Shown in pieces: positions 1 through 40,340 of a stretch of DNA of 40,340 nucleotides. The stretch spans positions 63,633 to 103,972 of the forward strand of contig NZ_WLCM01000015.1 in assembly GCF_013317235.1 (NCBI RefSeq), written 5' to 3'. How positions within the stretch are numbered: position 1 is the first letter of the stretch; the number at the start of each line of letters is the position of its first letter. Source of the DNA: Leisingera sp. ANG59. Its GTDB lineage: Bacteria; Pseudomonadota; Alphaproteobacteria; Rhodobacterales; Rhodobacteraceae. The translations under genes and the position numbers were made by a program. The notes beneath the pieces are model-generated. The model was not told the origin of the DNA, ran no database searches, and saw nothing but the letters and a program-made list of their open reading frames with translations.

Positions 1-173
1 AGAACGTGCTGGTGGGCGACGTCGACTTCGCCTCCGCCGCGGAGCGCGCCGGCGCCATCACCCCGGTGCCCGGCGGCGTCGGCCCGATGACCATTGCGTG
101 TTTGCTGGCCAACACGGTGACCGCCTGCTGCCGCGCCCACAACCTGGCTGAGCCCGAAGGCCTCACCGCCTGA
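1..173 (+). CDS. folD: FolD C-terminal fragment (methylenetetrahydrofolate dehydrogenase/cyclohydrolase)
   Basis: This is the 3' end of a gene that begins before the window; the reading frame starts at base 3 and stops with TGA at 171-173. The visible residues include VGDVDF, then [12 protein letters not shown] and LLANT. These are the conserved C-terminal NADP-site and closing-helix motifs of FolD, a cytosolic bifunctional enzyme that interconverts 5,10-methylene- and 10-formyl-tetrahydrofolate. Only about 56 residues are present, so the catalytic lysine region cannot be checked. A strong terminator follows 30 bases after the stop. The family call is secure because the PGGVGPMT motif is diagnostic. 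Confidence 0.93.
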
Positions 174-203
174 AGCGCACACCGCTGAGCGCTGACTGAA
201 CTG

Positions 204-237
204 CTCCCGCCGGACCCCTCCGGCGGGAGTATTTTTT
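204..237 (+). terminator. Rho-independent terminator after folD
   Basis: An 11-bp perfect stem (204-214 with 219-229, arm CTCCCGCCGGA) closes a CCCC loop and is followed by TATTTTTTT. This is a textbook intrinsic terminator on the plus strand. Its arm begins with CTCCCGCC, which also forms the outer arm of the larger structured elements at 34804 and 37341. Confidence 0.9.
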
Positions 238-258
238 GCAAAGGTGAAAAAGGGGGCG

Positions 259-666
259 TCAGGAAGAGACGGGCACCATTGTGCCTTGCAGGAGGGCGAC
301 CAGCTTTTCGTTTGCGCCTGTAATTGCATGGACCTCTGCCGTGACGATCACTAGGCGGCGGCCCGGTTTGATGACCTTGCCCGTGGCACGCAGATAGTCC
401 CCGGCCCCCGGGGCCAGCAGGTTGATCTTCATCTCCGCCGTCATCACCTCGCTGTCTTCCGGCATCAAGGTAAGCGCCGCATAGCCCGCCGCGGTGTCGC
501 CGATGGCAAAGCTGAGCGCGGCATGGGCCACATCGTGCTGCTGGCGGCTGCCGGGCAGGATCGGGGCGGTGATCACCACTTCGCCCGGCGCAACGCTGGC
601 GACCTCCGCGCCCAGTGTCTGCATCATGCTTTGCTTGGCGAAACTGCTGCGGATGCGGTCGTCCAT
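259..666 (-). CDS. PaaI-family hotdog-fold thioesterase
   Basis: The predicted protein has 135 residues and matches the small single-domain hotdog thioesterase family, which hydrolyses acyl-CoA or aryl-CoA thioesters in the cytosol. The central segment HDVAHAALSFAIGDTAAGYA resembles the family's long helix with an acidic residue facing the thioester. It is followed by the beta strands MTAEMKINLLAP and RLVIVTAEV. I chose the ATG at 664-666 because a GGAAAGAAG ribosome binding site precedes it, and the longer frame to 699 adds a non-conserved extension. It stands alone, convergent with folD. The substrate cannot be inferred from the sequence. Confidence 0.82.
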   Translation of the reverse strand: MDDRIRSSFAKQSMMQTLGAEVASVAPGEVVITAPILPGSRQQHDVAHAALSFAIGDTAAGYAALTLMPEDSEVMTAEMKINLLAPGAGDYLRATGKVIKPGRRLVIVTAEVHAITGANEKLVALLQGTMVPVSS

Positions 667-740
667 CACTTCTTTCCTTCTGCTGGTTGCGCCAAGCATA
701 GAAGAGGCCGGATAGCAAAGGGCCTGTGACGCTGCGCCAC

Positions 741-1391
741 TTAGCGGGGCATTGGCACCGGAAGCGCCTGCGCACCGGTCAGGATCGCCAGCGCGTCCCT
801 TTGCATCAGCGAGGTGAGCGCGGGATCACTGCTGCGCAAACCGCCGGTGTAGGTGCCGAAGGCGGGCAGGATCAGGCGCGACTGGTCGAGCAGGAAGCAG
901 GGGCGGGAGGTGCTGCGCACCCGCGCCTTGGGATGGTAGTGGCCGGAGATCTCTGCTGCTGCCGCAGGATCGGCGATATGGCGGAAGGTAAGGGGGGCAA
1001 GATGCAGCTCGGCCATCTGTTCTCCGCCCAGATCCGCAGGCGCCGGGTCGTGATTGCCGGCGATCCAGATCCAGCGGCGGTTCTGCGTCAGGGCGGCCAG
1101 CTGCGATTTCTCCGCATCCGGCAAAGCCCGCGAGGCGGCGTCATCGTCGAAACTGTCTCCGAGGCAGACCACCGTGTCCGGCTGCAGGATGGCTATCAGC
1201 TCAGCGAGGCGGACAAGCGTGTCCCGCGTCTCATAGGGCGGCAGGGCGCTGCCGCCGCGCCGGATGCGGCGCTCGGATTTGCCCAAATGCAGGTCGGAGA
1301 CGCAGAGCAGCCGCTGCTCTGCCCACCAGAGCGCGCCGGAGCCGAGGGCGGTGAGACGGGCGCCTGCAAGGGGGAAATCATATCCGGTCAT
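741..1391 (-). CDS. pdeM: Ligase-associated DNA damage response endonuclease PdeM
   Basis: This is a 216-residue calcineurin-like metallophosphoesterase. The metal-binding motifs are in order: SDLHLGK (32-38), GDSFDD (78-83), GNHDP (112-116) and GHYHPK (150-155). The length and the ending match PdeM, which is known from gene clusters holding an Lhr-like helicase, an ATP-dependent DNA ligase and an exonuclease, and is thought to act in DNA repair. The Lhr-like helicase lies 37 bases upstream on the same strand, so the two probably form one transcript. The ligase and exonuclease of the usual cluster are not adjacent here. Confidence 0.88.
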   Translation of the reverse strand: MTGYDFPLAGARLTALGSGALWWAEQRLLCVSDLHLGKSERRIRRGGSALPPYETRDTLVRLAELIAILQPDTVVCLGDSFDDDAASRALPDAEKSQLAALTQNRRWIWIAGNHDPAPADLGGEQMAELHLAPLTFRHIADPAAAAEISGHYHPKARVRSTSRPCFLLDQSRLILPAFGTYTGGLRSSDPALTSLMQRDALAILTGAQALPVPMPR

Positions 1392-1428
1392 GGTACGGGT
1401 TTATCTGTCACAGCCGGGCTGGCAAGGG

Positions 1429-3858
1429 TTATTGCGGCAGCTGGTCCAGCCCGGATTGCCGCATCAGCGCCGCGGCCTCCTGCTGCAGCAGTTTCTCCTC
1501 GGCCGCGCCCTTGACCGGGACCTTGCCAACCTCCAGCAGCAAGGGCGCGGCGAGGGGGGAGATGCGCTCCAGCCGCCTGAGCGTGATGCGGCCCCGGGTC
1601 CGCTCCAGCATCTCCTCGATACGGCCGAAATCCACCAGTCCGCGCAGGGCTTCCTCGCGGGTGATGTCCATCAGCAGGTGATCCGGGTCATACTTGCGCA
1701 GCGTGTCATAAAGGATGTCGGAGGAGAATGTCGCCTGCCGCCCGTTCTTGCGCGCGCCGGGGGTGTTGCGCTCAATGAGGCCCGCAATGGTGGCAGCGCC
1801 GCGGAAAGCGCGTTTCATCACCGCATTGCCGGCCAGCCAGCCCTCCAGCCCGTCGCGCAGCGTTTCCGGGTCGAGCAAGGGGGCGGGGTCGGTAACCTCT
1901 TCCAGCCCCCAGATCAGGGTGGCGTAGTCGGTGGCGACAAAACCCAAGGGATCAAGCCCCAACTCCTCCATCCGTTTGGTCAGCAGCAGGCCCAGGGTCT
2001 GCTGGGCGTTGCGGCCGGCAAAGCCGTAGGCGCAGATGTGCTCGCGGCTGTCATGCGGGAAGCTTTCGATCAGCAGCCGCCCGGCGCGGGGCAGTTCGGA
2101 GACCTCGCGCTGCAGTTCCAGCCAGTCCGCGGTGTGGCGGGGCAGGGCGGGCCAGCTGTCCTGTTTGAACATCGCCAGGATGCGGGCGCTGAGCTGGGTG
2201 GAGGTGGCGAATTTACTGCCGGAAAACACCGCGATCTTGGGCTTCTTGCCGGGGTTTCGGGTCACCTCCACGGTCATTTCGCGCAAGCCCTCGTAACGCA
2301 CGGTCTGGCCGCCGATCAGGAAGGTGTCGCCAGTGGTCAGGGTGGCGGCAAAGGCTTCCTCCACCTCACCCAGCGGCTTGCCGCCGCGGCTGCGCATCAG
2401 GCGGACCTTGATCAGGTCGGCGTCCTGAATAGTGCCCAGGTTCATGCGGATGCGCTGCGCAGCACGCGGGTCGCGCAGCTGCCATTTGCCGTCCGGGCGC
2501 TGCAGCAGGCGCTGCCACTGGTCGTAGGCTTTCAGCGCGTAGCCGCCGGTGGCGCAGAAGGTTAGGCAGGCATCGAATTCCGGGCGCGTCAGGCCGGCAT
2601 AGGCACCGGCTTGGGTCATCTCGGCATAGAGTTCGCCCGCGTCAAACGGGCCTGCGCAGGCGGCGATCAGGATGTGCTGGCACAGCACGTCGCGGGGGCC
2701 GGGCCCGCGCGGCGCGCCGTCCAGATCGTTTTCGCGCACGGCCTCGAGCGCGGCGCGGCATTCGACCACCTCAAACCGGTTTGCAGGCACCAAGAGCGCC
2801 TTGGACGGCGCATTGTAGCGGTGGTTGGCGCGGCCGATGCGCTGCACCAGGCGTTTGACGTTCTTCGGCGCGCCGATCTGGATCACCAGGTCCACGTCGC
2901 CCCAGTCGATGCCAAGGTCCAGCGAGCCGGTGCAGACGATGGCGCGCAGCTCTCCCCGGACCATCGCCGCCTCCACCCGTTCGCGCTGGACCCGGTCGAG
3001 CGAACCGTGGTGGATGCCGATCGGCAGGGCGTCTTCGTTGGCGAGCCAGAGGTTGTGAAAGAAGATTTCCGCCTGGGCGCGGGTGTTGTGGAAGATCAGC
3101 GTGGTCCTATGCGCCTTGATCTGTTCCATCACCGCCGGGATTGCATAAGCCGCGCCGCCGCCGGCCCAGGGCGGGGCCGCTTCGGTTTCCAGCATCCGGA
3201 TGTCCGGCGCCGGACCGGGGTCGGCCAGTACGATATCGCAGGGGTCCGGGTGGCGGGCGAGATAGCCGGCGATGGCCTGCGGGTCATCCACCGTGGCCGA
3301 CAGGCCCACCCGGCGCAGGTCCGGGCACAGCGTCTGCAGCCGCGCCAGCGCCAGCATCAGCTGGTCGCCGCGCTTGCTTTCGGCCAGCGCGTGGATTTCA
3401 TCCACCACCACCCGCCTGAGGCCCTTGAAGGTCCGCGCAGCGTCCTCGTAGGAGGTGAGCAGCGCCAGGCTCTCGGGCGTGGTCAGCAGGATATGCGGCG
3501 GGTCGGCGCGCTGGCGCTTCTTGCGCGAAGCAGGCGTGTCGCCGGTGCGGTCATCAATGCGGATGGGCAGGCCGATTTCCTCAACCGGCGCGCGCAGGTT
3601 GCGCTTGATATCCGCGGCCAATGCCTTCAGCGGCGAGATATACAGCGTGTGCAGCCCGTCGTGGGTTCCATCGGCCAGTTCCGCCAGTGTCGGCAGGAAA
3701 CCTGCCATGGTCTTGCCGCCGCCGGTCGGGGCGATCAGCAGGGTGCAGGGCGCCCCGGCCCGCTCCAGCATGGCGTGCTGATGCGGGTGGATGGTCCAGC
3801 CGCGGGCGGCGAACCAGTTCTCAATCGCTTCAGGCAGGGCAGGGGCGGTGTCACTCAT
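1429..3858 (-). CDS. Ligase-associated DNA damage response DEXH-box helicase (Lhr-like)
   Basis: An 809-residue superfamily 2 helicase. Motif I is APTGGGKT (43-50), motif II is DEIH (153-156) and motif III is SAT (187-189). The second RecA domain carries the helicase end motif QRIGRANHR. The length and the C-terminal winged-helix and Lhr-core region fit the bacterial Lhr-like group that accompanies PdeM and LigD-type ligases. The protein should unwind DNA or RNA-DNA hybrids using ATP. It starts just after the HxlR gene and leads into pdeM, consistent with a two-gene repair operon. No key motif is missing. Confidence 0.9.
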   Translation of the reverse strand: MSDTAPALPEAIENWFAARGWTIHPHQHAMLERAGAPCTLLIAPTGGGKTMAGFLPTLAELADGTHDGLHTLYISPLKALAADIKRNLRAPVEEIGLPIRIDDRTGDTPASRKKRQRADPPHILLTTPESLALLTSYEDAARTFKGLRRVVVDEIHALAESKRGDQLMLALARLQTLCPDLRRVGLSATVDDPQAIAGYLARHPDPCDIVLADPGPAPDIRMLETEAAPPWAGGGAAYAIPAVMEQIKAHRTTLIFHNTRAQAEIFFHNLWLANEDALPIGIHHGSLDRVQRERVEAAMVRGELRAIVCTGSLDLGIDWGDVDLVIQIGAPKNVKRLVQRIGRANHRYNAPSKALLVPANRFEVVECRAALEAVRENDLDGAPRGPGPRDVLCQHILIAACAGPFDAGELYAEMTQAGAYAGLTRPEFDACLTFCATGGYALKAYDQWQRLLQRPDGKWQLRDPRAAQRIRMNLGTIQDADLIKVRLMRSRGGKPLGEVEEAFAATLTTGDTFLIGGQTVRYEGLREMTVEVTRNPGKKPKIAVFSGSKFATSTQLSARILAMFKQDSWPALPRHTADWLELQREVSELPRAGRLLIESFPHDSREHICAYGFAGRNAQQTLGLLLTKRMEELGLDPLGFVATDYATLIWGLEEVTDPAPLLDPETLRDGLEGWLAGNAVMKRAFRGAATIAGLIERNTPGARKNGRQATFSSDILYDTLRKYDPDHLLMDITREEALRGLVDFGRIEEMLERTRGRITLRRLERISPLAAPLLLEVGKVPVKGAAEEKLLQQEAAALMRQSGLDQLPQ

Positions 3859-3896
3859 CCTGCGGAATCTGGGAGGCTTTGCCGGTCATTGCAATG

Positions 3897-4265
3897 TCAT
3901 TTGCTGTCATAGGCGGTACGGGAATCCAGAACCTGCTGATGCCGCCCGGCGGCCCAGATGGTCAGGGATTTCATGTGCTCCAGCAATTCCCGCCCCAGGG
4001 GCGTCAGCGCATAGGAGACCGCCACCGGCGGGCCGGGATCGACGCTGCGGGTGATATAGCCGTCACGCTCCAGCTTTCGCAGGTTCTCGGTCAGCACCCG
4101 CTGGGTCACATCGCCGATGGTGCGCCGCAGCGCCCCGAACCGCAGCGCGCCGTCCTCCAGCACCAGCACGATCAGCATCTGCCACTTGCCTGTCACCTGC
4201 GACAGAACCTGCCGGATCGGGCAGTCCTCAGCTTGTTCCTTTGTCTTGGCGGTTACTGGAAGCAT
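3897..4265 (-). CDS. HxlR-family transcriptional regulator
   Basis: The 122-residue protein has the HxlR winged-helix layout: an N-terminal cysteine (CPIRQVL), then GKWQMLIVLVL, the recognition region GALRRTIGDVTQRVLTENLRKLERDGYI, and the wing VSYALTPLGREL. I start it at the ATG at 4263-4265, which has a GGAACCAGGT leader; the longer open frame to 4403 runs into the divergent gene. HxlR proteins bind as dimers, and some sense reactive electrophiles or oxidants through the conserved cysteine. It is divergent from the SnoaL-like gene and is the obvious candidate regulator of it. Confidence 0.87.
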   Translation of the reverse strand: MLPVTAKTKEQAEDCPIRQVLSQVTGKWQMLIVLVLEDGALRFGALRRTIGDVTQRVLTENLRKLERDGYITRSVDPGPPVAVSYALTPLGRELLEHMKSLTIWAAGRHQQVLDSRTAYDSK

Positions 4266-4356
4266 ACCTGGTTCCTGAATAGTGCGTAATTGATATCTGG
4301 TGCAGAAAGAATACCACATTGGGGTGTCACGACAATGCGATTCGAAAGGACATCCG
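4266..4356. promoter_or_regulatory. Divergent promoter region between HxlR regulator and SnoaL-like gene
   Basis: This 91-base gap must contain promoters for both directions. Toward the plus-strand gene, TTGATA (4290-4295) and TACCAC (4312-4317) with a 16-base spacer could be a weak -35/-10 pair. A short dyad, TGGT-N11-ACCA (4298-4316), overlaps it and could be a regulator site. Both are weak matches seen by eye. An AAAGGA ribosome binding site precedes the ATG at 4357. Confidence 0.35.
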
Positions 4357-5127
4357 ATGAGTGCGAAAGAAATCGTACTGAACGCCGTAGCGGCGATCTT
4401 CACCTCGTTCGACCCGGAGGCGGCAGAGCAGCTGCTGGCGCCGGGCTATATCCAGCACAACCCGATGGTGCCGACCGGGGCTGCGCCTATTATCGGCTTC
4501 ATTCCGGCGCTGAAGGAAAGCGGTGTCACGATGGAGGTCCACCGGGTGATTGCCGAGGGCGACATGGTGGTGCTGCACAGCACCTATGATAACGCGCAGG
4601 CCTTCGGCGCGGAAACGCTGGTGGCCTTTGACGTGTTCCGGGTTGAGGACGGCAAGGTGGCTGAGCACTGGGACAACCTGCAGCCGCCCGCCGCGCCGAA
4701 CGCCTCAGGCCGTACATTGACCGACGGCCCGACGGAGGTCACGGATCTGGACAAGACCGCGGAGAACAAGGCGCTGGTGCAGGGTTTTGTGACTGACGTG
4801 CTGCACGGCAAGGCGCCGGAGAAGATCACCAGCTACGTCTCGACAGAGACTTACCTGCAGCACAACCCGAATATCGGCGACGGGCTGGAGGCCCTTGGCG
4901 GGATGATCCAGCATCTGGCGGAAACCGGCCAGGCGCTAGCCTATACCAGCACCCCGATTGTGGTGGCTGAGGGGAACTTTGTCTTTGCCGCCTCAGAGGG
5001 CAGCCTGGGCGAAACCCCGATGGCGTTCTTCGACCTGTTCCGGGTCGAGGACGGCAGGATCGTTGAGCACTGGGACACTGTCAGCCCGATCCCGGCAGAG
5101 ATGGCGCACGATAACGGCAAGTTCTGA
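4357..5127 (+). CDS. Tandem SnoaL-like (NTF2 fold) protein
   Basis: The 256-residue protein contains two copies of a SnoaL/NTF2-like domain. The first has YIQHNPMV and FRVEDGKVAEHWDNLQP; the second has YLQHNPNIGDG and FRVEDGRIVEHWDTVSP. The repeat spacing is roughly 125 residues. Such domains form cone-shaped barrels that act as cyclases, isomerases or small-molecule binders; the QHNP and VEHWD motifs are typical of the ester cyclase/SnoaL group. The ATG at 4357 is chosen for its AAAGGA leader. It is divergent from an HxlR regulator, so its product may respond to a small toxic compound. The reaction is unknown. Confidence 0.82.
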   Translation: MSAKEIVLNAVAAIFTSFDPEAAEQLLAPGYIQHNPMVPTGAAPIIGFIPALKESGVTMEVHRVIAEGDMVVLHSTYDNAQAFGAETLVAFDVFRVEDGKVAEHWDNLQPPAAPNASGRTLTDGPTEVTDLDKTAENKALVQGFVTDVLHGKAPEKITSYVSTETYLQHNPNIGDGLEALGGMIQHLAETGQALAYTSTPIVVAEGNFVFAASEGSLGETPMAFFDLFRVEDGRIVEHWDTVSPIPAEMAHDNGKF

Positions 5128-5143
5128 CTGCTGTCAGCGGGAA

Positions 5144-5170
5144 GGGCGGGGATGACCCCGCCCTTTTTCT
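5144..5170 (+). terminator. Terminator after the SnoaL-like gene
   Basis: An 8-bp perfect GC stem (GGGCGGGG, 5144-5151, with 5156-5163) closes an ATGA loop and runs into TTTTTCT. It lies between convergent genes. The U-tract is on the plus-strand side, so it mainly serves the SnoaL-like gene, but the stem could also slow transcription from the tad locus. Confidence 0.88.
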
Positions 5171-5172
5171 CA

Positions 5173-6480
5173 TCACTTAACGATGTGCTCGTCCTTGACG
5201 AACATGTTCGCCCAGGCGCGGTCGATCAGCTCCGGCGACATCTGGTAGGGGATGCCTTCGAACTCGCAGATGGAGATCATCTGGTCGATCAGGAACACCG
5301 GCTGGTAGTTGGCGTAGATGTTGCTGATCGTCGGGTATTTCTTCTTCAGCAGATGCACCAGCGCGGCTTCGTCCAGCGGCATGCCCTTCTTGCGGGCCAC
5401 CATGGCAAAGATCTTGAGGAAGTTCTCCTGGTTCGGCCCGTCGATCTTGATCTTGAAGAAGATCCGGCGCAGCGCCGCCTGGTCGAAAATCTCGTTCGGG
5501 TGGAAGTTGGTGGAGAAGATCACCAGCGTATCGAAAGGCACCTCGAATTTCTCGCCCGATTGCAGCGCCAGGATGTCCTTGCTTTCTTCCAGCGGCACAA
5601 TCCAGCGGTTGACCAGCGACTGCGGCGGCTCCGCCTGGCGGCCAAGGTCGTCGACGATGAAGATGCCGCCGGTGGACTTCAGCTGCAGCGGCGCCTGATA
5701 GGTGCGCGCGGTCGGGTTGTAGACCAGGTCCAGCATGTCCAGCGACAGCTCGCCGCCGGTGATCACGGTGGGGCGCTCGCACATCACGTAACGCTCGTCA
5801 AAACGGCGGCGGCGGCGCAGAGCGTTGGGGTCTTCCGGCTCCTGCTCGACCGCGGTGTGCACGATCGGGTCATAGACGGTGATCACCTGGCCCGCGTATT
5901 CGATGGCGCGCGGCACATAGACATGATCCCCCAGTGCATCGCGGATGCCGTTGGAGATCGAGGACTTGCCGTTGCCCGGCGGGCCGTACATCAGGATCGA
6001 GCGGCCGGCGCTGACGGCGGGGCCAAGGTGGTCCAGCAGGCTGTCGGGCAGCACCAGATGGCCCATCGCATTGGTCAGCTGGTCGCGGGTCACCTGGATG
6101 TTGCGGATCGACTGGCGCTTCACCTGCTCGCGGTAGACCGCCAGCGGCACCGGCATGGCGCCGAAATATTCGGACTGGCTCAGCGCATCCAGCGCCCGCG
6201 CCTTGCCCGCGTCGGTCAGCTGATACCCCATTTCATTGCCGCTGTTGGCGTTCAGCGTGCCGGTCGCCTCCAGCAGCCGCTGCTCGCGCGCCATGTCCAC
6301 CAGCTCCTGGGTGACAGAGGTCGGCAGGCAGATTGCCTCGGCGATCTCGGTCACGTTTTCGGCGTTCTTGCGGAAGATGGTCTTGAGCAGGATGTCCCGC
6401 ATCATCACCACCGGCAGCTGCATCTGTTCCAGCCCCTTGGGGGCGGGGGGGGCCACAACGGCGAGGTTTTGCATGTTCAT
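5173..6480 (-). CDS. AAA+ ATPase with N-terminal winged helix, end of the tad locus
   Basis: A 435-residue protein. Residues about 22-100 look like a winged-helix region, with ILLKTIFRKNAENVTEIAEAI followed by MGYQLTDAGKARALD. The AAA+ domain has Walker A GPPGNGKS (166-173), Walker B IFIVDDLG (273-280), sensor 1 FSTNF (322-326) and an arginine pair at 338-339. An Arg-rich stretch (222-226) lies between. There is no membrane segment. It is the last gene of the minus-strand tad block, 179 bases after the prepilin peptidase. The combination suggests a MoxR/RavA-like remodelling ATPase or a regulator of pilus genes, but I do not recognise a characterised homologue. The domain calls are firm; the role is inference. 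Confidence 0.8.
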   Translation of the reverse strand: MNMQNLAVVAPPAPKGLEQMQLPVVMMRDILLKTIFRKNAENVTEIAEAICLPTSVTQELVDMAREQRLLEATGTLNANSGNEMGYQLTDAGKARALDALSQSEYFGAMPVPLAVYREQVKRQSIRNIQVTRDQLTNAMGHLVLPDSLLDHLGPAVSAGRSILMYGPPGNGKSSISNGIRDALGDHVYVPRAIEYAGQVITVYDPIVHTAVEQEPEDPNALRRRRRFDERYVMCERPTVITGGELSLDMLDLVYNPTARTYQAPLQLKSTGGIFIVDDLGRQAEPPQSLVNRWIVPLEESKDILALQSGEKFEVPFDTLVIFSTNFHPNEIFDQAALRRIFFKIKIDGPNQENFLKIFAMVARKKGMPLDEAALVHLLKKKYPTISNIYANYQPVFLIDQMISICEFEGIPYQMSPELIDRAWANMFVKDEHIVK

Positions 6481-6659
6481 GGCGGTGCCTGTCCCTGAAA
6501 TCCATATCCGGCCCCGGTGGACGGGGCGCTCCTGGAAACAGACTATTCAGGACTGTGGCAACAGCGGGGCAGAGCTGCAGCATTTCCGCGAAACGGCCGT
6601 GAAAACCGCCAAAGTTCCCGTCACTGACGGGCACAGCTGGCGCGCGGCACCGGCCAGCA

Positions 6660-7157
6660 TCAGCTGCCGAACTGTGCGGCCAGACCCAGGTAAATGGCGA
6701 GGGTCGCGCCCAGGCAGAGGCCCATCGGGAAGCTCTTGCCGGTGTCCCAGCTTTGCCATTGCGGCGCCAGCTGCCGCAGGCGGGTGTGTTTGGCAATCCG
6801 GTGCGCCGTGAAGCCGGCCAGCAGGGTGGCGGCGAAAACCACCATCAGGAACCGCAAATCGCCAAGCGCGATGAACGGCGCCGCGGCGCCTGCAAACTTT
6901 GCGTCGCCCGCGCCGACGGCGCCGGCGGCATAGAACAGGAACCCCAGGCCGACGCCGATGGGCAGGTGCAACAGCTGCCAGCCGTAGTCCGCCCAGCTGG
7001 GCATCACCAGCGCCCCGATCACGACATAGATCACCGCCAGCAGGTCAACGGCCCAGTTGGGAATGCGCATGCCGCGCAGGTCGGTCAGCGCCACCGTGTA
7101 GCACAGCGGCAGCACGAAGGGCAGGAACCACAGGGCGGCATGGGCCGGGAACTGCAT
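6660..7157 (-). CDS. cpaA: Prepilin peptidase CpaA/TadV (A24 family)
   Basis: A 165-residue integral membrane protein, the short form typical of Tad loci, lacking the N-methyltransferase domain of PilD. The two catalytic aspartates are visible: D26 in TDLRGMRIPN and D85 in GAGDAKF. It should cleave the leader of the Flp pilins after the conserved glycine on the cytoplasmic face of the inner membrane. It begins 3 bases after the upstream TPR gene stops, so it is translated as part of that operon. Identification is strong because both GxGD and the N-terminal Asp motif are intact. Confidence 0.93.
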   Translation of the reverse strand: MQFPAHAALWFLPFVLPLCYTVALTDLRGMRIPNWAVDLLAVIYVVIGALVMPSWADYGWQLLHLPIGVGLGFLFYAAGAVGAGDAKFAGAAAPFIALGDLRFLMVVFAATLLAGFTAHRIAKHTRLRQLAPQWQSWDTGKSFPMGLCLGATLAIYLGLAAQFGS

Positions 7158-7160
7158 GGA

Positions 7161-8009
7161 TCAGCCGTTTTCCAGCGCCGCCAGGGAGCGCGCGGCTTCT
7201 TCAAAGTGCTGCGGGTGGGTGGCAATCGCTTCGCGCAGCAGGTTTTCACCAACCTTGACGTCGCCCTGCTTGATCGCCGACAGGGCCAGCGTGTGCAGCA
7301 GCAGGGCGCGTTCGGTCTGCTCCAGCGGGATCACCGGAAGGGTGTAGTTACGCTGTGCGCCGCGGGCCAGCACCAGGTTGTTCTTGGCGGTGAACAGGCT
7401 CTGGTCCTGGCGGATTGCGTCGCCGAACAGGCGTTCTGCGCCGGTGAAATCGCCGCGGGTCAGTTTGGAATAGCCCCAGTTGTTCATTATCTTGGCAGGC
7501 TTGGTGGTCAGCCCCACCGCGATTTCATAGAAGCTGTCGGCGCGCTTCCAGTCCTTGTTCGCGTCGGCGACAACGGCCTCCAGCCGGTAGCGCTCATAGG
7601 TCTCATAGGTCGGCGGCACCTTGTCCAGTTCCGCCTTGGCTTCATCCCATCCGCCGCTGCGCACCAGGGCGCCGGCCAGGTGGACGCGGTCCTCGCTGGT
7701 GGCGCCTTTCATCGAAACAACCTTCTTCCAGGCCGCGGTGGCTTCGGTGGTGCGCTTGGCGCGGGACAGCGAATGCGCCAGCCCGCGGTGCAGTTCAATC
7801 CGGTCCGGGCTGTTCTTGATGGTGCGCTGGAAATGGGCCACCGCCTCATTCGGATCGGCTACGTTCAGCATCACATCGTTGAGGTTGCTTTCGTCGATGA
7901 CGTTCACTTCCTGCAAGGCACGTTCGACGGATTCATCGGCCTTCTCTGCGCAGGCCGACAGGACCAGCGCCCCTGCTAGAGAAGCGGATAGAAAAATCTG
8001 CTGGCGCAT
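7161..8009 (-). CDS. TPR lipoprotein, second TadD-like protein
   Basis: A 282-residue protein. The N-terminus is a lipoprotein signal with lipobox LSAC and acylated Cys20. The rest reads as helical TPR-like repeats, for example PDRIELHRGLAHSLSRAKRTTEATAAWKK and AKIMNNWGYSKLTRGDFTGAERLF written in two segments at about residues 73-100 and 161-185. TadD in other Tad systems is a TPR lipoprotein thought to help secretin assembly or stability. Two such genes lie in tandem here; this one is the longer and more distal. It lies 30 bases after its paralogue. Confidence 0.85.
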   Translation of the reverse strand: MRQQIFLSASLAGALVLSACAEKADESVERALQEVNVIDESNLNDVMLNVADPNEAVAHFQRTIKNSPDRIELHRGLAHSLSRAKRTTEATAAWKKVVSMKGATSEDRVHLAGALVRSGGWDEAKAELDKVPPTYETYERYRLEAVVADANKDWKRADSFYEIAVGLTTKPAKIMNNWGYSKLTRGDFTGAERLFGDAIRQDQSLFTAKNNLVLARGAQRNYTLPVIPLEQTERALLLHTLALSAIKQGDVKVGENLLREAIATHPQHFEEAARSLAALENG

Positions 8010-8039
8010 TGGTGCGTCCTTTTTGCTGCTCTGCCTCTG

Positions 8040-8630
8040 TTATGGTGTCTGGCGAATCAGGTAGCTGCCGCCGCCCTGCCGCACCAATTTGTAATCTTCT
8101 TTTTGCGGAGCAGTATGCGCAGGATTTTCAAGTTTTGCGAGAGCCAGGCGTAAATTATCGCGGATTGCGTCACTTTCGCCATTGTCGAGCGCGTAGGCGC
8201 GATGGAACACCTGCACCGCTTCGGCGGTCTTGCCGCGTTCCATCAGCGTAACGCCAAGGTTGTTCATCGGCTCCGGCCAGTCCGGATCGGCGGCCACGGC
8301 CTGGCGCAGCAGGTCTTCGGCCTGCCCCAGGCGCCGCAGGCCCAGCTGGGCGCTGCCCATGCCGGACAGCACTTCCGGTGTCAGCCCGTTATCCAGCGCC
8401 GCACGGGTGAAGGCCTCAAGCGCCAGGCTGTACTCTCCCGCGGCCATCAGCCGGTTGCCGACCACCAGCCCGTCGGCCTCCTCGCCGCGCAGATCAGCAC
8501 CCGGCGCCCAGGGGCTGTCCTTGTCCTGCCTCAAACCGCCCGGCGCACACGAAGCCGCCAGCGCGAAGGCGCTGGCGGCGGTAAGTGCCAATAGCAGCCG
8601 GGCACCGGGTGCCCGTTCTGTCAGATCCAT
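8040..8630 (-). CDS. tadD: TadD-like TPR lipoprotein
   Basis: A 196-residue protein with an N-terminal hydrophobic segment and the lipobox-like LAASC at about residues 24-28, so it is probably a lipoprotein with an unusually long n-region. TPR units are visible at ALEAFTRAALDNG, LGQAEDLLRQAVAADPD and EPMNNLGVTLMERGKTAEAV. Its start codon shares one base with the stop of tadC (TAATG at 8628-8632), which indicates translational coupling. It occupies the TadD slot of the locus. The presence of a second TPR lipoprotein right after it suggests a duplication with later divergence. Confidence 0.87.
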   Translation of the reverse strand: MDLTERAPGARLLLALTAASAFALAASCAPGGLRQDKDSPWAPGADLRGEEADGLVVGNRLMAAGEYSLALEAFTRAALDNGLTPEVLSGMGSAQLGLRRLGQAEDLLRQAVAADPDWPEPMNNLGVTLMERGKTAEAVQVFHRAYALDNGESDAIRDNLRLALAKLENPAHTAPQKEDYKLVRQGGGSYLIRQTP

Positions 8631-9613
8631 TATTGGGGTCCCAGATTACCCAAGTTTGCGATGTTCTGCGCCGAGGGGCCGACCAGGATGATCAGCAGCG
8701 GCGGAACCGTCAGCCCCATTGTGGCAAGTGTCATCTTCACAGGCAACTTGTTTGCGGCCTCTTCCGCCCGCATGACCCGTTTGTCGCGCATCTCGCCGGC
8801 GTAAACCCGCAGTGCGTCGGCGATCGAGGTACCGAAGCTGGCGGACTGGATCATCACCGTCACGAAGGAGGAGACATCCATCACGCCGCAGCGGGTGCCG
8901 AAATCCCGCAGCACCTTGTCCTTGTCCTTGCCCGCCTTCATTTCATGGGCGACCACCTGGAATTCCTCCGACAGCTCCGGATAGGAGCTGCGCAGCTCCG
9001 AGGCCACCCGCACGATGGCCTGATCCAGCGATTGCCCGGCCTCGACGCAGACCAGCATCATGTCCAGCGCATCCGGGAAGGCGTCCGTGATCGCCTGCTT
9101 GCGGGCCTCGATGCGGCGGGTGATCCAGTAACGCGGCAGGAAATAGCACACCGCCGCGGGGGCCAGAATGCGGATGGCCATCTGCTGGCCGTCAAATTCC
9201 ACATCCGCCTTCAGAACGTAGACAAAGAACAGCCCGCCCACCAGGCCGACCAGCCCCAGGGCAAACTGGGCAAAGTGGAACAGCCGCACGGAGTCCTTGG
9301 AGATATATCCCGCCTGCCGCAGCCGCAGCTCCATCGCGGACAGCTCGTCAGCATTCTGCGGTTCCAGGAAGTTGGCGAATTTCTGCAGCTGTTCGTTGCG
9401 GCCGGTGTGCCGCAGGTGCTGCTTCTGCGGCGATTGCCGGGTTTCCGGTTTGATATTCTTCTGCAGCTTCTTCAGCGGGTCTTCCCGCTGGTTCATGAGC
9501 AGCGGAATGGCGAGCAGGATCATGAACATGCCTGCAATGCCAAGCGCCAGAAGCGGGCCGAACGGGCCGAATTGCGAGGTGAGGAAGCCTTCAATGCCGG
9601 TCAGGAAATCCAC
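8630..9613 (-). CDS. tadC: TadC, type II secretion system F-family platform protein
   Basis: A 327-residue polytopic inner-membrane protein of the T2SF/GspF family. A membrane segment opens the protein (about 18-38), a charged cytosolic stretch follows, then further segments near 112-130 and at the C-terminus. The core DALDMMLVCVEAGQSLDQAI and VMIQSASFGTSIADALRVYA regions are the conserved T2SF helices. With TadB it forms the platform on which the CpaF motor acts. It follows tadB by 10 bases and overlaps the next gene by one base. Confidence 0.93.
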   Translation of the reverse strand: MDFLTGIEGFLTSQFGPFGPLLALGIAGMFMILLAIPLLMNQREDPLKKLQKNIKPETRQSPQKQHLRHTGRNEQLQKFANFLEPQNADELSAMELRLRQAGYISKDSVRLFHFAQFALGLVGLVGGLFFVYVLKADVEFDGQQMAIRILAPAAVCYFLPRYWITRRIEARKQAITDAFPDALDMMLVCVEAGQSLDQAIVRVASELRSSYPELSEEFQVVAHEMKAGKDKDKVLRDFGTRCGVMDVSSFVTVMIQSASFGTSIADALRVYAGEMRDKRVMRAEEAANKLPVKMTLATMGLTVPPLLIILVGPSAQNIANLGNLGPQ

Positions 9614-9623
9614 GGTCCGCTCC

Positions 9624-10591
9624 TTAGACTTTGATGTTGGTCAGAATGCGCATGACGATCAGGTTGGCGGTCAGCATTGCGCCCACGACGAAACATGCAG
9701 GGATGAACCAGGGGTGGTCCGTGACGTTGTCATAGTAGTTGGGGTCCTTGACCAGGATCCCGATCAGGCACAGCAGCGGGAAACCTGACAGGAACTTGCC
9801 GGACCACTGCGCCTCGGCGGTGATCGCCTTCACCCGGCGGAACAGGCGGAAACGGGCGCGGATCACCTTGGCCAGGCCTGCCAGGACCTCGGCCAGGTTG
9901 CCGCCCGACTGCTGCTGGATGGTCACGGCCACCGCCAGGAAGCGCATGTCCTGCATGTCCAGGCGCTCTGCCATCTCCTTGAGCGCCTCGCCGACATCGC
10001 GGCCATAGGCGCATTCATCGGAGATGACGCCGAATTCGGTGGCCAGCGGGTCCTCGACCTCGTTGGAGACGATCTGAATGGCGGAGGTGAACGGGTGGCC
10101 GACACGCAAGGAGCGCACCATCAGTTCCACCGCATCGGGGAGCTGTTCCTCGATCAACGCCATGCGCTTGGCCGCCTTCTTGTTGACCCAGAAGAACACC
10201 GCCCCGACACCGATGATCACGGCGCCCAGAACGCGGACCGGCAGCGGCGCCGCAGTGCCGATGCTGAGACCGGCAAACGCCAGCCCCGCCAGCCCGGCCA
10301 TGATCACGATCAGCTGCTTGGGGGAAAAGGCGATGGCCGCCTTCTGCGCCCGTTCGGACAGCAGCGAATACAGCGGGATCGACTGCGATTTGGCGTGCTG
10401 GCCCATTTCCTTGCGCAGCTGCTCCAGCACCTGCTCGCGGTTGTTGCCCTTCTCCATCATCTCCAGCCGGCGGTTGACCTTGCTGTTCAGGCTTATGGAT
10501 TTGCCAAAGACAAACAGATACAGGCCTTCGACCAGCGCCAGGATCCCAAAGAAGATCGCGCCGTAGATAAGCGGTTCGGCACTCAGTTCCA

Positions 10592-10592
<1 letters not shown>
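9624..10592 (-). CDS. tadB: TadB, type II secretion system F-family platform protein
   Basis: A 322-residue T2SF protein with an N-terminal membrane segment (about 8-28), two more near residues 90-125 and a C-terminal pair. The conserved core includes DAVELMVRSLRVGHPFTSAI and LAEVLAGLAKVIRARFRLFRRVKAIT. It partners TadC as the inner-membrane platform of the Tad pilus. The ATG shares its first base with the stop of cpaF (TGATG at 10590-10594), so translation is coupled to the motor gene. Confidence 0.93.
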
Positions 10593-12028
<1,436 letters not shown>

Positions 12029-12052
12029 CAACTCACCCCCAATTCAAGCCGA

Positions 12053-13288
12053 TCAGGCGGCTTCTGCTTCACTGCGGCCCAGCTCGTGCAGCGAGGCTGC
12101 AAGCTTGGCGATTTCCTTGCGCAACGGGTTCTTCGCGGCAGAGACGGCCAGCGGCAGCCCGTGGTCGCAGCTCTGCAGGATCTGCTTGCCGCCGTCAGGC
12201 AGCTGCAGGTCGATCGAGATCCCCAGGGATTCGGCCATCCGCTTGACCCGGCTCTTGCCGGTCAGGTCGGTGAACTTGGGCGCCCGGTTCAGCGCAAAAC
12301 GCAGCTTCTCGAACGGCAGGTCTTCGGCCTGCAGCGCCCGCTTAAGCCGCAGCGCGTTCTGCGCCGAGCGCATGTCCAGTTCGATAAGCGCGAAATAGAC
12401 ATGCGCGAGGTTCAGCACCGTTTCGGTCCATTGCACCAGCGTGTGCGGCATATCGATGACAACGAAATCGAAATGGCTGCGGGCCAGGGCGATCACCCGG
12501 GTGATGTCCTCGGGCGACAGCAGATCCAGCGGCACCATTTCGGCCGGCGCTGTCAGAACCTGCAGCTTCTCCTGGAACGGGATCAGGGCCTGACCGAACA
12601 GATCCTCATCCATGTTCTCCGATTCGCCCAGCATTTCCATCACGGCGTCCCGGCGGGGCAGGTCGAGATAGGTCGAAACAGATCCGGCCTGCAGGTCCAG
12701 GTCCAGCAGGCAGACGCTGGGTTCCTCATGCTCGCTGAGCGCCGCAAGCTCCCAGGCGAGGTTGACCGCCATGGTGGTCGATCCGGTGCCGCCGGCCAGC
12801 CCGTGGCAGACAATCACGGCGCCCTCGCGCTGGCTGCCGGACTGCAGCTGATGCTGGTTCTGCGCCGCGGCGGGTGCCGGAGCCGGCGCCTGCAGCCTAT
12901 CGATGGCCGCCTGCAGTTCCTGCTCCGGCAGCGGGTAGGGGACAAATTCGTCAGCGCCCTGGCGCAGCAGCGTGTGCAGCGCGGCCGGGGTCACGTCCTC
13001 GGCAATCAGAATCACCTTGATTCCGCGCGCCTTGGCCTGGGTGATGATCTCGCCCATCAGCGGCAGGTCACCTTCGTCGGCGCTGTCGATTGCCAGGGCA
13101 ATGAATTGCAGCGGTTCCGCTTCTGCCTGGCCAAAGAAGGCCAGCGCCTCGGCAAAGCCCAGGTCGCCCCAGGCCTCACCCAGTGCGGCTTCCATGTCTT
13201 CAATCAGGAGGTCGAAATTCTGCACATCGCGGCTGACCGTGCAGGCAACAATCGCAGGTGTTTCTGTTTGCGGCATACCGCTGCTCAT
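12053..13288 (-). CDS. cpaE: CpaE/TadZ-like pilus localisation protein with degenerate Walker A
   Basis: A 411-residue protein with an N-terminal receiver-like domain (about 10-130), a Pro/Ala/Gln linker (about 134-150) and a C-terminal ParA/MinD-like domain. The P-loop position reads LAGGTGSTT. The signature lysine of deviant Walker A motifs is Ala (165) and the P-loop lysine is Ser (170), so classical ATP hydrolysis is unlikely. Atypical P-loops are known in the CpaE/TadZ family, which places the pilus at the pole. The ATG at 13286-13288 is chosen because AGGA lies 8 bases upstream; two in-frame ATGs sit just before it. Confidence 0.88.
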   Translation of the reverse strand: MSSGMPQTETPAIVACTVSRDVQNFDLLIEDMEAALGEAWGDLGFAEALAFFGQAEAEPLQFIALAIDSADEGDLPLMGEIITQAKARGIKVILIAEDVTPAALHTLLRQGADEFVPYPLPEQELQAAIDRLQAPAPAPAAAQNQHQLQSGSQREGAVIVCHGLAGGTGSTTMAVNLAWELAALSEHEEPSVCLLDLDLQAGSVSTYLDLPRRDAVMEMLGESENMDEDLFGQALIPFQEKLQVLTAPAEMVPLDLLSPEDITRVIALARSHFDFVVIDMPHTLVQWTETVLNLAHVYFALIELDMRSAQNALRLKRALQAEDLPFEKLRFALNRAPKFTDLTGKSRVKRMAESLGISIDLQLPDGGKQILQSCDHGLPLAVSAAKNPLRKEIAKLAASLHELGRSEAEAA

Positions 13289-13447
13289 CGCCATCATCCT
13301 TGTTCACTTGGGCGGACCGGGCTTCGGGCACAGTCCGCCTCTTGGAAACAATGTCGGCGGCAATCTAGGCGATATTGGGGCCAAAAATCCCCAAATATGG
13401 GGAATTGTTACTAGTTCGTAACCGACGGGCCGCAAGGACCCGCCTTG
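13289..13447 (-). promoter_or_regulatory. ompA-cpaE intergenic region with alternative hairpins
   Basis: The 159-base gap splits the tad block into an envelope half and a cytoplasmic half. Just after the ompA stop is a small hairpin with a bulge (CGGG at 13426-13429 with CCCG at 13439-13442, GCAA loop on the plus strand). On the minus strand CCCC-ATATTT-GGGG (13402-13389) is followed by ATTTTT, like a weak terminator. The same central arm can pair instead with 13372-13380 (ATATTGGGG, plus strand). The two pairings exclude each other. This could be an attenuator, or a dyad operator for a cpaE promoter. Confidence 0.45.
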
Positions 13448-14068
13448 TTAGCCTTCGTCGATGGTGGTGATGGTCAGCGAAGTCGGCGGAATCGCGCTCT
13501 CGATGTATTCGCGGTAGATGACTTTCGCGTATTTACCGTCCAGCAGGTTCGGGTGCCGTTTCAAAAAGCCGCTGACCTCGGTCACGGTGCGGCGGTTGCG
13601 GCGTTCGCGTTCCGGGGTCGGAATCAGCGGCTGGGTCTCACCGAAGGAGACCACGGCCTCAAGCCGGTTGCGGCTGATGCCGCGTGACACCAGGTAGTTG
13701 ACCGCCGCACGCGCCCGGCGCATGCCGAGAGACTTGTTGTAGGCATTGCTGCCCACTGCGTCAGTGTGGCCGAACACACGGAACCGCACCTCGGGGAACT
13801 GCTTGATCCAATGCGCCTGCTGGTCCAGAATCGCACGGGCGTTCTGGTCCAGGCGCGCACTGTCAAAGTCAAAGTTGATGGTGTTGGGCACTTCCTCGGC
13901 GAACCGGCCGGCCAGTTGAATGGCATAGCTGCGGTCGCCCTTCATGACAGCGGCGTTGCTCGAGGCCGCGTCTCCGAAATGCTTCTGCTGCTGTGCGCTG
14001 AAGCCTGTGGCGTCAGTGCAGGCTGCGACACTCAGCATCAGGCCGGCCCAGGCGATTTTTCTGATCAT
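13448..14068 (-). CDS. OmpA-family lipoprotein in the CpaD position
   Basis: A 206-residue protein. A short signal ends in the lipobox VAAC (Cys17), so it is probably an outer-membrane lipoprotein. Residues about 65-170 form an OmpA/MotB peptidoglycan-binding domain, with INFDFDSARLD, FRVFGHTDAVGSNAYNKSLG, RRARAAVNYLVSRGIS and FGETQPLIPT, ending at ERRNRRT. Between secretin and CpaE many Tad loci carry CpaD/RcpB, a small lipoprotein. Here the OmpA domain suggests that this subunit anchors the secretin to the cell wall. It lies 18 bases after the secretin gene. The domain call is firm; the functional replacement of CpaD is inference. Confidence 0.88.
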   Translation of the reverse strand: MIRKIAWAGLMLSVAACTDATGFSAQQQKHFGDAASSNAAVMKGDRSYAIQLAGRFAEEVPNTINFDFDSARLDQNARAILDQQAHWIKQFPEVRFRVFGHTDAVGSNAYNKSLGMRRARAAVNYLVSRGISRNRLEAVVSFGETQPLIPTPERERRNRRTVTEVSGFLKRHPNLLDGKYAKVIYREYIESAIPPTSLTITTIDEG

Positions 14069-14086
14069 CCGCTCAATTCCCTCTGC

Positions 14087-15478
14087 TTAGTCCAGCACGT
14101 AGCCGTAGGAGCCGTTGAAATCCTGACGCGCAACTTCAGCAGCGGCGCCTTTTGCATTGCGCTCCGTCTTGCCGAACAGGAACAGCTCCCCTTCGCTGGG
14201 GGCTTTCACCCGGTCGGTCGGCAGCACCAGCGCTTCGCCGCGGGTCGGTGTGACCAGATGCGCGCTGACAATGATAACCAGTTCCGATTGCGAGTGCTGG
14301 AAGTCGGCACTGCGGAACAGCGCGCCGAGGATCGGCACATCCCCCAGCCAGGGCACCTGTGCGTTGTTGTCGAGGAAGTTGTCTTCGATCAGGCCGGCAA
14401 TGGCAAAGCTTTCGCCATCCCGCAGCTCGACCGTGGTCGACGCTTCACGGCGGGTGAAGGCGCTGACTGTCAGGTTGTTCAGGGTGAAGCCGTTGCTGGG
14501 GTCCAGAGCGGACACCGCGGCCACCAGCTCCAGGTTGATCAGATCGCCGTCGACAACGCGGGGAATGAAGCTGAGCTCAATGCCGAAGGGCTTGTATTCA
14601 ATGCTGATTTCCCCTTCGTTCCCGGTGGTGGGGACGGGGTATTCACCGCCAGCCAGGAAGTTTGCTTCCTGCCCGGACAGGGCAGACAAGTTCGGTTCTG
14701 CCAGGGTGCGCACCAGCCCTTTGCGCTCCAGCGCTTCCAGCAGCAGGCGCACGCGGGCATTGCCGACACCGAAGTCGAACAGGAAGGCGCCCTGGATATT
14801 GTCCTGCGGTGTGATCGTAGGAGTGTTAAGGCCGTTGTCGGCAGACAGCATGGTGCCGGTCTCAAATGCCTTGTTGCTTGACCCGGCCGCCAGCGATGCG
14901 CTGAGCGATTTGGTCACCGACCGCTGCATCTCGGCAAAGCGGACCTCAAGCATGACCTGCTGGATACCGCCGACCGACATCAGGTTGCTGACACGCTCGG
15001 GCGCATAGCGCTCCGCCAGGTCCAGCGCCCGCTGCAGGCGGGCAGAGCTGGACACCGTGCCCGACAGCACGATGCCGTCGTTTGCGGTGCGCACCTCGAT
15101 TTTCTCGTTCGGCAGGATCTGGCGCAGGCGCTCCTTGAATTCGGTCACATCCGCCGCCACCCGCACTTCCACGTTGGTGATCAGCTGACCGGATCCGTCA
15201 AGCAGCGTCAGCGTGGTCAGGCCCGGGGATTTGCCCAGCACATAAATAGTGCGGTCTGACAGGGATGAAATATCTGCGATGCCCGGATTTGCGATGCTGA
15301 GCTCCGCAAAGGGGGTTTCGCTTTCAACCACCACGGCGCGGTTCATGGGCACATCCAGCGTCGACGCCGTGCCCTTTTTCACCACCCGCAAGGATTGTGC
15401 TGATGCCCCATCCGCACCCGGTATGCCAATAAACGAGAGACCCAAAAGGGCCGCCGCAACGAACCTACGAATTTTCAT
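14087..15478 (-). CDS. cpaC: CpaC/RcpA outer-membrane secretin
   Basis: A 463-residue secretin for the Tad pilus. A Sec signal peptide (about 1-25) is followed by the pilus assembly N-terminal domain (about 28-100, with ADISSLSDRTIYVLGKSPG), a BON-like stretch (about 108-165, with VRTANDGIVLSGTVSSSARL), and the secretin pore domain (about 175-430). The pore region includes VMLEVRFAEMQRS and VPWLGDVPILGALFRS, the secretin signature. The start is the ATG at 15476-15478, which gives a clean signal peptide and has AAAGGCAGGT upstream; a longer frame would need a GTG at 15499. It lies 214 bases after cpaB. Confidence 0.94.
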   Translation of the reverse strand: MKIRRFVAAALLGLSFIGIPGADGASAQSLRVVKKGTASTLDVPMNRAVVVESETPFAELSIANPGIADISSLSDRTIYVLGKSPGLTTLTLLDGSGQLITNVEVRVAADVTEFKERLRQILPNEKIEVRTANDGIVLSGTVSSSARLQRALDLAERYAPERVSNLMSVGGIQQVMLEVRFAEMQRSVTKSLSASLAAGSSNKAFETGTMLSADNGLNTPTITPQDNIQGAFLFDFGVGNARVRLLLEALERKGLVRTLAEPNLSALSGQEANFLAGGEYPVPTTGNEGEISIEYKPFGIELSFIPRVVDGDLINLELVAAVSALDPSNGFTLNNLTVSAFTRREASTTVELRDGESFAIAGLIEDNFLDNNAQVPWLGDVPILGALFRSADFQHSQSELVIIVSAHLVTPTRGEALVLPTDRVKAPSEGELFLFGKTERNAKGAAAEVARQDFNGSYGYVLD

Positions 15479-15631
15479 GTGACCTGCCTTTCCGATCACG
15501 CCTCAATGTCCGGGTCTTTATGCCCGCTCTTTCCCGCAATGTGGGACAGTTCCCGAATTATTGCAAGAATCAATGGCTTCGGCGCCTTTCTTAAGCGGTG
15601 CGGATTGTGGGGCCTAGGCAACAGGCAATTC

Positions 15632-15658
15632 AGCCGCACCCCGGTCGGGGGCGCGGCT
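15632..15658 (-). other. Hairpin between cpaB and cpaC
   Basis: An 11-bp stem (15632-15642 with 15648-15658, arm AGCCGCACCCC, one mismatch on the plus strand that becomes a G-U pair in the minus-strand RNA) closes a 5-base loop. It lies 34 bases downstream of the cpaB stop. No U-tract follows, so it is more likely an mRNA stabiliser or processing site than a terminator. The rest of the 214-base gap shows no gene. Confidence 0.6.
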
Positions 15659-15692
15659 AAACCTGGTAATGCACTGTAATGAAACAGAAAGC

Positions 15693-16550
15693 TTAGTTGG
15701 TGCAGGGGATCGGGATTGCCACAACTTCTGCGCCGCGGCGGGTGCGGATGGTGCAGACCTGCTCCCGTTCGACCTCCTGCGGCGCTTCGATCGCACCAAG
15801 GCCCAGCAGCTTGCGCTGGTCGACCTCGATGACTGAGGCGATTGTGTCATCGCCTGCGCCCACCAGCGCCAGGGTCAGTTTGCCGGTGCTCTGCGCCTGG
15901 GCCAGGGCGGCAACTTGTTCAGGCCGCGCTGCAACGGTGACCGTGCGGGCAATCACGGCGCCATCGATATCGTTGCTGGCCTTCTGATCAACCGCGATCA
16001 GTTCCACATTGGTCTCGATCAGGCGGGTGAAATCACCCTGGACTGCGCCTTCCTGGCGCACTTGGCCGGTCCAGTAGATGTCCACCTTGTCACCGGGGCG
16101 CAGAAATCCGGACACGCCGGAGGACACGTCCACGCGTATTGCAAAGGCGCGCATGCCGCGCTCCAGGCGCGAGGTGATGCCCGCGTCTTCACCGGGCAGG
16201 GTGACCTTGCTGGCCATGATGGCCTCGTTCTTTTCCATGGTGCGCAGGATGACGCGGGGGGCGTCGTCCGAACCCGGCGGGAACAGGGCTTCAAGGCTGG
16301 TGAACACGCCTTCCGGCAGGCTTTCCTTGGGCCAGCGCACCTGGCGGACGTTTTCCTTGGTCAGGCGGTGGCCGTATTTCAGAGTATCCGTCGCAACAAA
16401 GATGTCGACGGTGGGGATGTTCTCCACCCGGGACGCGCGTTCCTGCGCAAGCGCGTTCTGATATGCGCTGACATATTTCTTCGTCATCATCACGGCGCCG
16501 CCGGCCAGGGCAACGCCAACAATCAGTACCAGTACAAAAATACCGCGCAT
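15693..16550 (-). CDS. cpaB: Flp pilus assembly protein CpaB/RcpC
   Basis: A 285-residue protein with an N-terminal membrane anchor (about 3-22) followed by a periplasmic SAF domain (about 46-115, with VDIFVATDTLKYGHRLTKENV and EKNEAIMASKVTLPG), then the RcpC/CpaB domain (about 130-260, with GMRAFAIRVDVSSGVSGFLRPGDKVDIYWTG in two parts). SAF domains resemble antifreeze and flagellar P-ring chaperone folds. CpaB is required for Tad pilus assembly and works with the secretin. It follows the second pilin gene by 127 bases. Confidence 0.93.
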   Translation of the reverse strand: MRGIFVLVLIVGVALAGGAVMMTKKYVSAYQNALAQERASRVENIPTVDIFVATDTLKYGHRLTKENVRQVRWPKESLPEGVFTSLEALFPPGSDDAPRVILRTMEKNEAIMASKVTLPGEDAGITSRLERGMRAFAIRVDVSSGVSGFLRPGDKVDIYWTGQVRQEGAVQGDFTRLIETNVELIAVDQKASNDIDGAVIARTVTVAARPEQVAALAQAQSTGKLTLALVGAGDDTIASVIEVDQRKLLGLGAIEAPQEVEREQVCTIRTRRGAEVVAIPIPCTN

Positions 16551-16656
16551 AACTGTTCCTTTCGTGTGGTCTTCAACCCGCCGGGCAGGGGGCGTCAGCG
16601 CCGGAATGCCGTATTGTTTCAGGGGCAGTTACACCTGGGTGCAGGCGTAATGCGCA

Positions 16657-16675
16657 ATCAGGCGGATATGGCCTG
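16657..16675 (-). other. Small hairpin after the second pilin gene
   Basis: TCAGGC (16657-16662) pairs with GCCTGA (16670-16675) around a 7-base loop, starting 3 bases after the stop of the distal pilin. The stem is short and has no U-tract, so it may only trim the 3' end of pilin mRNA before cpaB. Confidence 0.4.
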
Positions 16676-16677
16676 AC

Positions 16678-16887
16678 TTATTGGAAGACCGAGTCCTGCA
16701 ACTCGCCAATCGTATCGGCAGCGTTATTTACATAGGTCTTGGTGCTGGTGCTGACTTGCTCAACGCCCGCCCCGATGGACACAAATGCGATACCTGCTAT
16801 CGATGCGACCACTGCAGTAAGAACGACCCAGTCAACTGTCACCGCTCCGTGTTCCTCAGAGCGGAATCTGGCAAAAAGTGAAAACAT
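16678..16887 (-). CDS. Flp-family type IVb pilin, distal copy
   Basis: A 69-residue prepilin. The leader is 14 residues ending in Gly14, and the mature protein starts AVTVDWVVLTAVVASIAG, a hydrophobic helix, followed by a short polar tail ending DSVFQ. The residues after the cleavage site that are usually Glu-Tyr in Flp pilins are Asp-Trp here, as in the upstream copy. The ATG at 16885-16887 is chosen for its AAGGTGGA leader. It should be cleaved by CpaA and built into the pilus, either as a minor or an alternative subunit. A terminator separates it from the proximal pilin. Confidence 0.9.
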   Translation of the reverse strand: MFSLFARFRSEEHGAVTVDWVVLTAVVASIAGIAFVSIGAGVEQVSTSTKTYVNNAADTIGELQDSVFQ

Positions 16888-16915
16888 GGGTTCCACCTTC
16901 TTTCTGCTTTTCTTG

Positions 16916-16950
16916 GGAAAAGGGCCGCGCATCTTCGCAATGCGCGGCCC
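16916..16950 (-). terminator. Intrinsic terminator between the two pilin genes
   Basis: On the minus strand an 11-bp perfect stem (16940-16950 with 16922-16932, arm GGGCCGCGCAT) with a 7-base loop is followed by TTTTCCC. It lies 34 bases after the stop of the proximal pilin. It should end most transcripts there and let a fraction read through into the rest of the tad operon, which would give a pilin excess over assembly proteins. Confidence 0.82.
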
Positions 16951-16984
16951 CTCAGCTTAAGAAATTGCCGTCTGCGGCCACTGC

Positions 16985-17200
16985 TTACGGAGTGGTGGTG
17001 CCGGTGTCGAAGGTGGTCGGCACTTCGCCGTCAACCGCGGTCAGGAAGTCGCCGGTCGAGCCTGCGATGGTTTCGATGCCGCCGCCGATCGAGGAGTAGG
17101 CAACGCCGGCCAGGGCTGCAACAGCTGCGGTCAGAACGACCCAGTCAACAGTCACGGCGCCGTCTTCGTCTTTGCGGAAGTTTTTGATGAACTTGATCAT
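16985..17200 (-). CDS. Flp-family type IVb pilin, proximal copy
   Basis: A 71-residue prepilin with a 14-residue leader (MIKFIKNFRKDEDG) and mature start AVTVDWVVLTAAVAALAG. It is first in the minus-strand tad block and is the likely major pilin. It shares GAVTVDWVVLTA exactly with the distal copy, while the C-terminal tails differ; this one ends in a Thr-rich stretch. A strong GGAGGGA site precedes the ATG at 17198-17200, in keeping with high expression. Asp-Trp replaces the usual Glu-Tyr pair. The longer frame to 17269 is rejected because it would bury the leader peptide. Confidence 0.93.
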   Translation of the reverse strand: MIKFIKNFRKDEDGAVTVDWVVLTAAVAALAGVAYSSIGGGIETIAGSTGDFLTAVDGEVPTTFDTGTTTP

Positions 17201-17557
17201 GGTTTGGTCCCTCCAAAGGATCTCAGAATTTGGTCCATCCCGCCGTCGCTCTGGAACCTGCTCTCTCACCAGCTTTGGTTCCTGTCCGGCTTGGATGAGT
17301 ACATATAGCCAGTGCAGCGTGGCAGGATTTGGGCTGAAAGCCGCAAAACGCTGCCCAATTTTAACTTTTCAACAAGAACTCCGGTAACCTGCTGTTTTTG
17401 CGAAGTTAAAAAATCATTACCAGCGGGACTCCCGTGGTATTTTCGCGCCAGTCCGGGGCAAATATGGCGATTACGCCAGATTCAGGGGCGGAAAAGCTGG
17501 AATTAGCCGTCCGGTTTTCCGAGTCTCGGGCGATAAAAACCAACGGCAGGCAGAGCA
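17201..17557. promoter_or_regulatory. Divergent region between pilin and lytic transglycosylase
   Basis: This 357-base gap must hold the promoter of the whole tad locus and of the transglycosylase. It is clearly more A+T-rich than its surroundings, with a block near 17355-17425 rich in TTTT and AAAA runs. TATATG (minus strand, 17304-17309) could be a -10 element for the pilin, but no good -35 accompanies it. I find no convincing operator and no believable gene in it. Confidence 0.5.
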
Positions 17558-18373
17558 ATGTCCGTGCGAAACGCAATTTTGTCGGCAGCCCTGTGCGCCT
17601 TGCCCCTGGCGGCAGCGGGGCAGGAGGCGCCCAAGCCCTTTCCCGCATTCGAAGCAAAGCGGGTCAAGCCGCCCGCACCGGGGACCGGCAAGCGGATAAC
17701 CGTGCAGATCGAGCCTGCACCCGAGCCGGAGGCGGACATTGCAGCCCCGGCAGCACCTGCCGCCGCAGAGCCGGCCCCTCCGCCGCCCGCCGGGCGCTAC
17801 ACCTGGTTCTGGGACAAGGTCGCGCCGGGGCTGGAAGGGGCCGGGCCGGGACGGCTGGACGATGCCCTGCAGGCGCTCAAGGGCGCCAAGGGGCTGGCGG
17901 CGCCCAGGCTGCAGCTGATGCAGGACATCGTTCAGGAGCGCGGCGTGCAGATCCTGACGGAAAGCGCCGGCACCCAGGTGTCGCCGGCGCTGGTCCTTGC
18001 GGTGATTGCCGTCGAATCCGCCGGCAAGCCCGATGCGGTCAGCTCTGCCGGGGCGCAGGGGCTGATGCAGCTGATGCCGGACACCGCCGCGCGGTTCGGG
18101 GTCCGCGATGCGCTGGAGGCCAAGCAGAACATTTCCGGCGGTGTCCGCTATCTGGACTGGCTGATGAAGGAGTTCGGGGGCGACCCGATGCTGGTTCTGG
18201 CGGGCTACAACGCGGGCGAGGGCGCGGTGCGGACCCACAAGGGCGTGCCGCCCTATGCTGAGACGCGCGATTACGTGCCCAAGGTGCTGGCCGCCTATCA
18301 GGTGGCGCGCGGATTGTGCACGACCCCGCAGATGTTCCTGTCCGACGGCTGCGTGTTCCGGATGCAGAACTGA
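17558..18373 (+). CDS. Lytic transglycosylase (SLT domain)
   Basis: A 271-residue periplasmic protein. A Sec signal (about 1-21, ending AAAG-QE) precedes a Pro/Ala-rich linker (about 37-79). The SLT domain covers about residues 135-250, with catalytic Glu153 in AVESAGKPDA, then GAQGLMQLMP (165-174) and the AGYNAGEGAV motif (about 215-224). It cleaves the glycan of peptidoglycan with formation of 1,6-anhydromuramic acid. Being divergent from the pilin genes, it may open the wall for the Tad secretin channel; a role in general wall turnover is also possible. The ATG at 17558 gives the best signal peptide. Confidence 0.88.
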   Translation: MSVRNAILSAALCALPLAAAGQEAPKPFPAFEAKRVKPPAPGTGKRITVQIEPAPEPEADIAAPAAPAAAEPAPPPPAGRYTWFWDKVAPGLEGAGPGRLDDALQALKGAKGLAAPRLQLMQDIVQERGVQILTESAGTQVSPALVLAVIAVESAGKPDAVSSAGAQGLMQLMPDTAARFGVRDALEAKQNISGGVRYLDWLMKEFGGDPMLVLAGYNAGEGAVRTHKGVPPYAETRDYVPKVLAAYQVARGLCTTPQMFLSDGCVFRMQN

Positions 18374-18737
18374 CGCCGCGCTGAGCCCGGCGGCGCTGCG
18401 CGCTTTGTTCCGGGCGGGATGGCGCCCCTTTTGCAGGGTGTTGCACCCCCACCGTACGGTGCCTTCACGCAATCCTCATGGCCCTCTGCCAAACTCCCAA
18501 AAGATCGCGATCCCCCGCCATGGTTCCCGCGCGCGGGGCCATGATACGAGGCGCAGGCATCTATGGGCTGCCTGCGCGACACCCCGGAGACCGGCCCTGA
18601 TAAAAAGGGGGTCGTCCAGGATATCCTGTCCGAGCAGGCCCCCGGCGGGGTCTGTCCACCTCCATCCGGCGGCGCCGCCCCCTGAAACGGGACACAGCGC
18701 GAAACGGCACGAAACGAACCGAACAACAAAGACCTGC
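18374..18737. other. Palindrome-rich intergenic region
   Basis: No gene is supported here. After the transglycosylase stop there is a weak terminator-like stem (GGGCG 18412-18416 with CGCCC 18423-18427, then CTTTT). Further on are GGGTG-TTG-CACCC (18436-18448), the palindrome CACCGTACGGTG (18450-18461), an imperfect inverted repeat around GCGCGC (18519-18543), a 9-bp perfect hairpin (GCGCAGGCA 18551-18559 with 18569-18577) and the palindrome CAGGATATCCTG (18617-18628). The density is unusual for the window. Confidence 0.55.
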
Positions 18738-18772
18738 AAAACAAAACCGCCCGGGCAGATGCGCCCCGGCGG
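18738..18772 (-). terminator. Terminator after scoB
   Basis: On the minus strand CCGCCGGGGC (18772-18763) pairs with GCCCGGGCGG (18756-18747) with one mismatch, across a 6-base loop, and runs into TTTTGTTTTG. It lies about 58 bases after the scoB stop and is a good intrinsic terminator for the scoAB transcript. Confidence 0.78.
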
Positions 18773-18829
18773 CTGGAAGGCCTGCGGCTGAGGCAGGCGT
18801 TTGACTATATCCGCGGCAGCAGCGCCGCG

Positions 18830-19459
18830 TCAGTCCACGATGGTGGCTTCGGTCGCCGCTCGCAGCTCGTCCTCGGTGACGCCTTCGGCGCATTCGACAA
18901 TCTTCAGGCCGCCTTCGACCACGTCCAGAACGCCGAGGTTGGTGATGATGCGGTCCACCACGCCCTTGCCAGTCAGCGGCAGGGTGCATTCCTTCAGCAC
19001 CTTGGACTGGCCGTGCTTGTTGGCGTGGTCCATCACCACCACCACGCGGCCGACGCCCGCCACCAGGTCCATGGCGCCGCCCATGCCCTTCACCAGCTTG
19101 CCGGGGATCATCCAGTTCGCCAGGTCGCCGTTCTCGGCCACTTCCATCGCGCCCAGAATCGCCATCGCGATCTTGCCGCCGCGGATCATCGCAAACGACT
19201 GCGCCGAGTCGAAATAGGCGGTCTGCGGCAGTTCGGTGATGGTCTGCTTGCCGGCGTTGATCAGGTCGGCATCCTCTTCGCCCTCATATGGGAAGGGGCC
19301 CATGCCCAGCATGCCGTTCTCCGACTGCAGGGTCACTTCCACACCCTCGGGGATGTAGTTGGAGACCAGCGTCGGAATGCCGATGCCCAGATTCACATAC
19401 CAGCCGTCCTGCAGCTCCTGCGCGGCGCGTGCCGCCATCTGATTGCGGTCCCAAGGCAT
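18830..19459 (-). CDS. scoB: Succinyl-CoA:3-ketoacid CoA-transferase subunit B
   Basis: A 209-residue beta subunit of the 3-oxoacid CoA-transferase. The catalytic glutamate is E47 in SENGMLG, which forms the thioester intermediate. GIGIPTLV (25-32) and the later [12 protein letters not shown] are family motifs. With subunit A it moves CoA between succinyl-CoA and acetoacetate, linking ketone bodies or polyhydroxybutyrate breakdown to acetyl-CoA. Its start shares one base with the scoA stop (TAATG), so the two subunits are co-translated in equal amounts. The full family length is present. Confidence 0.94.
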
Positions 19460-20184
19460 TATGCTTGCTCCTTCTTCTGACGGACGGTGCGCTGTTCGAT
19501 GCGTTTCTCGTGGTCGCCCTTGATGATGCGGTGCACGTAGATGCCGGGCAGGTGGATCGAGTCCGGGTCCAGCGAGCCGGTGGGCACGATCTCCTCGACC
19601 TCAACCACGCAGACCTTGCCGCAGGTGGCGGCCGGCGCGTTGAAGTTGCGGGCGGTCTTGCGGAACACCAGGTTGCCGGTCTCATCCGCCTTCCAGGCCT
19701 TGACGATGGCGAGGTCGGCAAAGATGCCTTCCTCCATGATGTAATCCTCCATCGCGCCGTCGGGGCCGGTGGGGAACTGCTTTTCCATCTTGCCCTCGGC
19801 AATCACGGTGCCAACGCCGGTCTTGGTGAAGAAGCCGGGGATGCCCGCGCCGCCGGCGCGCATGCGCTCGGCCAGGGTGCCTTGCGGATTGAACTCCAGC
19901 TCCAGCTCGCCGCTCAGATACTGGCGCATGAATTCGGCGTTCTCGCCCACGTAGGAGGAGATCATCTTCTTCACCTGCCGGGTCTGCAGCAGGATGCCGA
20001 TGCCGAAATCATCAACGCCCGCGTTGTTGGAGGCAAAGGTGAGGTCCTTGGTGCCCGCGTCCTTGATTGCCTGCAGCAGCAGCTCGGGAATGCCGCAGAG
20101 GCCAAAGCCGCCCGCGGCGATGAACATGCCGTCGTGAAGCAGCCCGTCGAGCGCTTCAGCGGCGCTGGAATATACCTTTTTCAT
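19459..20184 (-). CDS. scoA: Succinyl-CoA:3-ketoacid CoA-transferase subunit A
   Basis: A 241-residue alpha subunit. The glycine-rich CoA-binding motif GGFGLCGIP (25-33) is near the N-terminus and the later [15 protein letters not shown] (about 110-124) is typical. It pairs with ScoB, which carries the active-site glutamate. A GGGAGAT ribosome binding site precedes the ATG at 20184. No metabolic partner such as a hydroxybutyrate dehydrogenase lies nearby, so whether it serves ketone body or storage polymer use is open. Confidence 0.94.
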
Positions 20185-20281
20185 GGAGATCTCCCATTAT
20201 GCCGGTTGCAGGGAGTTCTGGCGCTGAGCGGGTGCAGAGTCAATGAATACGGAGAGGGCTGCGTATTTCTACGGAGCCGCT

Positions 20282-20313
20282 TTGACGGCCCGCCAGTTTC
20301 GGCAGACCGTCAA
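20282..20313 (-). other. Long hairpin after the VOC gene
   Basis: A 13-bp stem (20282-20294 with 20301-20313, outer arm TTGACGG) closes a 6-base loop; two positions pair as G-U in the minus-strand RNA. It lies 9 bases past the VOC stop. There is no U-tract, so it probably marks a 3' end by processing or Rho-dependent termination. Confidence 0.6.
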
Positions 20314-20322
20314 GGCCGGAAG

Positions 20323-20748
20323 TCATACAGGCAGGGCGTCTTCGGCGTATTGCGCCGCGAATTCCGCGCTGGGCGGGATCGGGGTGATCACGTCGATCAG
20401 CACGCCGTTCGGGTCCGCCGTGATGAAGTGGCGCTGCCCGAAGTCTTCGTCAATGAGCGGCTTCAGCACTGGCAGGCCTGCGCCGGTCAGCCGGGTGTAT
20501 TCGGCTGCGGCATCCTCCACCTCGAAGTTCAGGATGACACCGGCACTGCTGCCGCGCCCGGCCTCGGGGACCGTGGGGTGCGTGCCATCCAGTATGGCCA
20601 GGTTCACGGCCGGGTCGGTGCGGGACTGAAGATGCACGTACCAGTCCGATTCAAACGCCGGCTGGAATCCGAAGTGGGTTTGGTAAAACGCCGCGGTGCC
20701 CGCGACATCGTTTGTTTGCAGCACCGGATAGTATTGAGTGACTTTCAT
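20323..20748 (-). CDS. VOC-family (glyoxalase/bleomycin resistance fold) protein
   Basis: A 141-residue protein of the vicinal oxygen chelate superfamily. The paired beta-alpha-beta modules are visible as [23 protein letters not shown] and [19 protein letters not shown], with the closing [15 protein letters not shown]. Members include glyoxalases, dioxygenases and antibiotic-binding proteins; the reaction cannot be told from sequence. The ATG at 20746-20748 has a GAGGTG leader. The gene is divergent from a TetR regulator, with the operator in between, so it is probably induced by a small ligand, perhaps a toxic compound the protein binds or modifies. Confidence 0.85.
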
Positions 20749-20768
20749 CTTGCACCTCATTTTAAAAA

Positions 20769-20783
20769 CATACAGTCTGTATG
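20769..20783. promoter_or_regulatory. Predicted TetR operator 1
   Basis: CATACAG-T-CTGTATG is a perfect 7+1+7 palindrome. It lies 20 bases upstream of the VOC start codon. A second, near-identical site follows 29 bases on. The placement between a TetR gene and its divergent neighbour is the classic arrangement for autoregulation plus control of the target. Confidence 0.75.
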
Positions 20784-20797
20784 CATGTGGAAATAAA

Positions 20798-20812
20798 CAT
20801 ACAGGCTGCATG
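20798..20812. promoter_or_regulatory. Predicted TetR operator 2
   Basis: CATACAG-G-CTGCATG repeats operator 1 with two changes, at the centre and in one arm. The flanking TATG extends an alternative dyad (CATACA with TGTATG, 20798-20816). It abuts the proposed TetR start codon at 20814, so binding here should block the regulator's own expression. Confidence 0.68.
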
Positions 20813-20813
20813 T

Positions 20814-21401
20814 ATGCAAGAGGGGAATACTCCCGTCCCAAACACGGCGCGCCGGGCCGCCATGCGGGAGCGGCTGATCGCTGCCGCCCGCAAACTGTTT
20901 TCGGAAAAAGGCTACGCCGAGACATCGACGCCGGAAATCGTCAAGGCCGCGGAGGTCACACGCGGCGCGCTTTATCATCACTTCGATGGCAAGGAGGCGT
21001 TGTTCTGTGCTGTTGCCGAGGCCGAGGCGCAAGTGGTCACAAAGGCAATCGAGGCTGCGGCGAAGGTGCCGGGCGGGGAGGGGCTGGAGGCGGGCAGCCG
21101 GGCTTTCTTTGCCGCAATGGCGGAGCCGGGCCGCGCCCGCATACTGCTGGTGGACGGGCCTGCCGTGCTTGGTGCCGCTGCGATGGACAAGATCGATGCC
21201 GGCGGCGGACGCAGTGCGTTGCGTGCTGGGCTGGCGTCGGCCGGCACGGGTTTGGATGAAGCTGAGCTTGATGCGCTGGCGGCGGTGATGTCGGCGGCCT
21301 TCGACAGGGCGGCGCTTGCCATTGCCGAAGGTGCCGAGACGGCACCGTATGAGGCGGCGATGGCGGCACTGATGCGCGCCGCCATCGGACCGGAGACTTA
21401 G
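20814..21401 (+). CDS. TetR-family transcriptional regulator
   Basis: A 195-residue regulator. The N-terminal TetR helix-turn-helix is clear: [20 protein letters not shown], then [24 protein letters not shown]. The ligand-binding half is Ala-rich and not conserved. The ATG at 20814 is the likeliest start, but it has no good ribosome binding site and touches operator 2, so the message may be leaderless. The frame also opens at 20781, inside operator 1, which is less likely. It should repress the divergent VOC gene and itself. Its stop overlaps the convergent topA stop by 4 bases. Confidence 0.88.
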
Positions 21402-24040
21402 GTCGAGGCTTTCTTGGCGGCAGGTTTTTTCTTGGCGGCGGGCTTCTTCGCCGCTGCCTTCTTCTTGCCGCCCTTCGACGATTTCTCGGCGATCAGCTGC
21501 ACCGCCATTTCCATGGTCACATCCTTGGGCTCCACGTCCTTGGGCAGGGTGGCGTTCACCTTTTCCCATTTGACGTAAGGGCCGTAACGCCCGTCCATGA
21601 TGTTGATGGCGCCGCCGCTTTCGGGGTGTTCGCCCAGCTCCTTCAGCGGCTTGGCGGAAGCGCGGCTGCCGCGGCGGCCAGGGTTGGCGCGCTTCTCCGC
21701 CAGCATCTCAACGGCGCGGTTCATGCCGATCTCAAAGACGTCCAGGGTTTCTTTGAGGTTCACGTAAACCGGCTTTTCCTCGTCGGGCAGCTGGTGCGCG
21801 ATATAAGGCCCGAACCGCCCCAGGTTGGACTGGATGACACCGCCGTCCGGGTGCAGGCCGATTTCGCGCGGCAGGGTGAGCAGAGTCAGCGCCTGCTCCA
21901 GGGTGATCTCGTTCGGGCCCCAGCCCGGCAGGAAATCCTTGCCCTGTTTGGGCAGCGAGGAGCGCGGCGGCTTCTTGTTTTCGGGCGTGGCTTCGCCGCG
22001 CTGGACATAAGGCCCGAAACGGCCGGATTTCAGGTGGATCTCATCCCCGTTATCCTCGCCCAGAATACGTTCGTAACCTTCCGCGCCCTCTCCGGAAATC
22101 GGGCGGGTGTAGTTGCATTCGGGGTAGTTGCCGCAGCCGACAAACCCGCCGGTGCGCGAGGTCTTGAGGTGCAGCTGGCCCTGGCCGCATTTCGGGCAGG
22201 TGCGCGGGTCGGTGCCATCTTCGCGCGGCGGATAGAGCTGCGGCGCCAGAGCGTCGTCCAGCACGTCCAGCACCTCGGTGATGCGCAGGTTGGAGGTTTC
22301 GGCAATCGCCGCGGAGAAATCACGCCAGAACCGGCCCAGCAGGTCCTTGTAGTCGCGGTCGCCGGCGCTCACGTCATCCAGTTCTTCTTCCAGCTCAGCG
22401 GTGAATTCATAGCCGACGTATTTGCGGAAGAAATTCAGCAGGAAAATGGTGACGATCCGGCCCTTGTCCTCGGGGAACAGGCGGTTCTTTTCCTTGCGGA
22501 CGTATTCCCGGTCCTGGATCGTGGTGATCACCGACGCATAGGTCGAGGGGCGGCCGATGCCCAGCTCTTCCATCCGCTTGACGAGGGTCGCCTCGGTATA
22601 GCGCGGCGGCGGCTGGGTGTGGTGCTGCAGCGCCAGCACGGCACCGTCTTCGGACAGGACAGAGGCGTCCTTGCCGGCCTTCTCTGCCTGCGCCGCCAGC
22701 GAGGACGCGAACTTCAGCGTCTCGCCCTGCATGATCTGCGGCAGGCGCTTGTCGTCCTCATCCGCCACATCGTCGCGGCCTTCCTCATAGACCCGCATGA
22801 AGCCGTCGAACAGCACCACCTGGCCGGTGGCGCGCAGCACGACCTGCTGGTCGCTGGAGCCGATGTCGACGGTGGTGCGCTCCAGCCGGGCGCCTTCCAT
22901 CTGGCAGGACAGGGTCCGCTTCCAGATCAGGTCATAAAGCTTGCGCTGGTCGTCGTCCGAAACCTTCAGGCTGGCGGCATCGCGGCTCATGTCGGTTGGG
23001 CGGATACACTCGTGCGCTTCCTGCGCGTTCTTGGCCTTGTTCTTGTAGATCCGCGGCGAGGACGGCACGTATTCGGCGCCATAGCGCTTCTCGATCTCGG
23101 CGCGGGCTTCCTGCACCGCCTCGGGGGCCATGTCGATGCCGTCGGTCCGCATATAGGTGATGAGGCCGGCCTCATACAGCCGCTGGGCCGCGTTCATGGT
23201 CTGGCGGGCACCCATGCCGAACTTGCGGCTGGCTTCCTGCTGCAGGGTTGAGGTCATGAAGGGCGCAGAGGGGTTGCGGGCCGCGGGCTTGGCTTCGACC
23301 GACAGCACCGACAGCTTGCGCGAGGCCACGGCCTGCACCGCCATTTCGGCAGAGGTGGAGTTCTTGAGGCTGTATTTGTCGAGCTTGTCGCCGCCCATGA
23401 CGGTCAGGCGCGCCTCGAACTCCTGGCCGCGGGGGGTGGCCAGCTGGGCGCGAACGGACCAGTATTCCTGCGCGTTGAAGGCCTCGATCTCCATCTCGCG
23501 CTCGACGATCAGGCGCAGGCAGACGGATTGCACCCGGCCCGCCGAACGCGCGCCCGGCAGTTTGCGCCACAGAACCGGCGACAGGTTGAACCCCACCAGG
23601 TAATCCAGCGCGCGGCGGGCCAGATAGGCCTCGACCAGCGGCATGTCGACCTGGCGCGGGTTCCGCATCGCCTCGGTCACCGCTTCCTTGGTGATCGCGT
23701 TGAAGGTCACCCGGCTGACGGCGGTGTCCTTCTTGATCGAGCGCCGCTTGGTCAGCGCCTCCTGCAGGTGCCAGCTGATCGCCTCTCCCTCGCGGTCGGG
23801 GTCGGTGGCGAGAATCAGCGCATTGTCGTCTTTCAGCGCGTCGGCGATGGCCTTCACATGCTTGCGGGAATCGTTGGCGACCTCCCAGGTCATGCCGAAA
23901 TCATTGTCCGTGTCGACCGATCCGTCCTTGGCGGGCAGGTCGCGCACATGCCCGTAAGACGCCAGAACCGTATAGTCGGGGCCAAGATATTTATTGATTG
24001 TTTTTGCTTTGGCCGGGGATTCGACAACTACTACTGGCAT
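21398..24040 (-). CDS. topA: DNA topoisomerase I
   Basis: An 880-residue type IA topoisomerase that relaxes negative supercoils. The TOPRIM domain has E7 (VVVESPAKAKT) and the acidic cluster TDPDREGE (79-86). The catalytic tyrosine is Y296 in ITYMRTD. A C4 zinc-ribbon follows the core (CPKCGQGQL and CGNYPECNY), then several repeats of the form GRFGPYVQ/GRFGPYIA/GRYGPYVK. The tail is a Lys/Ala/Pro-rich stretch of about 25 residues, common in alphaproteobacterial TopA and likely a DNA-binding tail. It follows dprA on the same strand after 181 bases. Confidence 0.96.
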   Translation of the reverse strand: MPVVVVESPAKAKTINKYLGPDYTVLASYGHVRDLPAKDGSVDTDNDFGMTWEVANDSRKHVKAIADALKDDNALILATDPDREGEAISWHLQEALTKRRSIKKDTAVSRVTFNAITKEAVTEAMRNPRQVDMPLVEAYLARRALDYLVGFNLSPVLWRKLPGARSAGRVQSVCLRLIVEREMEIEAFNAQEYWSVRAQLATPRGQEFEARLTVMGGDKLDKYSLKNSTSAEMAVQAVASRKLSVLSVEAKPAARNPSAPFMTSTLQQEASRKFGMGARQTMNAAQRLYEAGLITYMRTDGIDMAPEAVQEARAEIEKRYGAEYVPSSPRIYKNKAKNAQEAHECIRPTDMSRDAASLKVSDDDQRKLYDLIWKRTLSCQMEGARLERTTVDIGSSDQQVVLRATGQVVLFDGFMRVYEEGRDDVADEDDKRLPQIMQGETLKFASSLAAQAEKAGKDASVLSEDGAVLALQHHTQPPPRYTEATLVKRMEELGIGRPSTYASVITTIQDREYVRKEKNRLFPEDKGRIVTIFLLNFFRKYVGYEFTAELEEELDDVSAGDRDYKDLLGRFWRDFSAAIAETSNLRITEVLDVLDDALAPQLYPPREDGTDPRTCPKCGQGQLHLKTSRTGGFVGCGNYPECNYTRPISGEGAEGYERILGEDNGDEIHLKSGRFGPYVQRGEATPENKKPPRSSLPKQGKDFLPGWGPNEITLEQALTLLTLPREIGLHPDGGVIQSNLGRFGPYIAHQLPDEEKPVYVNLKETLDVFEIGMNRAVEMLAEKRANPGRRGSRASAKPLKELGEHPESGGAINIMDGRYGPYVKWEKVNATLPKDVEPKDVTMEMAVQLIAEKSSKGGKKKAAAKKPAAKKKPAAKKAST

Positions 24041-24221
24041 AAATTCTGATACCTCTTCGGACCGCTTTGCCGGGTTCTATGGCGGGGCAGGATGTGGGGC
24101 GCAAGGGGAGAATGTCAATCCGGGCTCAATGGACGCGGCGCAATTCCTGCCTTTGCGGACCTGTTGCGGAGCCATCCGCAGCGCCCGCGTCACTGGCGTT
24201 TCCGGTTTCAGGCAGGAGAGG

Positions 24222-25403
24222 TCAATCCTTGTCTTCAGGGTAGGCCCGGGACAGCAGGCCGCCCGGCTCGCGGCGGATCGCGCCCTCCAGCTCCAGGTCC
24301 GTCAAGGCCGGCGCAAGGTCCTGCGGCGGCAGGGACAGGTCGCGGATCAGCTGCGTCTCGGACGTGGGGGAGGGGCCGAGGCTGCCGAGAATCTGCTGAT
24401 GCAGGGCGTGGGTCTCTGCCAGGCTGCGCCGCCCCTGCGGCTGCGGCGGCAGGGCGGCCAGCGCCTGGTGGATGTCCTGCGGAGCGGAGGCCGGCGCGGC
24501 AGGCATCCCCTGCGGCGGCAGGGCCTCCAGCACGTCGTTCGCGTCGCGGACCAGCGCGGCGCCGTCCCGGATCAGCCGGTTGCAGCCGGAGCTGCGCGCA
24601 TCAAACGGGTGGCCGGGCACCGCGAGCACCTCGCGGCCATAGTCCAGCGCGTCCCGGGCGGTGATCAGGCTGCCGGATTTGGCGGCGGCCTCCACCACCA
24701 CCAGCGCCCGCGACAGGGCGGCGATGATCCGGTTGCGCTTGGGGAAATCGCGGGCCTGCGGCGTAAGGTCCATCGGCTGTTCCGACAGCCGCAGCCCGGT
24801 TTCGCTGATCTGAGCGGCCAGGTGCGCGTTTTCCGCCGGGTAGATCACGTCTGCCCCGCCCGCCAGCACCGCGATGGTGCCGGTTTCCAAAGCCGCCTGA
24901 TGCGCCGCGGTGTCGATGCCGCGGGCCATGCCGGACACCACTATGTATCCGGCTTCCCCGAGGGAGTGGGCCAGCGAGCGGGCCATCCGCACCCCCAGCG
25001 AAGAGGCATTGCGGGCGCCCACGATGGAGATCATCGGGCGGTCCAGCACCTTAAGATCGCCGATGGCCCAGAGCAGGGGCGGGGCGTCTTTCAGGCCCTT
25101 CAGCAAGTCAGGATATTCAGGATCCGAAAAGCACAAAAGCCGCGCTTTGGCGGCTTTTGCGGTCTTGAGTTCGTTGTCCACCGCCTTGGCCGGGCATGTT
25201 TCATAACCTTTGATGCCTGCGGAACGTGCCACTTCGGGCAGCGCATCCAGCGCGTTCTGCGCTGAACCATATTCTGCGAGCAGCCGGTGAAAGGTTACCG
25301 GGCCAACCCGTTTGGAGCGCAAAAGGCGAAGCCATGAATACCGGTTATCTTCCGTGGTGGGTGGGAGTGGGGGGTGAGTGGAAGAAAGTGCTTCTTCGGT
25401 CAT
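24222..25403 (-). CDS. dprA: DNA-processing protein DprA
   Basis: A 393-residue protein that loads RecA onto incoming single-stranded DNA during transformation. The Rossmann-like DprA domain has ISIVGARNASSLG (about 124-137), VVSGMARGIDTAAH (about 154-167), AVLAGGADVIYP and FPKRNRIIAALS. A C-terminal winged-helix DNA-binding region follows a Pro-rich linker. I use the ATG at 25401-25403, with GGAG upstream, because the longer frame would begin at TTG. The dprA-topA pairing is common in bacteria. The 181-base gap downstream carries no clear gene. Confidence 0.93.
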   Translation of the reverse strand: MTEEALSSTHPPLPPTTEDNRYSWLRLLRSKRVGPVTFHRLLAEYGSAQNALDALPEVARSAGIKGYETCPAKAVDNELKTAKAAKARLLCFSDPEYPDLLKGLKDAPPLLWAIGDLKVLDRPMISIVGARNASSLGVRMARSLAHSLGEAGYIVVSGMARGIDTAAHQAALETGTIAVLAGGADVIYPAENAHLAAQISETGLRLSEQPMDLTPQARDFPKRNRIIAALSRALVVVEAAAKSGSLITARDALDYGREVLAVPGHPFDARSSGCNRLIRDGAALVRDANDVLEALPPQGMPAAPASAPQDIHQALAALPPQPQGRRSLAETHALHQQILGSLGPSPTSETQLIRDLSLPPQDLAPALTDLELEGAIRREPGGLLSRAYPEDKD

Positions 25404-25433
25404 CCGCAGCTCCGCCTGTTTGCAGGACAAGAA

Positions 25434-25452
25434 TTAACCTTGAGGGGGTTAA
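25434..25452. other. Small dyad upstream of dprA
   Basis: TTAACC (25434-25439) and GGTTAA (25447-25452) form an inverted repeat around a 7-base centre, about 31 bases upstream of the dprA start. It may be an operator or chance; nothing else supports a regulator. Confidence 0.3.
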
Positions 25453-25570
25453 CAGGTGGTGAACGGCTCGAAACTTTTTGCCAATGCCTTGAAAATTTTC
25501 CTAAGTTGCCGGAATAATTGGAAGATTCAAGATCAACCTGGGGTTGCTCGGTCGGGATCCCCTCAATCCC

Positions 25571-25594
25571 GGCCGGCTGCAAGTGCAGCCGGCC
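25571..25594. other. Strong hairpin between dprA and tldD
   Basis: An 11-bp perfect stem (GGCCGGCTGCA, 25571-25581 with 25584-25594) with a 2-base centre lies 39 bases downstream of the tldD stop. Flanking GGGAT/ATCCC (25555-25559 with 25566-25570) forms a second small dyad. No U-tract follows on either strand, so it is a likely 3' end of tldD mRNA by another mechanism. Confidence 0.6.
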
Positions 25595-25632
25595 CCGGAA
25601 ATTTGCGGCAAGTCTATGGTTTTGCAGGGATT

Positions 25633-27060
25633 TTACGCAGCAGATCCGCCAACTGTCAGCCCGCCCATCAGCACCGAGGGCTGGCCGACGCCGACCGGAA
25701 CCCATTGCCCGGCCTTGCCGCAGTTGCCCATGCCGGGGTCCAGCGCCATGTCATTGCCGAGGCCCCGGATCTGCTTGAGCGCGGTGGCGCCGTCGCCGAT
25801 CAGGGTGGCGCCCTTGACCGGCGCGCCGACCTTGCCGTCCTTCACCCGGTAGGCCTCGGTGCAGGAGAACACGAACTTGCCGTTGGTGATATCGACCTGG
25901 CCGCCGCCGAAGCCGACCGCCCAGATGCCGTCCTTGATGCCCGCCACCAGATCGCCGGGATCGGCCTCGCCGCCCAGCATATAGGTGTTGGTCATCCGCG
26001 GCATCGGTGCGTGGGCATAGCTTTGCCGCCGCCCGTTGCCGGTGGGGGAGACCCCCATCAGCCGCGCGTTCTGGCGGTCCTGCATGAAGCCGACCAGCAC
26101 GCCGTCCTCAATCAGCGTGGTCTTCTGGCTGGGGGTGCCCTCGTCATCCACGGTGATCGAGCCGCGCCGGTCCGGGATGGTGCCGTCGTCCAGCACCGTG
26201 ACTCCCCTGGCGGCGATCTGCTGGCCCATCAGCCCGGCAAAGGCCGAAGATCCCTTGCGGTTGAAGTCGCCCTCCAGCCCGTGGCCGATCGCCTCGTGCA
26301 GCAGGATGCCGGGCCAGCCGGGGCCAAGCACCACATCCATCTCGCCGGCGGGGGCCGGGACCGCGTCGAGGTTGACCAAGGCGATGCGCAGCGCCTCCTG
26401 CACCTGGGCCTGCCAGTGCTTGGGATCGACCAGCCCGTCGAGGCCCAGCCGCCCGCCGCCGCCGGCGGAGCCGCTTTCCCGGCGGCCGTCCTTTTCGACG
26501 ATCACCGAGACGTTCAGGCGGGCCATCGGGCGGGTGTCGCGCACCCGCACCCCGTCGGCGCGCAGGATCTCGACCTCCTGCAGCGAGGCGGCGAGCGAGG
26601 CGGAGACCTGCACCACGCGTTTATCGAGATTGCGGGCATAGTCGTCGATCTCGCGCAGCGTCTCCACCTTGACCGGGAACGGCATGGAGCTGATCGGGTC
26701 GGCGTCGGTGTAGAGCTTCTTGTTGGTGGCCTGCGGTGCGCCGGCATAGGTGCCGCCGCCGCCGCCGCCGCCAACCGCCAGCTTGGCGGTTTCCGCCGCC
26801 CGCCGCAGCGAGGCGATGGAGACATCGGTAGAATGCGCATATCCCGCCACATCGCCGTTCACGGCCCGCAAACCAAAGCCTTCGGAGGCATCGTAGCTGG
26901 CGCTGCGCAGGCGCCCGTCGTCAAAGGACAGCGCCTCAGACTTGCGGCGCTCGGCAAAGATCTCTCCATCCTCCGCACCGTTCAGGGCATCGCGCAGGAC
27001 GGCCAGCGCCTCATCCTCCGGAAGCGCGGTTTCGAAGGGTCGGAAGGATGGGTTTTCCAT
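25633..27060 (-). CDS. tldD: Metalloprotease TldD
   Basis: A 475-residue protein of the TldD/PmbA family. The zinc motif HEAIGH is at residues 255-260, the HExxxH form that is typical of TldD, and the C-terminal Cys in SCTEAYRVKDG and GNCGKAG are conserved. With TldE/PmbA it forms a protease that processes modified peptides such as microcin precursors and CcdA; the partner gene is not in the window. A run of seven glycines (97-103) is encoded by seven GCC units on the plus strand (26752-26772). A GAGGA site lies 8 bases before the ATG. Length is normal for the family. Confidence 0.94.
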   Translation of the reverse strand: MENPSFRPFETALPEDEALAVLRDALNGAEDGEIFAERRKSEALSFDDGRLRSASYDASEGFGLRAVNGDVAGYAHSTDVSIASLRRAAETAKLAVGGGGGGGTYAGAPQATNKKLYTDADPISSMPFPVKVETLREIDDYARNLDKRVVQVSASLAASLQEVEILRADGVRVRDTRPMARLNVSVIVEKDGRRESGSAGGGGRLGLDGLVDPKHWQAQVQEALRIALVNLDAVPAPAGEMDVVLGPGWPGILLHEAIGHGLEGDFNRKGSSAFAGLMGQQIAARGVTVLDDGTIPDRRGSITVDDEGTPSQKTTLIEDGVLVGFMQDRQNARLMGVSPTGNGRRQSYAHAPMPRMTNTYMLGGEADPGDLVAGIKDGIWAVGFGGGQVDITNGKFVFSCTEAYRVKDGKVGAPVKGATLIGDGATALKQIRGLGNDMALDPGMGNCGKAGQWVPVGVGQPSVLMGGLTVGGSAA

Positions 27061-27079
27061 GGCACGGTCCTCAGATTTT

Positions 27080-27093
27080 TTGATCTAAATCAA
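27080..27093. promoter_or_regulatory. FNR/FnrL-type box
   Basis: TTGAT-CTAA-ATCAA is an exact match to the FNR consensus TTGAT-N4-ATCAA. It lies 20 bases before the tldD start and 162 bases before ctaC. FnrL controls oxygen-dependent respiratory genes in Rhodobacteraceae, so the oxidase operon is the likelier target. At this position binding could also hinder the tldD transcript. Confidence 0.78.
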
Positions 27094-27185
27094 GAAAGCG
27101 ACGGTTTGACGCTTGGCTGCCTCTTTATCTGCACGCCCGAATATGGTTTTAAGCTGCGTCAAAGACAACGGGGCAGGTGCGTTTT

Positions 27186-27204
27186 GAGGAATCATTGATT
27201 CCTC
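27186..27204. promoter_or_regulatory. 19-bp perfect palindrome before ctaC
   Basis: GAGGAATCA-T-TGATTCCTC has 9-bp arms around one base, 51 bases upstream of the ctaC start. It is not an FNR box. It could be an operator for another regulator or an RNA hairpin in the leader. I do not recognise the motif. Confidence 0.6.
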
Positions 27205-27255
27205 TGCATTTCGTGCTGCCGCAGGAACAATACGATCAACCGATCAGGACAGAAC

Positions 27256-28101
27256 ATGAAAAACGCTTTGATGCTTTCGGGCCTTTTCGCCGGCCTTTCG
27301 AGCCTTCCAGCAATGGCGCAAGAAGGCCTGGAAACCATTGGTAAGCCGGTGAACGGCGGTCTGGGCTTCCAGCCGGCGGCAACTTCGCTGATGGAAGGGA
27401 TCCACAAGCTGGACTGGATGATCCTGGTTATCATCACCGTGATCTGCGTGTTCGTCGCGGGCCTGCTGCTGTGGGCGATCCTGCGCTTCAACAAACGCGC
27501 CAACCCGACCCCGGCCAAGTTCACCCACCATACCCCGATCGAGATCGCCTGGACCGTGATTCCGATCCTGGTTCTGGTGTTCATCGGCTCCTTCTCGCTG
27601 CCGCAGCTGTTTGCCCAGCAGGAAATCCCCGAGGGCGACATCAACATCAAGGTGACCGGCTACCAGTGGTACTGGGGCTATGAGTACACCGATCACGAGT
27701 TCGGCTTTGAAAGCTTCATGCTGCCGAAGGACCAGCTGGCCGCAAACGGCTATGCCGAGGATGAATGGCTGCTGGCCACCGACACCGCCGTTGTGGTGCC
27801 GTCGGGCAAGACCATCGTGATGAACGTGACCGGCGCTGACGTGATCCATTCCTGGACCATCCCGGCCTTCGGGGTGAAGCAGGACGCGGTTCCCGGCCGT
27901 CTGGCACAGCTGTGGTTCAAGGTCGACGAGGGCAAGGAAGGCATCTATTTCGGCCAGTGCTCCGAGCTGTGCGGCAAGGACCACGCCTATATGCCGATCA
28001 CCGTCAAGGTCGTGACCCAGGAGCAGTATGACGCCTGGCTGGAAGGCGCCAAGGAAGAATACGCGGGCATCCCGCAGGCCTACCAGGTCGCCTCCAACTG
28101 A
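27256..28101 (+). CDS. ctaC: Cytochrome c oxidase subunit II
   Basis: A 281-residue subunit II. A signal peptide (about 1-21, ending AMA) is followed by two transmembrane helices (about 53-77 and 94-114) and the periplasmic cupredoxin domain. All CuA ligands are present: H198, C235, E237, C239, H243 and M246. The aromatic electron-entry segment YQWYWGYEY is at 136-144. It accepts electrons from cytochrome c in the aa3-type oxidase. It leads a plus-strand operon with assembly genes; subunit I (ctaD) is not here, as is common in this group. An AGGACA site precedes the ATG. Confidence 0.96.
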   Translation: MKNALMLSGLFAGLSSLPAMAQEGLETIGKPVNGGLGFQPAATSLMEGIHKLDWMILVIITVICVFVAGLLLWAILRFNKRANPTPAKFTHHTPIEIAWTVIPILVLVFIGSFSLPQLFAQQEIPEGDINIKVTGYQWYWGYEYTDHEFGFESFMLPKDQLAANGYAEDEWLLATDTAVVVPSGKTIVMNVTGADVIHSWTIPAFGVKQDAVPGRLAQLWFKVDEGKEGIYFGQCSELCGKDHAYMPITVKVVTQEQYDAWLEGAKEEYAGIPQAYQVASN

Positions 28102-28110
28102 TAACTGGCT

Positions 28111-28175
28111 ATATGGAGCTTGAGGGAGCTCCGTATGGATCAGAAACAAGACCGGGGTGCGCAGCCATGCGCACC
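28111..28175 (+). other. Two tandem hairpins between ctaC and ctaB
   Basis: The first has 10-bp arms with one wobble (28111-28120 with 28127-28136, core GGAGCT), starting 9 bases after the ctaC stop. The second is an 8-bp perfect stem (GGTGCGCA, 28156-28163 with 28168-28175) with a GCCA loop. Neither has a U-tract. They may protect the 3' end of ctaC mRNA and keep subunit II in excess over the assembly factors. Confidence 0.55.
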
Positions 28176-28197
28176 TGTTGCCGCCAAAGGACCCAAG

Positions 28198-29139
28198 ATG
28201 AGCGACGCAAGCATCAACGCAAGCCGGGCATATGAGGACGAGGCCAGCTTTGGCGATTACTTCGCCCTGCTGAAGCCCCGTGTCATGTCGCTGGTGGTGT
28301 TCACCGCTCTGGTGGGGCTGCTGGCTGCACCGGTTTCCGTGCATCCCGTTGTTGGCTTCTGCGCCATCCTGTTCATTGCCATCGGCGGCGGTGCCTCCGG
28401 TGCGCTGAACATGTGGTGGGACGCGGATATCGACAAGGTGATGAAGCGCACCAAGTCGCGCCCGATCCCGGCCGGCAGGGTTGAGCCGGGCGAGGCGCTG
28501 GCGCTGGGCCTGGCGCTGTCGGGCCTGTCGGTGATCATGCTGGCGCTGGCGGCCAATGTCTTTGCCGGCGCGTTCCTGGCCTTCACCATCTTCTTCTACG
28601 TGGTGGTCTACACCATGTGGCTGAAGCGGGCGACGCCGCAGAACATCGTGATCGGCGGTGCCGCCGGGGCCTTCCCGCCGGTGATCGGCTGGATCGCCGC
28701 CACCGGCACCATGTCGGTTGAGCCCTGGCTGATGTTCCTGCTGACCTTCATGTGGACGCCGCCGCATTTCTGGGCGCTGGCGCTGTTCATGCGCTCCGAC
28801 TACGACGACGCCGGCGTGCCGATGCTGACCGTGACCCACGGCCGCCGGTCCACCCGCATCCATATTCTGGCCTATACCGTGCTGCTGGCGCTGCTGGCTG
28901 TCGGCACCGCGTTCTCCGGCATCGGCGGCCCGGTCTACCTGGCCGCGGCGCTGGTGATGAACGCGCTGTTCCTGCATGGCGCCTGGAAGATCACCCGCCG
29001 CGACGAGGACGATTCCGAGGCCGACAACTTCAAGGTGGAGCGCAGCTTCTTCAAACTGTCGCTCCTGTACCTCTTCCTGCATTTCGGCGCCATTCTGGCC
29101 GAAGCCCTGCTGAAGCCCTACGGGCTGGGAGGCTGGTAA
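28198..29139 (+). CDS. ctaB: Protoheme IX farnesyltransferase (heme O synthase)
   Basis: A 313-residue UbiA-family prenyltransferase with about eight or nine membrane helices. The first prenyl-diphosphate motif is NMWWDADIDKVMKRT (71-85), and the second is the DYDDAGVPM region. It attaches a farnesyl group to heme b to give heme O, the precursor of the heme A used by aa3 oxidase. I start it at ATG 28198, which has AAAGGA upstream; the longer frame from 28120 runs through the hairpins. The next small gene begins 1 base after its stop. Confidence 0.94.
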   Translation: MSDASINASRAYEDEASFGDYFALLKPRVMSLVVFTALVGLLAAPVSVHPVVGFCAILFIAIGGGASGALNMWWDADIDKVMKRTKSRPIPAGRVEPGEALALGLALSGLSVIMLALAANVFAGAFLAFTIFFYVVVYTMWLKRATPQNIVIGGAAGAFPPVIGWIAATGTMSVEPWLMFLLTFMWTPPHFWALALFMRSDYDDAGVPMLTVTHGRRSTRIHILAYTVLLALLAVGTAFSGIGGPVYLAAALVMNALFLHGAWKITRRDEDDSEADNFKVERSFFKLSLLYLFLHFGAILAEALLKPYGLGGW

Positions 29140-29140
29140 G

Positions 29141-29320
29141 ATGGCCCTGCGCAAGGAACATGAGATTCACAAGCGCCGGTCCGGCCTGAACAAGGGCGTC
29201 GGCCTGCTGCTGGCCGCCTTTGTGGTGCTGATCATGGCGCTGACCATGGTCAAGGTGACCTCCGGCAGCTTCAAGTTCCCCGATGCACAGTCTTCTGGTG
29301 AACAGGGGGAGCAGAACTGA
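29141..29320 (+). CDS. Small single-pass membrane protein, CoxF-like
   Basis: A 59-codon gene squeezed between ctaB and ctaG. The product has a basic N-terminus (MALRKEHEIHKRRSGLN), one hydrophobic helix (about residues 19-39) and a short polar tail ending GEQGEQN. The ATG lies 1 base after the ctaB stop, and the TGA shares a base with the ctaG ATG (TGATG), so it is certainly co-translated. Small membrane proteins at this spot are known in alphaproteobacterial cox operons and have been called CoxF in rhizobia. Assignment to that family rests on position and topology only. Confidence 0.82.
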   Translation: MALRKEHEIHKRRSGLNKGVGLLLAAFVVLIMALTMVKVTSGSFKFPDAQSSGEQGEQN

Positions 29321-29907
29321 TGGCGCTGCAGGGCCCCAAGAAGACTGTTGTCCAGCTGGTCGGTGTTGTCGTCCTGATGGGCGGGCTGTCCTGGGCCTCG
29401 GTCCCGTTCTATGACTGGTTCTGCCGCGTCACCGGGTTCGGCGGCGTCACCGGCGTGGCCAGCACGGGATCTGACACGGTGCTGGAGCAGACCATCAGGG
29501 TCCGCTTTGACGGCTCCAAGGAGCGCGGCATGCCGTGGGAGTTCAAGCCGGTGCAGCGCGAGATGGAGATCCGTCTCGGCGAAACCGGCCTGGCCTTCTA
29601 TGAGGCCTACAACCCGACCGACCGCCCGGTGGCCGGGCAGGCGTCCTACAATGTGGCGCCCTACGAGGCCGGCGGGTTCTTTTCGAAAATCGACTGCTTC
29701 TGCTTTACCGAGCAGGTGCTTCAGCCCGGGGAGCGGGTGCAGATGCCCGTGACCTTCTATGTCGACCCGGAAATCATTGACGACCGGGACGCAAAATACG
29801 TGCATACGATCACGCTGTCGTACACGTTCCATGAAATCGATCTGCCCGAGGGCGTTGCCGCTCTCGACACCGGGGATAACACCGGGGCAGGCACAACCAC
29901 GAACTAG
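29320..29907 (+). CDS. ctaG: Cytochrome c oxidase assembly protein CtaG (Cox11)
   Basis: A 195-residue Cox11 protein that delivers copper to the CuB site of subunit I. One N-terminal membrane anchor (about 9-27) is followed by a periplasmic immunoglobulin-like domain. The copper-binding motif CFCF has Cys126 and Cys128, and Cys35 in YDWFCRVTG is the third conserved cysteine. MPWEFKP and the NPT segment are family markers. A low-complexity Gly/Thr tail ends it. Translation is coupled to the small upstream gene. Full length for the family. Confidence 0.95.
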   Translation: MALQGPKKTVVQLVGVVVLMGGLSWASVPFYDWFCRVTGFGGVTGVASTGSDTVLEQTIRVRFDGSKERGMPWEFKPVQREMEIRLGETGLAFYEAYNPTDRPVAGQASYNVAPYEAGGFFSKIDCFCFTEQVLQPGERVQMPVTFYVDPEIIDDRDAKYVHTITLSYTFHEIDLPEGVAALDTGDNTGAGTTTN

Positions 29908-29930
29908 GCCGCTAGGTGAGGGACACTTAA

Positions 29931-30740
29931 ATGGCGCACGCTAAAAACCACGATTATCACATTCTGCCGCCGTCGATCTGGCCGCTGGCCTCCGCTCTGG
30001 GCACCTTCGTCATGCTGGTTGGCGCGGTGTTCTGGATGAAGGGCATCACCGCATGGCCGTTCTGGATCGGCTTTGTCGCGGTGCTCTACTCGGCCTATGC
30101 CTGGTGGGCGGAAGTTGTTGCCGAAAGCAAGGTCGGCGATCACACGCCGGTCGTCCGCATCGGCCTGCGCTATGGCTTCATCCTGTTCGTCATGTCCGAG
30201 GTGATGTTCTTCTTCGCCTGGTTCTGGTCGTTCTTCAAACACGCCATCTACCCGATGGAGACCTATGTCGGCACCGAATATGTGGCGCCGGCGATCTATC
30301 CGGTTGATCCCTTCCACCTGCCGCTGATCAACACCCTGATCCTGCTGCTGTCCGGCTGCGCCGTGACCTGGGCGCACCACGCGCTGGTGCACAACAACGA
30401 CCGCAAGGCGCTGATCCAGGGCCTGGCCATCGGCATCGCCTTCGGTGTCGCCTTCACCGCGCTGCAGGGCTATGAGTACGCCCACCTGCTGCACGAAGGC
30501 TGGCAGTTCGGCGGTGATGAGTTCTACTCGAACTTCTTCATGGCAACCGGCTTCCACGGCTTCCACGTGATCATCGGCACCATCTTCCTGACCGTTTGCC
30601 TGGTCCGCGCGATGAAGGGCGACTTCACCCCGGAGCAGCACGTCGGTTTCGAGGCCGCTGCCTGGTACTGGCACTTCGTGGACGTCGTCTGGCTGTTCCT
30701 GTTCGTTGCCGTCTACATCTGGGGCACCTCCGGCCTGTAA
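29931..30740 (+). CDS. ctaE: Cytochrome c oxidase subunit III
   Basis: A 269-residue subunit III with seven predicted helices. Markers are [13 protein letters not shown] at the N-terminus, [17 protein letters not shown], the GYEY segment and the C-terminal [18 protein letters not shown]. It stabilises the proton-pumping core and helps proton uptake. It follows ctaG by 23 bases. A large hairpin lies between it and surf1, so expression may be set higher than that of the downstream genes. Confidence 0.96.
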
Positions 30741-30801
30741 CGGCGGTTTGTACGGGTTACATGTTTGCGGTTGATTATCGGCGGGCATGAAGTCACACAC
30801 G

Positions 30802-30829
30802 GGGCGCGCAAGGGACACCTTGCGCGCCC
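30802..30829 (+). other. 12-bp hairpin between ctaE and surf1
   Basis: GGGCGCGCAAGG (30802-30813) pairs perfectly with 30818-30829 across a GACA loop, 61 bases after the ctaE stop. The downstream bases TGAACTTTG are not a good U-tract, so it is probably a partial terminator or mRNA stabiliser that separates structural from assembly genes. Confidence 0.65.
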
Positions 30830-30851
30830 TGAACTTTGAAGCGGAGCAGCG

Positions 30852-31535
30852 ATGATGCGGCGTGTCATCTTCCTGTTGATCATCAGCGGTGCCGGCCTGG
30901 CCGTGCTGATCGGCCTTGGCAGCTGGCAGCTGCAGCGCAAGGCCTGGAAGGAAGGCATCCTCGCCACCATCGAACAGCGTATCGCGGGCGAGGCTGCCGC
31001 GCAGTTGCCGCAAGCGCTGGAGCCGGAGGCTGACAAATACCGCCCGGTGCGCCTGACCGGAGACATCGGTGCAGAGGAGCTGCACGTCCTCACCTCGATC
31101 AAGGACATCGGCCCTGGCTACCGGGTGATCTCCCCCTTCACGCTGGAAGACGGCCGCCAGGTGCTGATCGACCGCGGATTTATCCCGGTGAACGAAAAGC
31201 AGGCCCTGCGCCTGACCGGCCCCGCGGAGATCGAAGGCAACATCCACTGGCCGCAGGAGACCGACAGCTACACGCCCGCGCCGGATCTGGCTGGCAACAT
31301 CTGGTATGCCCGCGACACCGAGCAGATGGCGGCAGAGCTGGGTACCGAGCCGGTGCTGATTGTCCTGCGCGCGCGCCCCGAAGGGGAGGCCGATCTGCTG
31401 CCGGTACCGGTAGACTCGGCCTCTGTCCCGAACAACCACTTGCAATATGCGATCACCTGGTTTTCGCTGGCCCTGATCTGGGCGGCGATGACCCTCTACT
31501 TCCTGCGGCGCAGCCGCCCCAACCCGAAGAGCTGA
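30852..31535 (+). CDS. SURF1-family oxidase assembly protein
   Basis: A 227-residue SURF1 protein, which helps insert heme A into subunit I. Two membrane helices bracket the protein (about 5-23 and 196-215), with a periplasmic domain between them. LGSWQLQRKAWKE (19-31) is the SURF1 N-terminal motif, and VPNNHLQYAITWFSLA is the C-terminal one. The first two codons are both ATG (30852 and 30855) and GGAGC lies upstream. It is followed by thrC after 5 bases. Confidence 0.93.
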   Translation: MMRRVIFLLIISGAGLAVLIGLGSWQLQRKAWKEGILATIEQRIAGEAAAQLPQALEPEADKYRPVRLTGDIGAEELHVLTSIKDIGPGYRVISPFTLEDGRQVLIDRGFIPVNEKQALRLTGPAEIEGNIHWPQETDSYTPAPDLAGNIWYARDTEQMAAELGTEPVLIVLRARPEGEADLLPVPVDSASVPNNHLQYAITWFSLALIWAAMTLYFLRRSRPNPKS

Positions 31536-31540
31536 AGGCG

Positions 31541-32929
31541 ATGAAATATATCTCGACCCGGGGCCAAGCGCCCGAGCTGACCTTTGAAGACGCGATGCTG
31601 ACCGGTCTCGCGCGTGACGGCGGCCTGTATGTGCCGGCGGAAATCCCGCAGATGTCCCAGGACGACATCGCGGCGCTGGCAGGGCTGTCCTATGAGGAAA
31701 CCGCCTTCCGCGTCATGCGTCCCTTCCTTGGCGACTGCTTCACCGATGAGGAATTCCGCGGCATCATCGCCCGCGCCTATGAAGGTTTCGGCCACGCCGC
31801 CCGCGCGCCGCTGAAGCAGCTGGCGCCCAACCATTTCCTGCTGGAACTGTTCCACGGGCCCACGCTGGCGTTCAAGGACTTCGCCATGCAGCTGATCGGC
31901 CAGCTGTTCCAGGCGGCACTGGAGCGCCGCGGCGACCGGGTGACCATTGCGGGCGCCACCTCCGGCGATACCGGCTCTGCCGCCATGGAAGCCTTCCGCG
32001 GGCTGAACAATGTGGATGTCTTCATTCTTTTCCCGCATGGCCGGGTGTCCGAAGTGCAGCGCCGCCAGATGACCACCCCGCAGGACGCCAACGTCCATGC
32101 GCTGGCCGTCGATGGCGACTTCGACGATTGCCAGGCCCGCGTCAAAGACATGTTCAACGACTTCGATTTCCGGGACGGGGTGAAACTGGCCGGCGTGAAC
32201 TCGATCAATATCGCCCGCGTCCTGGCGCAGGTGGTCTATTACTTCTCCTCGGCCGTCAGCCTCGGCGCGCCGCAGCGCAAGGTGAGCTTCACTGTGCCCA
32301 CCGGCAACTTCGGCGACATCTTCGCGGGCTTCATTGCCAAGCAGATGGGCCTGCCGATCGACCAGCTGGTGGTCGCCACCAACCAGAACGACATCCTGCA
32401 CCGCTGCCTGTCGGGGCAGGGCTATTACAAGGGCGACACCCAGCCCTCGATCTCGCCGTCGATGGACATTCAGGTGTCGTCGAACTTTGAGCGCGCGCTG
32501 TTCTACGCCTACGGCCAGGACAGTAAGGCAGTGGCGCTGTTGATGGATGAACTGAAGAACGGCGGCTTTGACGTCTCCCAGGGGGCCATGCAGGCGCTGG
32601 CGGAGAATTATACCTCTGGCCGCACCTCGGAGGAAGAGACCCTGGCGACCATCAAGTCCGAGCTGGCCTCGTCGGGCGAGCTGATCTGCCCGCACGGCGC
32701 GGTTGCTGTGAAAGTGGCGAACGAGCACCGCAAGGGTGATGTGCCGATGATCACGCTGGCCACCGCGCATCCGGCGAAATTCCCTGCCGCGGTGGAAGAC
32801 GCAAGCGGCATTCATCCGCCCTTGCCGCCGCGCATGGCGGACCTGTATGAGAGGCCGGAACGGGTCACCCGGATCGCCAACGATCTGGCTGCCCTCGAGG
32901 ATCACATCAGAAAGAACATCGCGAATTGA
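31541..32929 (+). CDS. thrC: Threonine synthase
   Basis: A 462-residue PLP enzyme that turns O-phosphohomoserine into threonine. The Schiff-base lysine is K112 in HGPTLAFKDFAMQ, followed by GATSGDTGSAA and TVPTGNFGDIFAG, which bind the phosphate and ring. The long form with MKYISTRGQAP at the start is typical of proteobacteria. The ATG lies 5 bases after the surf1 stop, so it is in the cox transcript, an arrangement common in Rhodobacteraceae. Its stop overlaps the start of the next gene. Confidence 0.96.
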   Translation: MKYISTRGQAPELTFEDAMLTGLARDGGLYVPAEIPQMSQDDIAALAGLSYEETAFRVMRPFLGDCFTDEEFRGIIARAYEGFGHAARAPLKQLAPNHFLLELFHGPTLAFKDFAMQLIGQLFQAALERRGDRVTIAGATSGDTGSAAMEAFRGLNNVDVFILFPHGRVSEVQRRQMTTPQDANVHALAVDGDFDDCQARVKDMFNDFDFRDGVKLAGVNSINIARVLAQVVYYFSSAVSLGAPQRKVSFTVPTGNFGDIFAGFIAKQMGLPIDQLVVATNQNDILHRCLSGQGYYKGDTQPSISPSMDIQVSSNFERALFYAYGQDSKAVALLMDELKNGGFDVSQGAMQALAENYTSGRTSEEETLATIKSELASSGELICPHGAVAVKVANEHRKGDVPMITLATAHPAKFPAAVEDASGIHPPLPPRMADLYERPERVTRIANDLAALEDHIRKNIAN

Positions 32930-34188
32930 CAGTTCAGCAGCACACACTCGCCAACGGGTTCCGCATCGTCTCCGAGCATATGCCGGGTCTGGAATCCGCG
33001 GCGGTCGGGATCTGGGTGAGCGCCGGCGGCCGCCACGAGCGGCTGGAGCAGAACGGCATTGCCCATTTCCTTGAGCATATGGCCTTTAAGGGCACCAAGC
33101 GGCGCACGGCCCTGCAGATTGCCGAAGAAATCGAGGATGTAGGCGGTTATATCAACGCCTACACCTCGCGTGAGGTAACGGCCTACTATGCCCGGGTGCT
33201 GAAGGATGACGTGCCGCTGGCGGTGGATGTGATCGGGGATATCCTGCTGAACCCGGTGTTCGACCAGCGCGAGATCGAGGTTGAGCGCGGGGTGATCCTG
33301 CAGGAGATCGGCCAGTCTCTGGACACGCCGGACGATGTGATCTTTGACTGGCTGCAGGAGGAAAGCTACCGCGGCCAGCCGCTTGGCCGGACCATTCTGG
33401 GCCCTGCGGAACGTGTCCGTGCGTTCTCACGCGAGGATTTGCAGGGCTTTGTCGGCGAACACTACGGCCCAGGTCAGATGATCCTGGCAGCGGCGGGCGG
33501 CGTTGATCACGAGGCGCTGGTCAAGCTGGCGGAACAGCTGTTCGGCCATATGGAGGCCAAGCCCGATTTCACCGCCGAGGGCGCGCAGTTCACCGGCGGC
33601 GAGGCGCGGCAGGTGAAGGATCTGGAGCAGGCGCATTTCGCGCTGGCCTTTGAGGGGCCCGGCTACCGCGACCAGTCGATGTACACCGCGCAGATTTATG
33701 CCAGCGCGCTCGGCGGCGGCATGTCCTCGCGGCTGTTCCAGGAGGTGCGCGAAAAGCGCGGCCTGTGCTACACGATCTTCTCGCAGGCCGGGTCCTATGC
33801 CGATACCGGCTCGATGACTGTCTACGCGGGCACCTCGGGTGAGCAGCTGGAAGAGCTTGCAGGCATCACCATCGACGAGATGAAGCGTGCCGCGGACGAC
33901 ATGAGCGATGCCGAGGTGGAGCGCGCCCGCGCGCAGATGAAGGCCGGGATGCTGATGGGGCTGGAAAGCCCCTCGAACCGGGCGGAGCGGCTGGCGCGGC
34001 TGGTGCAGATCTGGGACAAGGTGCCGTCGCTGGAGCGCACCGTGGAGCGGATCAATGCGGTCACCACCAAGGATGTGCGGGAGCTGGCGGAGACCATGGC
34101 AGTTACGGCGCCTGCTGCGCTGGCGCTCTATGGCCCGGTGGCGGATGCTCCGGCGCTTGAGAGGCTGCAGGAGAGGCGCGCCGCCTGA
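32926..34188 (+). CDS. M16-family zinc peptidase (mitochondrial processing peptidase-like)
   Basis: A 420-residue peptidase. The inverted zinc motif HFLEH is at 47-51 (H47, catalytic E50, H51) and the third ligand is E127 in RGVILQEI, 80 residues on, as in the beta subunit of mitochondrial processing peptidase. YINAYTSREVTAYYARVL and RTILGPAERV are further family motifs. The start is a TTG (32926-32928) that overlaps the thrC stop; the next ATG would remove the conserved N-terminal strand TLANGFRIVSE. Physiological substrates of bacterial members are mostly unknown. Its stop shares a base with the next ATG. Confidence 0.92.
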   Translation: MTVQQHTLANGFRIVSEHMPGLESAAVGIWVSAGGRHERLEQNGIAHFLEHMAFKGTKRRTALQIAEEIEDVGGYINAYTSREVTAYYARVLKDDVPLAVDVIGDILLNPVFDQREIEVERGVILQEIGQSLDTPDDVIFDWLQEESYRGQPLGRTILGPAERVRAFSREDLQGFVGEHYGPGQMILAAAGGVDHEALVKLAEQLFGHMEAKPDFTAEGAQFTGGEARQVKDLEQAHFALAFEGPGYRDQSMYTAQIYASALGGGMSSRLFQEVREKRGLCYTIFSQAGSYADTGSMTVYAGTSGEQLEELAGITIDEMKRAADDMSDAEVERARAQMKAGMLMGLESPSNRAERLARLVQIWDKVPSLERTVERINAVTTKDVRELAETMAVTAPAALALYGPVADAPALERLQERRAA

Positions 34189-34778
34189 TGCTGCTCAACC
34201 GCCGCAAGGTCCGCATCGAAACCGAGCGCCTGACCCTCAGGCCGCCGGTGCATGCGGATTTTCACGGCTGGGCGGCGCTGCGGCTGCAGAGCCAGCCCTA
34301 CCTGACGCCATGGGAGCCGAGCTGGGCGGCGGATCACCTCAGCCGCAAGAGTTTCACCAACCGGGTCTACTGGGCGCGCCGGTCGGTCACGGGCGGCACA
34401 GCGCTGCCGCTGTTCCTGATCCGGCGCGACGATCAGCTGCTGGTGGGGGCGATCACGCTGGACAACATCCGCCGCGGCCCGGCGCAGGCGGGCACGCTCG
34501 GCTATTGGACCGGGCTGCCCTTTGCCCGCCAGGGCTACATGCGCGAGGCGATCGGCGCGGTGGTGCATCATGCTTTCACCAAGCTGGACCTCAGCCGCGT
34601 CGAGGCCGCCTGCCTGCCGGAAAACCAGGCCTCCCGCGGGCTGCTGGAGAAATCAGGCTTCAAATACGAGGGCGTTGCCCAGTCCTATCTGCAGATTAAC
34701 GGCCGCTGGCGCACCCATGTGCTCTATGCCTCCCTGCGCCACGACCGCCGCGGCAAGACGCTGGCAGGGCAGGCCTAG
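34188..34778 (+). CDS. GNAT-family N-acetyltransferase (RimJ/RimL type)
   Basis: A 196-residue acetyltransferase. The N-terminal ETERLTLRPPVHADF is the RimJ/RimL-type opening, and acetyl-CoA binding is shown by LPFARQGYMREAIGAVVHHAF. The closing motif is VEAACLPENQASRGLLEKSGFKYEG. Relatives acetylate the N-terminal residue of ribosomal proteins or other amines; the target here is unknown. The ATG shares a base with the stop of the M16 gene (TGATG). It ends the operon; a structured element begins 26 bases later. Confidence 0.88.
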   Translation: MLLNRRKVRIETERLTLRPPVHADFHGWAALRLQSQPYLTPWEPSWAADHLSRKSFTNRVYWARRSVTGGTALPLFLIRRDDQLLVGAITLDNIRRGPAQAGTLGYWTGLPFARQGYMREAIGAVVHHAFTKLDLSRVEAACLPENQASRGLLEKSGFKYEGVAQSYLQINGRWRTHVLYASLRHDRRGKTLAGQA

Positions 34779-34803
34779 GCGGCGCATTTCAGACAGCCAA
34801 TCT

Positions 34804-34971
34804 CTCCCGCCAGGCGCCTGCGCATCTGCGGATGCGCCGCTCCCGTTGGGCCGGGCGCCGCCCCTGTGGTGCGGCGCAGGTTCCGTTGCTGGCGGTGCCG
34901 CGCCCTGCGCCAGCAGGGCGCCACGCCCAACCGGGACGCGGAATTTCCAATTCCGCCGGTGCGGGCGGGAG
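34804..34971 (+). repeat. Structured intergenic element, copy A
   Basis: Nested pairings cover 168 bases. The outer stem is CTCCCGCC (34804-34811) with GGCGGGAG (34964-34971). Inside are hairpin 1 (GCGCATC, 34820-34826 with 34831-34837), stem 2 (CCCGTTGGGC, 34842-34851 with 34925-34935, one bulge) enclosing two hairpins (GCGCCGC 34855-34861 with 34871-34877; GCCCTGC 34902-34908 with 34913-34919), and hairpin 3 (GCGGAATT 34938-34945 with 34949-34956). No gene is present between 34779 and 35036. The plan recurs at 37341-37499. Confidence 0.75.
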
Positions 34972-35036
34972 CTTCTGGGTCTGGAAAATCCGGCAGACGG
35001 GGCTGACAATGCCTGTTCGCGCCCTAGAACTGCCAC

Positions 35037-35861
35037 ATGCGCGCCTTTGCCTCTCTCCTGTGCCTCCTCTTGTGCTTCAGTGCCCTTCAGGCGCAGGAGC
35101 GGCGGCAGAGCCATTGCATTGCCTTGGCACAGGCTGTGCCCGGTCTGGAATACCTGCATCAGGCCAGCTGGCAGGATCCGGTGGCAGAGGACAGCGTGCA
35201 GATCCGCTATATCGCCCATGCCTCTTTCCTGCTGCGCACCGCGGGCGGGCTGAACGTGGTCACCGATTTCACCGGCTTCACAGGCGCCGCGCCGCTGATC
35301 CCGGATGTCGTCACCATGAACCACGCCCATGAGACCCATTGGACCGCGCACCCTGATCCGGCAATCCCGCATGTGCTGGAGGGCTGGGGGCCGTTCGGGG
35401 CAGGCATCGAGCATCACCTCGACCTCGGCGAGATGCTGATCCGCAATGTGCCCACGGACATCCGCAACATGTTCGGCGGAGTCGAGGAACGGGGCAATTC
35501 GATCTTTGTGTTCGAGGCTGCGGGCCTGTGCATCGGCCATCTCGGTCACCTGCACCATGTGCCGACGCCGGAGCAATACGCGGCGCTGGGGCGACTCGAT
35601 GTGGTGATGGCGGCGGTGGATGGCGGCATCACCCTGCCGCTGGATCAGATGCTGGAGGTGCTGGGGCGGCTGCGGTCCTCGGTGATCATTCCGATGCACT
35701 GGTTCAGCGACTATTCGCTGCAGAGTTTCCTGTCCCGGACCGGCCCGGAATTTGATGTGGTGGATGAGGGTGCAAGCGACCTGACCGTTTCCCTTCGCAG
35801 CCTGCCCGGGCGCCCGACCATCCATGTGCTGCGGCCCAAGTACCTGCTGGAAGAGGAGTGA
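35037..35861 (+). CDS. MBL-fold metallohydrolase, exported, with altered metal site
   Basis: A 274-residue UlaG-like beta-lactamase-fold protein. A signal peptide (about 1-19, ending LQAQ) suggests export. Fold motifs include HASFLL (61-66), VTDFTG (75-80), NHAHETHW (95-102), GHLGHLHH (167-174) and IIPMHWF near residue 219. The usual HxHxDH motif reads HAHETH, so the Asp metal ligand is Thr; the metal site may hold one ion or be rearranged. No ribosome binding site is clear at ATG 35037. It lies between copy A of the structured element and the FAD oxidase. The substrate is unknown. Confidence 0.82.
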   Translation: MRAFASLLCLLLCFSALQAQERRQSHCIALAQAVPGLEYLHQASWQDPVAEDSVQIRYIAHASFLLRTAGGLNVVTDFTGFTGAAPLIPDVVTMNHAHETHWTAHPDPAIPHVLEGWGPFGAGIEHHLDLGEMLIRNVPTDIRNMFGGVEERGNSIFVFEAAGLCIGHLGHLHHVPTPEQYAALGRLDVVMAAVDGGITLPLDQMLEVLGRLRSSVIIPMHWFSDYSLQSFLSRTGPEFDVVDEGASDLTVSLRSLPGRPTIHVLRPKYLLEEE

Positions 35862-35901
35862 GCGCCTTGCCAGCCGCGGGGCCTTGCGGCATGGATAAGG
35901 C

Positions 35902-37320
35902 ATGACGCTGAACCCTGCCGATCCCGCCTTTGCCGCCCGCCTTTCAACCCTGCTGCCCGAGGGCGTGCTGCGGCCCGCCGAACCGCGCTATCTGGAAGAG
36001 CCGCGCGGCCGGTATCAAGGGCAGGCGGGGCTGCTGGCGCTGCCGCGCAGTGTGGAGGAGGTGTCCATTCTGGTCCGCGAAGCCAATGCTGCGCGGGTGC
36101 CGGTCGTGCCTTATGGCGGCGGCACCGGGCTGGTGGGCGGCCAGGTGATGCCCGAGGGCCCGGCGCCGCTGGTGATCTCGCTGGAGCGGATGGCGGCAAT
36201 CCGGGCGGTGCACGCCCGGGAAAATGTGCTGATCGCTGAAGCGGGCGCCATTCTGGCCGATGTGCAGGCCGCAGCGCGGGAGGCCGGGCGGCTGTTCCCG
36301 CTGTCACTGGCGGCAGAAGGCTCTGCCCGGATCGGCGGCAACCTCTCGGCCAATGCGGGCGGCGTCAATGTGCTGCGCTACGGCAATGCCCGCGCCCTCT
36401 GCCTGGGGCTGGAGGCGGTGCTGCCGACGGGCGAAATCTGGCATGGACTGTCGCGGCTGCGTAAGGACAACACCGGCTATGACCTCAGGAACCTCTTGAT
36501 CGGGGCTGAGGGCACATTGGGGGTGATCACCGCTGCCGCGTTGAAACTCTCGCCCATACCAGCGTCGCAAGGCACCGCGGTTTTTACCGTGACGAACCCG
36601 CAGGCCGCCATTGATCTGCTGGCCCTGGCCCGGGACCACGCGGGCGAGGGCGTCAGCGCCTTTGAGCTGATCCACCGGCAGGGGCTGGAATTTCTGGCGG
36701 AGACGCAGCCGCAGGTGCGCCAGCCTTTTGCCGCGGCGCCGGAGTGGTGCGTGCTGATCGAGTTGGGCCTGCCGCGCGGGCTGCAGGCGGAGGAAACGCT
36801 GGCAGAGCTGTTTGAAGCCGCCGAGGCGGCGGGGCTGGCCAGCGACGGGGTGATCGCCCAGTCGGAAAGCCAGCGGCAGGCGCTGTGGGCCATGCGCGAG
36901 CACATCCCGCTGGCCAACAAGGCCATCGGATCGGTGTCCAGCCATGACATTTCTGTGCCGATTTCGGACATCCCCGCCTTCATCGAACAGGGCAGGGAGG
37001 CGGTTGCCCGGCTTGGCGATTTCCGCATCAACTGCTTTGGCCATCTGGGCGACGGCAACCTGCACTATAACGTGTTCCCGGCCAAGGGCCGCAAGCGGGA
37101 GGACTACGAGGCCCTGCGGGGGGCGGTGAAGGAAGCCGTGCATGATCTGGTCCACGCCTTCGGCGGCTCCTTCAGTGCCGAACACGGGGTGGGGCGGATG
37201 AAGGCTGGCGATCTGGAGCGCTATGGCGACCCGGCCAAGCTGGCCGCGATGCGGGCGATAAAACAGGCGCTGGACCCCAATGGCATCATGAACCCGGGTG
37301 CAGTGCTGCGCGCAGAATGA
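35902..37320 (+). CDS. FAD-linked D-2-hydroxyacid dehydrogenase, GlcD/D2HGDH-like
   Basis: A 472-residue flavoprotein. The FAD-binding PCMH domain has PYGGGTGLVGG (70-80), then GGNLSANAGGVNVLRYG and IGAEGTLGVIT. The C-terminal cap has GHLGDGNLHYN, SAEHGVGRMK and the closing DPNGIMNPG. These match the glycolate oxidase GlcD and D-2-hydroxyglutarate/D-lactate dehydrogenase group, which oxidise D-2-hydroxyacids to 2-oxoacids. The histidines in HLGDGNLH are likely metal ligands. GlcE and GlcF partners are not nearby, favouring a stand-alone dehydrogenase of the D-2-hydroxyglutarate type. It starts 40 bases after the MBL gene. Confidence 0.9.
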   Translation: MTLNPADPAFAARLSTLLPEGVLRPAEPRYLEEPRGRYQGQAGLLALPRSVEEVSILVREANAARVPVVPYGGGTGLVGGQVMPEGPAPLVISLERMAAIRAVHARENVLIAEAGAILADVQAAAREAGRLFPLSLAAEGSARIGGNLSANAGGVNVLRYGNARALCLGLEAVLPTGEIWHGLSRLRKDNTGYDLRNLLIGAEGTLGVITAAALKLSPIPASQGTAVFTVTNPQAAIDLLALARDHAGEGVSAFELIHRQGLEFLAETQPQVRQPFAAAPEWCVLIELGLPRGLQAEETLAELFEAAEAAGLASDGVIAQSESQRQALWAMREHIPLANKAIGSVSSHDISVPISDIPAFIEQGREAVARLGDFRINCFGHLGDGNLHYNVFPAKGRKREDYEALRGAVKEAVHDLVHAFGGSFSAEHGVGRMKAGDLERYGDPAKLAAMRAIKQALDPNGIMNPGAVLRAE

Positions 37321-37340
37321 CGTGTGTCATGCGCGGCACG

Positions 37341-37499
37341 CTCCCGCAGCCGCGGCTGCCCGGCTGTGCCGGACCGCCTGGCGGCCTTGGGCCCGGCGCC
37401 GCCCATCCGCGCGGCGCGCCCCTTCCGGCCCAAGGGGCCTGAAGGGGCCATGCCCAACGGGAACAGGCTTTCCCTGGAAAGGCGCCTGACCGGCGGGAG
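37341..37499 (+). repeat. Structured intergenic element, copy B
   Basis: This 159-base stretch repeats the plan of copy A. Outer arms are CTCCCGC (37341-37347) and GCGGGAG (37493-37499). Hairpin 1 is GCAGCC (37346-37351) with GGCTGC (37354-37359), overlapping the outer arm by two bases. Stem 2 is TTGGGC (37387-37392) with GCCCAA (37452-37457 region), and inside it is GCGCCGC (37396-37402) with GCGGCGC (37411-37417). Hairpin 3 is CTTTCC (37468-37473) with GGAAAG (37476-37481). It lies between the convergent oxidase and apt genes. No gene is seen from 37321 to 37537. Confidence 0.72.
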
Positions 37500-37537
37500 T
37501 GCCCGGGCTGGCGGCCTGGACGGTCAGGAGAGTAGCT

Positions 37538-38077
37538 TCAGAGGCCCTCGAACTCGCAGAGCACATGCACGTCCATGCCCATGTCCTCCAGCAGCTTGCG
37601 CCCGCCCAGTTCCGGCAGATCGACGATAAAGGCGCAGGAGACGATCTCGCCGCCCAGCCGCTCGATCAGCTTGATGCCTGCGCCCGCGGTGCCGCCGGTG
37701 GCCAGCAGGTCATCGACCATCAGGATCTTCTCGCCCGGCTGGATGGCATCGTCGTGGATCTCCACAATCGCCTCGCCGTATTCCAGCTTGTAGTCCTGGC
37801 TGATGGTGGTGCCGGGCAGCTTGCCCTTCTTGCGGATCGGCACGAAGCCGGTGCCGAGCTGGTGGGCAATGGCGCCGCCCAGGATGAAGCCGCGCGCCTC
37901 AAGCCCCACAACCTTGTCGATCTGCTCGCCGGCATAGGGGTGCAGCATCTGATCGATTGCCATGCGGAACCCGCGCGGATCGGCAAACAGGGTGGTCACA
38001 TCGCGGAACATGATCCCTTCGTGCGGGAAGTCGACGATGGTGCGGATGTAGTCCTTGACGGCGGGTTTCTTGGGCAT
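37538..38077 (-). CDS. apt: Adenine phosphoribosyltransferase
   Basis: A 179-residue type I phosphoribosyltransferase that makes AMP from adenine and PRPP in the cytosol. The PRPP-binding motif [14 protein letters not shown] is at 118-131, the substrate-hood region is [11 protein letters not shown], and [14 protein letters not shown] is conserved. Length is normal. It is downstream of the DUF418 gene on the minus strand, 117 bases away, with a 7-bp hairpin between them. The gene mtnP, which releases adenine, lies two genes upstream. Confidence 0.95.
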
Positions 38078-38111
38078 CGGCGCGGCTCCCCTGAGCAGTA
38101 TCGGTGTTGCG

Positions 38112-38130
38112 GCCCGGCAGGCGGCCGGGC
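38112..38130 (-). other. Hairpin between DUF418 gene and apt
   Basis: GCCCGGC (38112-38118) pairs perfectly with GCCGGGC (38124-38130) around a 5-base loop, 64 bases after the DUF418 stop and 35 before the apt start. No U-tract follows, so it could attenuate or stabilise rather than terminate. Confidence 0.5.
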
Positions 38131-38194
38131 CAGCAGCGGTTTGGACGATCCTGGGCCCTGTTGCAAGGGAAAGCAGGCGGCGGCCGACTTCGGG

Positions 38195-39205
38195 TCACCG
38201 GGCCAGGTTCGTGCTCCAGCGCATCAGCGCCTCCAGCGGACCGCGTCCGGCAAAGAGGTTCCAGAACCACACCAGCACCATGGACAGCGCGCAGAACCCC
38301 AGCGAGTAGCCGAAGATCTGCGCCGGGCTGAGCGAGCCGTCCAGCTGTCCCATCGCCTCCAGCGTGCCCATGCCCAAGAGGATATGCGCCGCATAAAGGC
38401 TGAGCGCCTGCCGCCCGGGCGCAGCCAGCCATTCCGCCAGCCCGGCCTTGCCGAGCGCCGGGGCGACCGCCAGCACCAGTCCGGTGACCGCCAGCGCACT
38501 GCCGGAGGCCGACAGGATGTAAAAGGGGCCTGGCGGGATGGCACTGGTGCCGAACAATTCCGCCAGCTCCGGGTCAGAGATGAGCATGCCGGGTACGGCC
38601 CCCACCACCGCGGCCGCGGCTCCCCAAAGGACCAGATGCGCCTGAACCCGGCGGCTGGAGAGCTGAAGGCGGCCCGCCCACATGCCCAGGAACAGGAAGG
38701 CGGCCCAGGGAAACACCGGGTGCCAGCCGTTGAAGAAGGAGTGGCGCAGGAAGCCTTCGATGGTCCAGAAGTCCGCATACTCAAGGGTCTCCCAGCTCCA
38801 ATGCGCCTCGTAATCCAGGGCCAGAAGGCTGATCAGCCCGATCAGCAGGGTGCCCGCCGCGGCCAGCAGGAGCGCCCGGCTGGAGGCGGTCAGGACAGGC
38901 AGCGCCACCAGGAAGTAAAGCGCGTAGAAATGCAGGATGTCGGCCTCGAAGATGGTGAGGTTCAACAGCCCGATCACAAACAGGAACACCGCCCGGCGGA
39001 AGACTGTTGTGCGGTCCGGGCTGCCCAGCGTGAGACCAATGCCTGCCAGCACCTCAAACAGCGCCGCCGCTCGTCCCTCCAGCGCGTTGGTGAGCAGCGA
39101 TGCGGTGTCCGTGCCCGGCGTCACCTGGGCGGCAATGCGGAAGTTCACCAGCACCATGCCGCAAAAGGCCAGAAAGCGGGCAATGTCCAATCCGTGCAAA
39201 CGCAT
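38195..39205 (-). CDS. DUF418-type multi-pass membrane protein
   Basis: A 336-residue membrane protein with about nine or ten hydrophobic segments. The opening RLHGLDIARFLAFCGMVLVNF and the region with EGRAAALFEVLAGIGLTL match the DUF418 layout, which resembles acyltransferase-3/heparan-alpha-glucosaminide acetyltransferase proteins. The C-terminal part has PGRQALSLYAAHILLG and the final FGRGPLEALMRW-like ending. Function is unknown; some relatives are thought to be acyltransferases. It lies between mtnP and apt but has no obvious link to adenine salvage. A terminator after mtnP suggests it has its own promoter in the 128-base gap before it. Confidence 0.8.
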   Translation of the reverse strand: MRLHGLDIARFLAFCGMVLVNFRIAAQVTPGTDTASLLTNALEGRAAALFEVLAGIGLTLGSPDRTTVFRRAVFLFVIGLLNLTIFEADILHFYALYFLVALPVLTASSRALLLAAAGTLLIGLISLLALDYEAHWSWETLEYADFWTIEGFLRHSFFNGWHPVFPWAAFLFLGMWAGRLQLSSRRVQAHLVLWGAAAAVVGAVPGMLISDPELAELFGTSAIPPGPFYILSASGSALAVTGLVLAVAPALGKAGLAEWLAAPGRQALSLYAAHILLGMGTLEAMGQLDGSLSPAQIFGYSLGFCALSMVLVWFWNLFAGRGPLEALMRWSTNLAR

Positions 39206-39272
39206 GAAAACCCCGTGAAATCAGGAATGTGAAAAGAGCTTGTCCTGCTAGGATAAAGGAACTGCCGGCGGC

Positions 39273-39304
39273 AAAGAAAAGGGGCGGTCCGCAAAGACCG
39301 CCCC
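39273..39304 (-). terminator. Intrinsic terminator after mtnP
   Basis: On the minus strand GGGGCGGTC (39304-39296) pairs perfectly with GACCGCCCC (39289-39281) around a 6-base loop and runs into TTTTCTTT. It lies 29 bases after the mtnP stop. It should isolate mtnP from the DUF418 and apt genes. Confidence 0.9.
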
Positions 39305-39333
39305 CGTGTGCTGCTGAATGCAAGGGCTGCCGG

Positions 39334-40224
39334 TCAGCCCAGAACCCGGCCCGCCACGGAGTCCAGCCTGGCCAGCAGCGCCGGATCGCGTTTTTCGGGC
39401 GCGGTCATGATGGCGTATTCCAGCGCCTTGTCGCAGCCGTGCGGGCAGTCCTGCCGCTCCTTGCCCAAGAGGCCGGGCAGGCGGCGCACCAGTTCCCGGG
39501 CGTTGGCGGAATTGCCCTGCAATGTGGCAATGATATCAGTTATTTCCACCGCGCCGTGCTCCGGGTGCCAGCTGTCGTAATCGGTGACCATGGCGATGGA
39601 GGCGTAGCACAGCTCCGCCTCGCGGGCGAGCTTGGCTTCGGGCATGTTGGTCATGCCGATGACGTCGCAGCCCCATTGCTCGCGGTACATCTTGCTCTCG
39701 GCCATGGAGGAGAACTGCGGCCCCTCCATGCACAGGTAGGTGCCGCCGCGGTGCACCTTGACGCCGGCCTCCCGCGCGGCCGTCTCTGCCGCGTCTGAGA
39801 GCCGTTCGCAGGTCGGATGCGCGACGCTGACATGGGCGACGCAGCCGCTGCCAAAGAAGCTTTTCTCGCGCGCAAACGTCCGGTCAATGAACTGATCCAC
39901 AACAACAAAATCGCCCGGCGCCATCTCCTCGCGGAAGGAGCCGCAGGCGGAGACGGAGAACACATCCGTCACCCCCAGGCGCTTCAGCGCGTCGATATTG
40001 GCGCGGTAGGGGACCTCAGTGGGGGAATGCACATGGCCGCGGCCGTGGCGGGGCAGGAAGGCCATTTTGACGCCGTCCAGCGTGCCGGTCAGGATCTGGT
40101 CCGACGGCGCCCCCCAGGGCGTTTCGACCGTGGTCCACTGGGCGCCTTCCAGCCCGTCGATCTCATAAATGCCGGAGCCGCCGATCACGGCGATCATGGT
40201 TTCCCGGGGTTCTGAAATGGTCAC
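39334..40224 (-). CDS. mtnP: S-methyl-5'-thioadenosine phosphorylase
   Basis: A 296-residue phosphorylase that splits methylthioadenosine into adenine and methylthioribose-1-phosphate. Motifs are VIGGSGIY near the start, LPRHGRGH for phosphate, GTYLCMEGPQFSS and GMTNMPEAKLAREAELCYA in the substrate pocket, and VTDYDSWHP, where the Asp favours adenine over guanine bases. I start it at GTG 40222-40224, because AGGAGG lies 7 bases upstream; the ATG nine codons on has only a weak site, and the longer frame to 40263 includes the ribosome binding site. It works upstream of Apt in adenine recovery. Confidence 0.94.
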   Translation of the reverse strand: MTISEPRETMIAVIGGSGIYEIDGLEGAQWTTVETPWGAPSDQILTGTLDGVKMAFLPRHGRGHVHSPTEVPYRANIDALKRLGVTDVFSVSACGSFREEMAPGDFVVVDQFIDRTFAREKSFFGSGCVAHVSVAHPTCERLSDAAETAAREAGVKVHRGGTYLCMEGPQFSSMAESKMYREQWGCDVIGMTNMPEAKLAREAELCYASIAMVTDYDSWHPEHGAVEITDIIATLQGNSANARELVRRLPGLLGKERQDCPHGCDKALEYAIMTAPEKRDPALLARLDSVAGRVLG

Positions 40225-40340
40225 ATCCTGCCCTCCTGTTGCTGCTGATTTGGATATGCGCAAGCGGGGGCGGATTTGGCAAGAGCGGGGCGGTAAACAG
40301 GGGGTGGCATGCGCGCACCATATGTGCAGCGGATGGGTGC
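40225..40340. other. Right-end upstream region
   Basis: The last 116 bases hold the mtnP leader, with AGGAGG at 40232-40237 on the minus strand. I see no complete gene or convincing promoter. Confidence 0.4.

Follow-up and report, generated by a model that had tools for sequence, protein, structure and literature searches.

What are the two multi-hairpin repeats that share one plan of arms and stems in Leisingera sp. ANG59, is their fold under selection, and why do they sit just behind genes? Both copies, A and B, lie within the window, the 40,340-nucleotide stretch of contig NZ_WLCM01000015.1 analysed here, and their parts and neighbours are collected in the table below. We find that A and B are members of a dispersed non-coding REP/BIME-like family of Rhodobacteraceae with a unit design of its own.

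Two head-to-head pairs of half-units

A sequence-only reading had delimited copy B correctly, with CTCCCGC and GCGGGAG in place at its edges, and the shared arms, the GC-rich hairpin and the motif GCCA-Y-GCCCAAC that it ascribed to both copies are all found in the sequence. It had placed their starts 20 to 26 bases after plus-strand stop codons; the measured distances are 25 nt for copy A (TAG at 34776-34778) and 20 nt for copy B (TGA at 37318-37320). The genes on either side of copy B are convergent, with stops 20 nt and 38 nt away from it. The exact sequence GCCANGCCCAAC occurs in the window at positions 34920 and 37447 only. The oxidase protein next to copy B has its nearest named genomes in Leisingera sp. 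ANG1 and SS27 (93 and 92%).

Both copies are composed of a half-unit of about 73 nt. It opens with CTCCCGC, followed by hairpin 1, whose sequence varies; then come (G)TTGGGC and NNGGC, and it closes with hairpin 2, which is rich in GC. Halves are found alone or paired head-to-head, and A and B are both pairs. A second type of half (type 2) carries CTCCCGCGCCCGCAGG..CCTTGGCGGCCTTGGGC; copy A combines type 1 with type 1, copy B type 2 with type 1. This composition bears on the first hairpin, which the sequence-only reading had compared between A and B as pairs that changed together. Because the 5' halves differ in type (type 1 in A, type 2 in B) these are not homologous pairs, and the comparison is not covariation. 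The pairing GCAGCC/GGCTGC proposed for hairpin 1 of B does exist there but is restricted to B and a handful of relatives: GCACCC replaces GCAGCC in the majority of the 20 B orthologues aligned, and the conserved pairs of the 5' arm in this alignment are CCGC/GCGG and CCGGC/GCCGG.

Table. Copies A and B, their parts and the neighbouring genes (window coordinates)
Feature	Position	Strand	Remark
GNAT acetyltransferase gene, 5' of copy A	34188-34778	+	
Copy A, head-to-head pair of type-1 halves	34804-34971		
Copy A, 5' half, type 1	34804-34877	+	C16:98436-98509 in own genome
Copy A, 3' half, type 1	34900-34971	-	C16:98532-98603 in own genome
Metallo-beta-lactamase-fold gene, 3' of copy A	called from 35136	+	codirectional with the GNAT gene
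FAD-linked oxidase gene, 5' neighbour of copy B	35902-37320	+	
Copy B, head-to-head pair of half-units	37341-37499		CTCCCGC to GCGGGAG
Copy B, outer arm CTCCCGC, invariant half-unit edge	37341-37347	+	from orthologue alignment
Copy B, 5' arm, type-2 hairpin 1	37350-37384	+	CCGC/GCGG around CCGGC/GCCGG
Copy B, TTGGGC arm	37387-37392	+	
Copy B, hairpin 2a	37396-37417		GCGCCGCCC..GCGCGGCGC
Copy B, hairpin 2b	37418-37448		two-sided changes in 8 of 14 pairs across orthologues
Copy B, GCCCAAC arm	37452-37458	+	
Copy B, 3' arm, hairpin 1 of the second, type-1 half	37459-37492	read on -	compensated changes
Copy B, outer arm GCGGGAG	37493-37499	+	
Phosphoribosyltransferase (apt-like, adenine phosphoribosyltransferase-like) gene, other neighbour of copy B	37538-38077	-	

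Persistence in place and compensated stem changes

Copy B is located between the same convergent genes in all 21 genomes of the genus, its own included, and is eroded in one of them (G001). In the other 20 genomes the element has a mean pairwise identity of 0.80 and its flanks 0.28 and 0.30, compared with 0.82 and 0.90 over the final 300 nt of the neighbouring genes and 0.21 for shuffled flank. In 14 of the 21 genomes copy A retains both halves and its arms are unchanged; as read by eye, three more (G011, G003 and G010) keep both halves with a changed TTGGGC arm, and in the remaining four it has decayed, with the core lost in G001, the 3' half lost in G002, erosion in G006 and nothing recognisable in G008. 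A given copy is therefore dispensable. The congener G001 is the genome in which A and B are both eroded or core-deleted (L240).

A single half follows a GAPDH gene in 21/21 genomes of the genus, 7-36 nt past the stop, and has a partner in one of them. In that genome, G008 (L281), the gene after GAPDH is reversed and an antisense second half faces the first, forming the sole head-to-head pair of the 21. Among the 57 of 80 named loci that were searched with the type-1 model (R1), matches occurred only in the four that belong to the genus. At two loci outside the genus (L128, L141) the site 3' of the oxidase gene holds another GC hairpin, behind which comes a stretch resembling GGATATTT/GGAAATATCCC; GAGTATTT is present at window position 227 too.

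Both strands of the elements fold. The folding energy of copy B has a z-score of -1.71 on each strand, with 10 and 16 of 200 shuffles as stable or better, and in GC-rich DNA this quantity alone does not distinguish the element. The signal that exceeds chance is comparative and consists of two-sided changes, conservation in place and half-unit matches relative to reversed sequence.

Covariation was assessed with shuffles of partner letters and with slid partners; the shuffles ignore relatedness, and the counts given are not probabilities. For copy B, a structure of 58 pairs, drawn by hand from the alignment of 20 orthologues, which favours B's counts, is paired in 94.8% of cells. Fourteen pairs change on both sides and stay paired (shuffle mean 9.5; 1/500 reaches 14), the two-sided cells number 60 (shuffle mean 21.9; 0/500 as high) and the covariation score is 0.175 (shuffle mean 0.082; 0/500 as high), while the number of further pair types is not above the shuffles (174/500). 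Sliding the partners by 1-3 columns lowers the pairing to 40-48%. The underlying alignment (A3) omits the eroded G001, and the aligner misplaced the first six columns of G004. Unguided RNAalifold recovers the same architecture, with 13 two-sided pairs among 56. Copy A behaves similarly: the unguided fold of 11 orthologues (A4, 11 of the 14 strictly intact copies) has 53 pairs, nine of them two-sided, and 24 two-sided cells (0/500 shuffles as high for both), again with further pair types not above shuffles (204/500). Within the own genome, 23 selected type-1 halves show two-sided changes at 6 of 12 pairs, in 20 cells. Selection on structure at copies A and B, as the sequence-only reading had proposed, is thus supported, and the orthologue comparison tests it more strongly than the check which that reading had suggested: covarying pairs are present in both orthologue alignments, with compensated stem changes in excess of the shuffles, and controls for GC content leave the similarity standing.

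The two stems that appeared most conserved are not part of this evidence. The outer stem CTCCCGC/GCGGGAG is constant in B; in A, one pair out of eight varies, uncompensated. Neither copy shows a compensated change in the TTGGGC/GCCCAA stem, whose few changes break pairs. Single halves retain the words CTCCCGC and TTGGGC with no partner nearby. The earlier use of these arms as evidence of pairing is thus not borne out. Since they show no compensating change and are retained in partnerless halves, both words look sequence-recognised, and they are probably read as sequence, be it by a protein or as a mobile unit's edge.

A dispersed family at gene ends

The family was built from partial copies that BLAST and pattern searches turned up in the own genome. 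From these we derived a type-1 covariance model (alignment A1, 23 sequences: 22 of 28 type-1 units plus L046) and a type-2 model (alignment A2, 10 sequences: 9 of 11 type-2 units and one reassigned from type 1). With the best 150 of 10,823 first-look candidates scored, the type-1 model gives at least 89 matches in the own genome at E<=1 and at least 72 at E<=0.01; the type-2 model gives 45 at E<=0.1, some at the same places as type 1. A word search of 800 kb returned 53 half-unit matches, including a few overlapping double counts and seven outside spacers of >=70 bp, versus 6 in the reversed sequence. In this sample the pieces of contigs C54, C25 and C76 were picked for holding elements and C43 for its length. 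The density of halves is uneven, the word search matching 9 times in 400 kb of C43 and 23 times in 200 kb of C54; as a guess, C43 might be a plasmid or a recent acquisition. Rfam 15 has no match at gathering score, 20 loci included, and none at E<=1 in window positions 34700-37600, and a plasmid search with copy B in distant mode found none. Ten of the 84 element spacers have a short second module around CTGAGAAGC next to their halves (e.g. L120, L208, L116 and L037), and all 10 occurrences of CTGAGAAGC in 257 kb of element loci adjoin halves.

The sequence-only reading had asked where the copies lie relative to gene ends; they favour gene 3' ends, convergent ones most. The context count covers 80 loci, without the weakest 9 of the 89 type-1 (R1) matches, and the spacer set, to which 10 of the type-2 (R2) matches were added as seeds, comprises 84 spacers that hold one half or more; 50 of them are convergent, 28 codirectional and 4 divergent, and 2 lie at contig edges. 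Wherever a spacer of this set holds two halves they are head-to-head (21/21). In the 800-kb sample a half is present in 17/76 convergent, 11/210 codirectional and 2/112 divergent spacers, which gives an odds ratio of 6.8 (p 1.8e-6) for convergent versus all other spacers (13/322). In the 28 codirectional spacers the upstream stop is closer to the element than the next start (Wilcoxon p 0.0007); single halves account for 22 of them, 13 being sense and 9 antisense to the gene.

T-rich tails behind hairpin 2 are weak: the fraction of T in the first 10 nt is 0.25 in 43 sense singles versus 0.16 in spacers. U-tailed terminators were counted at 15/34 with an element versus 50/112 without one in the convergent spacers of the sample, at 31/100 in the convergent element spacers of the 84-spacer set (p 0.048), and at 10/28 versus 50/191 in codirectional spacers. 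As they are nearly as frequent in element spacers, the element is probably not a simple substitute for a terminator.

All 20 congeners have between 51 (G001, the fewest) and at least 80 matches at E<=0.01, the best 80 candidates being scored per genome. Outside the genus, 5/16 genomes from the rest of the family have any match, and 0/24 from other families of the class. When one genome per genus of the family was searched, with 33 scored in each, 20/149 matched at E<=0.001, the own genus included.

In a genome of another genus, G025, near-identical copies have spread recently. Twenty copies there, picked for similar score and length and hence not a random sample of identity, average 93% identity (median 96%) with an upstream flank identity of 0.32, and have a sharp 5' edge at CTCCCG with unrelated DNA directly upstream. 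Elsewhere thirteen copies in genome G117 average 73%, and the 13 best copies of the own genome 64%. In 17 of the 20 chosen G025 copies AAATACTC occurs within 90 nt downstream, as part of a second module ending GGGGGCAGCGCCCCC. The composite (L301-L319, e.g. L301:1001-1210) thus joins a half-unit to a module TTCATCTCTT..AAATACTCC..GGGGGCAGCGCCCCC; two of the composite matches are at contig starts.

The Pfam family Y1_Tnp, which comprises the RAYT transposases, has matches in 6/21 genomes of the genus, including the own genome (3 matches), and in 3/15 further genomes. It has none in the other 15 of the 21, nor in 8/11 unit-bearing genomes of other genera, G025 among them. A RAYT-driven REP was rejected on this absence from most of the unit-bearing genomes checked.

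Known repeats and the possible role of the element

A literature search by title and abstract start, with coverage mostly outside subscription journals, found no description of a CTCCCGC/TTGGGC half-unit family. Integron attC sites carry RYYYAAC on the outer 5' side and GTTRRRY on the outer 3' side; here the word order is reversed (GTTGGGC ... GCCCAAC), and an attC site was rejected. Rhizobium-specific intergenic mosaic elements (RIME) are alphaproteobacterial, intergenic and contain large palindromes, and the half-unit family resembles them by description, a likeness from which no kinship is claimed. With many dispersed palindromic intergenic copies at gene ends, the family has the defining features of a REP. 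Like GTAG REPs, BIMEs and REPINs it has palindromic units of opposing orientation at gene ends, but unlike the RAYT-linked GTAG REPs most genomes with half-units are without a Y1_Tnp match. GTAG REPs have a GTAG/GGAG tag on the 5' side of the hairpin, which the RAYT cleaves; here the pair finishes in GCGGGAG.

The closest description is that of the CGTC REPs of alphaproteobacteria (Di Nocera et al. 2013; PMC3733652). These are units of 20-40 bp with one hairpin, namely a stem of 8-9 bp starting AT, a loop of 4-5 nt, a tag at the stem foot that reads CGTC, TGTC or CCTC and, in most units, a CCA tail; they occupy convergent and codirectional spacers near the upstream stop, where further stem-loops may occur, head-to-head dimers dominate, and a dedicated transposase is not known. 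The half-unit family shares with them the dispersed hairpin repeats, the head-to-head dimers, the placement in convergent and codirectional spacers near the upstream stop and the lack of a known dedicated transposase. It differs in its unit, which has about 73 nt and two hairpins and carries CTCCCGC and TTGGGC where CGTC REPs have 20-40 bp and a single hairpin. A CGTC tag is absent from the stem foot, CGTC being found at positions 7-15 in 11/80 type-1 units (CGTC itself counted). Half-unit stems, e.g. GGTGCAT and GCGCCGCGC, are not single 8-9 bp stems starting A,T with a 4-5 nt loop, and in place of a CCA tail the half-units run on into TTGGGC and hairpin 2. Intrinsic terminators differ in another way. 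Their stem pairs also switch with compensation under selection, as PMC5381666 reports, but the half-unit is a multi-hairpin unit with conserved words, mostly without a U tract.

What could such an element do? The reading with most support, which we consider an evenly balanced proposition, is that of a structured element at gene 3' ends that can be used from both strands and was spread by an enzyme other than a RAYT. Transcripts running past gene 3' ends would carry the fold, which may attenuate or end transcription and/or shield the mRNA end from 3' exonucleases. As the fold is similar from either strand, a head-to-head pair could serve both convergent genes, and a single half would serve one gene; an enzyme recognising the CTCCCGC edge would have dispersed the half-units. 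This proposal takes place, orientation, local persistence and compensated stems from observation, and we infer transcription through the element and effects on termination or mRNA stability from the general REP literature (PMC3733652 and PMC1525189). The antisense singles in codirectional spacers, the weak T-rich tails, the coexisting U-tailed terminators and the decay of copy A speak against it.

The half-units may instead be selfish, non-autonomous mobile DNA, with hairpins that act in single-stranded mobilisation and gene ends as the sites of least harm. The near-identical G025 copies with their sharp edge and unrelated upstream flanks would suit such an origin, as would the decay of copy A in 4/21 genomes, the retention of edge motifs in halves without a pairing partner, and the convergent placement that is typical of REPs (PMC3733652). 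A functionless insertion should erode, whereas copy B is in place in 21/21 genomes and compensated on site between flanks that cannot be aligned, although gene conversion between copies could mimic part of this persistence and compensation; we regard purely selfish DNA as a doubtful but serious possibility. Convergent enrichment, the near-symmetric pair and the invariant words would equally fit a site that acts at the DNA level, as a cruciform or as a gyrase or nucleoid-protein site for supercoils between convergent genes, comparable to part of the E. coli BIMEs, whose binding partners the literature describes. This is unlikely in view of the single halves beside codirectional genes (22/28 spacers), where supercoils do not collide.

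Ordinary intrinsic terminators, bidirectional if paired, are a reading that we hold to be improbable. T runs do follow hairpin 2 in some sense singles (e.g. L038, L050, L062 and L088), and compensating changes are known for terminators (PMC5381666), but the T tract is missing in most elements, the paired ones have none after hairpin 2a, U-tailed terminators coexist with the elements, and a terminator could do without CTCCCGC and TTGGGC. A chance similarity of GC-rich palindromes, with which the unremarkable folding energy of B would agree, is refuted by the controls and has next to no probability: the excess of half-unit matches over reversed sequence, the orthologous conservation and the compensated changes all speak against it.

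A bolder extension of the 3'-end reading, which we offer as speculation with a small chance of being correct, is that the half-unit is the site of a putative trans-acting factor that reads CTCCCGC, TTGGGC and the hairpin shape at about 100 gene ends per genome. The family would then form a RAYT-independent 3'-end class in which paired halves are a two-way gene boundary, and G001, where A and B have both decayed, would be a genome with a weakened or lost factor. For REPs without a dedicated transposase, how they spread and why hosts keep them is an open problem, raised for CGTC REPs in PMC3733652. Here one family combines a recent, near-identical spread, in G025, with old copies held by compensating mutations, and function and mobility thereby become testable in culturable marine bacteria.

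Apart from the family, the window contains a 60-nt direct repeat (82%) at 4616-4675 and 5018-5077, within the plus-strand coding region 4300-5127, which may have arisen by tandem duplication inside one or two small genes.
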